Assembly: GCF_020886695.1 (NCBI RefSeq)
Contig: NZ_AP024485.1
Location: 2,365,001 to 2,429,000, forward strand
DNA length: 64,000 nt
Direction: 5' to 3'
DNA from: Pseudodesulfovibrio sediminis
Lineage (GTDB): Bacteria; Desulfobacterota; Desulfovibrionia; Desulfovibrionales; Desulfovibrionaceae
This document shows positions 1-64,000 of the stretch, in pieces. The notes below the pieces were generated by a model. The model was given only the letters and a program-made list of their open reading frames with translations. It made no database searches and was not told the origin of the DNA. Numbering within the stretch: position 1 is the first letter of the stretch; each line of letters starts with the position of its first letter. The position numbers and the translations under genes are program-made.

Positions 1-882
1 CGTAAGCAGATCCATGCCAGCGGCAAGCGCCAAAGCCGTTGTGGCGATCACTGTGTCACCGGCGCCAGTCACATCGAAAACTTTGCGTGCGAATGTCGGA
101 ATATGCTGAATTGAATCCGTTCCCTCAAAGAGGGCCATGCCGCCAGGTCCCATGGTAATTAATAGATTCTTGCACTGCAATCGGTCAAAGAGGGCGAACC
201 CGGCCTTCATGACCGAGTCCTTGTCGGACACGGGGAATCCGGCCCCCTCGCTGGCTTCTTTGGTGTTCGGCGTCAACAGGTCCACGCCCTGATACCGGTC
301 ATAGTGTACTGTCTTCGGGTCCACCAACACCATGGGGCGAGGCTCACAGGTCGCAACCAGCGCCATGAACCGTTCCATGAATTCTTCTGAAATCAGGCCC
401 TTGCCATAATCGGAAAGGATGATCACCCGATAATCGGGCACGTTCTTTTCAATCGTCTCTAAAAGGGCGGCCAGAGCGACCGCATCCAACGGATCAGCCT
501 GCTCATGATCAACTCGCACAACCTGTTGATTGCTGGCGATAATGCGCGTTTTCTTTGTGGTCGGACGATCAACAGTCCGTACCAGGCTCGTAGTCAGATT
601 CGCCTCCAGGCACATCCTGTCCACCTCGGTACCGTCCAGATCATCACCAATAGTGCTGATGAGAAGGGGGGCTCCTCCGATAGAAGCAATATTTCGCGCC
701 ACGTTTCCGGCACCACCGAGCAGGAAGGACTCGGATTCAACCTTGACCACTGGCACCGGAGCTTCGGGAGAAATCCGCTCAACACCGCCCATGAGGTAAT
801 GGTCAAGCATAAGGTCACCAATGATCATGACTTTATGCCCTTCAAGACCCGTAATTGCCGCATGTATCGATTCGATTGACAT
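1..882 (-). CDS. rfaE1: ADP-heptose synthesis kinase (RfaE1/HldE kinase domain), C-terminus cut by window edge
   Basis: PfkB-family sugar kinase that phosphorylates D-glycero-D-manno-heptose 7-phosphate at C1 for lipopolysaccharide inner-core heptose. The 294 codons visible show an N-terminal IGDLMLDHY sugar-binding motif, the glycine-rich GGAGNVARN motif and the C-terminal PfkB signature VTGAGDTV, which carries the catalytic Asp. The frame is open to base 1, so the end is missing; whether a cytidylyltransferase domain follows (bifunctional HldE) cannot be told. Start is the ATG at 882. Family assignment is by motif and confident; the exact substrate is inferred. Confidence 0.88.
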   Translation of the reverse strand, partial: MSIESIHAAITGLEGHKVMIIGDLMLDHYLMGGVERISPEAPVPVVKVESESFLLGGAGNVARNIASIGGAPLLISTIGDDLDGTEVDRMCLEANLTTSLVRTVDRPTTKKTRIIASNQQVVRVDHEQADPLDAVALAALLETIEKNVPDYRVIILSDYGKGLISEEFMERFMALVATCEPRPMVLVDPKTVHYDRYQGVDLLTPNTKEASEGAGFPVSDKDSVMKAGFALFDRLQCKNLLITMGPGGMALFEGTDSIQHIPTFARKVFDVTGAGDTVIATTALALAAGMDLLT

Positions 883-1040
883 AGTGTAAACAACCAATGT
901 TTTTCAGATTTTATATGTTCTTTTCACGACGTTATTCAGAGATTCAGCATCGTGTGCTTTCGACTACGACAATATCCATGATCACGACGCTATCTCAATA
1001 GATCATGATCACTACCAGGGGATCATATCGTCCTTTTCAG

Positions 1041-1961
1041 CTATGATGAAAAGTCAGTTCCACATTTTTCCGCAAAAGACTGCAATGCATCTCTATTTCC
1101 ATAACTTACTGTAACTTTGCCTTTTTCCGGCGAACCAGATATTTTAACTTTAAGACCCAACATATCAGACAGGGAAGTCTGAAGGGCCGCAAGTTCTGGA
1201 TCAAGCGGTTTGGGCGGTGTTTTACTCTCTTTGCCGCTTGGAGCAGCGTTGATTTCCTCAGCTCCCGGAAGCCTGCCATTTTGCTTGAAGAAGGTTGCCT
1301 GCGCCTCTGCCTGCCGCACGGTCAACCCGTTTTCCGCGATACGCTTATGGAGCTGCTCCTGCATAGCAGCGTCAGCAATAGCCATTATGGCACGGCCATG
1401 ACCTGCTGAAATGGTACTTTGCTGAATATCGGCTTGGATTGTTTCGGGCAAATTGAGCAGACGGAGGGCATTGGCCACCGCAGACCGGCTTTTCCCGACC
1501 TGTCGAGCCAATTCATCCTGACTCAAACCGAATTCCTGCTGAAGTTGCTGATACCCAAGGGCTTCTTCAACCGCATTCAAATCTTCGCGTTGCAGATTTT
1601 CTATAAGCGCAATGGCCAGGCTCTCCTGGTCGGTCATTTCCCGAACCAGCGTCGGTATTTCGGTCAACCCCGCCTTTTTCGAAGCACGGAGCCGACGTTC
1701 ACCAGCAACCAGTTCAAAAGAACTGCCGCCAAGAGGGCGGATCAGCACTGGCTGAAGCACGCCACGTGTCTTTATGGACGAAGCAAGGTCGTTCAACGCA
1801 TCCTCGGAGAACTCTCTACGGGGCTGGTGCGGGTTTGGCGTAATGGCATCGAGTGGAATCATGCGAACTTTCGATGAATCGGACGTTACTTTCTCATCTT
1901 CACGCACACCGCCGAGCAGGGCATCCAGACCCCGGCCAAGGCCTCTATTGGCAGATGTCAT
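1041..1961 (-). CDS. parB: Chromosome partitioning protein ParB (Spo0J)
   Basis: ParB CTPase clamp that loads at parS and spreads to form the partition complex moved by ParA. Start is the ATG at 1961, preceded by AGGAG about 8 bases upstream; it gives 306 residues opening with the conserved GLGRGLDALLGG (7-18), whereas a longer reading to 2000 adds an uncharacteristic leader. The nucleotide-binding motifs GERR (87-90) and ENLQRED (121-127) and a helix-turn-helix (about 147-170) are visible, followed by a linker and a C-terminal dimerisation region. parA lies 0.6 kb upstream on the same strand, separated by an oppositely oriented gene, so this is not the usual tight parAB operon. Confidence 0.95.
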   Translation of the reverse strand: MTSANRGLGRGLDALLGGVREDEKVTSDSSKVRMIPLDAITPNPHQPRREFSEDALNDLASSIKTRGVLQPVLIRPLGGSSFELVAGERRLRASKKAGLTEIPTLVREMTDQESLAIALIENLQREDLNAVEEALGYQQLQQEFGLSQDELARQVGKSRSAVANALRLLNLPETIQADIQQSTISAGHGRAIMAIADAAMQEQLHKRIAENGLTVRQAEAQATFFKQNGRLPGAEEINAAPSGKESKTPPKPLDPELAALQTSLSDMLGLKVKISGSPEKGKVTVSYGNRDALQSFAEKCGTDFSS

Positions 1962-2055
1962 ACAAAATCTCCTCGTGCTAGTAATTACACCCTTGCCCAT
2001 TTGGGGCTCAGGTGCCTATAACGCCCCGAAAGCAAGTATAACAATCGGAGCTCAC

Positions 2056-2487
2056 ATGTCAGATCATATCAACGAACTCTTTGACAAAGACGGCAATCTC
2101 ATCGGTGCACTCTTATCCGCTGAAGCCTGGACTGCCGTAAAAAATCAGGTCTACACATCTCTCGGTCTCAGCGAACATGTCGTTGAAAAAGAGATGGCTG
2201 AACCTCTTTCAGACTGGGAAACCCTCAAAGAATATTGGGATTACCCGTACCCGGTTGACTATGATGTTGCCTGTGATCATTGCGGCAACACCACCAAAGA
2301 CTGGTCAGCCGACGAACCACGCCTTTTCAGACTGACCAGCGCCAACCTGGCTGGTCTTGTATCATTCAAGTGCATGAAATGCCGCGCAAAGGTGGTCAAG
2401 AGACACTTTAATGATACGGTCAAATCAGAATGCACCCCTTATCAAGATAAAAAAGTCACTTCCAAGGAAGGGCGATACAGATCATAG
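2056..2487 (+). CDS. Conserved hypothetical zinc-ribbon protein between parA and parB
   Basis: 143 residues, soluble, with no signal peptide. Two CxxC pairs (CDHC and CMKC, about 45 residues apart) suggest one structural zinc site; the part before it is acidic and rich in Trp and Tyr. Start is the ATG at 2056, with GGAG upstream; a longer open frame begins inside parB and is not credible. It is divergent from parB (94 bp between starts) and convergent with parA, so it interrupts the par locus. No function can be assigned; the position suggests either a stable par neighbour or a simple insertion. Confidence 0.75.
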   Translation: MSDHINELFDKDGNLIGALLSAEAWTAVKNQVYTSLGLSEHVVEKEMAEPLSDWETLKEYWDYPYPVDYDVACDHCGNTTKDWSADEPRLFRLTSANLAGLVSFKCMKCRAKVVKRHFNDTVKSECTPYQDKKVTSKEGRYRS

Positions 2488-2496
2488 AGTTTTCAT

Positions 2497-2529
2497 GCTT
2501 CCGGTCATGAGTTTATCATGGTCGGAAGC
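2497..2529. terminator. Hairpin between convergent zinc-ribbon gene and parA
   Basis: GCTTCCG, GT, CATGA / TCATG, GT, CGGAAGC form a 14-bp stem with two G-T pairs and a 5-base loop midway between two convergent stop codons. No T-run on either side, so termination is inferred from position only. Confidence 0.4.
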
Positions 2530-2545
2530 GTGTCAAAGATCACGC

Positions 2546-3319
2546 TTATCCATTGCTCGTCGTGGATCGCTCCACTTCCTGAGCCAAAGCGAGATACGCT
2601 TCGGCACCCTTTGACTTGATATCGTAGTTGATCACCGGTTTTCCAAAGCTCGGAGCTTCGGACAGACGGACATTCCTTGGAATAATGGTTTCAAAAAGGT
2701 GTTGAGGAAACGCTTTTCTCACCTCATTCTTTACCTGCCATGACAATCTGTTTCGAGAATCATACATGGTCAGGACCACACCCAGTATAGCCAAATCAGG
2801 ATTAAGCCGCTTGCGCACCAACTCGTAGGTCATCAAGAGTTGCGCGATGCCTTCCAATGCGTAATACTCGCACTGTAAGGGGACTAACATTTCATTTGCT
2901 GAGCACAATGCATTGACTGTCAACAGCCCCAGAGAGGGTGGGCAGTCAATAATGATGAAATCATATTCATTATCTACCTGCTCAAGTAATTCTCGTAAAA
3001 AATATTCTCGCCCGAATTTGTCCACCAGTTCGATTTCAGCACCCACCAGGTCCTGCGTACCAGGCAGAATATCCAGAAAGGGCACGCCTGTCTGAATGAT
3101 CGCCTTGCGAATTTTGGTGGGTTCAAACAAGACCGAATAGATGTTTTCTCGCTGGTCTGCCGGATAATATCCCAGCCCGCTGGACGCATTTCCCTGCGGA
3201 TCACAATCCACCAGCAACACCTTTTTCTCCATTACGGCCAGTGATGCCGCCAGATTGACTGAAGTCGTGGTCTTGCCGACCCCGCCTTTTTGATTCGCTA
3301 CAACGATTCTTCTCGCCAC
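2546..3319 (-). CDS. parA: Chromosome partitioning ATPase ParA (Soj)
   Basis: Deviant-Walker ATPase that binds DNA nonspecifically and drives segregation of ParB-parS complexes. With the GTG at 3319 as start (GAGGG just upstream) the product is 257 residues, the usual Soj length, opening ARRIVVANQKGGVGKTT with the signature Lys and P-loop Lys in KGGVGKTT (11-18). DCDPQGNAS (Walker A') and IIDCPPSLG (Walker B) follow. The frame stays open upstream through both parS sites to 3400, but that extension lacks conserved residues. No second DNA-binding domain, so this is the small chromosomal type. Confidence 0.95.
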   Translation of the reverse strand: MARRIVVANQKGGVGKTTTSVNLAASLAVMEKKVLLVDCDPQGNASSGLGYYPADQRENIYSVLFEPTKIRKAIIQTGVPFLDILPGTQDLVGAEIELVDKFGREYFLRELLEQVDNEYDFIIIDCPPSLGLLTVNALCSANEMLVPLQCEYYALEGIAQLLMTYELVRKRLNPDLAILGVVLTMYDSRNRLSWQVKNEVRKAFPQHLFETIIPRNVRLSEAPSFGKPVINYDIKSKGAEAYLALAQEVERSTTSNG

Positions 3320-3364
3320 AGGACCCTCGCTTTCAAGCTGGAATTGCATTTTCAGGCAGACAAA

Positions 3365-3380
3365 TGTTTCACGTGAAACA
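3365..3380. other. parS site 1 (ParB-binding centromere)
   Basis: Perfect 16-bp palindrome TGTTTCACGTGAAACA, identical to the widely conserved bacterial parS consensus, 46 bp upstream of the parA start codon. Confidence 0.96.
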
Positions 3381-3399
3381 CTTGGCGACACAATCAGCA

Positions 3400-3415
3400 T
3401 GTTTCACGTGAAACA
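3400..3415. other. parS site 2 (ParB-binding centromere)
   Basis: Second perfect copy of TGTTTCACGTGAAACA, 35 bp from the first measured start to start. Two sites in the parA leader could nucleate ParB loading and also let ParB repress parA. Confidence 0.96.
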
Positions 3416-3495
3416 CATGACCGTCTTTGCGCTTTCTTCGTAGGACGAAAAACGATTGAAGGCAAGAAGACTTGTCCGAAAAAGGGGGAGTTTAA

Positions 3496-3523
3496 CAAAA
3501 AAAAGGGCAGCCAAAGGCTGCCC
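3496..3523 (-). terminator. Rho-independent terminator of the epimerase gene
   Basis: On the minus strand GGGCAGCC, TTT, GGCTGCCC is followed by an unbroken T-run (A-tract 3497-3504 on the plus strand). It lies 27 bp past the epimerase stop codon. Confidence 0.9.
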
Positions 3524-3549
3524 AGAGAAGTACGAAAACAAATGAAAAC

Positions 3550-4557
3550 CTACTTGTTGTAATACTCGCGATACCAATCGATAAAATTCTTGATACCGAC
3601 TTCAATGGTGGTATTCGGCTTGAACCCAACGTCGCGGATCAGATCATCGACATCCGCTTCAGTGGCCGGAACATCACCGGGCTGCATGGGCATATAGTTA
3701 TAGATGGCCTTTTTGCCGACAACTTCTTCGATGACTTCAATGTAACGAGACAGTTCCACGACAGAGTTGTTGCCGATGTTGTATACACGGTAGGGCACAG
3801 AACTGGTGCACGGGTCAGGGTTATTGCCATCCCAATCCGCATTGGGGGTCGCAGTATTCTTGACCACGCGGACAACACCTTCGACGATGTCATCAATGTA
3901 AGTGAAGTCACGGCGCATCTTTCCATTATTGAAAACATTGATGGGCTTCTCTTCAAGAATATTCTTGGTAAAGAGGAAGAGAGCCATGTCAGGACGTCCC
4001 CAGGGACCGTACACCGTGAAGAAGCGCAGACCGGTCGTTGGCAGATCGTAGAGGCTGGAGTAGGAGTGCGCCATCATCTCGTTTGATTTCTTTGTAGCCG
4101 CGTACAAACTCATGGGATGATCAACCCCTTCGTGAGGGTTGAGCGGCATCTTGGTGTTCTTACCGTAGACCGAGCTACTGGAAGCATACACGAGATGCTC
4201 TACCTTGTTATGCCTGCAACCTTCCAAAACATTCAAGAAACCAACAATATTGGAGTCAATATAGGACTTGGGATTCTCAATTGAATACCGAACGCCAGCC
4301 TGAGCAGCCAGATTGACCACATGCGTGAATTGTTCTTCAGCAAACAGATCGCTCATGGGCTGATCATCCTGAAGATTGATGTTCACGTGCGTGAACGCGG
4401 CGCTTTCCTTGAGAATGGCAAGACGTGATTTCTTCAGTTCCACGTCATAATAGTCATTCAAGTTGTCGAGACCAACAACAGTGTGGCCTTCCGCAAGAAG
4501 TCGCCGGGAAAGATTGAAACCGATAAATCCGGCAGCACCGGTAATGAGTATTTTCAT
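3550..4557 (-). CDS. NAD-dependent UDP-sugar epimerase (UDP-glucuronate 4-epimerase type)
   Basis: Short-chain (extended SDR) nucleotide-sugar epimerase, probably converting UDP-glucuronate to UDP-galacturonate for surface polysaccharide. 335 residues from the ATG at 4557 (AAGGAA upstream), matching the usual length. The Rossmann motif GAAGFIG (7-13), the SSS catalytic serine region (126-129) and YAATK with Tyr152 and Lys156 are present, as is [13 protein letters not shown], typical of the glucuronate epimerase subgroup. Single-gene unit with its own terminator. The substrate is inferred from subgroup resemblance; a UDP-glucose or dTDP-sugar role is not excluded. Confidence 0.88.
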
Positions 4558-4981
4558 AGAGTGATGTATTCCTTGTCCCCGGTTTCGACCGGGCTTGGTG
4601 TTCAGGCTTTGCAGTGTAAGGGGAACGTCAATCGTGTCAACCATTGTGCTTGAAAGAACAATGTATTTCCCTTCGTGTCAGTGCCAATACTCCACACTTG
4701 TCACAAAGGGCAAGCCCTACACAGTGCATTCCCGGCCAGATTGTTTGCCGATTGAATCCGCTCGAATTAAGCGAAATGGCCAAAAACCAAAAAAACCTAT
4801 CGACAAACGCCGGGCAAACCTCCCAAACCCATTGGTACACAAGGGATTACTCGGGTTGCCGTCATATTTTGTTTAAGAAAGCGTTTTCCAAAAAAAAGGA
4901 TGTACGCCCAGACAGAAGAAGAAAATGCGAAATACGGCGAAATTTGAGAGAAAATAGAGGTAAAGGGGAAAAAGGGCGAAC
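4558..4981. other. 424-bp intergenic region without a supported gene
   Basis: Spacer upstream of the epimerase gene and downstream of the gene ending at 4982. It contains purine-rich plus-strand runs at 4885-4980. The short open frames here lack ribosome binding sites and any recognisable protein pattern. It must hold the epimerase promoter, but no clear -35/-10 pair or riboswitch was recognised. Confidence 0.5.
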
Positions 4982-5707
4982 TTAAAACCGGATTCCTGTC
5001 AAAATATCCACCGACATCTGCTGTTCATGCGGGAGCAAGGTCACGAGCTTAGCCAACGGAGGCAGTACATACACAGTGACGTGCTCCAGCATGTGTGTCG
5101 TCAACGAGGGGTCACTGTCCGGCAACATGACCTTGAGCGCCTCTTCACCAAAACAGGCGATGTGCGGCGTGCGCCACTGATCCCATCCCTCCCAGAAAAA
5201 TTGCGCATTAGGCTGGAGCGTGCTGTTTGCCAATGCAGCAACAGGCCAGAAATTGATGGTTCCCTTTGGCCAGCGCAAATGGGCCTGTAAATTCTTCAGT
5301 ACGGCACTGCGACGAGGATCGGGTTGTCCACCGAGATCAAGTCCAAGTTCCATGTAGGTGAAGACCACCTTTGCATCCATTTTGGCGATCTGAAAAAATT
5401 TTGACCATGGCTGGGGAAAGGTATTGGCTAAAGCAACAGAAGGGGGCGGAGTCTGCTGTGGCTGTTGTGCCTGCGGAGCCGGCTGCGATGAAACAGGGGG
5501 TCCAGAATGTATCGCACCTTGTGGACCCACAGTTTGTGTCGGCTGCTGTTGCGTCTGAACAGGTTGCGTGGGAACAACAGTCTCAGCCTGTTGTTCGGCG
5601 AAAGGCACTCCGCCCGGATTCAGGACGAACTGCAGTCCGGACTCAAGCCAGGGACGCAGGCTCTCTTTGACCTTTAACCGAGCAGAAGGTGATCCCATAA
5701 TCTCCAC
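4982..5707 (-). CDS. Hypothetical protein with Gln/Pro-rich linker, overlapping coaBC
   Basis: 241 residues (ATG 5707; a second ATG at 5698 is possible). Three parts: an N-terminal basic segment GSPSARLKVKESLRPWL, a low-complexity Gln/Pro/Thr-rich linker (about residues 40-95), and a C-terminal globular domain. That domain contains TPHIACFGEEALKVML and a late His-Glu, faintly like the GAVA segment and C-terminal His motif of the uracil-DNA glycosylase fold, but no catalytic acid is recognisable. It overlaps the end of coaBC by 34 bp and is probably translated with it. Function unknown. Confidence 0.7.
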   Translation of the reverse strand: MEIMGSPSARLKVKESLRPWLESGLQFVLNPGGVPFAEQQAETVVPTQPVQTQQQPTQTVGPQGAIHSGPPVSSQPAPQAQQPQQTPPPSVALANTFPQPWSKFFQIAKMDAKVVFTYMELGLDLGGQPDPRRSAVLKNLQAHLRWPKGTINFWPVAALANSTLQPNAQFFWEGWDQWRTPHIACFGEEALKVMLPDSDPSLTTHMLEHVTVYVLPPLAKLVTLLPHEQQMSVDILTGIRF

Positions 5708-6900
5708 GCCACTTCGGTTTTGGGAAGTTGCGGCCAGGTCTCAGCCCGGCCATGCCTGTCCAGCACGAACATCTGATTGGTGGGAACACCAAATCCGCTT
5801 CCGTCCTTGGAAATATCATTGGCCGCTATGAGATCGAGATTCTTGCTCTCAAGCTTGCGGCCGGCTTCACTCTTGATGTTACCGGTTTCAGCCGCAAATC
5901 CGATAAGCTTCTGACCGGTCTTTTTGGTTGCGCCCAGCGTCTTCAGGATATCCTGATTCAGCTCGAATTCGACCGTAATGCCGCCACCATCAGACGCTGT
6001 CTTCTTGAATTTGGTGTCACCGAAAGGCACCGGATGATAGTCGGCCACAGCGGCTGTGAGACAGGCCATATCCATATCTGGCCATAGATCAGTACACGCT
6101 TCGAACATCTGTGCAGCGGTCTGTACGGAGACGACGGTCACGCCTGATGGAAAGTCCACGTTGGTCGGGCCGGCCACCACAGTGACATCCGCGCCTCGCA
6201 GGTACGCGGCCATGGCCATGCAGGCCCCCATTGTGCCGGATGAAGGGTTGGACCAGAACCGGACAGCATCCCATGGTTCGCGGGTAGGCCCAAGCGTGAT
6301 GAGCACTTTTTTTCCAGCGAGATCCTGCGGGCTGATCGTTTTCAAGGTGGCAGTAAAAATCTCTTCCATGGGAGCAAGACGGCCGGTGCCGGTATCCCCG
6401 CAAGCGACATTACCACTCTCGGGCGCGACACGAATGAATCCCAACTCGTCGAGCATGGCCCAGTTGCGCTGTGTGGCCGGGTTGGCCCACATACGAGGGT
6501 TCATGGCCGGTGCTATGATCTTGGGGCCGGAAAAGGCAAGAGCCTGACAGGAAAGCATATCATCGGCCAAGCCGAAAGCGAGCTTTGCCATGGTATTTGC
6601 CGATGCCGGTGCAATGACCATAACATCGGCTATCTGACCGGGTTCCAGATGATCAAAGGCAGTATCTCCTGCCGATGAATCACTGAACATAGCGGTATAG
6701 ACCGGCGATGCGCCAAGCGCCTCGAATGAAAGAGGCTGAATGAATTTGGTACAGGACTCGGTCAGGGTCGCAGAAACCATGCAGTCCGCTTCCTGAAGCG
6801 ACCGCACAAAATCTAGCATTTTGTAAGCAGCAATAGACCCGGTTACTCCGAGATGGACACGCTTGCCCATGAACCCGGCAAAAGCATAGTGGGCCTGCAC
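5674..6900 (-). CDS. coaBC: Bifunctional phosphopantothenoylcysteine decarboxylase/synthetase CoaBC
   Basis: Two consecutive steps of coenzyme A synthesis: CTP-dependent coupling of cysteine to 4'-phosphopantothenate, then FMN-dependent decarboxylation. The CoaC half has GVTGSIAAYK, the His-containing AFDHLEPGQ segment, PASANTMAKLAFG and the substrate clamp AMNPRMW. The CoaB half starts near residue 190 with ITLGPTREPWDAVRFWSN and SSGTMG. Start taken as the GTG at 6900, one base after the lipoprotein stop; an ATG at 6870 (MGKRVHLG) is an equally reasonable start and would shorten the protein by 10 residues from 408. Confidence 0.95.
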   Translation of the reverse strand: MQAHYAFAGFMGKRVHLGVTGSIAAYKMLDFVRSLQEADCMVSATLTESCTKFIQPLSFEALGASPVYTAMFSDSSAGDTAFDHLEPGQIADVMVIAPASANTMAKLAFGLADDMLSCQALAFSGPKIIAPAMNPRMWANPATQRNWAMLDELGFIRVAPESGNVACGDTGTGRLAPMEEIFTATLKTISPQDLAGKKVLITLGPTREPWDAVRFWSNPSSGTMGACMAMAAYLRGADVTVVAGPTNVDFPSGVTVVSVQTAAQMFEACTDLWPDMDMACLTAAVADYHPVPFGDTKFKKTASDGGGITVEFELNQDILKTLGATKKTGQKLIGFAAETGNIKSEAGRKLESKNLDLIAANDISKDGSGFGVPTNQMFVLDRHGRAETWPQLPKTEVAWRLWDHLLLG

Positions 6901-6901
6901 G

Positions 6902-7369
6902 CTACTTTCTCTTCAGACTACTGCTGGCATCCTTGACTTCAACGGCAAAGATGGTGGTATCGGCAGAAGCGAAGCTGTCATCGATATGAATGACGCAGCT
7001 CTTGTTGAATTTCTCGAAATTGAGGACGTGAACCGTACTCGCCTTGTTGTTGGAAATAAGGGTCCAGTTGTCCTTGGCCATATTATTCAGAAAATATTGT
7101 ACCAGTTCGAGAACCTCCACACGGCCACTGAATTTCATGATGGCGGCGCGGAATTTGGAGTTATCCAGTTTGTACGAATCCTTTTCAACGTAATCAATCT
7201 CCTTGGGGATCATGATGTCGTCAAAATCCAGATAGTAATCAGGCTCCTGATAATCCGTGGAAGCGGTTTGGGAAGATGAGCTGCTGGACGAACTGGAACC
7301 AGTGGTCGTGCAGGCGCCAAGCAGTCCGAGAAGAACGAGTACCATCAATAATTTGGAAAAGTTACGCAT
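6902..7369 (-). CDS. Small lipoprotein of unknown function
   Basis: 155 residues with a classic lipoprotein signal: Lys/Arg start, hydrophobic LLMVLVLLGLL and lipobox LLGAC (Cys20). A run of Ser (about 25-33) acts as a tether, then a folded domain of roughly 110 residues with alternating strands. It sits directly upstream of coaBC, one base from its GTG, and downstream of the MerR-like gene, so all are probably one transcript. Membrane anchoring is well supported; the role is not known. Confidence 0.82.
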   Translation of the reverse strand: MRNFSKLLMVLVLLGLLGACTTTGSSSSSSSSSQTASTDYQEPDYYLDFDDIMIPKEIDYVEKDSYKLDNSKFRAAIMKFSGRVEVLELVQYFLNNMAKDNWTLISNNKASTVHVLNFEKFNKSCVIHIDDSFASADTTIFAVEVKDASSSLKRK

Positions 7370-7392
7370 GGGGTCTCCTGAGATGAAACATA

Positions 7393-8076
7393 TTAAGACG
7401 CGGTCTCTTTGAGCCGGTCAATTTTGTCTTGAAGATATTTTTCCATTTCACGTCTGTCTTTACGCAGGCGTACCAATTCTGATTCGAGAATCTGAAGTTT
7501 GGCTTTGAGATCAGATGTATCAAAAGAAAGCTTGAGTGCTATTTCCTCAATCTCAGCGTCCTTCTCTTCAAGTGCTTTGGTCTGCTCGGCAATGTGAGCG
7601 GGGAGCGCTTGAATAGGTGGGGCAGGGGGGACACTCTTCAGCCGTTTCTGACCACGAGCCAATAACACAAACGCCGATTTGAGTTTCTGAATATCAGCCT
7701 GCTGGTTATCAATGATGGATTTCTGATCCGCGATGATTTCCATGCAGGAAGCAACCTTGCCCATCACCTCGTTGAACGTGGAGGTCATATCTGCAACGCC
7801 ATCACCTGGAGGTGTCATGGTTGAAGCCTTGTGCTCCACATCAATGGTTCTGGGAAACTCGGTCCGCAGTGCGTCGTCAATTTCGCTGGTGACCATACCG
7901 TCATTATACAACCGTGATATCCGTTCGAAAACAACCACGGATTCTTCAGGATATTTGGTCACGCGGCCCATCTTGCGCCCGCCAAGAAAATCCTTGAACA
8001 GTGCGGCATAGCGACGTGCTGTCGGAGCAGGTATTCGTGTGCGTGTGGCTATCTCAGCCACGGGAAGCCAATTCAT
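7393..8076 (-). CDS. MerR-like helix-turn-helix protein with C-terminal coiled coil
   Basis: 227 residues. An N-terminal winged-helix segment (about 1-70) has the MerR-type pattern VAEIATRTRIPAPTARRYA followed by an Arg-rich wing. A Pro-rich spacer lies near 145-160 and a long charged coiled coil runs from about 160 to the end (EEKDAEIEEIALKL, LRKDRREMEKYLQDK). No effector-binding domain is visible. The layout matches the larger protein at 39954-41024, which shares the HTH design. Likely a DNA-binding regulator or nucoid-type protein; the target is unknown. Confidence 0.78.
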   Translation of the reverse strand: MNWLPVAEIATRTRIPAPTARRYAALFKDFLGGRKMGRVTKYPEESVVVFERISRLYNDGMVTSEIDDALRTEFPRTIDVEHKASTMTPPGDGVADMTSTFNEVMGKVASCMEIIADQKSIIDNQQADIQKLKSAFVLLARGQKRLKSVPPAPPIQALPAHIAEQTKALEEKDAEIEEIALKLSFDTSDLKAKLQILESELVRLRKDRREMEKYLQDKIDRLKETAS

Positions 8077-8233
8077 GTCTATGAAATACCACGAATACGA
8101 CCAATATCAAGCCCCAAGCAATGTCTTGCACTAAATAACATTATCTATTTGATATTATTGATAAAGAAAATGATTCCGTTGCCTATCGAGGTGTTGTACA
8201 AATCAAATCTCACATCAAAAGCGGATATATTAT

Positions 8234-9316
8234 ATGGAAATAGATCAGGATTACCTGCTGGAAAGCTATAATTTCGAACTCCCTGAAGAGAACATCGCTC
8301 AGGCCCCGGCTGACCGGCGCGACGGTTCTCGCCTGTTGGTGCTTAACCGTAAAGAAGAAAGTCTGACCCCGGTCAACTTTACCGATCTTCTGGAGTACCT
8401 GCCCAAAAACGCCTTGCTGGTGGCAAACAATTCCCGGGTTATCCCGGCACGCATATTCGGCTCCAAGGCGACTGGCGGCAAAGTGGAATTCCTCCTGCTG
8501 ACACCACTTCCTCTCATAGAAAAAAAGGAAGAAAACGGCTGGCAGATCGCCAGGGTCGAAGGGCTGTTGCGGGCCTCGAAAACACCCAAACAGGGAACCG
8601 AAGTTACCTTTGCCGATACGTTCAAACTCATCCCTGAAGAAGCGGGACCGTTCGGCCGGTGGCAGGTCACCCTCAAATGGAAGGGCGATCTGACCAAACT
8701 ATTCTCGGAACACGGTCACCTGCCGCTGCCACCCTATATAAAACGACCGGACTCCACTGCCGACCGAGAACGATACCAGACCACCTATTCAGACGAATCC
8801 AAGACCGGATCAGTGGCCGCTCCCACTGCGGGACTGCACTTCACGCCAGAACTCCGCCAAAAGCTGGCTAACAACGGGTTCGAGTGGGCAGAGGTCACGT
8901 TATATGTGGGGTACGGAACGTTCAGTCCGGTACGATGCACGGATATTCGGGATCACGCCATGCACTCGGAATACATCGAAGTCCCGGAAGCCACGGCCCA
9001 TGCCATCAGGCAGGCCAAGAAAGAGGGCAGACCGGTCATTGCCGTTGGCACGACCAGCGCACGGACCCTGGAAGGCATGTTCCGCGAAATAGGTAACGTA
9101 TCGGAGTTTAAGGGAGAAACAGATATTTTCATCACTCCGGGGTATACGTTCAACGTCATCGACGGCATTCTGACAAACTTCCATTTGCCAGAATCATCTC
9201 TGATCATTATGATCTCGGCTCTTGCTGGCAGAAAAACCATACTTTCCGCCTATGAATTTGCTCTAGAAAATGGTTTTCGCTTCTTCTCGTATGGAGATGC
9301 GATGCTCATAAAATAA
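8234..9316 (+). CDS. queA: tRNA S-adenosylmethionine ribosyltransferase-isomerase QueA
   Basis: Transfers and isomerises the ribosyl part of S-adenosylmethionine onto preQ1-modified tRNA, giving epoxyqueuosine in GUN anticodons. 360 residues, full family length. Family landmarks include the opening LESYNFELPEENIAQAP, LLVANNSRVIPARI, APTAGLHFT, VTLYVGYGTFSPV, VGTTSARTLE and the terminal TNFHLPESSLIIMISALAG. It is divergent from the MerR-like gene, with a 157-bp AT-rich spacer, and is followed 44 bp later by korD. Confidence 0.97.
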   Translation: MEIDQDYLLESYNFELPEENIAQAPADRRDGSRLLVLNRKEESLTPVNFTDLLEYLPKNALLVANNSRVIPARIFGSKATGGKVEFLLLTPLPLIEKKEENGWQIARVEGLLRASKTPKQGTEVTFADTFKLIPEEAGPFGRWQVTLKWKGDLTKLFSEHGHLPLPPYIKRPDSTADRERYQTTYSDESKTGSVAAPTAGLHFTPELRQKLANNGFEWAEVTLYVGYGTFSPVRCTDIRDHAMHSEYIEVPEATAHAIRQAKKEGRPVIAVGTTSARTLEGMFREIGNVSEFKGETDIFITPGYTFNVIDGILTNFHLPESSLIIMISALAGRKTILSAYEFALENGFRFFSYGDAMLIK

Positions 9317-9360
9317 CTGCAGCTAACCTTTTAATATTACTAACTGAACGGGAGTAATAT

Positions 9361-9594
9361 ATGTCTCGAATTGAGGTCCAGGAAGACCGGTGCAAAGGGT
9401 GCTTGCTCTGTACCACAGTCTGCCCTGTTGACATCATCGTCCAGTCTGACCGTTTCAACGTCAGCGGCTATAAGGTCGCAGAGGTGCCCGAGGAAGACGC
9501 GGACAAATGTACCGGTTGTGCATCATGTGCACAGATCTGCCCTGATGTGGCGATCAAAGTCTACCGCACCCCGAAAACAAAAGGGGGCAAATAG
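9361..9594 (+). CDS. korD: 2-oxoacid:ferredoxin oxidoreductase delta subunit (2[4Fe-4S] ferredoxin)
   Basis: 77-residue polyferredoxin subunit with two cluster motifs, CKGCLLCTTVCP and CTGCASCAQICP, each typical of a [4Fe-4S] ligand set. It passes electrons from the oxoacid-oxidising core to ferredoxin. It is the first gene of korDABC, with GGGAG before its ATG; the alpha subunit starts one base after its stop codon. Confidence 0.93.
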   Translation: MSRIEVQEDRCKGCLLCTTVCPVDIIVQSDRFNVSGYKVAEVPEEDADKCTGCASCAQICPDVAIKVYRTPKTKGGK

Positions 9595-9595
9595 T

Positions 9596-10666
9596 ATGTC
9601 CAAGAACGAAGAACGTATTTTTGTCAAAGGCAATGAAGCCATTGCCCGTGGTGCTCTGGCCGCTAAGTGCAAATGTTTTTTCGGCTATCCCATCACTCCT
9701 CAGAATGATATCCCCGAATTCATGTCTTCAGCCATGATCAAGGCCGGGGGCGATTTTGTGCAGGCAGAATCCGAAGTGGCCGCAGCCAACATGCTGCTCG
9801 GTGCGGGTGCAGCCGGTATTCGCGCCATGACCTCGTCCTCCTCTCCTGGTATGTCCCTTAAGCAGGAAGCTATCTCATATATGGCTGGCTCAGAGGTTCC
9901 GGCGGTCATCGTCAATATCAACCGCGGTGGCCCTGGTCTTGGCGATATCGGACCGGCACAGGGTGACTACTATCAGTCAACCCGTGGTGGCGGACATGGT
10001 GATTATCGTCATTTCACCTTTGCTCCGAGTACTGTTCAAGAAGCATATGACGTAACCATCCGATCCTTTGATATAGCCTTTGAGCACCGTACTCCGGTCC
10101 TCATCCTCGGTGACGCCATTCTCGGTCAGATGAAGGAACCCATTGTTCCCTGGATCCCGGAAGATGTGGACGAGGAAGCTGGCCGCGATTGGGCTATTAC
10201 CGGCAAGACCGCAGACCGTGAAAAACGCCTTATAAAGTCCCTCTTCCTGCAGGAAGGAGAACTCGCCGGACAGAATAAACACCTCCAGGCCAAATATGAC
10301 GACTGGGCTGATCTGGCCGAATGCGAACAGTTTGAATGCGAAGACGCTGACCTCATCATCTGCGCCTACGGCTCCATTGGACGCATTGCTAAAACTGCTG
10401 TCCGCAAATTCCGCAAGCAAGGCAAGAAAGTCGGTCTGTTCAGACCTATTACTATCTATCCTTTCCCATCTGACGATCTGAAAGCATTGGCCGAACAGGG
10501 CAAACGTTTCCTCACGATCGAACATAACCTTGGTCAGATGGTTGACGATGTTCGCCTCGCCATCCGGACTGTGGCAGATTCCGACTTCTATGCCATCTAT
10601 CCCGGCAACCTGCCCACCCCGGACGAGCTCGAGGAGCCGATCCTCAACAGCCTGGAGGGTAAATAA
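9596..10666 (+). CDS. korA: 2-oxoacid:ferredoxin oxidoreductase alpha subunit
   Basis: 356 residues from the ATG at 9596; an open frame extends upstream across korD but in a different frame from it and is not real. The N-terminal pyrimidine-binding domain shows KGNEAIARGALAAKC, FFGYPITPQNDIPE and QAESEVAAANMLLGAGAAG; the C-terminal domain II has the YGSIGRIAK segment. With the beta and gamma subunits it converts a 2-oxoacid plus CoA to acyl-CoA, CO2 and reduced ferredoxin. The split DABC form fits 2-oxoglutarate or branched-chain oxoacid enzymes; the substrate cannot be read from sequence alone. Confidence 0.93.
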   Translation: MSKNEERIFVKGNEAIARGALAAKCKCFFGYPITPQNDIPEFMSSAMIKAGGDFVQAESEVAAANMLLGAGAAGIRAMTSSSSPGMSLKQEAISYMAGSEVPAVIVNINRGGPGLGDIGPAQGDYYQSTRGGGHGDYRHFTFAPSTVQEAYDVTIRSFDIAFEHRTPVLILGDAILGQMKEPIVPWIPEDVDEEAGRDWAITGKTADREKRLIKSLFLQEGELAGQNKHLQAKYDDWADLAECEQFECEDADLIICAYGSIGRIAKTAVRKFRKQGKKVGLFRPITIYPFPSDDLKALAEQGKRFLTIEHNLGQMVDDVRLAIRTVADSDFYAIYPGNLPTPDELEEPILNSLEGK

Positions 10667-11437
10667 ATGTCAGAAATGAATGAAAAGCTCGTATTCGACA
10701 AGCCCGATTCCGTCATTGATCGGCCCACCCATTACTGCCCCGGCTGCCATCACGGTATCGCCCACAGGCTGATCGGTGAGCTCATCGACGAAATGAATCT
10801 GGCAGAAAAAGTCCTCATGACCACCTCTATCGGGTGTTCGGTCTTCCTCTACAACTATCTCAATGTGGACGCTGTCGAAGCACCGCACGGCCGCGCTCCG
10901 GCAGTGGCGACAGGCGTCAAACGCGCCCGTCCCGATCACTTTGTGTTCACCTATCAGGGTGACGGCGACCTTGCCTCCATCGGCATGGCCGAGATCATGC
11001 ACGCCGCCAACCGTGGCGAAAAGATGTCCGTGATCTTCGTCAACAACACCGTCTACGGCATGACCGGCGGACAGATGGCTCCGACCACACTCATCGGGCA
11101 GATGACCACCACCACACCAGGTGGCCGGTGTCAGACCCATGAAGGTGCGCCCATCCGCATGACAGAGATCATCGCCTCCCTGGGCGGCGTCGCCTATGCT
11201 GCCCGTGGTTCCCTGGACAGTGTCAAAAACATCCGCAAGGCCAAAAAGTACATCAAGAAAGCCTTTGAATTCCAGGTCAACGAAGTGGGCTTCGGATTTG
11301 TCGAGCTGCTCTCCGGCTGCCCGACAAACTGGAAGATGACCCCGTTGCAGGCCAACGAACGCATACAGAAAGACATGATCCCATACTTCCCGCTGGGCGT
11401 GTATAAAGACGTGTCCGAGGAAGGAGGTATCTGCTAA
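10667..11437 (+). CDS. korB: 2-oxoacid:ferredoxin oxidoreductase beta subunit (TPP-binding)
   Basis: 256 residues with CPGCHHGI near the N-terminus and the thiamine-diphosphate/Mg motif GDGDLASIGMAEIMHAANR followed by VIFVNNTVYGMTGGQMAPTT, the typical beta-subunit fold of the OFOR superfamily. The ATG follows the korA TAA directly, and its stop overlaps the korC start (TAATG), so the genes are translationally coupled. Confidence 0.94.
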   Translation: MSEMNEKLVFDKPDSVIDRPTHYCPGCHHGIAHRLIGELIDEMNLAEKVLMTTSIGCSVFLYNYLNVDAVEAPHGRAPAVATGVKRARPDHFVFTYQGDGDLASIGMAEIMHAANRGEKMSVIFVNNTVYGMTGGQMAPTTLIGQMTTTTPGGRCQTHEGAPIRMTEIIASLGGVAYAARGSLDSVKNIRKAKKYIKKAFEFQVNEVGFGFVELLSGCPTNWKMTPLQANERIQKDMIPYFPLGVYKDVSEEGGIC

Positions 11438-11979
11438 TGCGATACATAGATTCCATCATCGCGGGCTTCGGTGGCCAGGGCGTCATGCTCATCGGCAACC
11501 TGCTCGCCTACGCAGGCATGAAAGACGGCCTCAACGTCACCTACATTCCGGTCTATGGCCCGGAAATGCGCGGCGGTACGGCCAACTGCACCGTGGTCCT
11601 GTCCGAGGAAGACATCGGGTCCCCGATCATCCATTCCCCGGCCTCCCTCATCGCCATGAACCGTCCCTCTCTGGACAAGTTCCAGGACAGGGTCATTGAT
11701 GGCGGCGTCCATATCATCAACTCCTCGCTCATCGACATGGAGCTGGCCGATACGGATCGCCTCAAATGCTTCGGCGTACCCTGCAACGAGATCGCCGACG
11801 AACTCGGCAATACCCGCATGGCCAACATGGTCGCCATCGGCGCCTTTGTGCAGGCAACGGGAATCATTCCCCTGGATGCGGTCATCAGTTCGCTGGAGAA
11901 CGTCATCTCCGCACGCTACCACAAGCTCATCCCGGCCAACACCAAAGCCATCGAAGCAGGCGCAAAACACGTCAGCTAG
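11437..11979 (+). CDS. korC: 2-oxoacid:ferredoxin oxidoreductase gamma subunit
   Basis: 180 residues, with the gamma-domain signature IAGFGGQGVMLIGNLLAYAG at the N-terminus and GPEMRGGTANCTVVLS near residue 45, both diagnostic of the OFOR gamma family (CoA-binding domain). Last gene of korDABC; a strong terminator follows at 12001. Confidence 0.94.
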   Translation: MRYIDSIIAGFGGQGVMLIGNLLAYAGMKDGLNVTYIPVYGPEMRGGTANCTVVLSEEDIGSPIIHSPASLIAMNRPSLDKFQDRVIDGGVHIINSSLIDMELADTDRLKCFGVPCNEIADELGNTRMANMVAIGAFVQATGIIPLDAVISSLENVISARYHKLIPANTKAIEAGAKHVS

Positions 11980-12000
11980 CAGAGTACGGTATATTGAAAA

Positions 12001-12037
12001 GTCCCTGATCCGCATACGCGGACCAGGGACTTTTTTT
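12001..12037 (+). terminator. Rho-independent terminator of korDABC
   Basis: GTCCCTG and CAGGGAC arms extended by TCCGC/GCGGA, loop ATAC, followed by seven T (12031-12037). Confidence 0.93.
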
Positions 12038-12185
12038 ATGCCCTCAGTCCTACCATCTCTCTTCCCCAATCTGCATGGTGTCGCTGCTTTCGAGGATAAA
12101 AATAAAATGGTGGGTAACGGATTATTCTTGCTTTTCGATCACCGTTGTATTGAATGGTACATTTAGCTCATTGTACCCACACAAT

Positions 12186-12221
12186 AAAAAAAACGACCTG
12201 CCGATTCAGCTCGACAGGTCG
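12186..12221 (-). terminator. Rho-independent terminator of the DUF39 gene
   Basis: Minus-strand stem CGACCTG / CAGGTCG (12194-12200 with 12215-12221), extended by TCGA/TCGG partial pairing, followed by an eight-base T-run, 24 bp past the stop codon at 12245. Confidence 0.88.
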
Positions 12222-12244
12222 CAGTATTTCAGTACGTTCGGATG

Positions 12245-13414
12245 TTAGAAACTGGGGATGTCCTCGACTTTCTCGGTCAGCAGGAAATCTCCCTTTTCAA
12301 TCCAATCCTTGAGCTTGTCGGCAACTTCAAGGGACATCTTGTAGCTGGTCACCGGCACGGTGGCAGTCTTCTTGCCATTGACCATGACTTCACCACTGCG
12401 CAGATCCTCGAAACTTACACGCGCCAACTCGCGGGGGATGCCATTGGGATAATCATAGCCATAATCTTTGACCGGCATGCTAATGTCTGCGTCAGACACG
12501 CCTGTGAACCAGGCCATCTCCTCGTTGAGCATGGGAATCGGAATACCCACACCCACAGCCAGAGAGATACCGTAGCCGATGATCGACTGGGCGCGGACAT
12601 ACCGCGCGGACATCTTTTTGAAATCACCTTTGAGCATCAAGGTGCCGGAACCGTTCTCCGGAATACCGCGCTCATTGCGCTGCGGCTTCTGCACATGCTG
12701 GGTGCCTTCGCCGATGACATACCCGATGCCGCCGCCGAGGAAGATACGCGTACCGATGCCGATGGTCTTGTAGTACGGATCATTGAAGGGCGGTGAAAGT
12801 TGCCCGGCCGTGGCATAGTTGCAATTGGAGCAGTTTGCCTTGAGCGGTCCCATGTACGTGTAAATGGAGCGGCTGGTCAGGTTCACGGCCGCATTATAGT
12901 TCTGATAGCAGTTGCGCGGATTGAGCATGATCGCGTTGGGCAGATCGGCCAGGGTCACGTCCTTGTCCAGCTCGCGGCGGGGATAACAATCGGTCCCATA
13001 GGCCTCGGCACGCAGATGCACGGCCTTGCCACGGAGCAAATCTTCCATGACATGCCCTCCACCGTACGCAAAGCGACCGGGATGAACCTTGTTAAGGGGA
13101 TCGTCCTCAGAAGGCTCTGTGCACCCCAAATACGCGTCTACAGCGGCAATGCCTGAGTAGCAGGGGACATTATTCAGCCACATCTTCGATACTTTCATCA
13201 CAGGAGGCTGCTGACCGATGTTGAACAGCAACCCCGATGAACACATGGGCGAGAACGTTCCGGTGGTGACAACGTCAACCTCCTGGGCCGCCTTGACCTT
13301 ACCCTCTTTCTTCACAATGGCGATCATTTCTTCGGCATTGACCACAACGGCTTTGCCCGTGCGGATACGCTCATTGATCTCCTTAACCGTCTTATTCACT
13401 TCATACTGCGCCAT
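12245..13414 (-). CDS. DUF39 homocysteine biosynthesis protein (aspartate-semialdehyde sulfurtransferase type)
   Basis: 389 residues of the DUF39 family. In methanogens and Desulfovibrio, genetics implicates this family, together with a NIL-domain ferredoxin, in making homocysteine from aspartate semialdehyde and sulfide, replacing the acetyl- or succinyl-homoserine route. Seen here: TTGTFSPMCSSG near residue 50, PCYSG, the cysteine-rich NCSNCNYATAGQLSPP near 195 and GGGIGYVIGEGTQH. No CBS pair is fused and no NIL/ferredoxin partner is in the window. Start ATG at 13414 with GAGG upstream. It has a long structured leader and its own terminator. Confidence 0.85.
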   Translation of the reverse strand: MAQYEVNKTVKEINERIRTGKAVVVNAEEMIAIVKKEGKVKAAQEVDVVTTGTFSPMCSSGLLFNIGQQPPVMKVSKMWLNNVPCYSGIAAVDAYLGCTEPSEDDPLNKVHPGRFAYGGGHVMEDLLRGKAVHLRAEAYGTDCYPRRELDKDVTLADLPNAIMLNPRNCYQNYNAAVNLTSRSIYTYMGPLKANCSNCNYATAGQLSPPFNDPYYKTIGIGTRIFLGGGIGYVIGEGTQHVQKPQRNERGIPENGSGTLMLKGDFKKMSARYVRAQSIIGYGISLAVGVGIPIPMLNEEMAWFTGVSDADISMPVKDYGYDYPNGIPRELARVSFEDLRSGEVMVNGKKTATVPVTSYKMSLEVADKLKDWIEKGDFLLTEKVEDIPSF

Positions 13415-13907
13415 AAAGGATGCCTCTCTTATTATTTGCCGCTTGGAATCCGACTGCCACTCACGACAGCTGCGAGCGATTCCCTGTGGACCTGGCAGCT
13501 CAGACTAAACAGAATTGTCCGAGAACCTTTGAAAACTCTCTGTAGCGCCTTCTGACGGCTTTGTGGAAGCCGTCACCACGGGGCGCCCTGTGCGTAACGT
13601 CAGCCTGTTGTAATCGAAAAACGTCCGAAGGAAAACAAGCTTGTTACCTGACCGTTTTCATACAGAACAACCATCGGCCGCATCAACGGCAGAATCCTGT
13701 TTCAAGGCATGTCGCTCATGCCCGTCAAATACGGTGCAGAGACAATATTTCATCGCCTGAAAAACGCCTCGCAAAGCTTGGCATTTCCTCTAATATAAGG
13801 TATAGATCGAAATGGTTTTCGAGATTTTGTTTAGACACTAATCTTGAGAATTTTTAATCAATAAATTCAAGTGCATGTAAACTGGCCTCAAAACCCAAGA
13901 TGACATA
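13415..13907. other. 493-bp intergenic region, probable origin region (oriC candidate)
   Basis: It separates dnaA (rightward) from the DUF39 gene (leftward), and most genes beyond it on the right point right. The last 120 bp before dnaA are AT-rich (13781-13870), a plausible unwinding element. Only weak DnaA-box resemblance was found (TGTGGA at 13486 and 13563), so the exact origin is unproven. A perfect 8-bp stem hairpin (13554-13574, GACGGCTT / AAGCCGTC) and a GGAATC/GATTCC inverted repeat near 13445-13484 lie in the DUF39 leader. The open frames here show no protein character. Confidence 0.5.
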
Positions 13908-15206
13908 GTGAAAGACTCGCTCCGACAACACTTCCTTCAGACATGCGCAGAAGATGAACTCAAGCGCTGGTTCGACCCGTTGCAATTCGATTATTCGGAA
14001 GAGAATAAACGGTTGACCGTGGGTTTTCCCCATGCCTTTTTTGCCAAATGGTTCGAAGCCGATATTCAGGATAAATTCGAAGCCCAGCTGAATCTGTTTC
14101 TCGGAAACGGCTATCTGGTCAGTTACAAGGATTCCGAAACAGCCGACCGTCCCAAGGGCGTGCAGGTTGCCGATGTCGTCAAACGTATTGATTTCCCTTT
14201 TGGTCAGGAATTTACCTTTGACACCTTTCTGATCAACAAGAAAAACTATTTTCCCATTGCCTCGGCCAAGGAAGTCGCCAAACAGAGTGGTTCGCTTTTC
14301 AACCCGTTCATCATTTGCGGCCCCGGGGGATCGGGCAAGACCCATCTCCTCAAATCCGTCGGTAACGAAATTTCCAAGAAACATGATTATTCGACCATTT
14401 TCATGGGTTCAATGGACGAGCTGAATTCGTTATACTCCATCCGGTTCAAGGGTGATCCTTTCAAGGCCCGGAATTATCTGTTCGAATACGACTTCCTGTT
14501 CATCGATGATTTTCACAAGATCCGTGAATATCCCCATTTTCAGCAGGAACTCGTGAATATCTTCAACCATTTTTACGACAACAAGAAGCAGATGGTGCTG
14601 GCCTGTCGTGAAAAGGTGACCAGTTATGATTTCATGGAGGAATCCCTCCAGTCCCGTCTTGGATGGGGGCTGATCGTCACCCTGAAGGAGCCGGACCTTG
14701 AGATCCGTGTGGGCTACATCCAGCGTCAGGCCCGGGCAAAACGCCTCAGCCTGACCAAGGAACAGATCCTAACCCTTGCCCAGCGGTTTTCCGATTTCCG
14801 CTACCTCCAGGGTATCCTGCTCAAACTCTTTGCCTTCAAGGAGCTGGTCAAGCAGGAACTCACCCAAAAGGACTTTGAACATATCCTGGCCAATACCGAG
14901 GAAAAAACCACGGATGACCTCACACCCAAGAAGATTCTCAATGTGGTCAGTGAACATTTCAATGTCCATGTCAAGGATCTGACCGGCACCAAACGGCACC
15001 AGCATATAGCCCAGGCGCGTCAGGTTGCCATGTACCTGTGCCGACAGATGCTCAACACATCCTACCCGGCTCTGGGACGTGCCTTTGGTGGTAAGGATCA
15101 CTCTACAGTCTTGTATTCAGTTAAAAAAATCGAACAATTACAAGAGGATGATTTCGAATTGAAACAACTGTTGAAAACGTTGAAGAATAAATGTCGCATG
15201 GCGTGA
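13908..15206 (+). CDS. dnaA: Chromosomal replication initiator DnaA (divergent type)
   Basis: 432 residues from the GTG at 13908, which has only a weak ribosome binding site. The AAA+ core has Walker A GPGGSGKT (138-145), Walker B FLFIDDFH and sensor-type segments. Domain IV has the DNA-recognition signature ARQVAMYLCRQML and FGGKDHSTVLYSVKKI near the C-terminus. Domains I and II are short and diverged from the Escherichia coli type. First gene of the dnaA-dnaN-gyrB-gyrA block. The origin-proximal order leaves little doubt about identity. Confidence 0.94.
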   Translation: MKDSLRQHFLQTCAEDELKRWFDPLQFDYSEENKRLTVGFPHAFFAKWFEADIQDKFEAQLNLFLGNGYLVSYKDSETADRPKGVQVADVVKRIDFPFGQEFTFDTFLINKKNYFPIASAKEVAKQSGSLFNPFIICGPGGSGKTHLLKSVGNEISKKHDYSTIFMGSMDELNSLYSIRFKGDPFKARNYLFEYDFLFIDDFHKIREYPHFQQELVNIFNHFYDNKKQMVLACREKVTSYDFMEESLQSRLGWGLIVTLKEPDLEIRVGYIQRQARAKRLSLTKEQILTLAQRFSDFRYLQGILLKLFAFKELVKQELTQKDFEHILANTEEKTTDDLTPKKILNVVSEHFNVHVKDLTGTKRHQHIAQARQVAMYLCRQMLNTSYPALGRAFGGKDHSTVLYSVKKIEQLQEDDFELKQLLKTLKNKCRMA

Positions 15207-15353
15207 TCATAAGTGAAAAGACACTTTTTACGAGTACGAAGTTCTGTATTCACAACATTGAGTGTTCAAAAAAATAATAATAATTCCTTACCCTTAATTA
15301 GTTAAGGAACAAAGGAACTGATCTAATAAATCTCAATAAAGGAGATATTTTTT
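15207..15353. other. AT-rich dnaA-dnaN spacer
   Basis: 147 bp, very AT-rich, with a DnaA-box-like GTATTCACA at about 15247 and the small palindrome CTTAATTAGTTAAG near 15295. It could serve as a second DnaA-binding or unwinding region, or simply as the dnaN promoter; AAAGGAG precedes dnaN. Confidence 0.35.
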
Positions 15354-16523
15354 ATGTTTCTGAAAGTGAACAGAGATGAAATCATTGAAGGGCTCCAGAA
15401 GTCTGCGAATATCATCCCGGCGAAAACGGGTGCCGCATTCCTTCGTACCATCTGGCTCCAGTGCGAAAATGGAAACCTCAATATCATGAGTACGGATTCC
15501 AATCTGGAGTTCATGGGATCATATCCGGCCACACTGGAAGGCGAAGGTCTTGCCGGTGTCCAGGGACGTGCTTTTTATGACCTGGTGAAGCAGCTGAGAA
15601 GCGATCAGGGGGAATTGATCATACATACCGATGAAGCCGATCAGAACGTTCTGGTGGAGCAGAAGGCGAGAAAATACAAATTTCCTGTGAATGATCCTGA
15701 ATGGTTTCAGAAGTTCTCCAACTTTCCCGAAGACGGTACTGTTTTCTGGTCAGGCGATTTCCTCCATGAGATCATCGACAAGATCGCGTTCTGCATTTCC
15801 GATGAAGACTCCATGGAAGCCATCGCGTGCATCTATCTGGTACCGCGAGAGAAGATGGGCGTGAACACTGTTGAAGTCTGCGGCTTGAATGGTCACCAGT
15901 TCGCCATGTTCAATTTCGTGAACGATGATATCTTTGCCATGCTTCCTGAAGAGGGTGTGCTCATTCAGAAGAAGTACCTGACAGAGTTGAAGAAGTGGCT
16001 GACAGCCGATGAGATAGAGTTGGCCATCTCAGACAAGCGTCTCTTTTTCCGGACCGGTGACAAGCGCGAGACATTCACCTTGCCGCTGTCCTATTACCAG
16101 TATCCGAACTATCACAACTTTTTGGCGAAGCTGGGTGATGACGATGTTTCCACATTGGAAGTAAACCGTCATGATCTGGTGGACGCCCTGTCTCGTGTGG
16201 CCCTGTTCAACACTGATTCCAACAGGTGCGCCTATTTCTCGTTCAATGGTTCAGAGGTGACTGTTTCAGCTCAGGGCCAGGAGACCGGTACTGCCCGTGA
16301 ATCCATTGACGCCACATTTAACGGCGATATGGAAAGGATTGCCTTTCCCACCAGGAATCTGATCGAGATCCTGAATCACTTCAACTCCGATATCGTGAAA
16401 TTCACGTTGACCGGAACGGAAGCACCCTGCGGTCTGACAGGAGTGGATGACAAGGATTACAATGTCATTGTTATGCCTATGATGATCCAGGAAGAGACTT
16501 ACTATACCGAGGAAAACGCATAA
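15354..16523 (+). CDS. dnaN: DNA polymerase III beta sliding clamp
   Basis: 389 residues, three-domain sliding clamp that tethers DNA polymerase to DNA. Recognised from length, position after dnaA, the N-terminal MFLKVNRDEIIEGLQKSANI and the C-terminal VMPMMI segment, the family's conserved ending region (usually PMRL-like, here diverged). Good ribosome binding site AAAGGAG before the ATG. gyrB begins at the base right after its stop codon. Confidence 0.95.
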   Translation: MFLKVNRDEIIEGLQKSANIIPAKTGAAFLRTIWLQCENGNLNIMSTDSNLEFMGSYPATLEGEGLAGVQGRAFYDLVKQLRSDQGELIIHTDEADQNVLVEQKARKYKFPVNDPEWFQKFSNFPEDGTVFWSGDFLHEIIDKIAFCISDEDSMEAIACIYLVPREKMGVNTVEVCGLNGHQFAMFNFVNDDIFAMLPEEGVLIQKKYLTELKKWLTADEIELAISDKRLFFRTGDKRETFTLPLSYYQYPNYHNFLAKLGDDDVSTLEVNRHDLVDALSRVALFNTDSNRCAYFSFNGSEVTVSAQGQETGTARESIDATFNGDMERIAFPTRNLIEILNHFNSDIVKFTLTGTEAPCGLTGVDDKDYNVIVMPMMIQEETYYTEENA

Positions 16524-18923
<2,400 letters not shown>

Positions 18924-18938
18924 ATTAGAGGCAACTCA

Positions 18939-21383
18939 ATGAGCGACACAATCACTATCGAAAGTGAACTCAAGAAAAGTTATCTTGAGTACTCCCTCTC
19001 AGTCATTATCGGGCGTGCGATCCCGGATGTGCGCGACGGGCTGAAACCGGTCCACAGGCGCATCCTGTTCGCCATGCATGACCTGGGCAACTACCACAAC
19101 CGTGCCTACAAGAAATCCGCCCGTGTGGTCGGTGACGTCATCGGTAAATATCACCCGCATGGTGATTCTGCCGTGTATGACGCATTGGTCCGAATGGCGC
19201 AGGATTTCTCCATGCGCGACATGTTGGTGGATGGTCAGGGTAACTTCGGTTCCATCGACGGCGATGCCGCGGCGGCCATGAGGTATACCGAAGTCCGCAT
19301 GGCCAGGTTGTGCTCCGAATTCCTTGGTGACATCGAAAAGAACACCGTTGATTTCCGGCCCAACTATGACAACACCATGCAGGAACCCTCGGTGCTGCCC
19401 ACAAAGGTGCCCAACCTGCTCCTCAACGGAACAACGGGTATCGCGGTCGGTATGGCCACCAATATTCCGCCGCACAACCTGGGTGAGCTGATCGACGGTT
19501 CCATTTACCTGCTGGATAACAAGGACTGCACGGTCGAATCACTCATGCAGTGGATCAAGGGACCGGATTTCCCCACAGGGGGCACGGTCTTTGGCGGTCA
19601 GGGGCTTATCGATGCCTACACGACCGGTCGCGGGTCCATCAAGATTCGCGGTGTGGTCGAGGTCGAAGAAGCCAAAAAGGGCAGGAAAGAGTGCATCGTC
19701 ATCAAGGAAATTCCCTTTGCACTGAACAAGTCCTCGCTGGTTGAAAAGATTGCGGCACTGGTTCACGAAAAGAAGATCGAAGGCATCTCCGACCTGCGTG
19801 ACGAATCCGATCGAAACGGTATCCGTATCGCCATTGATCTGAAACGAGGCGCCATTGCCGACATCATCATCAACTCCCTGTACAAATTCACGCAGCTTGA
19901 AACGAGTTTCGGCATCAACATGATGGCAGTCGTGGGCAAACGTCCCATGCTGTTGAATCTCAAAGATGTGCTGCGGCACTTCCTGGATCATCGCCGCGAG
20001 GTGATTATCCGTCGCACCAAGTTCGATCTCGATAAGTGTGAACGCCGTGTCCATATTCTGGAAGGCTTGCGCATCGCGCTCGACAACATCGACGAAGTGG
20101 TCAAGCTCATCCGCGCATCCGCATCTCCCGATGCAGCGCGTACAGCCCTCATGGACCGTTTCGAACTCAGCGAGATTCAGGCCAAGGCCATTCTTGATAT
20201 GCGTTTGCAGAAGCTCACCGGTTTGGAGCACGACAAGCTGCTCGAAGAATTGGCCGAGCTCATGAAGAAGATCGAATACTTCAAGTCCATCCTTGAAAAT
20301 GACGAAGTCCTCAGGGGCGTCATTCGTGATGAACTCAGGGAGATCAAGGAAAATTACGCCACCCCGCGTAAATCCGAGCTGCTCAGCGTAGACCTGGATT
20401 CCATTGATATCGAAGACCTCATTCCTGATGAGGAAACAGTCATTACGCTGTCCAGGCGCGGGTATATCAAGCGCACTCCGCTTTCCAACTACACGGCCCA
20501 GCGTCGTGGCGGAAAGGGCATAGCCGGTGTGCAGACAGGCGACGGCGACTTCATCCATACCTTCATGCTGACCACCAACCATCAGCATCTGGTGCTGTTC
20601 ACCAATCTGGGCAAGATGTTCAAGATCAAGGTGCATCAGGTGCCGGAAGGCAGCCGGTATGCCAAGGGCGGACATGTCAACAACCTGTTGCCCCTGGAAA
20701 AGGACGAACATATCGCCACCGCGCTGTCACTGCGCGAGTTCCAGGACGACCGGTTCTTCCTGTTCGTGACCAAGAAGGGCATGATCAAGCGTTCTTCCAT
20801 CGGACTCTATGGCAACTGCCGGACCACCGGTATTCGCGCCGTGAACCTGAAGGACAACGATGAACTCATGGATGTGCGCGAGATCGATCCGAATGTGGAT
20901 TGCATCCTCGCCAGCCGTGAAGGATCAGCCATTCGTTTCAATATCAACGATGCCCGACCCATGGGACGGACCACAGCAGGCGTCAAGGGCATGGCCCTCA
21001 GACCCAATGACGAAGTGGTTGCCTGTGTGGTCACCGGAGATGAAGAACGCGATCAGTTGCTGACCGTATCCGAAGGCGGATTCGGCAAACGGACCACCAT
21101 TGACCAGTATCGTGTCCAGACACGCGGTGGTAAGGGTATTCTGAACATGCGTTTGACCAATAAGACCGGTAAGGTTATCAGCGCACGCATGGTCAACGAG
21201 AATGACGATGTCATCCTGCTGACCACACAGAACAAAGTCATCCGCATGTCCGTGTCCGAAGTCAGCCAGACCAGAGGCCGCGCCACGCAGGGTGTCCGAC
21301 TGGTCCGCATGGACGCCGACAACAAAGTAGCAGGGTTTGATCTCGTCATGGACGATGACGAAACCCTCAATGAAACAGAATAA
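18939..21383 (+). CDS. gyrA: DNA gyrase subunit A
   Basis: 814 residues, the DNA-cleaving subunit. The catalytic Tyr is in [11 protein letters not shown] (Tyr116). The quinolone region [17 protein letters not shown] carries the unmutated Ser and Asp. The C-terminal beta-pinwheel begins near residue 500 and has the GyrA box QRRGGKG at 521, which marks it as gyrase rather than topoisomerase IV. GAGGCAA precedes the ATG. Two terminators in a row follow. Confidence 0.98.
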
Positions 21384-21403
21384 ATAGAGATTGCCGCTGG
21401 CAG

Positions 21404-21465
21404 CCGGGGGTAGGGAAGAACACGCTGTTGAACAGAGTTTTTCCTTCCCCCGGACTCTCTTTTTC
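21404..21465 (+). terminator. First terminator after gyrA (repeat-family hairpin)
   Basis: CCGGGGG (21404-21410) plus AGGGAAG pairs with CTTCCCCCGG (21444-21453); the loop contains a nested CTGTT/AACAG hairpin, and a T-run (21459-21464) follows. The sequence resembles the GC-rich spacer hairpins at 31259-31365 and 33382-33445. Confidence 0.8.
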
Positions 21466-21509
21466 ATCAATGTGGCAGCAGCATTGAAGCGCAGAATCAG
21501 GTGATTAGA

Positions 21510-21547
21510 GAGTTCGTGATGGCTAAGACTATCACGAGTTCTTTTTT
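21510..21547 (+). terminator. Second terminator after gyrA
   Basis: GAGTTCGTGAT pairs with ATCACGAGTTC over 11 bp (two G-T pairs), 10-base loop, then six T. Confidence 0.85.
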
Positions 21548-21668
21548 GCATAGTAAGTGAGATACTGGCCGATTGAATTTTTCGAAACGGCCCTACAATT
21601 TTTTGGAGAGTCCGGGAGTCTTGTAAAAGGTCATCCGGTCCTGCTGAAGGTAACTGCCGGTAGGCATA

Positions 21669-22493
21669 ATGAATAAAAAAATCAGCATATTCATCCTGAT
21701 CGCATTTGTGGCAATGCTGGCGGCTTGTTCCATTGAATCGTCGCCGGGAGCCTATGATATCGAGCATGCACGCGATGCGTATTCCAAGGGCTTTTTCCTT
21801 GAAGCGGAAAAGGATTACGAGCGCTATCTGCAGGCTGAACCCCAAGGGGAGTTTCGCAAGGAAGCCTGGGAACGTCTGGGTGAAATATCCATCACCATCA
21901 AAGGTGATCTGGACCGCGCGGTCGTACTCCTTGAGGCCATGTATCTCGAATTAGGTGAAGATCAGGAATTTGCCTGGAAAACCATGTTTCAACTCGGTGG
22001 GGTGTATGCCGAGTTGGGGAATAGATCCAAGGCAATAGATTCCTATGAGAAATGCCTGATGTTGGCGGCGGAATCTCCTGAGCACACCTATCAGACACAG
22101 TTGCACATGGCTCGTCTGTATCGGTCCATCGGGAGCTATGATCTGGTGGCCGAAACCCTGGAAAACTGTGCTGAATCGGCACAGGATCTGAATTCCAAAA
22201 GTCATTGCCTCTATGAACTGGCGCAGAGTTACAGTTTCATAGGGAGTTGGCATCAGGCCAGGAAAACCTTGGAAGCATTGCTCGCCATTCCTGATATTTC
22301 CGAAGAAACGCGCGCGCTTTCCATCTTTCTCATGGCTGACATCTATGAGTATGATCGGGATTATCGCAAAACACGCGAACTGCTTGAGTCCATTCTGGAC
22401 ACATATCCGAATCGAAAAGTCGTGGAATCCCGGTTGGCCAGTCTCCCTGAGATATCGCCTGAACCACTGCCGCTGCTGCCCCCGAAACAGTAG
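21669..22493 (+). CDS. TPR-repeat outer-membrane lipoprotein
   Basis: 274 residues with a lipoprotein signal (hydrophobic IFILIAFVAMLAAC, lipobox Cys at about 20), then several degenerate tetratricopeptide repeats of about 35 residues (YSKGFFLEAEKDYERYLQ, GVYAELGNRSKAIDSYEKCL, YRSIGSYDLVAETLENC, YSFIGSWHQARKTLEAL). The C-terminus is Pro-rich. Position after gyrA matches the gene order seen in other Desulfovibrio origins. Probably a scaffold for envelope protein complexes (BamD- or YbgF-like); no specific partner can be named. Confidence 0.82.
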   Translation: MNKKISIFILIAFVAMLAACSIESSPGAYDIEHARDAYSKGFFLEAEKDYERYLQAEPQGEFRKEAWERLGEISITIKGDLDRAVVLLEAMYLELGEDQEFAWKTMFQLGGVYAELGNRSKAIDSYEKCLMLAAESPEHTYQTQLHMARLYRSIGSYDLVAETLENCAESAQDLNSKSHCLYELAQSYSFIGSWHQARKTLEALLAIPDISEETRALSIFLMADIYEYDRDYRKTRELLESILDTYPNRKVVESRLASLPEISPEPLPLLPPKQ

Positions 22494-22568
22494 ATATGGC
22501 CCGGTTCACCATTATTTCGCTTTGGTGTACCCTGAGCACACCATGCGCCTGCAACCAGAGAGTAATCA

Positions 22569-23684
22569 GTGAAAATTGGTCTGTGCACGCCGTTTAAACC
22601 AGTGGATCATCCGTCCATATCCGGGGATGTGACCATAGCGCGTGATCTTGTCTCCAGTGTGCGAGATCTCGGTCATGAGGTGGTCCCGCTGCCGTACTTT
22701 CCGGCCAAGGAAATCTATCGCAACAAGGCGAAATGGTTGGAGGCACAGCACGCCATGGTGAAGATGGCCCGAGTGGCCGGTCAGACGGATTGCTGGCTGA
22801 CCTATGGTTCCTATTACAAGGTCCCGGATATTTTCGGCCTCGCGCTCACCCACCGTTTGAAGCTGCCTTATTTCATTCTGCAGGCGAGCTATGCCGAGAA
22901 TCGGGGCCGGAAGATCGCCACCTGGCCGGGGTTCCGGCTGAACAAGCGGGCCATGCTTCAGGCCGACCATATTTTTTGCAATCGGCGCAATGATATGCGC
23001 GGATGCGCCAAGCTTCTGCCGGAAGAGCGGTACACCTTCATTCCTCCCGGAGTGCCGGAAGGATTGCTCAAGCGCGATGAACAGGCCGGGAATGCGTTTC
23101 GAGAGGCATGGGGCGTCGGTGACTCGCTGGTAGTGGAAACAGTGGCGATCATGCGTGCCGGTGTCAAGGCAGTCGGAGTGCAATGGATGTTTCATACCTG
23201 TGCCGAATTAATTGAAAAAGGGCGGGACATCACTTTGATCGTGGCCGGTGACGGTCCTTTGCGGGGGCAGCTGGAAGCGGAAGGAAAAGCCCTGCTTGGG
23301 GATCGGGTACGGTTTGTCGGGCTGGTGCCACGGAACGAATTGGGCGGCTTTTTCAGCGCCGGTGATCTGTTCGCTTTTCCCGGACTGAAAGAATCCATCG
23401 GCATGCTGTATCTGGAAGCGCAGATGTGCGGATTGCCTGTGGTGGCAACGGATGACGAGGGCGCGCCCATGGTTGTCAGGCATGAGCAGGGCGGGCTGCT
23501 GACACGCGCGACAGAGCATGAATTTACAAGAGGAGTGGATCGTCTGATCACGGACGCGTCACTTCGACGGACGTTGGGGAGTCAGGCCATGCAGTATGTT
23601 CTCGACAACCACAGCAGCATAGAGAGTTACCGGGTAATGACCGGCATAATGGAATCCATCGTGAACAAGGGACAACCTTCATGA
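22569..23684 (+). CDS. GT4-family glycosyltransferase
   Basis: 371 residues, GT-B fold. The N-terminal domain opens MKIGLCTPFKPVDHPSISGD; the C-terminal donor domain has ITLIVAGDGPLRGQLE, VRFVGLVPRNELGGFFSAGD and the ExFGxxxxE-like segment KESIGMLYLEAQMCGLPVVATDDEG, which binds a nucleotide sugar. GTG start at 22569 with a modest AGAG site. Its stop overlaps the start of the following phosphatase (ATGA), so the two are coupled. Donor and acceptor are unknown. Confidence 0.85.
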   Translation: MKIGLCTPFKPVDHPSISGDVTIARDLVSSVRDLGHEVVPLPYFPAKEIYRNKAKWLEAQHAMVKMARVAGQTDCWLTYGSYYKVPDIFGLALTHRLKLPYFILQASYAENRGRKIATWPGFRLNKRAMLQADHIFCNRRNDMRGCAKLLPEERYTFIPPGVPEGLLKRDEQAGNAFREAWGVGDSLVVETVAIMRAGVKAVGVQWMFHTCAELIEKGRDITLIVAGDGPLRGQLEAEGKALLGDRVRFVGLVPRNELGGFFSAGDLFAFPGLKESIGMLYLEAQMCGLPVVATDDEGAPMVVRHEQGGLLTRATEHEFTRGVDRLITDASLRRTLGSQAMQYVLDNHSSIESYRVMTGIMESIVNKGQPS

Positions 23685-24274
23685 CCACATATTTTTGTAT
23701 GCGCCACGGGCTGACCGAATGGAACCGCGAGAGCAGAATTCAGGGTGCGACCGATATCTCGTTGTGTGACGAGGGACGGGATATGGCCCGGAAATGGGCC
23801 GGTACATTGGCTGGCGGGGGGCTGCAATGCATCCTGACCAGTACGCTGGACCGGGCAAGGGAAACCGGCGCCATACTCAATGAAGTGTTGGGCCTGCCCG
23901 TGTATGAGGATGCCCGACTGAGTGAACAGGAGTGGGGCGAGTGGACCGGACTGACCAAGACTGAACTCAAGAAGTTGCACAAGCTCGTGCGGAAACAGGA
24001 AAGTAAAGGATTCGACTTCAGGCCTCCCGGCGGGGAGAGCCGGAACGAGCTGCTCATGCGGGCGTGTGACGCGCTTTTGGAGTTCCCGGAGGACCATGAT
24101 GAGGAATCAGTGCTGGTTGTCACGCACAACGGCGTTTTGCGCGCTCTGGCGTATGCCCTGACCGGTCTGGACTACCTGCCGCAGGACAGGAATCCGCTCG
24201 TGGAATACCGGTTGCACCGTTTCCTGTGCATGGATAACGAGCTTGCCGTGGGTGAGCTGAACATGGAGCTGTGA
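23681..24274 (+). CDS. Histidine-phosphatase (phosphoglycerate mutase-like) family protein
   Basis: 197 residues with the branch-1 signature MRHGLTEWN (phospho-His in RHG), the second arginine region TSTLDRARETG, acidic SEQEWGEWTG and the late His in VVTHNGVLRAL. This is phosphatase-type rather than a true mutase, judging by length. Sandwiched between two glycosyltransferases with overlapping codons on both sides, which suggests it dephosphorylates a sugar-phosphate intermediate of that pathway. Substrate not determinable here. Confidence 0.87.
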   Translation: MTTYFCMRHGLTEWNRESRIQGATDISLCDEGRDMARKWAGTLAGGGLQCILTSTLDRARETGAILNEVLGLPVYEDARLSEQEWGEWTGLTKTELKKLHKLVRKQESKGFDFRPPGGESRNELLMRACDALLEFPEDHDEESVLVVTHNGVLRALAYALTGLDYLPQDRNPLVEYRLHRFLCMDNELAVGELNMEL

Positions 24275-25434
24275 TGCGTATCGTTTTCTATTGCCAGCAT
24301 GTGCTCGGCGTCGGCCATATGTTTCGCTCTCTGGAGATCGTCAAAGGGTTGAAGGACCATGAGGTCATTCTGGTCACCGGTGGTGCGGAAGTGGATTTTG
24401 ATCCGCCTGCCAACATGCAGCAGATTCAACTGCCCGGCCTGATGATGGATGCGAAATTCACCCGCTTCATTCCCCTTGAAGAAGGAGCGGAAGTGGATGA
24501 AGTCCTGGTCCGTCGGCTGCGTCAGTTCAAACAGATCATGGCTGAACAGCAGCCTGATATTTTCATGGTCGAGCTGTTCCCGTTCGGTCGCAAAAAATTT
24601 CGTTTCGAATTGCTCCCGATCCTGAAAAAGATTCGCAAGGGCGAATACGGCAAATGCAAATCCGTATGCAGCGTGCGGGATATCCTGGTGGAAAAGGACG
24701 ACATGAAACGCCAGGTGGAACGCGTGCACGGCTATCTGAATCCCAATTTCGATCATGTCTTGGTTCATTCGGATCCCAAGCTGGTCAAGCTGGACGAGAC
24801 CTTTCCCGGCGTTGAAGGCATTGTGCCGGAAGTGCATTATACCGGATATGTGGCCCGCAAATCCGATCCGGTAGAGACCCGGACCTTGTCGGATGAGCTG
24901 CAACTCGGTGACACGCCGCTCATCGTCACATCCGTGGGCGGTGGTCATATCGGTCAGGACCTGCGGCAGGGCGTCATGGATGCGTCCCCTGTGCTGCACA
25001 GGACCCATCCGCACCGGCTCGTGCTGTTCACCGGTCCCTATGCTCCGGAAGCAGAGCTTGAAGCCCTCCAGAAACAGGCAGAAGCCCATGATCATATCAC
25101 GGTAAAGCGATTTACCAAGCGGTTCCTCGCGTATCTTAAACTGGCGAAACTCTCGGTTTCATTGGGCGGATACAACACGACCATGAATTTACTGGCCACC
25201 AACACCTTTGGCCTCATGTACCCTTTCCTCCAGAACCGGGAGCAGAACATGCGCGCCCGGCGCATTGAGGAAAAGGGCGGACTCAAAGTGATCACCTCGG
25301 ATGATCTGCACGTCGAACGGCTGGCTTCGCTCATGGCGGACGGGCTGGATAGGGATGCCGCACCGCTGGGACTGGACCTGAACGGGGGTCCCAATTCCGC
25401 AGCCATCCTTGAGCGGGTTTTCGAGGATATGTAG
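24274..25434 (+). CDS. MurG-like glycosyltransferase
   Basis: 386 residues. It opens MRIVFYCQHVLGVGHMFRSLEI, the GT28/MurG-like N-terminal pattern, with a C-terminal GT-B domain that includes TSVGGGHIGQ and a late SLGGYNTTMNLLATNTFGLMYP that resembles the MurG acceptor/donor switch region. Start ATG at 24274 overlaps the phosphatase stop (TGATG); GTG at 24271 is an alternative. Third member of a coupled cassette. Probably modifies a lipid-linked or soluble sugar acceptor. Confidence 0.82.
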   Translation: MRIVFYCQHVLGVGHMFRSLEIVKGLKDHEVILVTGGAEVDFDPPANMQQIQLPGLMMDAKFTRFIPLEEGAEVDEVLVRRLRQFKQIMAEQQPDIFMVELFPFGRKKFRFELLPILKKIRKGEYGKCKSVCSVRDILVEKDDMKRQVERVHGYLNPNFDHVLVHSDPKLVKLDETFPGVEGIVPEVHYTGYVARKSDPVETRTLSDELQLGDTPLIVTSVGGGHIGQDLRQGVMDASPVLHRTHPHRLVLFTGPYAPEAELEALQKQAEAHDHITVKRFTKRFLAYLKLAKLSVSLGGYNTTMNLLATNTFGLMYPFLQNREQNMRARRIEEKGGLKVITSDDLHVERLASLMADGLDRDAAPLGLDLNGGPNSAAILERVFEDM

Positions 25435-25483
25435 TTTTTCATCGCCCACCAAGCTATGGTGTGGGCAAAACAAGGAGATATTC

Positions 25484-26248
25484 ATGCTTCTCAAAGGCAA
25501 AAAAGCCCTCATATTCGGTGTGGTCAATGACCGCTCCATCGCCTATGGCATCGCCAAGCAATTCAAGGAACAGGGCGCACGCCTCGCATTTAGTTACGCT
25601 GCAGACCCCATCAAACGTCGTCTTGAGCCTATCTGTGAAGAGTTGGAAGGCGAGTTCATGTTCAAATGTGATGTGACCAATGACGAAGAGATCGAAAAGG
25701 GACGCAGCATCGTGGAAGAGCAGTGGGGAGACGTGGACATACTGGTTCATTCCATTGCCTATGCCAACCGAGAGGATCTGAAAGGCCGGTTCATCGATAC
25801 CAGCCGCGAAGGCTACAAAGTGGCTCTCGAAGTCTCGTCCTATTCGTTGGTGTCCCTGTGCAAGGCGTATGAAACCATGCTCAAACCAGGGGCGTCCGTG
25901 CTGACCATGAGCTATTACGGCGCAGGAAAAGTCGTGGCCAACTACAACGCCATGGGTGTGGCCAAGGCCGCTCTTGAGGCCTGTGTGCGCTACCTGTCCG
26001 TGGATCTGGGCGATATCGGTGTGCGGATCAACGCCATCTCCGCCGGACCGGTCAAGACCATGGCCGCGTCAGGTATCTCCGGGTTCAGCACCATCCTCGG
26101 CCGCATAGAGGAAAAAGCGCCGCTGCACAGGAATATCACCATCGACGATGTGGGCAAATGTGCTCTGTATCTCGCTTCCGATCTCTCCTCCGGCACCACC
26201 GGCGATGTCATCTTCGTGGACTCCGGGTATAACATCATGGGTGTCTAG
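25484..26248 (+). CDS. fabI: Enoyl-[acyl-carrier-protein] reductase (NADH) FabI
   Basis: Last reductive step of each fatty-acid elongation cycle. 254 residues from the ATG at 25484 (AAGGAG upstream). The FabI-type Rossmann opening is GKKALIFGVVNDRSIAYGIA; VHSIAYANRED and the catalytic pair in SYYGAGKVVANYNAMGVAKAA (Tyr and Lys separated by the FabI spacing) are clear, as is GPVKTMAASGISGF. Eight bases separate it from the diguanylate cyclase gene, which may share the transcript. Confidence 0.96.
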   Translation: MLLKGKKALIFGVVNDRSIAYGIAKQFKEQGARLAFSYAADPIKRRLEPICEELEGEFMFKCDVTNDEEIEKGRSIVEEQWGDVDILVHSIAYANREDLKGRFIDTSREGYKVALEVSSYSLVSLCKAYETMLKPGASVLTMSYYGAGKVVANYNAMGVAKAALEACVRYLSVDLGDIGVRINAISAGPVKTMAASGISGFSTILGRIEEKAPLHRNITIDDVGKCALYLASDLSSGTTGDVIFVDSGYNIMGV

Positions 26249-26256
26249 GGGGGCCT

Positions 26257-27525
26257 ATGAGCAGACGTTCCAGAAAGAGGCTGACCATTCTCGTAGTCCA
26301 ACAAACTCCAACAGACCGCAAGCGCCTGATGGAAGTACTGGCGGATGACAAGGCCGAAGTGCTCGGCGCTTCGGGTGGGGATGACGGACTGGATGCGCTC
26401 CATGAACGCCAGCCGGACATTCTGGTCACTGATATCGTTTTCAGGGATATGGATGGCATAGCGTTCATGGAAAAGGCGCGGGAAGCCGTGCAGGGTATCA
26501 AGATCATCGTTGTTTTCGGGGAGTTCAATCCGCAGGATCTGGTTCGGGCTGTGGAATCAGGAGTGGAAGCGTTCATCCGGTTGCCTCTGGACGAAACCAA
26601 GCTGCGTGAGGCCGTCATGCAGTGCGCGCGTGATATAGTCCTGGCCAGACGTATGGCCCAGGTGGATTATTCCCTGCACAATCTGCTCGATTTTTTCCCG
26701 GCCCCCGCCGTGTTGATAGATGGCGTCGACGTGACCTACATGAACCGGCCTTTGACTTCTTTCTTCGGATATCAGGCATACGACAAGCTGGGTGAACTGG
26801 ACTCTGGCATTGAAGATTTCATTCTTAAAATCAATGGTATAGACTATAATGGACAGCCCGGTGAGTGGGTGGATCTGATCGTGAATGACCCTGTGGACCG
26901 GGACCATGTGCTGCACATGGAGAACCCGCGTAATCCCGAGGGACGGCCAACTGTGTTCACGGTGACGTTCAACCAGTTTCCCGGCTCGGACATGCGATTG
27001 TTCACATTCCATGATGTCTCCGGTTTGGAAGATGAAAAGGTGTATCTCGAAGGCGAGGCGTCCACTGATCCGTTGACCGGGACACTCAATCGCAGGAGTT
27101 TTCTGGTGCAGCTCTCGCAAACTGTTGCCGTGGGCAGGACTTTCGGCCTCATCATGTTTGATATCGACCACTTCAAATCAGTCAATGACACCTATGGACA
27201 TGATGTGGGCGATTCCGTGCTGAAGGAGATAGCACAGGTGGTGCGCAATAATATTCGGGTGCAGGACATGCTGGCCCGCTGGGGCGGTGAAGAGTTCATG
27301 GTGCTTTCGCCGGGAGCAGGTCCGAAACTGATGGCACGGGTTGCCGAGCGACTGCGGGAGCGGATTGCCGGGTTCCAGTTTACCGGGGTTCCCCGGCAGG
27401 TGACATCCAGTTTTGGCATGGTTGTGTATGAACTGGGCGAGCAGGAGGAAGTACTCCTGAAACGGGCTGATCAGGCATTGTACAGGGCAAAGGAAACCGG
27501 CCGCAACAAAGTGGTCAAGGGGTAG
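26257..27525 (+). CDS. Diguanylate cyclase with degenerate receiver, PAS-like and GGDEF domains
   Basis: 422 residues. Domain 1 (about 10-125) is receiver-like: Asp59 (VTDIVF) is the phospho-acceptor position, but the usual acidic pair is Gln15-Gln16 and the switch Lys before Pro110 is Leu109, so normal phosphorylation is doubtful. A PAS-like segment (about 145-270) follows. The GGDEF domain carries DPLTGTLNRRSF, the intact active site GGEEF (343-347) and the inhibitory site RVQD (334-337) five residues before it. It should make cyclic di-GMP from GTP. Downstream of fabI, probably cotranscribed. Confidence 0.9.
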   Translation: MSRRSRKRLTILVVQQTPTDRKRLMEVLADDKAEVLGASGGDDGLDALHERQPDILVTDIVFRDMDGIAFMEKAREAVQGIKIIVVFGEFNPQDLVRAVESGVEAFIRLPLDETKLREAVMQCARDIVLARRMAQVDYSLHNLLDFFPAPAVLIDGVDVTYMNRPLTSFFGYQAYDKLGELDSGIEDFILKINGIDYNGQPGEWVDLIVNDPVDRDHVLHMENPRNPEGRPTVFTVTFNQFPGSDMRLFTFHDVSGLEDEKVYLEGEASTDPLTGTLNRRSFLVQLSQTVAVGRTFGLIMFDIDHFKSVNDTYGHDVGDSVLKEIAQVVRNNIRVQDMLARWGGEEFMVLSPGAGPKLMARVAERLRERIAGFQFTGVPRQVTSSFGMVVYELGEQEEVLLKRADQALYRAKETGRNKVVKG

Positions 27526-27531
27526 CGTCAG

Positions 27532-27696
27532 CTAGTTGAGCTGGCTCATGCCGATGCTCATCAGCACGCCTATGGCAAGCCAGAGAGCGGTTTTGGTAAC
27601 GCGCAGGGCCGGAGGAGCGTTCTGAATCAGTAGGGATTCGGGAATGCCGGTAAAGGAATCTTCAGGGGTGAACAGGTAGATCAGGCTCTTCATCAT
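27532..27696 (-). CDS. 54-residue small membrane protein divergent from a LysR gene
   Basis: Short gene with a very good ribosome binding site (GGAGGAG, 4 bases before ATGATG). The product begins MMKSLIYLFTPEDS and ends PALRVTKTALWLAIGVLMS plus IGMSQLN, so one likely transmembrane helix (about 33-50) near the C-terminus. Divergent from the LysR gene at 27840 (143 bp spacer), its probable regulator. A similarly sized gene flanks the second LysR gene (29788-29952), with a comparable RV..TA segment before a hydrophobic end. Function unknown. Confidence 0.7.
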   Translation of the reverse strand: MMKSLIYLFTPEDSFTGIPESLLIQNAPPALRVTKTALWLAIGVLMSIGMSQLN

Positions 27697-27839
27697 GGTC
27701 TCCTCCAAACAGATCGTTCATGAATACATCTTCAATGAAACCACTATGCAACAAGCCTGACCCAGTCCAATAACAATGCGTGAGGCGAGCCATAAGGAAA
27801 CGTGATTGCTCCTTGGCGGCGCCGGAGGTATAAGCACCA

Positions 27840-28721
27840 ATGGAACTTTACCAGCTCAGAACATTCGTGGCTGTGGCCGAAGAAGGGAATTTCACCCGTG
27901 CTGGCAAGCGTGTGCATGCCACACAGCCGGCTGTGAGTGCGCATATCAAGGCCCTGGAGGAAGAACTGGGCGTGCGTCTGTTCAATCGCATTCCGCGTGG
28001 CGTGGAGTTGACGCATGCCGGTGAAGATTTGGTGCAGGACGCCATCGAAGTGCTGTCCGCAGCCACTGCGCTCAAGGCCAGAGCCGTGACCCTCGGTGGC
28101 GAGGTTTCCGGGGAAATTAGACTCGGCCTGTGTACGGACCCGGATTATCTCAAGATCACCACACTGCTTTCAGCAATGGGAGAGCGGTTTCCCAAGCTCA
28201 ACCTGAAGTTGGTGCAGCTGCCCTCAAGAGTCATTCTGAAGGAATTACGGGCCAGAAATCTGGATGGTGCGTTCATTTTTTCCGGCAACCCCTACAATGA
28301 TCTGGAGACCGTGAAGCTCGCCGAACCGCAGTACTCCGTGGTGGGCGCTAGCAGATACAAGGAAGAGTTGGAGCGCGGCGAAGCCGGTGCGCTTTCGGCT
28401 CACACCTGGATCATGCCCACCAGTGACTGCGCTTTCAGGGATTTGCAACTGGAGCTGTTTAATCAGCACGGCATCGTGCCGGTGCAGACCATTGGTGCGG
28501 ATTCCGAAGAGGTTATCAGGCCGCTGCTTGTCGAAGGCAAGGCGCTCGGCCTGGTGCGTGAGGATGAGGTGGCGCGCATGCTCGAGTCAGGGCAGGGCGC
28601 GGAATGTTCTCCTCTGGGACGCCACCCCATGGAGCTGAATTTCATCTATCGCACCGGGGAAGGCGGCTATCCCTCCGTTGCCGCGCTCATCGAGATCGTT
28701 CGGCGTACCTGGGATGTGTAG
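27840..28721 (+). CDS. LysR-family transcriptional regulator (copy 1)
   Basis: 293 residues. The N-terminal winged HTH (1-60) reads MELYQLRTFVAVAEEGNFTR, ATQPAVSAHIKALEEELG and LFNRIPRGVELTHAG; the rest is the two-lobed effector-binding domain (about 90-293). GGAGG lies 10 bases before the ATG. Paralogous, and equal in length, to the converging LysR gene at 28731. LysR regulators commonly control a divergent neighbour, here the 54-residue membrane protein. The effector is unknown. Confidence 0.93.
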   Translation: MELYQLRTFVAVAEEGNFTRAGKRVHATQPAVSAHIKALEEELGVRLFNRIPRGVELTHAGEDLVQDAIEVLSAATALKARAVTLGGEVSGEIRLGLCTDPDYLKITTLLSAMGERFPKLNLKLVQLPSRVILKELRARNLDGAFIFSGNPYNDLETVKLAEPQYSVVGASRYKEELERGEAGALSAHTWIMPTSDCAFRDLQLELFNQHGIVPVQTIGADSEEVIRPLLVEGKALGLVREDEVARMLESGQGAECSPLGRHPMELNFIYRTGEGGYPSVAALIEIVRRTWDV

Positions 28722-28730
28722 CCCTCTGTT

Positions 28731-29612
28731 TTAGTCAACACCCCAGACTTTTTTAACGTGCTCGATAACAGCCTGCATGACAGGGTCCTGGTCGCGCCGT
28801 TTCAGATAGACGAAACTCAATCCGATGGACAGATCGTCAAAGGCGATGGCGTGCACAGGGTTGCCGATGCGGTTGGCGGCCTGGACTTCGTTCTCACGGA
28901 GAAAGGACACGCCTTTACCGGCAGCAACCAGAACGCGGATGACCTCGTCTCCATCCACCTCAAGCTGATTGGTCAGTTTGAAGTTGTGTGACTGGAAAAA
29001 AATATTCACTAGCTTCTGTACGGGATTGTCGGAAGGGTCCATGATCCACGGCAGATCTGCCAGCGCCTCAAGGCCTCCCTCTATTCTGTCTTTCCAGATA
29101 TCGGGTATGGCTACGAAAAATTGCGTGGTTTCCAGAGGGACCGATTGCACATCAGAGTTCCGTGGCTCCCCGAAGATGAATCCGCAATCCAGATACCCGT
29201 CACGGATAGCATCCTGCACCGACGTGGAAGCCCGCTGCTGAAGCTGCAGCGTGACCTTGGGGTGCTCTTCGCTCAGCGAATTGAGCAGTTGTACCACCCG
29301 CAGATAATCGGCGTCGGTGTTCAGCCCCAGCGAAATGTCGCCCACAAGCTCATCGCCCATGTTGCGGGCTTCAAGCTTGAACTCTCTGGCGGCCTGCAAC
29401 ACCTGGTTCGCCTTGATATGCAGCCGCTCACCAGCCTCAGTCAATCGCATGCCCTTGGGGGTTCGAATGAAAAGTTTGGTGTCCAGCTCCTCTTCCAATG
29501 CCTTGATGTGGGCGCTTACGGAAGGCTGGCTGGTGTGCAGCCGCAAGGATGCGCGGGTCAGGTGCTGTTCCTCGGCCACCACGATAAAGGTCTTTAATTG
29601 ATAGAGTTCCAT
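28731..29612 (-). CDS. LysR-family transcriptional regulator (copy 2)
   Basis: 293 residues with the same N-terminal design as copy 1 (MELYQLKTFIVVAEEQHLTR, SQPSVSAHIKALEEELD, IRTPKGMRLTEAG), identical in length but well diverged in the effector domain. AAGGAG precedes its ATG. It converges on copy 1 with a 9-bp gap between stop codons, and is divergent from the small gene at 29788 (175-bp spacer), its likely target. Confidence 0.93.
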   Translation of the reverse strand: MELYQLKTFIVVAEEQHLTRASLRLHTSQPSVSAHIKALEEELDTKLFIRTPKGMRLTEAGERLHIKANQVLQAAREFKLEARNMGDELVGDISLGLNTDADYLRVVQLLNSLSEEHPKVTLQLQQRASTSVQDAIRDGYLDCGFIFGEPRNSDVQSVPLETTQFFVAIPDIWKDRIEGGLEALADLPWIMDPSDNPVQKLVNIFFQSHNFKLTNQLEVDGDEVIRVLVAAGKGVSFLRENEVQAANRIGNPVHAIAFDDLSIGLSFVYLKRRDQDPVMQAVIEHVKKVWGVD

Positions 29613-29787
29613 GCCTGTTATCAGCTCCTTTGATGAACATGATCACCATAGCCGATTAAGAGCAAAATTGCCATCAGAAATACTGAACAAGTGCATCACA
29701 CAAAACAATTGGATTGATTCCACACCCTTCCGTAGATGTGCAGATATGGAATAACGCCCGGTTGGTGGCAAAGAAAGGAGAATAATT

Positions 29788-29952
29788 ATGAGCATGGATA
29801 ACGATACCCGTCTGATGATGATGAACATGCGCAACGGTGCGCAGACCTCCGCTTCTGCACGCGCCCGCAAGACTGCCCGCCGTCCCGTTCGTGTGATGAG
29901 CACTGCGGCCATGGCCAGCTTTGCGCTGACCCTCTTTACCAGAGGCGCATAA
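29788..29952 (+). CDS. 54-residue basic small protein divergent from a LysR gene
   Basis: Strong site AAGGAG 7 bases before the ATG, and a clear terminator at 29991-30047, so it is a self-contained transcription unit. The product is Met- and Arg-rich (MSMDNDTRLMMMNMRNG, then ARARKTARRPVRVMSTAAM) and ends in a short hydrophobic stretch, SFALTLF. Not an obvious toxin or leader peptide. Its tail may align with that of the small protein at 27532-27696 (VRV..TA followed by hydrophobics). Function unknown. Confidence 0.68.
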   Translation: MSMDNDTRLMMMNMRNGAQTSASARARKTARRPVRVMSTAAMASFALTLFTRGA

Positions 29953-29990
29953 ATTTCGGGGCCTTTGTAGCCCTCATTACCAAGCGGGTT

Positions 29991-30047
29991 TGAGCCGTTC
30001 TTGTCTGGATTTTGCATCCTTTCCATCCAGACAAGAGCGGCTCTTTT
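29991..30047 (+). terminator. Terminator of the 54-residue basic protein gene
   Basis: Arms GAGCCG-TCTTGTCTGGAT and ATCCAGACAAGA-CGGCTC (one internal mismatch) with a 14-base loop, followed by TTTT at 30044. Confidence 0.9.
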
Positions 30048-30378
30048 ATTGTCATTGTGACAAGAGATGACGTTACTCAAATTCTGTGAACTGGCGGTAA
30101 GCGAGGGGTGCCAAAGAACACCTGTCGTAAATTGAATAAATAGACAGTATATGGGTATTAATTGTAACACGTTGAAATAATGTAATTAATATATCAATAC
30201 TCAAAGAGTAAGCGGCAGGTTCCCTGTTGCCAATACTCGGAGCGATGCAGTACGTGTTCAAAGAGTGAAAATTTTGCTTGATTTCTTATGTGAGAACTAT
30301 TACTACTTAGCTCGCATTTGATGTCACGAATCGGGTCCGGTTGGACCGAACCAAACATAATTTAAGGAGTGTTGAGAA
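30048..30378. other. 331-bp AT-rich region upstream of rubrerythrin
   Basis: No gene seen. It contains ATTAATTGTA (30157-30166) and TGTAATTAAT (30181-30190), a loose inverted repeat that could bind a regulator such as PerR or Fur; the promoter described next is also here. GGTCC/GGACC (30334-30347) forms a small hairpin in the leader. Confidence 0.45.
30274..30303 (+). promoter_or_regulatory. Putative sigma-70 promoter of the rubrerythrin gene
   Basis: TTGCTT (30274-30279), 18-bp spacer, TATTAC (30298-30303), giving a leader of about 70 bases before the ATG at 30379. Confidence 0.45.
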
Positions 30379-30876
30379 ATGAGTAAGACCACTGAGAATC
30401 TGAAAGCCGCGTTTGCTGGTGAGTCCCAGGCCAATCGTAAATACCTTGCCTTTGCCGAGAAAGCTGACAAAGAGGGCAAGCCCGGTGTTGCCAAGTTGTT
30501 CCGCGCTGCCGCCGCTGCCGAGACCATCCACGCTCACGCCCATCTTCGTCTGCTGAAAGGTGTCGGTTCCACCGAAGAGAACCTCAAGGAAGCCATTGAA
30601 GGCGAAACCTATGAGTTCAAATCCATGTATCCGGAAATGATGGAAGATGCCAAAGCTGAAGGGGAAAATGCCATTCTGCGCTACTTTGGCTTTGCTAATG
30701 AGGCTGAAAAGATTCACGCCGAACTGTATACTGCTGCTCTCGAAGCAGATAACGACACCTTTGCCGATGCCGATTTTTACATTTGTTCCGTTTGCGGTCA
30801 CACCCAGGACGGTGAACCCACTGACAAATGTCCTATTTGCGGTGCCGCTGCCAAGGCGTACACCAAAGTAGATTAA
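30379..30876 (+). CDS. Rubrerythrin-family diiron/rubredoxin protein
   Basis: Peroxide-reducing protein of anaerobes. 165 residues, short for rubrerythrin. The N-terminal four-helix domain has the diiron ligands in GESQANRKY, ETIHAHAH, EGETYEF and EAEKIHAE. The C-terminal rubredoxin-like knuckles are ICSVCGH and KCPICGA. AAGGAG precedes the ATG. Single-gene unit bounded by a terminator. The role in oxidative-stress defence is known for the family and inferred here. Confidence 0.94.
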   Translation: MSKTTENLKAAFAGESQANRKYLAFAEKADKEGKPGVAKLFRAAAAAETIHAHAHLRLLKGVGSTEENLKEAIEGETYEFKSMYPEMMEDAKAEGENAILRYFGFANEAEKIHAELYTAALEADNDTFADADFYICSVCGHTQDGEPTDKCPICGAAAKAYTKVD

Positions 30877-30888
30877 GGCGAGACCACC

Positions 30889-30928
30889 AAAAAAAGGCCC
30901 TGGCTGCATGCAGTCAGGGCCTTTTTTT
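30889..30928. terminator. Bidirectional terminator after rubrerythrin
   Basis: GGCCCTG-CTG / CAG-CAGGGCC around CATG, flanked by seven A on the left and seven T on the right. Confidence 0.93.
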
Positions 30929-31258
30929 GTGGTCTACACGGCTTCCGAGAGCGGCACCCCTTCCGCCTACGCATCGGCACCACTACTCGAAAGCCTCCCG
31001 TCCTCGGCGAGAGGGGAGAGCACGTCGCCACGCTGTGAAGAAAAAAAAATGCCGTTTTCTGATAAGGCAAAGAATATAAGGGTGTCGAATGGGAAGCGTT
31101 TCGCTTTGGTAGTGAATACAACTTGCCAGCTGTATACGAACATGATCCGTGGAGTGACGAAAGGCGAAATTATGTCTGAATACATTCTGCATGAAGGCAA
31201 TATTCCCGCACTCAAATCGCCTAATATATCGAATTATTGGTATAAAAATTCTCACACC

Positions 31259-31365
31259 CCGCGAAGCGGCAACAAAAAGTTTTGGGAAAGAGAGGGATGG
31301 GGAGAAGGGAGAGAAAGTCCTTTTTCAAAAGGGTTTTCTCTCCCTTCTCCCCAGCTGCCGGAGGC
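31259..31365 (-). repeat. Dispersed intergenic palindromic element with 26-bp arms
   Basis: The core 31299-31352 is an inverted repeat with 26-bp arms, all pairing apart from two G-T wobbles, around a 2-base loop; arms begin GGGGAGAAGGGAGAGAAA and the right arm ends CTCTCCCTTCTCCCC. Small hairpins bound the element: CCGCGAAGCGG (31259-31269) and GCTGCCGGAGGC (31354-31365). Related shorter spacers occur at 21394-21453 and 33382-33445. I recall similar sequences in many Desulfovibrio spacers; a MITE- or REP-like element is the best guess. Confidence 0.75.
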
Positions 31366-31451
31366 ATTTTCATACAGCCAATAAACTTGAAAATTTCGGT
31401 GAATTTCCTTACACCGTGTACATCCCGAAAACATATTAGAGGGGGAACCTC

Positions 31452-32729
31452 ATGAAAATTCTGGTTGTTGGTTCTGGTGGTCGTGAGCACGCATTGTGCT
31501 GGAAGCTTTCTCAGAACCCGAAAGTAACGCAAATCATGTGTGCGCCGGGTAACGGCGGCACAGCCCAGGTGGGCGAAAATATAGCGGTCAAGGACGATGA
31601 TATTCCGGCTCTGGTCAAATTGGCCAAAGAGCGCGAAGTCGATCTGGTTGTGGTCGGCCCGGAGTTGCCGTTGGTGCTTGGTCTGGAGAACGCCCTGCGC
31701 CAGGAAGGCATTCCCTGTTTCGGCCCCAATGCGTTTGCGGCCAATCTGGAAGGGTCCAAGGCCTTTTCCAAGAACGTCATGGCGGACGCTGGTGTACCCA
31801 CCGCACCGTTCCGCGTGTTTGACGAATTTGATGAAGCCGTGGCTTTTATCAAGGAAAAGGGCGCTCCCATAGTGGTCAAGGCCGATGGTCTGGCTGCGGG
31901 CAAGGGCGTTGTCGTGGCCACCTCCGAAGAAGAAGCCATTGAGGCCGTGGAAGAGATGATGGTCAAAAAGGCTTTTGGCTCTGCGGGTGACCGCGTGGTC
32001 ATCGAAGAGGCGCTCAAGGGTGAGGAAGCCTCCTTCCTCGCATTTTGCGACGGCACCAACTTTGCCATGCTTCCTTCCAGTCAGGACCACAAGGCCGCCT
32101 ATGAGGGCGATACCGGCCCCAACACCGGCGGCATGGGCGCCTATTCTCCGGCCCCGATCCTGCCCAAGGAAAAGTATGCCGAGACCGCCGAGTTGTGTAT
32201 CAAGCCCATCCTGCGCCACCTGGCTGCCAAGGATGAGCCGTTCAAGGGCGTGCTGTATGCAGGCCTGATGTACACCGATAACGGGCCGAGCGTGCTTGAA
32301 TACAACGTCCGTTTCGGCGACCCCGAATGCCAGCCGTTGCTAATGCGGTTGGAAACCGATCTGCTCGAAATCATGTTTGCCTGCATTGATGGCAAGCTCG
32401 ACGAAATTGATGTGGTCTCCACTCCGCAGACCGCCTGTGGTGTGGTCATTGCGGCTGAAGGATACCCCGGCTCCTATTCCAAGGGCATGGAAGTCACCGG
32501 ACTCGACGCAGCCGATGCCATGGAAGGGGTCAAGGTCTTTCAGGCCGGAACCAAAGTGGACGGCGACAAGATTGTCACTTCCGGTGGCCGCGTGCTCTGT
32601 GTCACCGCACTGGGCGATGATCTGGCCGCGGCACAGAAAAAGGCCTACGAGGCCGTGGACAAGGTTCATTTCGACAAGAGCTTCTACCGCAAGGATATTG
32701 CGGACAAAGGTCTGAAAAGAATAAAATAA
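31452..32729 (+). CDS. purD: Phosphoribosylamine-glycine ligase PurD
   Basis: ATP-grasp enzyme making glycinamide ribonucleotide, second step of purine synthesis. 425 residues, full length. N-terminal MKILVVGSGGREHALCWKL, then VVGPELPLVLGL, KADGLAAGKGVVVA (ATP-grasp), EEALKGEEASFLAFCDG, GDTGPNTGGMGAYSPAP and EYNVRFGDPECQ near the active site. ATG 31452 with GGGGGAA upstream. Grouped with purE 160 bp downstream. Confidence 0.97.
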   Translation: MKILVVGSGGREHALCWKLSQNPKVTQIMCAPGNGGTAQVGENIAVKDDDIPALVKLAKEREVDLVVVGPELPLVLGLENALRQEGIPCFGPNAFAANLEGSKAFSKNVMADAGVPTAPFRVFDEFDEAVAFIKEKGAPIVVKADGLAAGKGVVVATSEEEAIEAVEEMMVKKAFGSAGDRVVIEEALKGEEASFLAFCDGTNFAMLPSSQDHKAAYEGDTGPNTGGMGAYSPAPILPKEKYAETAELCIKPILRHLAAKDEPFKGVLYAGLMYTDNGPSVLEYNVRFGDPECQPLLMRLETDLLEIMFACIDGKLDEIDVVSTPQTACGVVIAAEGYPGSYSKGMEVTGLDAADAMEGVKVFQAGTKVDGDKIVTSGGRVLCVTALGDDLAAAQKKAYEAVDKVHFDKSFYRKDIADKGLKRIK

Positions 32730-32741
32730 TTACCTTCGTTA

Positions 32742-32773
32742 ACCAGGGGACCCTGCACCAAGGGTTTCCTGGT
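32742..32773 (+). terminator. Possible terminator between purD and purE
   Basis: ACCAGG-GG-ACCCT pairs with AGGGT-TT-CCTGGT (two G-T pairs) around a short loop, followed by CCTTTC. A weak T-run makes this uncertain; it may attenuate rather than stop transcription. Confidence 0.45.
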
Positions 32774-32891
32774 CCTTTCAAAGCCTGTTGTCGCGTCGCC
32801 TGACGGGTTGGAGGGAAATCTGTGTTGAGGTGGCGGCGATGGTGTGTGCGCTGAGAAGGCGCGTCACGTTGGTAACATATGAGGGAATGCT

Positions 32892-33374
32892 ATGCCGAAA
32901 GTTGTGATTTTCATGGGGTCTCTCTCTGATGAAGAGAAGATGCGGCCCTGTTCGGATCTGTTGAATGATCTGGGAATTGACCATGTTTTTACCGTGTCCA
33001 GTGCGCACCGTACACCGGAACGGACAGCCCGACTCGTCAAGGAATATGAAGCGGACGGTTGTCAGGTGTTCATTTGTGCCGCCGGACTGGCCGCACATCT
33101 GGCCGGGGCCGTGGCGGCCAAGACGACAAAACCCGTACTGGGTGTGCCGCTGACTGCTTCCTCGCTGGGCGGCATGGACGCCATGCTCGCCACTGTCCAG
33201 ATGCCTCCGGGCTTCCCGGTCGGCACGCTGGCACTCGATAAGGTCGGCGCCAAAAACGCTGCCTGGTTCGCAGCACAGATTCTCGCACTCCACGACGCCA
33301 CTCTGGCCGAAAAAATCCAACAGGCCAGAGACGGCTTCAAGGAATCAGTAGAAAAAGCCGCGGCCAGCCTGTAA
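32892..33374 (+). CDS. purE: N5-carboxyaminoimidazole ribonucleotide mutase PurE (class I)
   Basis: Moves the carboxyl group from N5-CAIR to CAIR in purine synthesis. 160 residues with [13 protein letters not shown], the catalytic [49 protein letters not shown] and [12 protein letters not shown]. Standard length. The spacer after it carries a repeat-family hairpin. Confidence 0.96.
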
Positions 33375-33381
33375 AGGCGGG

Positions 33382-33445
33382 GTCTGCGGCATCTGGGGGA
33401 AGGGAGAGAATAGTGCCTGGAAAAGGTGCCTTTTTCTTCCCCCAG
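33382..33445 (+). repeat. Repeat-family hairpin spacer downstream of purE
   Basis: Starts GTCTGCGGCATCTGGGGGAA, then GGGAGAGAA; CTGGGGGAAG (33393-33402) pairs with CTTCCCCCAG (33436-33445). The left part matches the reverse complement of the element at 31259-31365. May double as the purE terminator although the T-run is inside the loop side. Confidence 0.6.
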
Positions 33446-33623
33446 TCATATTTATTCCCGTATTTTCAGTACGTTTATGACGCAAGTCGGCAGTGGGATT
33501 CCTGCGCTTCCCGGTCTTCCCGGTCTTGGGCGGTGTCAGGGCTGTGTTGTTTGCTGCGGCAGGCATTGTTGCGAGACTTGCCGCAGATAGGGCTTTCGCG
33601 TATTGAGTTGAAGATAGGACATC

Positions 33624-34139
33624 ATGACGAAATCCAAGAGTAATACGGCTGTTCCGGTCTTTCGATCCGGCAAGGAATCCCGGCGATTCGTGCGGAATCT
33701 GATCTGGATTCTTGTGCTGTGTTCTTTGGCCATGACTGGTCAGGGGTTACGTTATTATTTTAATTATTCTCAGTTGATACAGATACGGAACGAAACCGAA
33801 AAGCTGTATAAATCCGTGCTGGGACCGGATATCGGCGGTTCACCGTTTGGTCGGTTGCAGTTCGAGCAGGGCAAATTGATGGCCGCTCGTCGGGTCGGAC
33901 TCGATCCATTGAGCGTGCTGGCGGCCTTGAGCCGTCCCGAGGCCCAAAGCCTCAAGCTGGACGGACTCAGCCTGACCGGCATGTCAGGGATGGCTCGCGG
34001 TGTCATGGGGGCAGGGCAGGAGGCGTTTGATGCCTATTTCAGCTCACTTTCCGACGACGATCAGTATCTTTTCAGACTGAATCGGAGCGAGGAAGGGCCG
34101 GACGGTGTTGTTTTCAGTCTGATTGTGGAGCCGAGATAA
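33624..34139 (+). CDS. Putative type II secretion GspL-like C-terminal/PilN-like membrane protein
   Basis: 171 residues: a basic cytoplasmic tail (1-25), one membrane helix (about 26-46, LIWILVLCSLAMTGQGL), then a periplasmic domain beginning with a short coiled segment. This topology and the following two genes resemble the GspL C-terminal part followed by GspM and GspN of type II secretion systems. There is no actin-like cytoplasmic GspL domain. ATG 33624 with AGGAC before it. Assignment is by topology and neighbourhood, not by strong motif. Confidence 0.55.
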   Translation: MTKSKSNTAVPVFRSGKESRRFVRNLIWILVLCSLAMTGQGLRYYFNYSQLIQIRNETEKLYKSVLGPDIGGSPFGRLQFEQGKLMAARRVGLDPLSVLAALSRPEAQSLKLDGLSLTGMSGMARGVMGAGQEAFDAYFSSLSDDDQYLFRLNRSEEGPDGVVFSLIVEPR

Positions 34140-34140
34140 C

Positions 34141-34638
34141 ATGGCCGGAAAACGACTTGCATATCCTTGGAGCTCCTGGCCTCCGACTACGCAGCAGCGG
34201 TTTTTCAAGCTGGTCCTGAGTGGTACGGCGACCGCGTTTTTTGCTGTTTTTGTCGGTGTGTATCTGTTCACAGGCACACTGGATCAACAGATCAAGGCAG
34301 AAAAGGCGCAGTACAGTCGCGTGGTGCCGATTGTTCAGGAAATCAATATGCTTCATGCCCGTCAGGGCGATCTGGCCCACCTTTCGGTCGAAGAGGCCAC
34401 CCGTCGTATTCTGGATGACCATGCGCTGACGGAACACACGATATCGTTCCATGAGACCCGCATTTCCGAGACAATGTTGGGAGAAGAGATGACCATGACC
34501 GGCCTGACATTGGTCATGGTGACGGATTTTCTGAAGGCCATTCGTGATCGGGCGAGCCTGCAGACGCCTGAATTCGCATTGACCCGCAACCCTGACGATC
34601 CGCGTCTGGCAGACGTGCATCTGGTTCTGGTGCGGTAA
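34141..34638 (+). CDS. Putative type II secretion GspM-like protein
   Basis: 165 residues from the ATG at 34141, one base after the previous stop. Short cytoplasmic start, one membrane helix (about 25-45, LVLSGTATAFFAVFVGVYLF), a coiled-coil region and a ferredoxin-like periplasmic domain ending LADVHLVLVR. GspM/PilO proteins share this plan. It would form the inner-membrane platform with GspL. Its stop is 5 bases before the next ATG. Confidence 0.55.
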   Translation: MAGKRLAYPWSSWPPTTQQRFFKLVLSGTATAFFAVFVGVYLFTGTLDQQIKAEKAQYSRVVPIVQEINMLHARQGDLAHLSVEEATRRILDDHALTEHTISFHETRISETMLGEEMTMTGLTLVMVTDFLKAIRDRASLQTPEFALTRNPDDPRLADVHLVLVR

Positions 34639-34642
34639 AGCC

Positions 34643-35389
34643 ATGGCATACACCAACCCTGTACACTCAACGCTTCCGGGGCGCATCCTGGCCCGCCTCC
34701 TGCTTATCAGCGTGGGCTTTGTACTCGGCCTTGCCCTGTTTACGCCGTGGCACAAGATCTGGGCTTCGGCGTTGACCAAGGTGGACGAAGGGCTGCCCAC
34801 GGTCGGCCTGACCTGGGGAGAAATCGACCACGACGGCCCGCTCGGGTTCCGTGTGCATGATTTCAAGATCACCGTGGCGCAGACACCGGGGTATCTGCAC
34901 TTCAAGCAGGCGTTCGTGTCCATCGGCATTTCGCCGTTGGCCAAGGTGCGCCTCGATACCGGCGGCCCCCAATGTATGCTGGAATTGTTTTCCAACGGCG
35001 TCTTTGAGTTTGAGGGCGATCTCAACCTGACCTACCTGCTCGGATACAGTGACTTCAAGGGCATACTGCACGCGGCAGGCAGCCTGTTCATGCCCCAGGG
35101 CGCCATTCTTCCGAAAGACGGTTGGGTGGATGTTCGCACGCCGCTGCTCATTCTTCCTGGTGAAAAACCGGTGGAGGACCTCGCTTTCACCGCCTCCATT
35201 ACGAATGAAAAAATGGACATCCGCGACTTTTCCATCCGCCTTCCCATTACCTACAAGTCCGTGGGCAAAGGGGTCATTGATCCCTCTGATCTCTTCCGCA
35301 CCACCTTTGACCTCAACGGCGAAATGACCATTGGGCGGGAAGTTTTTCCCTATGATGTCAAAGGCACGTTGGCTGACGCCATCTGGTAG
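34643..35389 (+). CDS. Putative type II secretion GspN-like protein
   Basis: 248 residues: a membrane helix near 13-35 (ILARLLLISVGFVLGLALF), then a beta-rich periplasmic domain with VGLTWGEIDHDGPLGFRVHD, resembling the GspN/AsmA-like family. Last gene of the trio, which is separated here from any other secretion genes. The following gene, ftsE, starts 177 bp later and is probably a separate unit. Confidence 0.55.
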   Translation: MAYTNPVHSTLPGRILARLLLISVGFVLGLALFTPWHKIWASALTKVDEGLPTVGLTWGEIDHDGPLGFRVHDFKITVAQTPGYLHFKQAFVSIGISPLAKVRLDTGGPQCMLELFSNGVFEFEGDLNLTYLLGYSDFKGILHAAGSLFMPQGAILPKDGWVDVRTPLLILPGEKPVEDLAFTASITNEKMDIRDFSIRLPITYKSVGKGVIDPSDLFRTTFDLNGEMTIGREVFPYDVKGTLADAIW

Positions 35390-35565
35390 CTTACGCCTTG
35401 AAATAATACAGGAAATCTCTTTTGTCGTTGTCAGCCATGCCTGGTTTTCCTGAAAATTGTCTGTAGCAGATGCGGTGATTGTCCGTTTTCCTATTCACAG
35501 GGTGGGAATGGGAAGCTCAGGCATCATCCTTGCCATATTCTTTCAGGGCAGGTACATTGTGCGCC

Positions 35566-36330
35566 ATGATGGTCAACGTGGAGCGAGTCTCACATAATTT
35601 CGGCTCATATTGGGCACTCAAGGATGTCTCGTTCAGCCTGAAAAAGGGCCAGTTCCTGTTCCTGACCGGACATTCCGGGGCAGGCAAGACAACCCTGCTC
35701 AGACTGCTCTACGGCGCACTGCCGGTTTTGCGTGGCCGTGCTTCCGTGGCCGGATATCAACTCAATAAACTGAAGAAGCGGAACATCCCGCAACTGCGGC
35801 GCAAGGTTGGCGTGGTCTTTCAGGATTTCAAGATCCTGCCCAATCGGACAGTGTTCGATAACGTGGCCCTGGCCCTTGAAGTGCGGGGGATGCCGCGGAC
35901 CCATCTGGAACGCCGCGTTCGGGCCATTATTCGGGCCATGGGGCTTGATTCCAAGAGCTATTCCCTGTGCGAACGGCTGTCCGGCGGCGAGCAGCAGCGT
36001 GTGGCCATTGCCCGGTCCATGGTGGCCAATCCCGAACTGATCCTGGCAGATGAGCCCACCGGCAACCTTGATGTTGATCTGACCATGCACCTCATGGAAA
36101 TTTTCAAGCAGTTTCACACCTATGGCACGTCGGTCATCATGGCGACCCACTCCAGGGAAGTACTGGAGTGCGTGCCCAATGCACGGATCATTCACCTTGA
36201 GGACGGGCGCATTGTCTCTGATACCGACAACCGGGACACGCTTGATGGTGACCCGCTGATAACCGGATTGGATGGTGGCTCCGAGGATGATTCCAAAGAA
36301 ACGTCCATATTCGACGAGGTGGGGCTGTGA
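35566..36330 (+). CDS. ftsE: Cell-division ABC-transporter ATPase FtsE
   Basis: 254 residues from the ATG at 35566 (a second ATG at 35569). It has Walker [17 protein letters not shown], the Q-loop in [22 protein letters not shown], the signature [16 protein letters not shown] and Walker [12 protein letters not shown], then the H-loop ATHSRE. With FtsX it controls septal peptidoglycan hydrolases. The upstream frame extension lacks conserved residues. The 40-residue tail after the ATPase core is acidic. Stop codon overlaps ftsX (GTGA). Confidence 0.92.
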
Positions 36331-37205
36331 TCGGTCAGTTCTTCAGACTTTCCCTGCGCGGCGTGGCCGACCTGCGGCTGCACCCCTTTGCCCAACTGCT
36401 TACGCTGGTGGCCGTTGCCATGGTCACTCTGCTGACCGGCCTGATCCTTTTGGGGCTGCATAACGTCAACCTCGAACTGTTGAAGTCCCGAGGCGAAGTG
36501 GAATTTCAGGTGTATTGGAAAACCGGCCTGGAAGAATCCGTGGTGCTGGCTGACTGGGAAGCCATCAACAAGCTTGAGCACCTGACGAAATTCAAGACAT
36601 TCACTCCCAAGAGCGCCCTGACCGAGCTTGCCTCCACACTGGGCGAAAAGGGCGACTTCTCCTGGCTGGCCGAAAACAACCCGTTGCCGTATTCCGGTCT
36701 GGCCACATTTGCCGTGCCGCCCGAAGCGCAGAGCGATGGATGGGCGGCCAGACTGTTGACCCGTATCAAATCCATGCCCGGCGTGGACAAGGTCAACTAC
36801 ACCCCGTTTCAGGCTGATCTGGCCCAGGGATGGATGACTCTTTCCCGCATGGTCATCTGGCCTGTGCTCGGCTTCCTCGCGCTCATTATCTCACTGGTCG
36901 TGCACAACACCATCAAGCTCTCACTGCTCACCCGGATGGACGAGGTGGAAATCCTTTCACTGGTCGGGGCACGCCCCAGCTATATCCGCTGGCCGTTGCT
37001 CACCGGCGGTTTCATTCAGGGCGTACTCGGTTCGGGCGCTGGTATAGGTCTTGTCATACTGGTGCATTCGTTCATTGCCGAGGCCTTTAATTTCGCACCG
37101 TTCTACATCGAAATCCACTTCATGCCCATTCAGCAACTCCTCATACTCGGCGGAGCCGTGACATTCGTGTCAGTGATCTCCAGTTGGGTGGCGGTCAAAG
37201 CCTAG
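36327..37205 (+). CDS. ftsX: Cell-division membrane protein FtsX
   Basis: 292 residues from the GTG at 36327. Four membrane segments: about 24-46, and three near the C-terminus (about 170-195, 225-250 and 262-285). The large extracytoplasmic loop after the first helix (about 50-165) matches the FtsX domain that recruits hydrolase activators. LTRMDEVEILSLVGA is the family's coupling-helix region. Paired and coupled with ftsE. Confidence 0.9.
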   Translation: MIGQFFRLSLRGVADLRLHPFAQLLTLVAVAMVTLLTGLILLGLHNVNLELLKSRGEVEFQVYWKTGLEESVVLADWEAINKLEHLTKFKTFTPKSALTELASTLGEKGDFSWLAENNPLPYSGLATFAVPPEAQSDGWAARLLTRIKSMPGVDKVNYTPFQADLAQGWMTLSRMVIWPVLGFLALIISLVVHNTIKLSLLTRMDEVEILSLVGARPSYIRWPLLTGGFIQGVLGSGAGIGLVILVHSFIAEAFNFAPFYIEIHFMPIQQLLILGGAVTFVSVISSWVAVKA

Positions 37206-37379
37206 CGCACGCTACACGGCGTCTGGGAGGCCTCTGGCAGTCCTTGCGCCTCCTTTGGCGACTCTCACCCGCAAGCAAGGCCGAGAGCCTGAAAAACCCC
37301 AGCCAACTATTTCTCCACTCCACATTGCGCAGCGGCGAGATAACGTTGAGGAAAAGAAAGGGGGTGGGCGCTGGGGCAT

Positions 37380-38144
37380 CTACCCCTTCAAGACAGCGTC
37401 CATGACTGTGATGCAGGTGTCGTCGTCCGGGACAAAGGCGGTCTCGCCTATGGCGACCACCGGGCGCATGCCGATGACGGAATTCAGGATATAGGCATGA
37501 CGGAACGAGGCGAGCTCTTCCTTGGACAGCCGTGCGGGCAGGATATCGAGCACGGTGTGGGCCACGGCCAGGGCGGTTGATGGCAGACAGTAGGGGGAAT
37601 CCACGGTGACAAACTGGCCTTCCTTCTGGAAGACGAGGGCACCGGTCGTGGATTCGAGCAGGTTGTCGTCGAAATCGAACAGGGCGGTATCGTCGAAGCC
37701 GCGGGCCTTGGCCTGTTGCATGGCCAGATGGAAGAACATGTAGTTGGTTGTCTTCTGGGCGTTGAGCACGGACACATGGCGGTCATTGCAGACGCAGAGA
37801 CGGTAGGCCTTGTACGGCTTGGGTTCATGGGGGACGGCCATGATGACCGGCGTGGCGCCTTTATTTTCGATGGGGTAGAAAATATTGATCCGCGCGGTCT
37901 GGCCGAGCAGGCCGTTACGGTTGAGCACCTGCTCGATGACTTCTTCGAAATTCACGCTTTCGTAGGGCACTTCGAAGGCCCGAAGCGAATGGAGCAGACG
38001 GTCCAGATGCAGGTTGAGATGACAGACCTTCAGGCCGTTGTAATAGATGGTCTCAAAGAATCCAGCGCCGTACCGAAAGGCCGGAGCGGTCGGGTCGAGG
38101 TGCACGCCCTCACGGGTGTAGCTGTTGTCGTGATAATGGATCAT
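37380..38144 (-). CDS. pabC: Aminodeoxychorismate lyase-type class IV aminotransferase PabC
   Basis: PLP enzyme that releases pyruvate from 4-amino-4-deoxychorismate, giving p-aminobenzoate for folate. 254 residues of fold-type IV; near residue 30 the FETIYY segment and later ESTTGALVFQKEG are typical. Its start overlaps the pabB stop by 4 bases, and the pabA-pabB-pabC order makes the lyase role more likely than a branched-chain aminotransferase. Confidence 0.85.
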   Translation of the reverse strand: MIHYHDNSYTREGVHLDPTAPAFRYGAGFFETIYYNGLKVCHLNLHLDRLLHSLRAFEVPYESVNFEEVIEQVLNRNGLLGQTARINIFYPIENKGATPVIMAVPHEPKPYKAYRLCVCNDRHVSVLNAQKTTNYMFFHLAMQQAKARGFDDTALFDFDDNLLESTTGALVFQKEGQFVTVDSPYCLPSTALAVAHTVLDILPARLSKEELASFRHAYILNSVIGMRPVVAIGETAFVPDDDTCITVMDAVLKG

Positions 38145-39430
38145 TGTTCCCCCAGTCCGAGAAATTTGTCAGCTTTTGCTAATGTTTCCTGATACTCGCT
38201 TGCGGGTTTGGAGTCCACAACGATGCCGCTTCCCGCATAGACGTTGAGGGTGTGGGTTTCCGTGTCGTGGGTGGCCGTGCGAATGGCGATGGATGAGTCC
38301 ATGTTCCGCGTGTCCCGGATGACCACGATGGAACCGCAGTACACGCCACGGTCATGCGGCTCCAACTCCTCTATGATGCGCATGGAGCTCTGCTTTGGGC
38401 AGCCGGTGACGGACCCGCCGGGAAAGGCGTCGAACAGCAGGTCCAGACAATCCCTGTCCTCCCGCAGCTCGCCATGTACATCCGCATACATCTGGAGGAG
38501 ATTATCCACCTGAAAAATGGATTTGTGATGCTCCACGCGCACGCTGTCATAGGTGCAGTTGGCTGAAATATCATTGCGGATAAGGTCCACGATCATGGAT
38601 AACTCCGCAGATTCCTTGTGTGACTTGGTCAGGTGCGCGTTCAGCTCGGGCGAATAGTCAGCAAAGGCGAGGGTGCCCTTGATGGGTTGGGACAGCACGT
38701 GACCGTCCTCTACCCGTAGAAATCGCTCCGGCGAGGTGGAGAGCACCCGCAGCGGGCCGCTGGTCAGCCATGCGTAGAAAGGGGCGGGGTGGTCATGGCG
38801 CAGTGCCAGGAAAAGGGCCAGGGGATCGAGATCAGGGCAGTGCCAGGAAAAGCGCGTGGACAGATTGAGCTGATAGGTGTGACCCGACAGAATGCGTTCC
38901 AGTGTCTCGCGCACGCCCGCCTCGTAGCCCGCCTGATCCAGTGACAGGCGGGGCGGTGTGTCCGGGAGGCCGGTCACAGGGCCGGGAGCCGCGTGGTCGA
39001 GCGGGCCGGTGAGCAGAGCGGTCATCCGGTTCAGCAGGTCGGTGTCGCTGGCGGTGATGGTTGCCTGACCGTCTGCGTATTCTGCAATGGCCGCGTATTT
39101 TTTCAGATGTCCCAAGGGAAAATCGGTGGCCTTGTCCGAGGCCACGCCGCGCAACAGCATGCCGTAGGTATAGCTGATGTAGCCGAGGGCCGGGTCGGGC
39201 GTGTTGAAACAGAAGTCCTTGATCTGGGCCGGGGTGGTCGTGGCCGAAATGATCAACTCGGCAATGGGGTGCACGCCGACCAGGGATTCAGTCAGGCTGG
39301 GGTAGCCTTCTGCGGACAGCAGCAGGTCGCCATCCAGCTGTCGGGCCAGCAACGCGGCAAACCGGTCGAAGCGGTCCCGCTCAAGAGAGGCTGAGAAAGT
39401 CGAGCGCGTATTCAATGAACCAGCCTCCAT
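38141..39430 (-). CDS. pabB: Aminodeoxychorismate synthase component I PabB
   Basis: Chorismate-binding enzyme that aminates chorismate using ammonia from PabA. 429 residues from the ATG at 39430, which overlaps pabA by 50 bp; a longer open frame runs further back but only as a shadow of pabA. Motifs: STSPERFLRVEDGHV, QPIKGTLAF (Lys marks PabB, where anthranilate synthase has PIAGT), ELSMIVDLIRNDIS, DAFPGGSVTGCPKQSSM and GVYCGSIVV. The N-terminal half is shorter than in E. coli. Confidence 0.9.
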   Translation of the reverse strand: MEAGSLNTRSTFSASLERDRFDRFAALLARQLDGDLLLSAEGYPSLTESLVGVHPIAELIISATTTPAQIKDFCFNTPDPALGYISYTYGMLLRGVASDKATDFPLGHLKKYAAIAEYADGQATITASDTDLLNRMTALLTGPLDHAAPGPVTGLPDTPPRLSLDQAGYEAGVRETLERILSGHTYQLNLSTRFSWHCPDLDPLALFLALRHDHPAPFYAWLTSGPLRVLSTSPERFLRVEDGHVLSQPIKGTLAFADYSPELNAHLTKSHKESAELSMIVDLIRNDISANCTYDSVRVEHHKSIFQVDNLLQMYADVHGELREDRDCLDLLFDAFPGGSVTGCPKQSSMRIIEELEPHDRGVYCGSIVVIRDTRNMDSSIAIRTATHDTETHTLNVYAGSGIVVDSKPASEYQETLAKADKFLGLGEQ

Positions 39431-39920
39431 AGGGTGTGAGAAAGGATTCCGGGTGAAACTGGTAGCCCAGTATTCTGTCGTCCCGGTTGCCCAGACACAT
39501 GGGAATCGAATCCCGGTTCTCTGCCAGTACTGTAAGACCGCTGCCCACGGTTTGCACGCGCAGGGAGTGGTACCGGGCCACAACCCGCTCGATCCCGTTC
39601 AGTCTGATCGTATCTGTCTTTCCATGCACACAGCCTGTCAGTCTGCCGGTAGTGCCTCCGGCGTGTTCATTGATGATTTGCATGCCCAGACAGATGCCGA
39701 GCACGGGCTTTCCGGCGGAGAATACCCGTTCATAGCCGGGATATTCAGCCGGTTCTCCCGGCCCTGGCGAGATGACGATCAGATCAGGCGTGGTCAGGTC
39801 CACATCCGGCAGGGCGGCATATGGGGCGATGGCAACCGTCGCCCCGTCTATCGCTGCCACCAACAGGTGTTCCAGGTTTCGCGTGAAACTGTCGTTGTTG
39901 TCGATGATCAAAACATCCAT
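39381..39920 (-). CDS. pabA: Aminodeoxychorismate synthase glutaminase PabA
   Basis: Class I glutamine amidotransferase of 179 residues. The nucleophile Cys is in LGICLGMQII, the oxyanion region is ISPGPGEPAEYP and the catalytic His-Glu pair is in YQFHPESFLTPYG. It supplies ammonia to PabB, with which it overlaps. Could also be the TrpG-type subunit, but PabB carries the folate-type Lys. A 33-bp gap separates it from the MerR-like gene upstream, so the operon may start there. Confidence 0.92.
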   Translation of the reverse strand: MDVLIIDNNDSFTRNLEHLLVAAIDGATVAIAPYAALPDVDLTTPDLIVISPGPGEPAEYPGYERVFSAGKPVLGICLGMQIINEHAGGTTGRLTGCVHGKTDTIRLNGIERVVARYHSLRVQTVGSGLTVLAENRDSIPMCLGNRDDRILGYQFHPESFLTPYGGWFIEYALDFLSLS

Positions 39921-39953
39921 ATCTGTGCCATCAAGGTGTGCGGACGGCGTGCC

Positions 39954-41024
39954 CTACACCTTGTCTTTCACTTGCCTGAAGAACTCCTGAAGGAACTGTG
40001 GGGTTGTTTCCGTACCGTTGACGTCCAGGCGTATGAGCTGCACGACCAGGTTTCCTCTGGGAGTGGTGGTGGAGGTGAAGTACAGGGCGTGCGTGTCGCC
40101 GCCCGCCGCGATCATGGAGAAAATCCAGGTGTCATTCTCGTGCATCCACCCTGTGTGCGGGTCACCGGATTGCTCGGCTTCACGTACCAGGATTGCCACG
40201 AATCCGGCCAGGGGCAGGCGGCCCGGTACACCGAGAAATTCGCCCTGTTCGTTATGGATGACGATGGGCGTGTTCAGGAAGGCCTCGGACGGCTGCTTTG
40301 CGTTGGGGCTGCCGGAGGGATCGTCCTTTTCCAGGGCATAGGATTTGACCTCGCCTTCGGGACCGCGAACATTCACGATCTTGCGTGCTCGGACCTTGGC
40401 TTCCGCAGGCTGGGGCGCTGGTTCCGGTTCCGGTGCAGGCTCCGGCATCGGTTCCGGCTCCACCACGGGTTCCGGCGTCGGTTCCGGCATTGATGCAGGT
40501 TCCGGGGCAAGGCTGGGTGCGGACTGCTGTTGTTCAAGCAACCGGGCATACAAATCCTGATTGTTGGACTCCATCTCGACCAGCGTGTTCAGGATGGATT
40601 CCACTTTCTGCAGCCGTCTTTCCGCCTTGACCTGCGCGGTTGCCAGTCCGGCCATGCCCTGCATCATCTGCCCGGCCGTGGCAAAGAACTTCTTCATGTA
40701 TTCCTGAGAGACGCCTTCCATGGGGGCGGACTCGGCCGCAGGTTGTCCGGTTCCGGCTGACACGCTGGTACGGCGGGATCTGACCTGCGGGATTTCCTTA
40801 AAGTTTTCCTTTAAGACCTTGTGGGTTTCGTTGACCGACATGCCCTTGGCAAAGCTGTCGCGGATTTTGAGACAGACATCGCCCGCTTCTTTTTTGAACC
40901 GGATGGGCTTGCCGCGCGTGAGTACGGGGATGAACCCGGGAAACTTGCGTCGATAGCTCTTTATGGTTGTTTCAGAGACGCCGCACAGGCTCGCCAGGTC
41001 TTTATGTGTATAGATATCTGTCAT
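39954..41024 (-). CDS. MerR-like HTH protein with Pro/Glu repeat linker
   Basis: 356 residues. The N-terminal HTH (about 1-65) reads YTHKDLASLCGVSETTIKSY, KFPGFIPVLTRGKPIRF. A coiled segment (about 108-165) and a low-complexity linker of PEPxPEP units (about 170-205) follow, then a globular C-terminal domain (about 210-350) with no family I recognise. The HTH/coiled-coil architecture matches the shorter gene at 7393-8076. Same strand and only 33 bp before pabA, so it may be cotranscribed with the folate genes. Confidence 0.75.
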   Translation of the reverse strand: MTDIYTHKDLASLCGVSETTIKSYRRKFPGFIPVLTRGKPIRFKKEAGDVCLKIRDSFAKGMSVNETHKVLKENFKEIPQVRSRRTSVSAGTGQPAAESAPMEGVSQEYMKKFFATAGQMMQGMAGLATAQVKAERRLQKVESILNTLVEMESNNQDLYARLLEQQQSAPSLAPEPASMPEPTPEPVVEPEPMPEPAPEPEPAPQPAEAKVRARKIVNVRGPEGEVKSYALEKDDPSGSPNAKQPSEAFLNTPIVIHNEQGEFLGVPGRLPLAGFVAILVREAEQSGDPHTGWMHENDTWIFSMIAAGGDTHALYFTSTTTPRGNLVVQLIRLDVNGTETTPQFLQEFFRQVKDKV

Positions 41025-41458
41025 GATAACTGCTCATTCTCGGGTTGATGGAGGAAGTGTTCCGGGTGCTCAGGCTCAGCCGCCTTGGTCTGGTTCTCAA
41101 TCGGTTGTCCCAGATGCATGAAACCGTGTGCGGCTGCATGCAGGGAGTGTATGAAAGGGGAGATTTTCTACCAAGTCTGACAATCACTTTCCGGGGATTG
41201 GAGCCCAATGCGAGTCGGATCACTGTTCCTCCTTGTGTCACAATCGTCACCTATCGTCACCCTTGTAAATCAATGAGATTTAGGCAACGAAACTTACCGA
41301 TCTTTTATCTAGAAAACATCTAGAGGTCAAGCAGAGGGTGCATGAATGTGCACGAGTCCCGGCATATTGTCCATGGATAATCACACGCAAACAGCCAGGC
41401 GGTTGCCTGGCTGTCATAAAGCGAATATGAGCGGTCGAAACCGCGAGATTGCGGTGGG
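41025..41458. other. 434-bp intergenic region with iteron-like GTCAC boxes
   Basis: No supported gene. GTCAC at 41237, 41246 and 41256 (9-10 bp apart, one helical turn) forms an iteron-like cluster; two TCTAGA hexamers lie at about 41308 and 41319; the hairpin 41391-41414 belongs to the lipoprotein gene end. Probably the control region of the MerR-like gene. Confidence 0.45.
41391..41414 (-). terminator. Hairpin after the lipoprotein gene
   Basis: Perfect 10-bp stem ACAGCCAGGC / GCCTGGCTGT with GGTT loop, 44 bp past the stop at 41459. On the minus strand only TTTGCG follows, so termination is likely but not certain. Confidence 0.55.
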
Positions 41459-42001
41459 CTAATTGATGTTGATGGAGGCCACATCGTCCTTTTTGACTTC
41501 CACAAGCTTGACTTTCAGATCACGGGTCGTGGTGTAAAAGGAATAGGTGTCGCCGCTGTCGTTGCCGATATACAGATAGGAGTTCAGGAAGGCGAGTTCC
41601 TTGCCCTGCTTGGAGAGGATCAGGAAGTTCTCCTTGCCCTTGAACATGATGGTCTTCCAGCGAGCCACATCCTGAAAGCGGGTCAGGCTGATCACGGTGG
41701 AGGAGCGGCCATTGAGGTTGCCCGAGATGTAGATGTAGTATTTCCCGATCTTGTTGAACTTGGTCAGTTCGAGGATGGTGCCGTCCTTGAGCTGTACAGA
41801 ACCGGCAGGACCGGCAGGCACGATATCACTGATGGGATTGGTGGAGCCGTTGTCCGGTGCCGGTACGGCAGCTTCTTCGGCCGGTGCAGTGGGTTCTGCC
41901 ACGGCAGCGGTCTCAGCCATGGGTTCTTCGACCTCTTTTCCTCCACAAGCGGCCAGAGTCAGGATGAGGGTCAGGGTCAATACTATGTAGATGGTCCGCA
42001 T
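41459..42001 (-). CDS. Lipoprotein of unknown function
   Basis: 180 residues from the ATG at 42001, which has GGAGG just upstream; an upstream in-frame start at 42022 is unlikely. Signal with lipobox LTLAAC (Cys about 18), an Ala/Glu/Pro-rich tether (about 20-55), then a domain of about 110 residues with SVQLKDGTILELTKFNKIGKYYI-type strands (positions 65-90). No family recognised. Probably a periplasmic-facing outer- or inner-membrane lipoprotein. Confidence 0.8.
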   Translation of the reverse strand: MRTIYIVLTLTLILTLAACGGKEVEEPMAETAAVAEPTAPAEEAAVPAPDNGSTNPISDIVPAGPAGSVQLKDGTILELTKFNKIGKYYIYISGNLNGRSSTVISLTRFQDVARWKTIMFKGKENFLILSKQGKELAFLNSYLYIGNDSGDTYSFYTTTRDLKVKLVEVKKDDVASININ

Positions 42002-42233
42002 GGGTCCTCCAGATGTTTGCAATGTTCCCCGTCGGTTTATCAGGGAATGGACGGAGAATCCAGAGTTCCATTCGATCTGGAATCAGAACGGATGGGGCTG
42101 AGACAGAGTGAAGAGAACCGCGTGCTTTTCTTTGGTTTTATGCGCAGAGTGGACCTTGAAGCACGATGGTGGTACCTCAAAAGTATTCAGCCGCCCCTCT
42201 TCCGCCAACCACTATCCCGCAGGTGAAAACAGC

Positions 42234-42959
42234 GTGAACTACCATCATTTCATCATCACCCGGTTCAATATCAATATTTATGACATCGATTTTCCCAAAC
42301 GGCTGGAGGATACGTGGCTCTCGGTTCGTTTCGAGTTGTTTCAGAAATACTGTTTTCCTACGGTTAAGGCACAGAAGAATCAGGACTTTACCTGGCTGGT
42401 TCTGTTTGATGCGCAGACTCCGGCCCGGTACAAGACGCTCATCAGCGTTTATGCAAAGTACCATAATTTCGAGCCTGTTTACTGCGGTGCCTTTGCTACC
42501 ATCATGGACACGGTGAAGGAGCGGATGAAGCAGATTGCCCCTGACGCGGAGTGGTTCGTTTCCACCAGGCTGGACAATGACGATGCCCTCTCCACCGGGT
42601 TCATCCATTGTGTGCAGGGCGTGGTTGATTCCTTGAACGAGACGGACCTTGCGCCGTCGGACACGCTCTACATCAATTTTCCCAACGGGTTGCAACTCAA
42701 GGAGGGGTATTTTTACGATTTCAAGGACGCAACCAACGCCTTTGTTTCTCTGGTCGAACGGGCTGACGATCCGCATACGGTCTTTTGGGTAGATCATCCC
42801 TGTATCCACGACGTGGCCCCGGTGATTCAGGCGGAGACCAGCCCCTTGTGGCTTCAGGTGGTGCATGACCTGAATGTCTATAACTATGTGCGCGGGGAGC
42901 GGGTGGACCCGGTCGGTGTTGCCAGACATTTTCCCTGCGATTTCGATATGGATGAATAA
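42234..42959 (+). CDS. Putative rhamnosyltransferase-like glycosyltransferase
   Basis: 241 residues from the GTG at 42234, with AGGTG a few bases before it; the open frame extends upstream without conserved content. The pattern HHFIITRFNI near the N-terminus, DFTWLVLFDAQTP, and the acidic TRLDNDDALSTGF (DxD-like metal site) match the putative rhamnosyl transferase family (GT-A like). Single gene divergent from the lipoprotein, with a terminator at 42980. Sugar donor is not determined. Confidence 0.75.
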   Translation: MNYHHFIITRFNINIYDIDFPKRLEDTWLSVRFELFQKYCFPTVKAQKNQDFTWLVLFDAQTPARYKTLISVYAKYHNFEPVYCGAFATIMDTVKERMKQIAPDAEWFVSTRLDNDDALSTGFIHCVQGVVDSLNETDLAPSDTLYINFPNGLQLKEGYFYDFKDATNAFVSLVERADDPHTVFWVDHPCIHDVAPVIQAETSPLWLQVVHDLNVYNYVRGERVDPVGVARHFPCDFDMDE

Positions 42960-42979
42960 TCGTCGATATCCATGCGCGA

Positions 42980-43015
42980 AAAAAAAACGGGACACCCATT
43001 CGGGTGTCCCGTTTT
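42980..43015. terminator. Bidirectional terminator between glycosyltransferase and chemoreceptor
   Basis: CGGGACACCC / GGGTGTCCCG (42988-43011) with a 4-base loop, eight A on the left and TTTT on the right; serves the two convergent genes. Confidence 0.92.
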
Positions 43016-43034
43016 GGTTGTGGAGGGGGAGTGA

Positions 43035-45002
43035 TCAGAAGCGGTCGTCTTCAGGATCGGCCGGGGCTGGGGACATATCCAGCTCCGCCAGTGGCAGACA
43101 TGCGGTATCCTCATCAACTCTGAAGTAGCTGATGTTCTGCTGCAGGCCCTGTGATTTGGTGGACAGAACGGTTGCAGTGGAAGCCACCTGTTCGGCATCT
43201 GTGGCGTTTCGCTGCACCACCTCGTCCGACTCCTGCAACGCCTGACTCACCTGGTTGATCCCGGCGCTCTGCTCGTTGGCGGCTGCCGAAATCTCCTGAA
43301 TCATTTCCGCAGTCTTTTTGATGTCGGGAACCATCTGCTTGAGCAGCTCGCCGGCCTCTTCGGCAACGGAAACGCTGGAGGAGGAGAGTTCGGAGATGCC
43401 TGCCGCTGCTGACCCGCTTCGCTCTGCCAGCTTGCGAACCTCGGCGGCGACCACCGCAAACCCCTTGCCTGCTTCGCCTGCGCGTGCGGCTTCAATGGCT
43501 GCGTTCAGGGCAAGCAGGTTGGTCTGACGGGCGATATCTTCGATGATGGAGATTTCCTCTGCGATTTTTTTCATGGCCGAGACGGTGCGCTCCACGGCCT
43601 GTCCGCCGGTTTCAGCATTGTTGGCCGCCTTGCTGGCGATCTGCTCGGTTTCAAGAGCAATGGAGGCAGAGCTTTTGATGGACCCGGACATCTCTTCCAT
43701 GCTGGCGGAGACCTCTTCCAGGCCGGCAGCCTGTCTGGAAGCACCCTGCGAGAGGTTGTCGCTGGCAGAGGCCAGTCGCTGACACTCGGCGACCACATCG
43801 CTGGCCACCATCTGGGTCTCGCTGATGGTGTATGTCAGTTTGCTGCCCATGGTCTGCATGGCAGAGAGGATTTCTCCCATTTCATCCTTGCGGTCCTCGC
43901 AGGAGATGGTGCGCAAATCGCCGGACGCGATCTGGTTGGCTATGTTGGCGCAATCCCTGATTGGTTCCATGACGGATTTTTGCAGGACCAAGAGGATGAT
44001 GAGGATGGGGGCCGCGATGACGATGAACATGATTCCGGCCAGCACCCACATGACGGCGTTGATCTGATCCCGTTGCGAGGAAATATCCATGGACAGAACA
44101 ATGGTGCCGATGACTTTGCCACGGTAATCCTTGACCGGGAACGAACCGATGGCGGTTTTGTCGATGATTGAAATAGTGGTGTCCTTCATGCCCCGGGCCA
44201 GAATATCTTCCGAAGTGAGTTCCTGTATCGCAGTATTCTTCTGACCGTATACAAGCACGTATTTATTGGCGCGGACTGGATTTTTCGTCTTGTCTTGCAG
44301 TTTTGTGGTGATGGGCAGGAGGTCTGCGTCCATGTAGAGCAGTGTTTTGAGTTGGCCTGAGGTTTCCATGGATTTGAGGATGCCCGCAAAGCCGATGAGG
44401 ACTTCCACGCTGCCCAGATGTTTACCGGCAGCGTTGGTCACCGGGGCCAAGCCTCGGATGGTGAAGCCGCCGCGTCCCGGCTCAATGCCCTTGATGGCCT
44501 GCCGGGTCTTGTTCACATCAATGACCGTATTGCGAAAGCTGGAGAGATCGTCGGAGATATCCACCCATTTGCCGCTTTTCTTTGCCTGCTTATCGCGCCA
44601 GACACGGACCAGACTGCGAGCAGTGGGCAGGTGAAAATGCGCTTTGAACGGTGCCCCCATGGTATCCTTGTACCCTTTGAGCACAGGGGCCAGGGCGACG
44701 CGGATCTGCTCCCGTGCCATTTGGGCCTTGGCGTCATTGGGGTCATACATGTTGCCCTGGTGCGCTACTTCGAAAGCATCCACGACCGCCGGCATATGGC
44801 TGAACAGAGCCGCCTGTTCAAGAGCGTTGCCGGACATTTTTGCGATGGATTGTCTGGCGTCCTCAACCTTTCCTTTGAGAGTCAGAGAAACAAAGGATTC
44901 TTCTAGTTGGCCGAACTGTGAGTTCAGAACCAGATAACCACCGATGATCATGAATATGGCCACGATAACCAGTGGTGCGAGAATTTTAAATCTAATACCC
45001 AT
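43035..45002 (-). CDS. Methyl-accepting chemotaxis protein
   Basis: 655 residues. Membrane helix at about 9-28, a periplasmic ligand domain of about 280 residues resembling the double-Cache type ([35 protein letters not shown]), second helix near 320-343, HAMP-like segment (about 345-395), then the cytoplasmic signalling domain with tip [20 protein letters not shown] followed by [18 protein letters not shown]. No C-terminal CheR-binding pentapeptide. Start ATG at 45002 with AAGGAT upstream. Ligand is unknown. Confidence 0.93.
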
Positions 45003-45222
45003 AATAATCCTTATGGAAAATAAGTGTGTTATTGAAACGTTTTTCTATATTTGCCCCGTGTGTTCTTCGAAACAATTATAAAGTACACAGTAAAGGAGCC
45101 TTTTGCAAAAAGAAGGCAGGAGGCGTCTTCAGACAAAGAATAATATTGTATTATATGGTTCTTTATGTAATAATAATAAAGTTATTCTGTGTCAGAATGG
45201 CGGTTGAGTTTTGTTGATTATA
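45003..45222. other. 220-bp AT-rich divergent promoter region
   Basis: Separates the chemoreceptor and histidine kinase genes, which point away from each other. It is markedly richer in A and T than its surroundings and presumably holds both promoters; no clear operator was recognised. Confidence 0.4.
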
Positions 45223-46230
45223 ATGGTTTTCAGTTTTCAGTATGATAAGAATGTTCTTGTGAAAATACATAGATACCATTTTGAACTATTTACCTATATT
45301 AGCCTGTCTGTTTTAGGCGTCATCCTGCTTATTTCATTGGATGCCTATGAAGGGTTTTACGATTTTAGCAGGGACCATGAAGAACTTGAGCTAGATGAAA
45401 TAGTTCTCTTCATTCCTGTAGGATTGCTCTGTTTTGCCCTCTTTTCCCTGCTTCGTGTGCGAGAACTTCGTCAGAAGAATGCTCGATTGCGTACAATGCA
45501 TGTGGAGATTGATCAGGCGAACAGGAAATTGCAGGAACTGACCGAATCCAGAGAGCAGTTCATGCTCATTGCCTGTCATGAATTGAAAAGTCCCCTGAGT
45601 GGGGTCGTCAATGCCTTGCATCTCATTGATCTGGCACAGAATAGCGAGGAGAGAGAGGAGGGGCTCGAGTATGCCAAAGAGGCGGCCAGAAGTTTGACTG
45701 TCCTTATCGACGATGTCCTGAAGTTCGCTCAAATATCTCATAGCGGGGAAAGCCGGGATGAACCCTTCAGCCTTGTGGAAATCATGCAGACTATCAAACA
45801 GATAGTGAAGGCCGAGGTTTCTGCCAAAGGGTTGGAATACAGTATTGAGATAGACCCGAAGACGCCTGCAACCGTGATCGGTTCGGCATACAGCATCCGT
45901 CTCGTCATATTGAACCTTATGGGCAATGCAATCAAATATACGGACGCCGGGAGTGTCGCCATTCGCAGTACGTACCATAAAACGCCTCAAGAGGAGTTGA
46001 TAATCTCTGTGACCGACACGGGAGTGGGAATCTCTGCAAGCGATCAAATAACGATATTTGAGCCGTACAAGCGGGCCGGCAACGCTCCTGATGGACTCAA
46101 GGGAGGTCTTGGCCTTGGCCTGGCCATTGTCCATCAGCTGGTGGAACAGCTGGGCGGTTCCATCGCTGTCTCCAGTGTTGAGGGGCAGGGGAGCGAGTTC
46201 ACTGTCAGAATTCCTGTCCATTCAATTTGA
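45223..46230 (+). CDS. Membrane sensor histidine kinase
   Basis: 335 residues from the ATG at 45223; a TTG at 45211 is possible. Two membrane helices (about 25-42 and 64-80) enclose a short loop, so the sensor is small. A coiled linker leads to the dimerisation domain with the phospho-accepting His119 in ACHELKSPLSG. The ATPase domain has NLMGNAIKYTD, VTDTGVGIS and GLGLGLAIVHQLVEQLGG. No receiver is fused and no response regulator is adjacent, so it is an orphan kinase. Confidence 0.9.
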   Translation: MVFSFQYDKNVLVKIHRYHFELFTYISLSVLGVILLISLDAYEGFYDFSRDHEELELDEIVLFIPVGLLCFALFSLLRVRELRQKNARLRTMHVEIDQANRKLQELTESREQFMLIACHELKSPLSGVVNALHLIDLAQNSEEREEGLEYAKEAARSLTVLIDDVLKFAQISHSGESRDEPFSLVEIMQTIKQIVKAEVSAKGLEYSIEIDPKTPATVIGSAYSIRLVILNLMGNAIKYTDAGSVAIRSTYHKTPQEELIISVTDTGVGISASDQITIFEPYKRAGNAPDGLKGGLGLGLAIVHQLVEQLGGSIAVSSVEGQGSEFTVRIPVHSI

Positions 46231-46250
46231 TTGCGAGTTGAGGGTGGAAA

Positions 46251-47762
46251 TTATCCTCGTGACTGTACCCGTTTTTGTTCCTTGAGAATGTAAGCAAAAA
46301 GTTCTCTGGACATATCGCCATAGACCCGGATCGCATCCGTATCCAGGGGGACATCTACATACTGCATGATAATTCTGTCGTCTCCATCGTGAATATGGGG
46401 CATGATGCCCGCAAAGAAAAAGCCTGTTTTTTCGAGTTGCTCCACAAGATAGGGGGAGGAAGAATCTCCCAATGGAAGGAATGCGTATACCGCGTCTCTG
46501 CGGTCCCGCCTGCATTGCTGCAATCCTTCTATTGCCTCATTCACGGTGGCCTCGCCAATAGTGTGAATGATGATGAAAGCGACATTCAGTTCATCGGGTA
46601 ATGGGAATACGCTGATTGATGATTCTCCCGAAGGCAACTCTGTTCTTGGCGCTCCGAACTCTCTTGGAATTTCCAACCATTGGTATATGTTACCAATCAT
46701 CTCCTGATGGCGAGGGGGCGTAAAAATGGTCCTGGGAGAATGGTCAATGGCATAATAATGATTCACCACTGACCCTTTTTCCTGCTTTGAGGTTGCCAAT
46801 TCTTTGGCTTGCATGCCGGAAGCCGCTATGCCCAACATCAGGCAACATGGCCGTGAACCCATCTCCTGCATCCCCTTCTGAGAAAAGGTGTGCGTGGTCA
46901 CTGAGCAGTCGAAAACCCCCTTGTCTCCTTCGGCTTCAGCTGTCTTAAAAAGACGCCGTGCCATTTTTAAGGAGAGCATGGAAGAGCGGTAGGCCGGGTC
47001 CAAAAAGGCGAGACCCAGCTCAGGAACTTTGACGGCAGGATCGTGAAATTTAAATGCTCCATGCCCAATCATGTTGCCACTGACAGGGTCAAATGAAACC
47101 ACGGGCCGGAGTTCCCCGCTCGCAAATTTTTCTTCTAGTGCTTTCAAGTCATAGATGAATGCTTCCTGTGTAAAGCCATAACACCGCCATGCAAGTCTAC
47201 AGATTTCCGGCAGGTCCTCTTTAGTGGCTAACCGGACCACAGGGTCTTTAACCGTGACCCTTTTTGCTCCGCGTTTGACGGTTTTCACGTCCAGCAGATC
47301 GGCGGGCAGGCTTCCATAGGAAATCCGCTTCGTCATCCGAACCTCTTTGCCCTTTCTGCCGTGGACAAAGAGTTCAACGGAGTCCATGGCCTGATGCATC
47401 AACAGTGTACCCAGCCCGGGCTTGTTCATGTTCTCCAGGCAGTCCGGGGTATACCGTTCTGCGGTTGAGTGGTCGAAGGGGATGCCCCGTTCCCTGATGG
47501 AAACGACCAGGGAGTCGTCCTCCACATAAAACTCCAGGTGCACCCGCTCCTCTTCATTCACCGGGCCGGAGAAATGGTCCACGGCATTGCAGAAGGCCTC
47601 GTCCACAGCGAGTTTGATGCCGAACGTTGCCTTTTCGTCATAGGATAAAATGGTGGCCACCTGGCTGGCGCACTCCACAGCCGTGCGGGCCATGAGTCTG
47701 TGTACGGGAAGGGACAGTGAGGCGAGGAAAAAGCGTGTGGAGACTTCGGTCATTTGATCCAT
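46251..47762 (-). CDS. Fusion of a RsbW-like ATPase domain and a GNAT-like acetyltransferase domain
   Basis: 503 residues. The N-terminal third (about 1-150) is a serine-kinase/anti-sigma type GHKL ATPase with KLAVDEAFCNAVDHF (N-box) and GLGTLLMHQAMDSVEL (G-box). From about 175 a GNAT-type N-acetyltransferase domain starts (VRLATKEDLPEICRLAWRCY, then GHGAFKFHDPAV, ELGLAFLDPAYRSSML). The C-terminal 150 residues are unassigned. AGGTG precedes the ATG at 47762. It converges on the histidine kinase gene. Its partner sigma-factor antagonist is not in the window. Confidence 0.8.
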   Translation of the reverse strand: MDQMTEVSTRFFLASLSLPVHRLMARTAVECASQVATILSYDEKATFGIKLAVDEAFCNAVDHFSGPVNEEERVHLEFYVEDDSLVVSIRERGIPFDHSTAERYTPDCLENMNKPGLGTLLMHQAMDSVELFVHGRKGKEVRMTKRISYGSLPADLLDVKTVKRGAKRVTVKDPVVRLATKEDLPEICRLAWRCYGFTQEAFIYDLKALEEKFASGELRPVVSFDPVSGNMIGHGAFKFHDPAVKVPELGLAFLDPAYRSSMLSLKMARRLFKTAEAEGDKGVFDCSVTTHTFSQKGMQEMGSRPCCLMLGIAASGMQAKELATSKQEKGSVVNHYYAIDHSPRTIFTPPRHQEMIGNIYQWLEIPREFGAPRTELPSGESSISVFPLPDELNVAFIIIHTIGEATVNEAIEGLQQCRRDRRDAVYAFLPLGDSSSPYLVEQLEKTGFFFAGIMPHIHDGDDRIIMQYVDVPLDTDAIRVYGDMSRELFAYILKEQKRVQSRG

Positions 47763-47978
47763 GGTTCACCTGGTTGATGTTGTGTCCACCTACATTGGGC
47801 TGGGGGAGGACAGTATCCGGCAGCGGCATGTATCCGTTGGCAGGGGGGGGCTGCCGATACAGGCTAGTTTGCCGGGGATTGTGCCTGTTGTGCACAATTG
47901 AATGCGACAAGGAGCCATACCTACTACAGCTCGTTGAGGTTGGATTCAATGATTCTTTTTTGGGGGTTGCAGGTCATG

Positions 47979-48366
47979 TTATCCGTTTTCGACCCTGTTG
48001 CGGCCGTTGTCCTTGGCCCTATATAAAGCCTCGTCAGCTCGTTTCAGCAGATCCTTCATGGAGTCCTCGGGACGTAATTCGGTCGCCCCACGCTGACGGT
48101 GAAATGCAGGGAGTCGGTTCCAACCTGAAGAGCGCATTGGCTCAGGTTGTTCCGTAACCGTTCTGCCGCAGCATGAACACCCTCCTGTTGTTCGCACCGG
48201 TCAGCGGGTCCTTGGTCGCCAATTCCCGGAGTTCATCCTCCATTCGGATTTTGTCTGAAACGTCCCGGCCCACAGAATAGAACCGTTTGGCTTCTATGTC
48301 CGGGTAGGTCTTCTATATATTGGCAGCTTGATTGAATCTTTGAAAACGCCTATCAACAATACTCAT
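47979..48366 (-). pseudogene. Decayed PAS-GGDEF (diguanylate cyclase) gene
   Basis: Reading minus from the ATG at 48366: a PAS-like start (VDRRFQRFNQAANI) meets a stop codon TAG, then the same frame continues RFYSVGRDVSDKIRMEDEL and DPLTGANNRRVFM, the beginning of a GGDEF domain. A large internal deletion removes the active site; AAERLRNNLSQCALQVG and HFTVSVG follow in a second frame, and ATELRPEDSMKDLLKRADEA with YRAKDNGRNRVENG in a third. So a stop, deletions and at least one or two frameshifts: a clear remnant. Confidence 0.82.
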
Positions 48367-48480
48367 GCATGGTCGCTTGGAAGAAACTGCATACGGTACT
48401 GCGAGGCATCATCTCGTCAGACACAGTAACGCACTGACGCGTGCTGATCATATCCTATATCCTGCAAGAGTATACTTCTC

Positions 48481-50016
48481 ATGATAGCCAAAGTCTCCTG
48501 TGCCGCCCTCATGGGCATCGACGCTTTCAAAGTTGAACTGGAAGTGGACTTCTCCCGCTCGGGAATGCCCTGTTTTACCATGGTCGGTCTGGCGGAAGGA
48601 GCGGTCAAGGAGTCCAAGGAGCGGGTCTTTTCCGCCCTCAAGAATTGCGGATTCAAGGTACCGCCCGCGCGCATTACGGTGAACCTCGCTCCCGCGGATG
48701 TTCGCAAGGCCGGCAGCGCCTATGATCTGCCGCTGGCCATCGGCATTCTCTGTGGCATGGAAGTCATCGACAAGGAGGCCGCCCAGGGGTGGTTTCTGGC
48801 TGGCGAGTTGTCCCTGACCGGTGAACTCAAGCCGGTGCCGGGCGTTTTGCCTTTGGCGCTGGCTGCCCGTGCGGAACAGGGCAAGGGCATCATCGTGCCT
48901 GTGGACAACGGCAGGGAAGGGGCGGTGGTCAAGGATATCCCGGTCATCGGGGCCACGGATCTCGGCCAGGTGGTGCGCATGCTGCTCGGGGAAGAGGCGG
49001 TGGAACCCACTGCCGTGGATATCGACACCCTGTGGAACGAACGGCAGTCCCACATCATGGATTTCGGCGAAGTCAAAGGGCAGGAACACGCCAAGCGCGC
49101 TATTGAGATCGCTGCGGCTGGTGGGCATAATCTGCTCTTTATCGGTCCGCCCGGATCAGGCAAGACCATGCTCGCCAAGCGCATCCCGACCGTGCTCCCG
49201 CCGCTGCGATTCGAGGAAGCCCTGGAGGTCACCAAGATCTATTCCGTGGCCGGGCTGTTGCAGAAGGAGCGCGCCCTGATGGTCACGCGTCCGTTTCGAA
49301 CACCGCATCACACCATTTCCGATGTTGGGCTTGTTGGCGGCGGTCGGTATCCGCAACCGGGAGAAACCTCCTTGGCCCATCGCGGGGTACTGTTTCTGGA
49401 TGAAATGCCGGAATTCAAGAAGAACGTGCTCGAAGTGCTGCGTCAGCCCCTTGAGGATGGCGAGGTCTCCATTTCCCGTTCGCTCATGACACTCAAGTAC
49501 CCGGCGGACGTCATGCTGGTGGCGGCCATGAACCCCTGTCCCTGCGGGTACCTGTCGGATGAGACGCACTCCTGTTCCTGCACGCCTTTGGCCGTGCAAC
49601 GCTATCGGGGAAAAATTTCGGGTCCGCTGCTGGACCGCATTGATCTGCATGTGGACGTGCCTGCCGTGCCCTACGAAGACCTCAAGAAGACACGCAGTGA
49701 AGTTGATTCCGCCACCATGCGCGAGCGTATACTGACAGCCAGAGACATCCAGGCCGAGCGATACAAGGGGCGCCATTTCTCGCTGAATGCCGAACTGGAT
49801 GGCAGCGCATTGGAGCAGTTCTGCTCCCTCAGCGATGCCGAGCACGATTTTCTGAAACAGGCGGTGGAGACATTGGGGCTGTCTGCCCGGGCCTACACCC
49901 GGATACTTCGGATAGCCCGCACCGTTGCCGATCTGAGTGCCAGCAAGAGCATTGGTGCGGACCATCTGGCCGAAGCCATTAATTACAGGAGCATGGACCG
50001 GGAGGGAGCTGTTTAG
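48481..50016 (+). CDS. comM: YifB/ComM family Mg-chelatase-like AAA+ ATPase
   Basis: 511 residues, full length. N-terminal lon-protease-like fold (about 1-180) with MIAKVSCAALMGIDAFKV, then the AAA+ core: GQEHAKRAIEIAAAGGHNLL, Walker A GPPGSGKTMLAKRIP and Walker B GVLFLDEMPEFKK. A Cys pair region CPCGYLSDETHSCSCTP and C-terminal domain IARTVADL follow. In naturally transformable bacteria ComM is a branch-migration helicase that helps integrate DNA; here the function is inferred from the family. Stop overlaps the XRE gene by 4 bp, convergent. Confidence 0.94.
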   Translation: MIAKVSCAALMGIDAFKVELEVDFSRSGMPCFTMVGLAEGAVKESKERVFSALKNCGFKVPPARITVNLAPADVRKAGSAYDLPLAIGILCGMEVIDKEAAQGWFLAGELSLTGELKPVPGVLPLALAARAEQGKGIIVPVDNGREGAVVKDIPVIGATDLGQVVRMLLGEEAVEPTAVDIDTLWNERQSHIMDFGEVKGQEHAKRAIEIAAAGGHNLLFIGPPGSGKTMLAKRIPTVLPPLRFEEALEVTKIYSVAGLLQKERALMVTRPFRTPHHTISDVGLVGGGRYPQPGETSLAHRGVLFLDEMPEFKKNVLEVLRQPLEDGEVSISRSLMTLKYPADVMLVAAMNPCPCGYLSDETHSCSCTPLAVQRYRGKISGPLLDRIDLHVDVPAVPYEDLKKTRSEVDSATMRERILTARDIQAERYKGRHFSLNAELDGSALEQFCSLSDAEHDFLKQAVETLGLSARAYTRILRIARTVADLSASKSIGADHLAEAINYRSMDREGAV

Positions 50017-50228
50017 CTTTCCTCTGCATGGTCGTATTCCAAGATGTCGCCTGGCTGGCAGTCCAGATAGCGGCAAATCTCGTTGAGGGTGGAGAAACGG
50101 ATGGCCTTGGCCTTGCCGGTCTTGAGGATGGAGAGATTTTGCTGGGTGATGCCCACAGCCTCGGCCAACTCCTTGGAACTGACCTTGCGCCTGGCAAGCA
50201 TGACGTCGAGATTGATACGTATCGCCAT
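50013..50228 (-). CDS. Small XRE-family transcriptional regulator
   Basis: 71 residues, nearly all one HTH domain: MLARRKVSSKELAEAVGITQ, QNLSILKTGKAKAIRFSTLN, then CRYLDCQPGDILEY. This YozG-like type is usually paired with a DUF2975 membrane protein, as here: the DUF2975 gene lies 8 bp upstream on the same strand. Such pairs often autoregulate; a candidate operator is at 50809-50825. Confidence 0.9.
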   Translation of the reverse strand: MAIRINLDVMLARRKVSSKELAEAVGITQQNLSILKTGKAKAIRFSTLNEICRYLDCQPGDILEYDHAEES

Positions 50229-50236
50229 GAATACTC

Positions 50237-50776
50237 CTAGACTGTAAGCTGTTGTTCTTCTTGCATCTTCCGTCCCTCATCCATGATCCGCGAGATGACG
50301 ATGACCATCAGGCCCACCACGATCAGCGAAATGTTGGTATCATCGGCGCCGATGGCGATAATCCGTTGGCCGACCGGATTTGTCCAGCTCAGGATGACGG
50401 TTTGCAACGCCTGTTCCGGCAGGGATACTGCCTGTTGAACGATGAGACTGATGCCGACAGCACGGTAGCAGGCAACGTTCTGTGTGCTGAAGAATTCACC
50501 TTTGCCATAGAGGGTGAACAACCGGGACAGGGAGTGGAGCATGTACATGACCACACTGCCGGTCAGCATGGCAGCGCCAAAACAGGCGAGTCGCTGCCAA
50601 AGCACGGTCTCACGTATCTGCGTCTCCCCCATGATTGATTTGATCAGATCGAATCCCAGGGAGCTGGCGGTGCCTGACGGGTCGACCCACAGCCAGAGTA
50701 TGAATATCGGATATACATAGAAGATGATGTGGAGCAGCAAAGCGAATCGCCTGCTCGGCTTTGTGATGTTGTTCAT
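50237..50776 (-). CDS. DUF2975 membrane protein
   Basis: 179 residues with four likely membrane helices (about 10-32, 62-85, 105-125 and 145-165). This matches the DUF2975 family, which occurs next to a small XRE regulator and is thought to act as its partner. First gene of the two-gene operon, with AAGGAG before its ATG. No catalytic residues; function not known. Confidence 0.85.
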   Translation of the reverse strand: MNNITKPSRRFALLLHIIFYVYPIFILWLWVDPSGTASSLGFDLIKSIMGETQIRETVLWQRLACFGAAMLTGSVVMYMLHSLSRLFTLYGKGEFFSTQNVACYRAVGISLIVQQAVSLPEQALQTVILSWTNPVGQRIIAIGADDTNISLIVVGLMVIVISRIMDEGRKMQEEQQLTV

Positions 50777-50808
50777 TGGATACTCCTTGTTGTTTTACAG
50801 AAAGTAAT

Positions 50809-50825
50809 TATCGTTAAACAATAAG
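50809..50825. promoter_or_regulatory. Putative operator of the DUF2975-XRE operon
   Basis: TTATCGTT-A-AACAATAA is a near-perfect 17-bp inverted repeat (one mismatched pair in 8-bp arms) 32 bp upstream of the DUF2975 start, in an AT-rich control region; autoregulation by the XRE protein is an inference. Confidence 0.4.
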
Positions 50826-50947
50826 AAAACATCGTTTGTCAACATTTTTTTGCTTGCTTCGACATCGTGGAAAGTTGAGGGTGAAGGGCTGCTGGCGTCA
50901 TTTGCGGCTGCCTGTCCAGCTGAAAAGAATACGATGTTGTTATGCCT

Positions 50948-50981
50948 AAAAAAAGGGACGCAGGCCATTGGCCTGCGTCCC
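50948..50981 (-). terminator. Terminator of the ORP-like operon
   Basis: Minus-strand stem GGGACGCAGGCC / GGCCTGCGTCCC with a 3-base loop (50955-50981), then a seven-base T-run, 25 bp past the receiver-like gene's stop codon. Confidence 0.93.
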
Positions 50982-51005
50982 GATTTGTCTGCATGTGTGG
51001 AAGAA

Positions 51006-51365
51006 TTACATTCTGCCAAGGGCTTCGGCCAGCTTCTCGGCGTCAGCCTTGCCGGGGTTGACCGGCAGGGGCATGAGCACTCCAAGGCCTTCGCTCTTCT
51101 CGTGGAATTCTTCTCCATCCATGTCCGTGACCACAGCGGTGTGGGTCATGGCAGATATCTTGACGATCTCCAGCACCAGGGCGAGGGGGGCAAACCCATT
51201 GAGCCCCTCGTCAACCACCACAAGGCTCGGAGGAGTGGCCTTGATACTGTCGATGATGGCTTCGCCCGTGGTGCGTATTTCAACATCCTGGCCGGTTGTT
51301 GCGGCCAGAGAATTCGTGAATTCCGCCAGGGCGTCCGCTCGGGTTGAGGCAACCAGGATGGACAC
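51006..51365 (-). CDS. Receiver-like small protein at the end of the ORP-like operon
   Basis: 119 residues resembling a stand-alone response-regulator receiver: ILVAS at the start, Asp in SLVVVDEGLNG at the phospho-acceptor position, later TAVVTDMDGEEF and VLMPLPVNP. The acidic pair after the first strand and the usual Lys-Pro are absent, so it is probably a pseudo-receiver. GTG start overlaps the NifX stop (TAGTG), so the two genes are coupled. It may link the complex to another signal; not proven. Confidence 0.72.
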   Translation of the reverse strand: MSILVASTRADALAEFTNSLAATTGQDVEIRTTGEAIIDSIKATPPSLVVVDEGLNGFAPLALVLEIVKISAMTHTAVVTDMDGEEFHEKSEGLGVLMPLPVNPGKADAEKLAEALGRM

Positions 51366-51739
51366 TATTGTCCTCCGCCGCAGGTCTGATCAACAGTGAA
51401 AACGGGCAGGCTGTTCAGCAGGAATGCCTGGATGGCCTGGTTCACAGTGGGGGCGCCGGAGCCGTGGTAGACCTCGATGCCGACCTGGTTGAAGCCCATG
51501 AGCGGACGCATGCCCATGCCGCCCGAGATGAGCGCTTTGACCTTGTTGTCAGCCAGATAGTTGACGGGAGCCATGCAACCACCTTGTTCGTGGGGGCAGC
51601 TGGGTACAGTCTGTACGTCTTTGACCTGACCATCTACCACGTCCACCAGGGTGTACATGGCGCAATGGCCGAAATGAGCGTCGATGTTGGCTTCCATGCC
51701 GCCGGGTTCTGCCGTGGGAACGGCGATACGGGTGTTCAT
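51365..51739 (-). CDS. NifX/NifB-type Mo-cluster-binding protein (orange-protein-like)
   Basis: 124 residues from the ATG at 51739 (AAGGAGA upstream); the open frame extends to 51967 without meaning. Typical opening MNTRIAVPTAEPGGMEANID followed by HFGHCAMYTLVDVV, the MTH1175/NifX-like cluster-binding fold. Several His and Cys (HFGHC, CPHEQGGC, DQTCGGG at the C-terminus) could bind a metal cluster. The orange protein of Desulfovibrio, of this family, carries a Mo-Cu-S cluster; whether this copy or the fused one at 53494 does so here is open. Confidence 0.85.
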   Translation of the reverse strand: MNTRIAVPTAEPGGMEANIDAHFGHCAMYTLVDVVDGQVKDVQTVPSCPHEQGGCMAPVNYLADNKVKALISGGMGMRPLMGFNQVGIEVYHGSGAPTVNQAIQAFLLNSLPVFTVDQTCGGGQ

Positions 51740-51759
51740 AACAATCTCCTTGAAAGTGT

Positions 51760-52635
51760 TTATTTGGTGTCGAGCATGGCCGTTATATCCGACCAGGCTT
51801 TTTTGAGTTGTTGGGAGAGCGGACCGTTTTCGAATTCGGTCAGCACCTCTCTGACGAGCATGGCATCCACGACCATTCGGGAGTGGGGGAAACGGCAGAT
51901 TACGGAGTGGCCGTTGGCTTTGCACCATGCCTCGATTTCGTCGGACATTTCGGGGTTGATGTCCCATTTGTTGATGAGCACGGCCACTGTGCTGCGGAAT
52001 CCCTGACAGAGTTCAGCCACGCGTTTGAGGTCGTGCAGACCGGATGGCGTGGGTTCAGTGACAACCACGGCCAGGTCCGTTCCTGCCATGGAGCTGATAA
52101 CCGGGCACCCGATGCCGGGCGAACCGTCACAGACCACCAGGTCCAGTCCCTGCTCTTCGGCTATGGCGCGTGCTTTCTGCTTGAGCAGCGTAACCAGCCG
52201 ACCCGAGTTCTCTTCGCCCGGAAAGAGCTGGGCGTGCACCAGTGTGCCGAACCGGGTGTCGGATACATACCACTGCCCGCAGTGCTTGTCCGGGAAGTCG
52301 ATGGCCTGGGCAGGGCAGAGTGTCACACAAACCTTGCACCCCTCGCAGAGGATGGGGTTGACGCTGTATACATCGTCCTTTTCCACGATGGCGTTGAACC
52401 GACACACGTCCTGGCATTGTCCGCAGGCCGTGCACCGTTCCGGGGCGATGGTCGCCTCGTTGCCGGAAATGAACGCCTCTTCGGCCCGGTGTTTGGGGGC
52501 GAGCAACAAGTGCAGATCCGGGGCGTCCACATCGAGATCGCAAAGAATGGCTTTTTTTGCGAGATGCGCAAACGCCCCGGATATGGAGGTTTTGCCTGCG
52601 CCGCCCTTTCCGCTGATAATGACTATCTCATGCAT
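51760..52635 (-). CDS. ParA/MinD-type ATPase with ferredoxin insert (second copy)
   Basis: 291 residues. P-loop IISGKGGAGKTSISGAFA at the start and DLDVDAPDLHLLL (Walker A' region). Between about 65 and 115 lies a two-cluster insert, CTACGQCQDVC and CEGCKVCVTLCP, typical of the anaerobe ORP-complex ATPases. Walker B is LDLVVCDGSPGIGCPV. The start overlaps the previous gene's stop by 8 bp. In Desulfovibrio the ORP complex is reported to act near ParA and septum placement; that function is transferred by family only. Confidence 0.9.
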   Translation of the reverse strand: MHEIVIISGKGGAGKTSISGAFAHLAKKAILCDLDVDAPDLHLLLAPKHRAEEAFISGNEATIAPERCTACGQCQDVCRFNAIVEKDDVYSVNPILCEGCKVCVTLCPAQAIDFPDKHCGQWYVSDTRFGTLVHAQLFPGEENSGRLVTLLKQKARAIAEEQGLDLVVCDGSPGIGCPVISSMAGTDLAVVVTEPTPSGLHDLKRVAELCQGFRSTVAVLINKWDINPEMSDEIEAWCKANGHSVICRFPHSRMVVDAMLVREVLTEFENGPLSQQLKKAWSDITAMLDTK

Positions 52636-53497
52636 GCTGCACCTCGGTTTTAGAGCGGGCTGCGGCCTTCATGGATGAGTGTAGCTGCGTAAAGGGTTCG
52701 CGCATGGACTCCAGTGATTTGGTAATGATTTCTCCCTTGGAATACGCCTCGGCCACTGCCCGTGAATAGGGGATCTCCGCCCAGATGGGGATATCATTGT
52801 CCCGACAGAAATTCTGGACAGAGTCATCGCCCATGCCGGCCCGGTTGATGACCGCGCCCATGGGGATGTTCAGAGGGCCGAACGCTTCCCATGCCAGTTT
52901 GAAGTCATGGAAGCCGAAGGGAGTAGGCTCGGTGACGAGCACGATGCAGTCGGCATCCATGACCGCATTGATGGCAGGACAACTGACGCCCGGTGGCGCG
53001 TCGATGAGGATGTCCCCCTGCTCCTGAAGAGCGGGGAATTCCTGACGGATGAGACGCATGAGCGGCGGGCTCATGGCTTCCCCTATGCGCAGACGGCCCA
53101 TGATGAAGCGGCTGTCGTCGACACTTCCCCTGCAAATTTCGCCCAGCTCTCGCTGACCCGGTGTGAGTGCCCCGGCAGGGCAGACTTCCAGGCAGCCGCC
53201 GCACCCGTGGCACATCTCAGGAAAGACGAGCAGGGTGTCGGCCATAATGGAGATGGCCTTGAACTGGCAGATGTCGACGCAGGCGCGGCAGAGGGTGCAT
53301 TTCTCCTCGTCCGCCACAGGCACTTCTATGTAGGCCTTGTCTTCGCTTGTGATGGCAGGATTGAGGAAGAGGTGCAGGTTCGGTTCCTCCACATCCAGGT
53401 CAACACAGGTGACCGGAGCGTTCCACAGGGCGGCGAGGGAGGAGGTGATGGTTGTCTTCCCGGTGCCGCCCTTGCCACTGGCAACAGCGTAGATCAC
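52628..53497 (-). CDS. ParA/MinD-type ATPase with ferredoxin insert (first copy)
   Basis: 289 residues, paralogue of the next gene downstream. P-loop AVASGKGGTGKTTITSSLAA, DLDVEEPNLHLFLNP, insert with CTLCRACVDIC and CHGCGGCLEVCP, Walker B DILIDAPPGVSCPAINA and the TEPTPFGFHDFKLA region. It probably forms a heterodimer with the second copy. Start ATG overlaps the DUF134-NifX stop codon (ATGA). Confidence 0.9.
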   Translation of the reverse strand: MIYAVASGKGGTGKTTITSSLAALWNAPVTCVDLDVEEPNLHLFLNPAITSEDKAYIEVPVADEEKCTLCRACVDICQFKAISIMADTLLVFPEMCHGCGGCLEVCPAGALTPGQRELGEICRGSVDDSRFIMGRLRIGEAMSPPLMRLIRQEFPALQEQGDILIDAPPGVSCPAINAVMDADCIVLVTEPTPFGFHDFKLAWEAFGPLNIPMGAVINRAGMGDDSVQNFCRDNDIPIWAEIPYSRAVAEAYSKGEIITKSLESMREPFTQLHSSMKAAARSKTEVQHA

Positions 53498-54408
53498 TTG
53501 TTGCCCCCGGACTGGGCGTTGGGGGTATCAGCCATGGTCACGCCGCCGCTCTTGTATTTTTCCACGGCCTCGCGCACGGTCATGTTGTCCACGTCCTGAC
53601 CCACGCTGATGCCTGCCGCCTTGAGCGCGGAGAATGCCTTGGGGCCGACAAAGCCGGACAGCAATACCGTTGCACCGGCATTGGCCACGTTTTCGGCAGC
53701 CTGTATGCCTGCGCCCTGAGACAAGGACTGTGAGCCGCCGTTATCCACATATTCAACCACTTCCATGGTTTCGGTGTCGACGATGGCAAATCCTCCGGCA
53801 CGGCCAAAGCGGGGATCAACGCGATCGTCCATGGTCGGCCCTTCACTGGTAACAGCTACTTTATTCACAATATTCTCCTTGAATTGTTGCGTATTCGTTC
53901 CACCCTGAAATCTTTGCTGGCGAGGTTGCCCTTGAGCCTGGCCCGTTCCTTGGCCCATGCCCTGGCCACGTCCCTGACGGCCTATGCCGCATCCCTGTCC
54001 GCGTCCTTGTCCTCGTCCCTGGCCCATGCCTCTGCCCTGGCCGCCTATGCAGCGACCTGAGTTCTGTCCATTTCTTCCTGGCATGTCTGCATCTCCTTGC
54101 TGTTTTGAGACGTCGTCTGCCAATTCGTAATGTCCACCTTCAATGCGGATGGCCAGGCCTTGCACCAGCGCCGTGGCAACGGTCTTTCTGGCTTCACCGA
54201 CAATCCGACCAAAGGTGGCTCGGGATACGCCCATTCTTTCGGCGCCCTCGGCTTGGGAAAGTCCCTCGCCATCGGCCAGCCGCAGGGCCTCGAATCCCTC
54301 GCATGTCAAAGCGGCGTCCTTCAATTCCCGCAGGGGAACCCCCTGTGGTTTGTAAAATGTCACCTCGGGTTCCTGTTGGACCACACACCGTTTTTTTCGC
54401 CTACCCAT
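53494..54408 (-). CDS. DUF134 HTH - Gly/Gln/Arg linker - NifX fusion
   Basis: 304 residues and first gene of the operon. N-terminal DUF134 HTH (about 1-100: FYKPQGVPLRELKDAALTC, FEALRLADGEGLSQ, ERMGVSRATFGRIVGEARKT). A low-complexity linker (about 108-170) has GQGRG-type units. The C-terminal NifX domain (from about 181) starts NKVAVTSEGPTMDDRVDPRF, GRAGGFAIVDTETM. An internal AAGGAG lies 6 bases before an in-frame GTG at 53868, so a free 124-residue NifX protein may also be made (see findings). Likely an autoregulator sensing cluster occupancy; inferred. Confidence 0.85.
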   Translation of the reverse strand: MGRRKKRCVVQQEPEVTFYKPQGVPLRELKDAALTCEGFEALRLADGEGLSQAEGAERMGVSRATFGRIVGEARKTVATALVQGLAIRIEGGHYELADDVSKQQGDADMPGRNGQNSGRCIGGQGRGMGQGRGQGRGQGCGIGRQGRGQGMGQGTGQAQGQPRQQRFQGGTNTQQFKENIVNKVAVTSEGPTMDDRVDPRFGRAGGFAIVDTETMEVVEYVDNGGSQSLSQGAGIQAAENVANAGATVLLSGFVGPKAFSALKAAGISVGQDVDNMTVREAVEKYKSGGVTMADTPNAQSGGNK

Positions 54409-54441
54409 ATTCCCTCGTGTATCTGTTCATCTCTTCATGTG

Positions 54442-54469
54442 AAGATACGCTCATAAGTGGAGCTGTCAA
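54442..54469 (-). promoter_or_regulatory. Putative promoter of the ORP-like operon
   Basis: TTGACA (54464-54469 on the minus strand), 16-bp spacer, TATCTT (54442-54447), about 35 bp before the ATG at 54408. A sigma-70 pattern, not the sigma-54 TGGC/GC pattern reported for the orange-protein operons of D. vulgaris. Confidence 0.5.
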
Positions 54470-54475
54470 GCATAA

Positions 54476-54489
54476 TGAGCATATGCTCA
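54476..54489. promoter_or_regulatory. 14-bp perfect palindrome upstream of the ORP-like promoter
   Basis: TGAGCATATGCTCA, ending 6 bp from the -35 hexamer; position fits an operator for an activator, possibly the DUF134 domain of the first gene. Confidence 0.55.
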
Positions 54490-54580
54490 AAAAAAGATTG
54501 TACGGATACCATGGCGCCCTCGTTTCTGCCAGTGTCAGAATATAATGGACTTGAAGGTTGTCTTTTGTAATTCCACACAA

Positions 54581-55327
54581 ATGAAAATTATATTTTTCAT
54601 AGTCGTGCAATTCTGCATGTTCTGCGCCTCCTGTGGGGCTTTTGCCGCCGATATCCGGGAAGTCATCTCTGTGGGGCCGAACTGGGAGACATTTACCAAC
54701 AGGGATGGCAGCGGCCTGTACCATGAGATTCTCAGGGAGGTCTTCAAGCTGCATGGCGTGACTGTCCGTCATGAGTATGTCCCCTCTGATCGCGGTGACG
54801 AACTCGTTCGTGAGGGCGTGGCCGACATGATGATCTGTGACGACCGCGCTGCCGAGTCGCTCGTATTGGCCCGCTATCCCATGTACGTCAGTGATTACTT
54901 CGTCTTTTTCAAAAAATCGCGAATAGGCCGGTGGAAGGGCCCGGAGTCCTTGAAAAACAAGGAAATCGTTTGTCAGAAAGGATACTACCACGACTGGGAT
55001 TTCCCTGTGCCGGTGCGGCTTCGGTCCATGCCTTCAGGGGCCAACGCGCTGAACATGATCATCATGGACAGGTCTGATTTCTATGTGGATGATCTGACCT
55101 TCATCGAAATCTCGATCAAAGAGGCCGGCAAAATCTATGATCCCGAGAAATATGATATTCGCAAGGCTGGAAACCGCTCCTATCATCCCTTGTTCATGAC
55201 CTCTGAGAGAGGGCTTGCCGTGATGCAAATGTTCAATGACGGCATTCTTCAACTGCATCAAGAGGACCAGTTGCGGCCTATCTATGAGAAATGGGGATAT
55301 CAGTATCCTGATTTCGACAACTTCTAG
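54581..55327 (+). CDS. Periplasmic solute-binding (SBP_bac_3-like) protein
   Basis: 248 residues from the ATG at 54581; the frame is open from an ATG at 54545, but only from 54581 does the signal peptide (KIIFFIVVQFCMFCASCGAFA) stand at the N-terminus. The mature part has the type 3 binding-protein pattern with YHEILREVFKLHGVTVRHEYV and GVADMMICDDRA. No transporter genes lie beside it, so it may work as a sensor-type binding protein. Divergent from the ORP-like operon. Confidence 0.78.
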   Translation: MKIIFFIVVQFCMFCASCGAFAADIREVISVGPNWETFTNRDGSGLYHEILREVFKLHGVTVRHEYVPSDRGDELVREGVADMMICDDRAAESLVLARYPMYVSDYFVFFKKSRIGRWKGPESLKNKEIVCQKGYYHDWDFPVPVRLRSMPSGANALNMIIMDRSDFYVDDLTFIEISIKEAGKIYDPEKYDIRKAGNRSYHPLFMTSERGLAVMQMFNDGILQLHQEDQLRPIYEKWGYQYPDFDNF

Positions 55328-55407
55328 GGTTCTTCCATTTCATATAGGGCTGGGTGCCCGTATCGCGTTGTGGACAAGCGGTTTAAGCGGGTGTAAAGAC
55401 TGAGCCC

Positions 55408-55848
55408 ATGCGCACCCTTGCAGACAGGCTTCGCCACACCATACTTTTCGAATTGATCGGACTGCTCACCTGCACGCCGATCGCGTCGTATATTCTGGAT
55501 CGGGACATAATCAAGGTGGGCACAATGACCATCATTGTTTCCCTGACCGCCATGGTGTTCAATTACCTGTTCAACCTTGGTTTTGATCACCTGCTGGTGA
55601 AGCTTGGCCGTCCCGTCAACGTGCGGCCTCCATGGTTGCGAACCATCCACGCGGTCTCTTTCGAAGGGAGCCTGATTCTTTTCACCACACCCTTTGTTGC
55701 CTGGTGGCTCGACATGGGGCTGTGGGCCGCGTTTATGACGGATATCGGTTTTGCGCTGTTCTATCTGGTTTATACCTACTTGTTCAATTGGGCCTATGAC
55801 ATACTCTTTCCCATGCCTGTTCAATTGGCTCTTCAAGAAATCGACTAA
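55408..55848 (+). CDS. PACE-family (BTP domain) efflux transporter
   Basis: 146 residues with four predicted membrane helices in two repeats. RHTILFELIGLLTCTPIASY and RTIHAVSFEGSLILFTTPFV are the two family half-repeats. PACE proteins export chlorhexidine-like and polyamine compounds; here the substrate is not known. A LysE-type exporter follows 12 bp later and may share the transcript. Confidence 0.88.
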   Translation: MRTLADRLRHTILFELIGLLTCTPIASYILDRDIIKVGTMTIIVSLTAMVFNYLFNLGFDHLLVKLGRPVNVRPPWLRTIHAVSFEGSLILFTTPFVAWWLDMGLWAAFMTDIGFALFYLVYTYLFNWAYDILFPMPVQLALQEID

Positions 55849-55860
55849 GGGACGCTCGCC

Positions 55861-56499
55861 ATGTTCGGTACCCATGATATTGCCTTGTTCATTCTGTCAG
55901 GTCTGCTTCTGAACATCACTCCGGGGCAGGATGTCTTCTATATAGTAAGCAAGGGGGCGTCACTGGGGTGGAAGAATGGCGCTGTCGCGGCCCTGGGTGT
56001 CGGCACAGGGTGTTTTGTCCATGTCTTTTCCGCAGCCCTGGGCCTGTCCGCAATCCTGGCCACGTCAGCCACGGCCTTTACCGTGGTCAAATATGCCGGA
56101 GCGGCCTATCTGGTCTGGGTGGGAGTGCAGATGTGGCGGGCGGACAAGAGCGGAGCAGGGCAGCCGAGCGAGGATTATTTCCGGGTTTCAAGGCGGAAGC
56201 TTTTCTCGCAGGGGTTCCTGACCAATGCCCTCAATCCCAAGGTGGCGCTTTTCTTTCTCGCCTTCCTGCCGCAGTTCGTGTCTCACGATGCCCAGTCAAA
56301 GCCGTTGGCCTTTCTGTTCCTGGGGATCGTTTTCACCGTCAATGGAACGATGGTGAACCTGGCCTATGCCTGGTCTGCTGCGCGTGTCTCGACCATGCTC
56401 GGTGGCGGGGGCAGATATGGTGCGTGGCTGAAGCGGGCGGCAGGCACCCTCTTTATCGGTCTGGGTATCAGGCTGGCCATGGCTGACTCCACTTCCTAG
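55861..56499 (+). CDS. LysE-family amino-acid exporter
   Basis: 212 residues with about six membrane helices. Family landmarks: LLLNITPGQDVFYIVSKGAS (N-terminal), GAVAALGVGTGCFVHVF, YAGAAYLVWVGVQMW and NALNPKVALFFLAFLPQFV. RhtB/LysE exporters remove amino acids or analogues. The MarR gene converges 23 bp away. The exact substrate cannot be read. Confidence 0.9.
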   Translation: MFGTHDIALFILSGLLLNITPGQDVFYIVSKGASLGWKNGAVAALGVGTGCFVHVFSAALGLSAILATSATAFTVVKYAGAAYLVWVGVQMWRADKSGAGQPSEDYFRVSRRKLFSQGFLTNALNPKVALFFLAFLPQFVSHDAQSKPLAFLFLGIVFTVNGTMVNLAYAWSAARVSTMLGGGGRYGAWLKRAAGTLFIGLGIRLAMADSTS

Positions 56500-56522
56500 C
56501 TCACTTCAGTGCGAGCGGACAC

Positions 56523-56996
56523 CTACTCCGCGTTCAAGCGCCCCAAAAGGCCACGGAGCATGCCTGTACTGATGCGCAGGTTTGCCGGGGGCAGGTCTTT
56601 ACTCACTTCAGACAGCCACTGCCTTTGGGCTTGTGCCAGCGTTTCAAGGGTTTGTACGCCCTTTGTCGATATTCTGATCAGTTTGGCAGTGGCGTGTTCC
56701 GGGTTGGTCGTGAACTTCACATATCCTGCTTTCTCCAGATGATTCACTGTTCGCTGCACACTCTGGCGGGCAAGGTCCAGCTCTCTGGCCATGGATGACA
56801 CGGTGCGCGGTGTGTCAGAGAGCGTGCGCAGCGCCTGCCAACGGGCGAGAGTCAGCCCGGCAGTTTGGGCCACTGTTTCTCCTGCACGCGCGAGCGCCTG
56901 CTGAACGAGGACAACTACAGCAAAGAGTCTGGCCGTTTCTGCTTCCGCCTCCGCATGAGGGGAAGATGAAAATGAGGGGGTGTTCCATCTATTCAT
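56523..56996 (-). CDS. MarR-family transcriptional regulator
   Basis: 157 residues with the MarR winged-helix: LTLARWQALRTLSDTPRTVS, SMARELDLARQSVQRTVNHL, EKAGYVKFTTNPEHATAKLI. The ATG at 56996 overlaps a perfect palindrome (56996-57011) and has no ribosome binding site, so the message may be leaderless or the start lies elsewhere. It is convergent with the exporter genes and could regulate them and itself. Ligand unknown. Confidence 0.87.
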   Translation of the reverse strand: MNRWNTPSFSSSPHAEAEAETARLFAVVVLVQQALARAGETVAQTAGLTLARWQALRTLSDTPRTVSSMARELDLARQSVQRTVNHLEKAGYVKFTTNPEHATAKLIRISTKGVQTLETLAQAQRQWLSEVSKDLPPANLRISTGMLRGLLGRLNAE

Positions 56997-57011
56997 GACA
57001 GTATACTGTCA
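56996..57011. promoter_or_regulatory. MarR operator candidate 1 (perfect palindrome)
   Basis: TGACAGTATACTGTCA, a perfect 16-bp palindrome overlapping the MarR start codon; two further copies follow at 57015 and 57099. Confidence 0.7.
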
Positions 57012-57014
57012 AAT

Positions 57015-57030
57015 TGTCAGCATATTGTCA
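57015..57030. promoter_or_regulatory. MarR operator candidate 2
   Basis: TGTCAGCATATTGTCA, 13 of 16 matches to the perfect copy, 19 bp from it start to start. Confidence 0.55.
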
Positions 57031-57098
57031 AAATTGGGGTGATGCATCCCAGTGGACAGGGGAAATTGCTCACCATGAGTCGCGATGAATCGTCAGCC

Positions 57099-57114
57099 TG
57101 ACAGTATGCTGTCA
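57099..57114. promoter_or_regulatory. MarR operator candidate 3
   Basis: TGACAGTATGCTGTCA, 15 of 16 matches to copy 1, 84 bp from copy 2. Confidence 0.6.
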
Positions 57115-57175
57115 AATAAATGAAGGGAGCTCAAGAGCGGTGTTGTCACGGCGTATGCAAAGGGGCGGAAAAGGG

Positions 57176-57211
57176 TGAAGGCCCGGACTCGGGGGCAGGA
57201 GTCAGGGCCTT
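57176..57211. terminator. Hairpin in the MarR/winged-helix spacer
   Basis: GAAGGCCC-GACTC pairs with GAGTC-GGGCCTTC around an 8-base loop with one mismatched pair. On the minus strand it follows the small winged-helix gene by about 45 bp; only a weak T-run follows. Confidence 0.5.
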
Positions 57212-57256
57212 CGAAGAGGGGCCTTTGGAGGTTCAGGAAGGTATGTATGACAAAAT

Positions 57257-57427
57257 TTATGCTGGTTCGTAATAGCACCGTTTGGGTGATATGACCGAGC
57301 CGTCTTCGCGCAGTTCCTTGATGGCTTTGGAAACGTCTTTGCTGTCTATATCAAGAGCCTTTGCAATATCACCGGGACGAACAGGTTTTTGCGCCTCCTG
57401 CATGGCCTTGAGAACTTTTTCTTTCAT
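57257..57427 (-). CDS. 56-residue winged-helix DNA-binding protein
   Basis: Small gene with a strong GGAGGA site 6 bases before the ATG at 57427. Product: MKEKVLKAMQEAQKPVRPGD, then IAKALDIDSKDVSKAIKEL and REDGSVISPKRCYYEPA, a complete mini winged-helix of the kind seen in MarR- or FeoC-like proteins but with a single Cys. Divergent from the PAS-PP2C gene (163 bp); a Fur-like box lies in the spacer. Target unknown. Confidence 0.75.
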   Translation of the reverse strand: MKEKVLKAMQEAQKPVRPGDIAKALDIDSKDVSKAIKELREDGSVISPKRCYYEPA

Positions 57428-57449
57428 TATTCCTCCGAAGTGTTCAGTT

Positions 57450-57468
57450 GATAATTAGAATCATTCCT
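57450..57468. promoter_or_regulatory. Possible Fur box/inverted repeat upstream of the small winged-helix gene
   Basis: GATAATTAGAATCATTCCT matches the 19-bp Fur consensus at 14 positions and forms an imperfect palindrome with flanking CTAAT; outer GTTCA/TGAAC arms surround it. Weak, but 23 bp from the start codon. Confidence 0.35.
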
Positions 57469-57589
57469 AATAGTGAACTTCTTGTCAACCAAAAATATGG
57501 TGGTGTTTGCAAAAAAACCTCGGTTTTTCCTGAGGACACTGAGCATTGAACTATGGCGAAGATCGTTTTCATACTGTACCAAGGGAGTT

Positions 57590-59209
57590 ATGAGTGATGC
57601 CAAACGCAAAACCAGACAGGAGCTTGAGCAGCAGTTGGCTCAGGTGCAGTCCCGTCTCGCTTTTCTTGAAGCCAACATGAACATGGAGTGTGTGACTGAG
57701 GTCGAACAGCTTCGGGAGGCCAAGGAGAAGATGGGACTGGCCTCCATGATCGTGGAGAAATCACCGGCCGTGCTTTTTCGCCGCCGTGCCGATGATACCT
57801 TCAAGCTGGTGTATGTTTCCGAAAATCTGAGCCAGTGGGGCTATTCCGCCGAAGATTTTCTGTCCGGCAAACATTCTTTCGAAGATATCGTGGTCGCCGC
57901 TGACAACAGTCGTCTGCACGACGAGATTATGCGGTATGCCGAGCTGGATGTAGAGGAATACACGCAGGAGTATCAGATCAGAACCGCGGACGGCCAGTTG
58001 CGTTGGGTGTCGGACGAAACCTCGGTGGTTCGGGATGAACAGGGCAGACGCATCTTCAATCAGGGAGTGATGCTGGATATTACCCGCCGAAAGGAGGCGG
58101 AAGAAGCGCTCTCCGCCAACGAGTTCAAATTTCGTCGGACCATAGAAGGTGCGGGAGAGGGGTATCTGCTGCTGGATGGAGAGCTGGTCATCAAGGAAGT
58201 GAACGAAGCTTATTGCCGCATGCTTGGGTATGAGGCTGAAGAATTGCTCGGCAGGCGTCCCTTTGATTTTGCCACGCTGGAATATCAGCGGTATCTCGAA
58301 TCCCGAAAAGAACAGTTCTTCAAACATGAACGCCGCCGTTTCGAAGGCTCCATGATCCACAAGGACGGCCATATCGTGCCTGTTCTGGTCAATGCCAACA
58401 CCTTGCTGGGCAGGGATGGTGAATTTCTCGGTAATGTGGCCTTTGTGGCTGATTTGACCGAACAGAAGAAAGCCGTGACATTGGCCGGTGAGGTACAGAA
58501 GAGCCTGTTGCCGAGCCGGGCGCCGGTGATCAAGGGGCTGGATGTGGCTGGTTCCTCCATGGCCAGTGACGTTGCGGGGGGCGATTATTTTGATTACCTG
58601 ACGGACATGGAGACGGGCGGTCAGGCCTTGAACGTGGCCGTGGGCGATATCTCCGGTCATGGTGTGGATGCGGCGCTGCTCATGACCACGGCTCGTGGGT
58701 TTCTGCGCATGCGGGCAGCCCAGCCCGGCAGCCCGGTACAGATTGTCTCCGAGATGAATTATCACCTGGCCGAGGACCTGGACGGTTCAGGGCGTTTCAT
58801 GACCCTGTTCTACCTGCGACTCGACCCGGAAAAGCAGACCGCACGCTGGGTGCGTGCCGGGCATGATCCAGCCGTGATCTATTGCCCGACTCTTGATTTC
58901 TTTACCGAGCTGGGAGCGGACCCGGGGCTGCCGTTGGGAGTGGTCAGGGAAACGCAGTACAGCGAGCAGGAGAACGAACTGCACCCGGGTCAGATCATCG
59001 CCATAGGGACCGATGGCATATGGGAAGCCAGAAACCTGACAGGTGAGATGTTCGGCAAGAAACGCTATCAGGAGGTCCTGCGCGCCAACGGTGGAAGGAC
59101 GGCACAGGAGATCCTTGATGCGGTCTTTGACGCTGTGCGGGAATTTTCCGGTGGAGCAAGGCCTGTCGATGACATTACACTGGTGATCATCAAATACGAA
59201 GTGGAGTAA
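57590..59209 (+). CDS. PAS-PAS-PP2C (SpoIIE/RsbU type) serine phosphatase
   Basis: 539 residues from the ATG at 57590, with AGGGAG just upstream; a longer frame opens at 57473 but has no site. N-terminal coiled coil (about 10-45), two PAS domains (about 50-170 and 180-300, with ITRRKEAEEAL and DLTEQKKAV ends), then PP2C with metal motifs DVAGGDYFDYL, VGDISGHGVDAALLM and PVDDITLVII. It probably dephosphorylates an anti-anti-sigma factor of a partner-switching system. The next gene starts 2 bp after its stop codon. Confidence 0.92.
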   Translation: MSDAKRKTRQELEQQLAQVQSRLAFLEANMNMECVTEVEQLREAKEKMGLASMIVEKSPAVLFRRRADDTFKLVYVSENLSQWGYSAEDFLSGKHSFEDIVVAADNSRLHDEIMRYAELDVEEYTQEYQIRTADGQLRWVSDETSVVRDEQGRRIFNQGVMLDITRRKEAEEALSANEFKFRRTIEGAGEGYLLLDGELVIKEVNEAYCRMLGYEAEELLGRRPFDFATLEYQRYLESRKEQFFKHERRRFEGSMIHKDGHIVPVLVNANTLLGRDGEFLGNVAFVADLTEQKKAVTLAGEVQKSLLPSRAPVIKGLDVAGSSMASDVAGGDYFDYLTDMETGGQALNVAVGDISGHGVDAALLMTTARGFLRMRAAQPGSPVQIVSEMNYHLAEDLDGSGRFMTLFYLRLDPEKQTARWVRAGHDPAVIYCPTLDFFTELGADPGLPLGVVRETQYSEQENELHPGQIIAIGTDGIWEARNLTGEMFGKKRYQEVLRANGGRTAQEILDAVFDAVREFSGGARPVDDITLVIIKYEVE

Positions 59210-59211
59210 CC

Positions 59212-60627
59212 GTGCGCAGAGTCTCTGTTTTCTTTATGGCTGTGAGCGTTGTCATGCTCATGATATCCTCTCTTCATGCTGCTCCCAATGCTCATGAACG
59301 CATCACGAAGGCTTTCAAGGGAGACCTGCCGGAGATGCTGGATGCCCATCGCCCGCTCAGGGTGCTTGTTTCCTACAATCGGACCAATTTCTTCATGTTC
59401 AAGGGCGAGGCTCGGGGCATGGAAGTGGATTCCATGCGGGATTTCGAAAAGTTCCTCAAAAAGAAATACCCCAAGCGGATGATCCGTCTGGCCTTTGTGC
59501 CGGTTCCTTTTGACGATCTGCTCCCCGCCCTGCTGGATGGGCGTGGGGACATTGTGGCGGCCGGGATGACGGTTACTGAAAAACGGCGCAGAAAGGTTGC
59601 GTTTTCACGACCGTATCGCAAGGAGATCATGGAAGTTGTGGTGGGAGGCAAGGCGTCTCCCCCGATCAAAGATCTTGCCGATCTTGCAGGCAAGCGGATT
59701 CACGTCATGGCCGGGTCCAGTTATGAAGAGCATTTGAAGAGGCTCAACACGCAGTTTGAAGCACAGGGCTTGAAGCCCGTGGACGTGGTGGCAGCCGACC
59801 CCAACCTGGTCACCGAAGATCTGCTTGAGATGGTCGGCAGCGGTCTTGTTTCATACGTTGTGGCCGATAATCAGCTGGTTGAAATATGGCAGCAAGTCTA
59901 CACGGACCTGACCCCATATTTTGCCGCGTCCATTCACACGGGCGGTACGTTGGCCTGGGCCGTGCGTCCTGGAAACATCGAGCTGCTGCGCGTGCTGAAC
60001 GACTTCAGGGGCACGGTCAAAGAGGGCAGCAAACTCGGCAATCTGTTCTTCAAGCGGTATTATGTGAACACGGATTGGGTTAAGAATCCCTTGAATCCAT
60101 TGGAGAACAGCAAGCTCCAAAGCATGGCGGATCTTTTTCAAAAATACGCCAAGAAGTATGATTTCGATTGGCTCAAGATTGCGGCACAGGCATATCAGGA
60201 ATCCCATTTTGACCAGAATCGGAAGAGCCGGGCCGGTGCTGTGGGGGTCATGCAGATCAAGCCTTCCACGGCTGCGGATCCAAATGTGAATGTCAAGGAT
60301 GTCTACATACTTGAGAACAACATCCACGCCGGGGTCAAATACCTGCGGTTCTTGCGGGATCGTTATTTTCAGGACGTGGATGCGGATGCCAGGGTCGATT
60401 TTGCCCTGGCGGCCTATAATGCCGGTCCCGCGCGCATTGCCGGGCTGCGTACCAAGGCAAAGGAAATGGGGCTGAACCCCAACCGATGGTTTGGCAACGT
60501 GGAGTGGGCCGCACAAAATGTCATCGGTTCCGAGACGCCCACCTATGTGGCGCACGTCCAGATGTATTATGCGACCTACAAAGGCACGGCCGAAGTGCTG
60601 ACCAAGCGCATAGAGGCCATGGAATAG
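59212..60627 (+). CDS. MltF-like lytic transglycosylase with solute-binding domain
   Basis: 471 residues from a GTG (GGAG upstream). Signal peptide 1-24 (AVSVVMLMISSLHA), then a type 3 solute-binding-like domain (about 45-290) with ILVSYNRTNFFMFKGEARGM-type sequence (positions 47-67 approx.) and a transglycosylase domain. The catalytic Glu330 is in AQAYQESHFDQ, followed by GAVGVMQIKPSTA and LAAYNAGPARIAGL. This is the MltF plan: murein cleavage in the periplasm, possibly controlled by a ligand of the binding domain. Coupled to the PP2C gene before it. Confidence 0.92.
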   Translation: MRRVSVFFMAVSVVMLMISSLHAAPNAHERITKAFKGDLPEMLDAHRPLRVLVSYNRTNFFMFKGEARGMEVDSMRDFEKFLKKKYPKRMIRLAFVPVPFDDLLPALLDGRGDIVAAGMTVTEKRRRKVAFSRPYRKEIMEVVVGGKASPPIKDLADLAGKRIHVMAGSSYEEHLKRLNTQFEAQGLKPVDVVAADPNLVTEDLLEMVGSGLVSYVVADNQLVEIWQQVYTDLTPYFAASIHTGGTLAWAVRPGNIELLRVLNDFRGTVKEGSKLGNLFFKRYYVNTDWVKNPLNPLENSKLQSMADLFQKYAKKYDFDWLKIAAQAYQESHFDQNRKSRAGAVGVMQIKPSTAADPNVNVKDVYILENNIHAGVKYLRFLRDRYFQDVDADARVDFALAAYNAGPARIAGLRTKAKEMGLNPNRWFGNVEWAAQNVIGSETPTYVAHVQMYYATYKGTAEVLTKRIEAME

Positions 60628-60643
60628 CCTCTTCATATCCACG

Positions 60644-60684
60644 AAAAAGGGCGGGAGCTGTTTGTAAGCTCCCGCCCTTTTTTT
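60644..60684. terminator. Terminator after the MltF-like gene (bidirectional)
   Basis: GGGCGGGAGCT / AGCTCCCGCCC with 7-base loop (60649-60677), seven T after and five A before; it lies between convergent genes. Confidence 0.93.
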
Positions 60685-60706
60685 AGGCGTAAATCGCCAC
60701 CGTATA

Positions 60707-61819
60707 CTACAGATTGATCAATTCGTATTCCCGTGAACCGATTCCCAGTTCCTCGGCATAGCTCAAGCCGAAGTCGGCTGGCACATGCTGGTGGATGGCC
60801 GTGAATTTGTTCTGCCCGGGGGTGACGCCAAAAGGCAACTGGCTCGGGTAGAGCGGCTGGGCATCACTGACCAGATCCATGGAGGCCTGATCCACGGCCA
60901 CGGGATCGAAGCTCAGAAGCACGCCGATATCCGGGCAGATGGGCGCATCCGTGAAGCCGACACAGTCGCAGTCCGGCCCCACGTCGACCACGAAGTTGAC
61001 ATGCAGGCACGGGGTGCGCTTGGTTTGCAGCACTCCTTTGGCGTATTCCATCATCCGTTCCAGAAAATCCTGGATACCGACTTTCCAGTCCACCTCGAGA
61101 CCGCCGTGACGGCAGGCCACGAAGCAGCCTCCGCAGCCCACACATTTCTCGGCGTTGAGCGCGATTTTTTCACTCTCTTCATCAATGTACAGTGCGCCGA
61201 CCTTGCAGGAACGGAGACAAGCTTCACAGGCTGTACACGCCTCTGGGTTGGTGATGGGGCCGGTGGAGAAATGCTGCTGCATTTTGCCTTTCTTGGAAGC
61301 AGACCCCATGCCGATGTTCTTGAGCGCACCGCCATATCCGGCCAGCTCATGGCCTTTGAAGTGGTTGAGAGAGACAAAAAAGTCTGCCTCGGCAATGGCA
61401 CCGGCAATATAGACTTCGTCGAGATGGCGGCCTTTCACGGGCACGGTCTCTTCAAATTCGCCCCGGAGGCCATCCGCGATGATGACCGGGGCATTGAGAA
61501 TAAGTGGGTCCCAGCCGTGGCGTGCCGCACACAATGCGTGCGAAACAGCTTCGCCGCGTTGTCCGACATAGAGCGTGGAGGCGTCTGTCAGAAACGGTTT
61601 TCCCCCGGCCTCACTGATGAAATCAAGGATGGGCTTGATCCACAGCGGGCGGAGAAACCCAGTGGTTCCCTGTTCGCCGAAGTGGAGCTTGATGGCCGCG
61701 AGGTCGCCCTCGTTGATGTATCGTTCAACCTTTGCTGCCTTGAGCAGGCTGCGCATGCGCGCATGCAGTGGGGCTTTGGCCGAAGCACGCAGATTCCAGA
61801 AAAATACTTTTGATGCCAT
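60707..61819 (-). CDS. DUF362 ferredoxin-type iron-sulfur protein
   Basis: 370 residues from the ATG at 61819, with AAGGAT upstream. N-terminal DUF362 domain with IKLHFGEQGTTGFLRPLW, DASTLYVGQRGEAVSHA, NHFKGHELAGYGGALKN and GMGSASKKGKM. A two-cluster segment follows at about 190-240: CTACEACLRSCKVGAL and CVGCGGCFVACRHGGL. Often found in anaerobes; the role is not established beyond an electron-transfer guess. Single gene, convergent with the MltF gene. Confidence 0.88.
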   Translation of the reverse strand: MASKVFFWNLRASAKAPLHARMRSLLKAAKVERYINEGDLAAIKLHFGEQGTTGFLRPLWIKPILDFISEAGGKPFLTDASTLYVGQRGEAVSHALCAARHGWDPLILNAPVIIADGLRGEFEETVPVKGRHLDEVYIAGAIAEADFFVSLNHFKGHELAGYGGALKNIGMGSASKKGKMQQHFSTGPITNPEACTACEACLRSCKVGALYIDEESEKIALNAEKCVGCGGCFVACRHGGLEVDWKVGIQDFLERMMEYAKGVLQTKRTPCLHVNFVVDVGPDCDCVGFTDAPICPDIGVLLSFDPVAVDQASMDLVSDAQPLYPSQLPFGVTPGQNKFTAIHQHVPADFGLSYAEELGIGSREYELINL

Positions 61820-62006
61820 TGTGATATCCTTGTTTGCTGTTTGAGGAGCCATTTATAGCATCTATGGATGGGGGCTTGAAGTGAAAAAGAAGCGTATATA
61901 TCGCAACAGGTCATGGGCGGAAAGGGAGACGTGTAGCGGCAGGGGAGGAGGAAAGAAGCGCCCGGGCTGAAGAAGAGAGGGGACGGATTTCTACGGGAAC
62001 GAGACG

Positions 62007-63047
62007 CTAGATCAATCGATATACCTTGATCTTGTGATCATCGGGGTTCACCACTTCGGTAATGGTCAGGTCGCTTGCGGCCAGGCAGATTTCCTGCACC
62101 GGCAACTGCCGCATGGCTGCGTCATACACCACCTTGACCGTGGGCCGCAGCGGATCGGTGGTGTCATTATCAACCACCACGCCGTGATTTCCGTTTGATA
62201 ACTGCACAAAGCTGCCGACCGGGTAGACGCCAAGACTTTTTATGAATTCTTCCACAATGTTGGGGGAAAATTCGGTCACTCGCCATTTATACATCATACC
62301 CAGCACCTTGCTCGGCGGCAGCGGGTCCTTGTACACCCGCTTACTGGTCAGGGCGTCATAGACATCCACGACGGCAAGCAGGCGGGAGATGTCACTGATC
62401 TCATCGCCTTTGAGTCCCCGCGGATACCCGGAACCGTCATGCCTCTCGTGATGTTCCAGGGCGGCACGGAGAACTGCATCAGGAATCTCCTGCTGGGCCT
62501 TGAGAATCTCGAATCCGCGCAGGGGGTGGGTGCGCATGACATTCATCTCTTTTTTATTCAACTTGCCGGGCTTGTTGAGAATGGTGTCTGGAATCACGGC
62601 CTTGCCCACATCGTGAAACATGCCTGCCATGCCAATCTCTTGGAGTTTCTTGCGGGAGTAGCCGAGCTTTTTGCCCAGAATCACGGCCAGGATGGAAACA
62701 TTGATGCAGTGGGTGTAGGTGTAATGGTCAAAAGATTTGAGCTTGCTTATGGCTGCGGCAGCCGATTCGTTGCGGAAAACCGAGTCGATGAATCCGCTGA
62801 CCAGAGGGGTGGCGTCCTTGAAGTGAAAGGGCTGTCCCTGTCTGACGGCATCCATGAACTCATGCGCATATCCCAGCGCTTCTCCATACATGCGGTCAGC
62901 CCGGACCAGTTCGTCTTTTATGGAAGACATGGGGGGACCATGCGAAATGGATGGGTCCTGAGCCTGATCAACCAGCGTCAGGTTCGGATCTTTCTCCATG
63001 GCTTTGCGTGCCTCTTCGGCAGACATGAAATTATCGGGAACAGTCAT
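62007..63047 (-). CDS. HD-GYP cyclic-di-GMP phosphodiesterase
   Basis: 346 residues from the ATG at 63047; a GTG five codons earlier is possible. The HD motif is in AGMFHDVGKAVIPDTILNKP (HD 145-146). The second signature HHERHDGSGYPRG is at 199-211, with KGDEISDISRLLAVVDVYDA after it and THP near 174. The N-terminal part is a helical region of the DUF3391-like kind, with no receiver. It should hydrolyse cyclic di-GMP, opposing the cyclase at 26257. Single gene. Confidence 0.92.
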   Translation of the reverse strand: MTVPDNFMSAEEARKAMEKDPNLTLVDQAQDPSISHGPPMSSIKDELVRADRMYGEALGYAHEFMDAVRQGQPFHFKDATPLVSGFIDSVFRNESAAAAISKLKSFDHYTYTHCINVSILAVILGKKLGYSRKKLQEIGMAGMFHDVGKAVIPDTILNKPGKLNKKEMNVMRTHPLRGFEILKAQQEIPDAVLRAALEHHERHDGSGYPRGLKGDEISDISRLLAVVDVYDALTSKRVYKDPLPPSKVLGMMYKWRVTEFSPNIVEEFIKSLGVYPVGSFVQLSNGNHGVVVDNDTTDPLRPTVKVVYDAAMRQLPVQEICLAASDLTITEVVNPDDHKIKVYRLI

Positions 63048-63115
63048 ATTCGTACATTCCACAATATTAAGCTTTCTAAAGCCAATACGCTTTCACGAAG
63101 ACTATAACAACCCCT

Positions 63116-63784
63116 TTATATCAAACCGGCTGACTCCAGTTGCGCCATGAGTTCGCCGACATCGGCCGCGATGAAGTCGGGGGAGAGGTGGGCGAATCCT
63201 TCTGCCTTCACCCTGCCGCTGGTTACTGCCGCGGACAGGCTCCCGGCCCGTTTTGCCGTCTCGATGTCCATGGGATGATCACCCACCATGAGAGAGCGTT
63301 CAGGGGCGGCTCCGATAACTTCGAGCGCCTGGAAAAGATGGGCCGGGTTCGGTTTGAGCAGAGGGGCGTCTTCACGGGGAATGAACACGCGGGTGCATGC
63401 CTCGATGTCGGGAAAGACCATTTTGACGGCCGGGGAGATGTTGCGGGTGATGACTCCGGGGGCCACGCCACAGGCCAGCAGTTTTTGCAGGGCCGGGCGG
63501 GTGAATTCGAAGAGGGTGCCTTCACGGGCCGCGTCCAGTTCCATGGCCGTGATGACCAGTCTGCCGCGAGAGTGGAACTCCATACCCTCGTCCATGTCGA
63601 TCTTTTTGGCCTCGGCCACCAGCTCTTCAAGCCACTCAAGAGCAGGTGTGGTGTTGGGCTCGGGGCGTTGTGGCAGAAAGACTTCGCCAAGGGCCGCGAT
63701 CTTGACCTTCATCAGCTCAAAATCAAGCGGGACGTCGGCCAGCGTGCCATCAAAATCGAATATGACTGCGTCGAGTCTGGTCAT
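63116..63784 (-). CDS. HAD-family phosphatase (phosphoglycolate-phosphatase-like)
   Basis: 222 residues. Motif I is FDFDGTLADVP with the two catalytic Asp; motif III region has NPAHLFQALEV, and motif IV is MVGDHPMDIETAKRAG. The cap is the small helical type. The substrate is unknown; phosphoglycolate or a sugar phosphate are the usual guesses. It lies 69 bp from the HD-GYP gene on the same strand. Confidence 0.88.
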   Translation of the reverse strand: MTRLDAVIFDFDGTLADVPLDFELMKVKIAALGEVFLPQRPEPNTTPALEWLEELVAEAKKIDMDEGMEFHSRGRLVITAMELDAAREGTLFEFTRPALQKLLACGVAPGVITRNISPAVKMVFPDIEACTRVFIPREDAPLLKPNPAHLFQALEVIGAAPERSLMVGDHPMDIETAKRAGSLSAAVTSGRVKAEGFAHLSPDFIAADVGELMAQLESAGLI

Positions 63785-63841
63785 GGTGTGCCTCCGGCTG
63801 AAGGGGAAAAGAGGGTGGTTCTTGTGTCGCTGGGGGGAACG

Positions 63842-64000
63842 TTACTGTGCCAGGTCTCGCAATATCTTGAGATTGCGCATGTCGTCCTTCAAGTCCTTTT
63901 CCTTTGGTGTTTCCAAAGTCTTGGGGATATCCGCAAAGCGCGGGTCCTGCATGAGATTTCTGAACCCGTCCAGACCGATGCCGCCCTGCCCGATGTGTTC
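63842..64000 (-). CDS. nfo: Deoxyribonuclease IV (Nfo-like) C-terminal end, cut by window edge
   Basis: Only the last 52 residues are visible: EHIGQGGIGLDGFRNLMQDP, RFADIPKTLETPKEKD and a helical tail ending RDLAQ. The His near GQGGIG and the ETPK motif are typical of the apurinic endonuclease IV family C-terminus. Start lies beyond base 64000. It precedes the HAD gene, same strand, 57 bp apart. Confidence 0.85.
   Translation of the reverse strand, partial: EHIGQGGIGLDGFRNLMQDPRFADIPKTLETPKEKDLKDDMRNLKILRDLAQ

Follow-up and report, generated by a model that had tools for sequence, protein, structure and literature searches.

The window, meaning the whole stretch of 64,000 nucleotides of Pseudodesulfovibrio sediminis DNA that was analysed, contains a minus-strand gene in which a DUF134 domain is joined through a linker to a NifX-type domain, with genes for two MinD-type ATPases and a separate NifX protein beside it. 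The features of this locus are as follows.

54476 to 54489, no strand assigned: palindrome TGAGCATATGCTCA, probably the operator for the DUF134 regulator (no binding data); one exact copy in the genome
54442 to 54469, minus strand: promoter-like TTGACA-16-TATCTT, by consensus match
53494 to 54408, minus strand: DUF134-linker-NifX ORF; 304 residues as full-length product
54124 to 54405, minus strand: DUF134 domain, helix-turn-helix like, residues 2-95 (Pfam PF02001)
54093 to 54098, minus strand: Shine-Dalgarno (SD) sequence AAGGAG, internal site 1; all 20 long-linker fusions of the genus retain the SD core
54082 to 54084, minus strand: internal start 1, ATG, codon 109; predicted product of 196 residues (Gly-rich segment plus NifX)
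53869 to 54081, minus strand: Gly/Gln/Arg-rich linker between the two internal starts; very low pLDDT
53875 to 53880, minus strand: SD sequence AAGGAG of internal site 2, read from the sequence and noted in the first-pass annotation
53866 to 53868, minus strand: internal start 2, GTG, codon 181; predicted product of 124 residues (NifX/ORP domain)
53551 to 53829, minus strand: NifX / Orange Protein domain, residues 194-286 by Pfam (PF02579; match to 2WFB, E 3e-41)
52628 to 53497, minus strand: MinD-type ATPase with 4Fe-4S domains, Orp3/Orp4-like; GTGA overlap with the fusion gene
51760 to 52635, minus strand: second MinD-type ATPase with 4Fe-4S domains (ORF and Pfam)
51365 to 51739, minus strand: separate NifX gene, 124 residues; ATG at 51739 in the context AAGGAG-6-ATG

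The fusion protein met the requirements for membership in both DUF134 (PF02001; 72.6 bits over residues 2-95 against a curated cut-off of 27) and Nitro_FeMo-Co (PF02579; 67.3 bits at full length and 69.7 bits for the 124-residue product, curated cut-off 26.3), and a weaker Pfam match to Sigma70_r4_2 was found in its DUF134 part. Membership in MrpORP (NF041136), which demands an Mrp P-loop ATPase domain ahead of NifX and a score of >450 bits, was not met, the score being 23.1 bits and coming from the NifX part only. The translation bore out the description of the linker in the first-pass annotation as rich in Gly, Gln and Arg. Residues 104-179 of the linker had very low confidence in the predicted structure and, as far as that model goes, are probably disordered. 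Because the first strand of the NifX fold was predicted at residues 183-188, immediately beyond this low-confidence segment, codon 181 was taken as the domain boundary.

It had been proposed that an AAGGAG at 53875-53880 of the minus strand, followed after 6 bases by an in-frame GTG at 53868, would allow a free NifX protein to be made beside the regulator. The motif is present exactly as claimed: the spacer is AATATT (6 nt), the GTG is in frame ((54408-53868)/3 = 180, codon 181 of 304), and the remaining ORF of 124 codons (VNKVAVTSEGP...) starts at the domain boundary, two residues before the NifX fold. The equality in length with the separate downstream NifX gene also held (both 124 codons), and the start context of that gene closely resembles that of GTG 53868 (TTCAAGGAGATTGTTATG against TTCAAGGAGAATATTGTG). 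A further internal site, absent from the first-pass annotation, was found upstream, where AAGGAG is separated by 8 nt from ATG 54084. Codons 109 and 181 were the only internal start codons in the ORF with an SD pairing of -6.9 kcal/mol or better, and the openness of the mRNA within the gene reached the 96th percentile around codon 109 and the 100th around codon 181. AAGGAG at 5-8 nt upstream was detected for 4 of the 875 internal ATG or GTG codons in the 58 long ORFs of the window; across all long ORFs such sites numbered five, two of them in the fusion gene and one being the true start of the separate NifX gene. Chance was rejected as the origin of the internal start contexts, on these counts and on synonymous-shuffle tests across representatives.

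The loci of relatives were located with an alignment query of genome contigs, a single-sequence query having matched nothing. The D. piger row of one alignment, truncated at an incorrect position, was left out of account. The fused genes are spread over the phylum, with protein identities of about 45-70% and unrelated linkers. Among the 95 distinct fused genes compared across Desulfobacterota, the codon at the NifX boundary was ATG in 84 and GTG in 8, 92 in all. For the short-linker fusions, the boundary codon was ATG in 73 of 74 and the SD pairing was -6 or better in 68 of 74. In genera outside Pseudodesulfovibrio the linker is short and unrelated in sequence, and an SD followed by ATG is still found at the boundary. 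The first-pass annotation had named conservation of this site as a check on its proposal, and the site was indeed kept from Pseudodesulfovibrio to Desulfobulbaceae, Desulfatitalea and Syntrophobacteraceae.

A strong SD was found at the boundary in 20 of 23 representatives (<70% identity); as a control, the nearly invariant methionine of the HTH had a strong SD in just 4 of 19. The boundary SD occurred in all three codon phases, with unrelated linkers, and therefore no fixed amino-acid motif accounts for it. For the synonymous-shuffle test, codons were shuffled with local codon usage and the SD of each internal site was compared with expectation. Site 2 gave a Z of -6.6 over 31 representatives and of -5.3 over the 23 representatives below 70% identity, all 23 lying below their own mean, and the joint Z for site 1 was -5.3. 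The tests on single genes were individually weak, and significance was reached in joint tests only. The boundary start site was unusually unstructured across relatives (KS P 2e-11), and the sequence after the start was AT-rich in them. The sequence-level criterion for a dual-product gene, namely an in-frame start with an SD inside the ORF that is kept in relatives beyond coding constraint, was met.

MrpORP (DVU2109 type, NF041136) is likewise a fusion of a NifX domain, with a different partner, found in the same bacteria and belonging to the same system. It differs in that no start with an SD was found at the NifX boundary in 18 Mrp-NifX fusion genes; the one positive entry in that set, L313, proved to be a different gene. 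A published blot of MrpORP-GFP showed a single band of full length. Paralogous DUF134 fusions had also been considered as a clean negative control and were dropped, the picture being mixed: the first six had no signal at the aligned position, 5 of 19 low-scoring ones (MSxxILVAVPS type) had their own AAGGAG or GGGAG with ATG, and nothing convincing as an internal start was seen in most others of the 19. For this reason MrpORP and the HTH methionine were taken as controls. The loci L102, L105, L008, L112 and L140 were observed to form a second DUF134-NifX class with a divergent NifX (MSxxILVAVPS) and AAGGAG or GGGAG plus ATG three codons upstream of that domain.

Fused genes with a long Gly-rich linker occur in about 20 Pseudodesulfovibrio genomes and a two-gene arrangement in 8, so the question raised in the first-pass annotation of whether some genomes hold the halves as separate genes is answered in the affirmative. 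In seven of these 8 split genomes the second gene comprises the Gly-rich segment and NifX, with its start codon at the place of ATG 54084 or close to it; the second gene of the remaining one (G250) opens at the NifX boundary, without the Gly-rich part. In the tree of the two domains, whose outgroups are fused, three switches between fused and split are needed, of which well-supported branches force at least two; we infer that repeated fission within the genus reused starts that were already there. In one genome (G254, locus L053), unlike the other members of the genus, a DUF134 gene without NifX was observed next to one joined to NifX through a short linker of the kind seen in other genera.

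By comparison of sequences, the better conserved internal start in Pseudodesulfovibrio is the upstream ATG 54084, and therefore two free products, of 196 and 124 residues, are possible. An ATG with the upstream SD core was present at site 1 in 20 of 20 long-linker fusions, and in three genomes (G237, G242 and G245) the encoded residues had changed while the SD was retained. The SD of site 2 is mostly the weaker AAGGAT in this genus, its codon is ATT in two fusions, and the site is degraded in several split genomes whose second gene starts at site 1. Because of this weakening and loss, site 1 may have taken over in the genus, and it could be argued that only ATG 54084 is used there, GTG 53868 being weak or a relict. 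We regard this as unlikely, if still a serious objection. The window gene is unusual in its genus in having the full AAGGAG at both internal sites, and at its site 2 the spacing is ideal as well and the mRNA more open than anywhere else in the gene. Moreover, 19 of 21 long-linker genes have ATG or GTG at site 2, where the SD is still above synonymous expectation (Z -3.2).

A search of the PDB with the 124-residue product matched the crystallised Orange Protein of Desulfovibrio gigas (2WFB, E 3e-41). In the D. gigas genome (G213), a 242-residue DUF134-NifX fusion contains 2WFB over 117 of 117 residues, beginning at an internal ATG preceded by AGGAG, and among the seven NifX loci of that genome 2WFB is encoded by this fusion only. 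A sequencing slip is ruled out by the sister genome G214, in which the same fusion is present. From the internal ATG the product has a calculated mass of 11,805 Da, the native Orange Protein monomer being reported as 11.8 kDa. No single argument for the existence of the free domain in cells is stronger than the identity of 2WFB with the internal-start product, with the reservation that the comparison does not include the native N-terminus. Thus the free half is known in D. gigas as the Orange Protein, which says nothing on the full-length protein or on P. sediminis.

According to the title of Bursakov 2004, as cited in PMC6345978, the Orange Protein was isolated from D. gigas, and an S2MoS2CuS2MoS2 cluster has been reported for it in work cited there. 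Its function was called unknown in 2019 (PMC6650914). The NifX domain of the window resembles this protein in its domain type and in its neighbourhood of MinD-type ATPases, and the coding sequence of the D. gigas protein is the 3' portion of a DUF134 fusion gene, read from an internal ATG, as proposed for the window; however, the published accounts consulted treat it as a stand-alone protein. In D. vulgaris, Orp8 (DVU2108) is listed as a gene of its own (PMC6345978).

Upstream of the fusion gene, the 14-bp palindrome consists of the half-sites TGAGCA and TGCTCA with a 2-bp centre. A palindrome matching at 11 or 12 of the 12 positions was found in 16 of 23 representatives, against 0.09% of shuffles. 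Its distance from TTGAC is fairly regular in relatives; in most genera it lies downstream of TTGAC, over the -10 region, and in Pseudodesulfovibrio upstream of the -35. The whole genome from which the window was taken has a single TGAGCAWWTGCTCA, upstream of the fusion gene, and the D. gigas genome a single TGCTCAWWTGAGCA, upstream of its DUF134-NifX gene. On this pattern the full-length DUF134-NifX protein is inferred to be probably an autoregulator, without binding data, and the conserved palindrome at the promoter is only indirect support for sequence-specific DNA binding by DUF134. It was also observed that the palindrome (TGAGCATATGCTCA / TGCTCATTTGAGCA) stands upstream of most fused genes, for example near 1500 in L010, and that many unfused DUF134 genes carry it as well.

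Taken together, it is very probable, in the absence of expression data, that one mRNA yields at least two proteins, a 304-residue regulator and an internally initiated, free NifX/ORP domain. The 304-residue regulator would come from initiation at 54408 and would probably bind, through DUF134, the palindrome in the promoter of its gene. Further initiation inside the ORF, at ATG 54084 and/or GTG 53868, would give the NifX/ORP domain without the DNA-binding domain, as 196 or 124 residues. The free domain would be a metal-sulfur cluster protein of the Orange Protein type, made beside the MinD-type ATPases of the operon. It is by inference that initiation rather than cleavage is held to yield the free product, and the same applies to which site dominates in P. 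sediminis. Use of GTG 53868 in that organism is predicted, not measured, and is less certain than the dual-product principle. The first-pass annotation had inferred that one gene gives a DNA-binding sensor and a free cluster-binding partner; its dual-product part is supported comparatively, but cluster binding by the NifX domain of the fusion rests on homology to the Orange Protein alone, and cluster sensing by the full-length regulator is inferred.

The free product might instead come from a separate shorter transcript, made from an internal promoter and using the same start codons; the data do not exclude this and the same start contexts would be needed, but a consensus scan found no promoter inside the fusion gene, which is weak evidence, and we consider such a transcript improbable. 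Proteolysis within the linker, with the start-like motifs as incidental, is plausible insofar as residues 104-179 are predicted to be disordered, but it is highly improbable, since it leaves unexplained the SD conserved in different frames, the synonymous constraint, the conserved ATG, the open mRNA and the fission at internal start sites. Equally hard to credit is that the sites are fossils of an old gene fusion and now out of use: given that both arrangements occur, an SD and start could have come down from a formerly separate gene, but an unused SD would have decayed, and these are kept beyond synonymous expectation across the phylum with unrelated linkers.

In-frame internal starts that free a C-terminal domain are already known as a kind. 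In Shigella Spa33 (PMC4832279), one ORF likewise gives a free C-terminal domain beside the full-length protein by internal initiation in one frame, and in type I CRISPR systems Cas11 likewise arises as a free C-terminal domain from an in-frame internal start in the gene of the large subunit (PMC11899642, PMC7684278). In both cases the small product is reported as a partner of the large one in one assembly (PMC4832279, PMC11899642, PMC7684278). Unlike these, DUF134-NifX would give a large product predicted to regulate transcription and a small product of the metal-cluster type, and the two are not known to act together. This instance appears to be undescribed in the literature searched, in which no paper on NifX fusions was found for DUF134 / UPF0251.

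Tentatively, the gene may be a self-tuning cofactor sensor, an idea that could well prove wrong. The full-length DUF134-ORP on its single operator would read the state of the metal-sulfur cluster in its ORP domain, free ORP from the same mRNA would compete for or deliver the cluster, and the ratio of internal to full-length initiation would set the response. If so, the Orange Protein would be the detached sensor half of a regulator. The Orange Protein gains a genetic origin and a functional lead, being encoded as one half of a regulator gene from a start of its own, and DUF134, a domain of unknown function, becomes linked both to a metal-cluster domain and to a defined palindrome in the promoter of the gene that encodes it. 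In many sulfate reducers the free protein would go unnoticed if only the longest ORF were annotated.

At 53494-53497 of the window, GTGA joins the stop codon of the fusion gene to the GTG start of the first MinD-type ATPase gene. This overlap suggests translational coupling, which the free NifX product could feed too.
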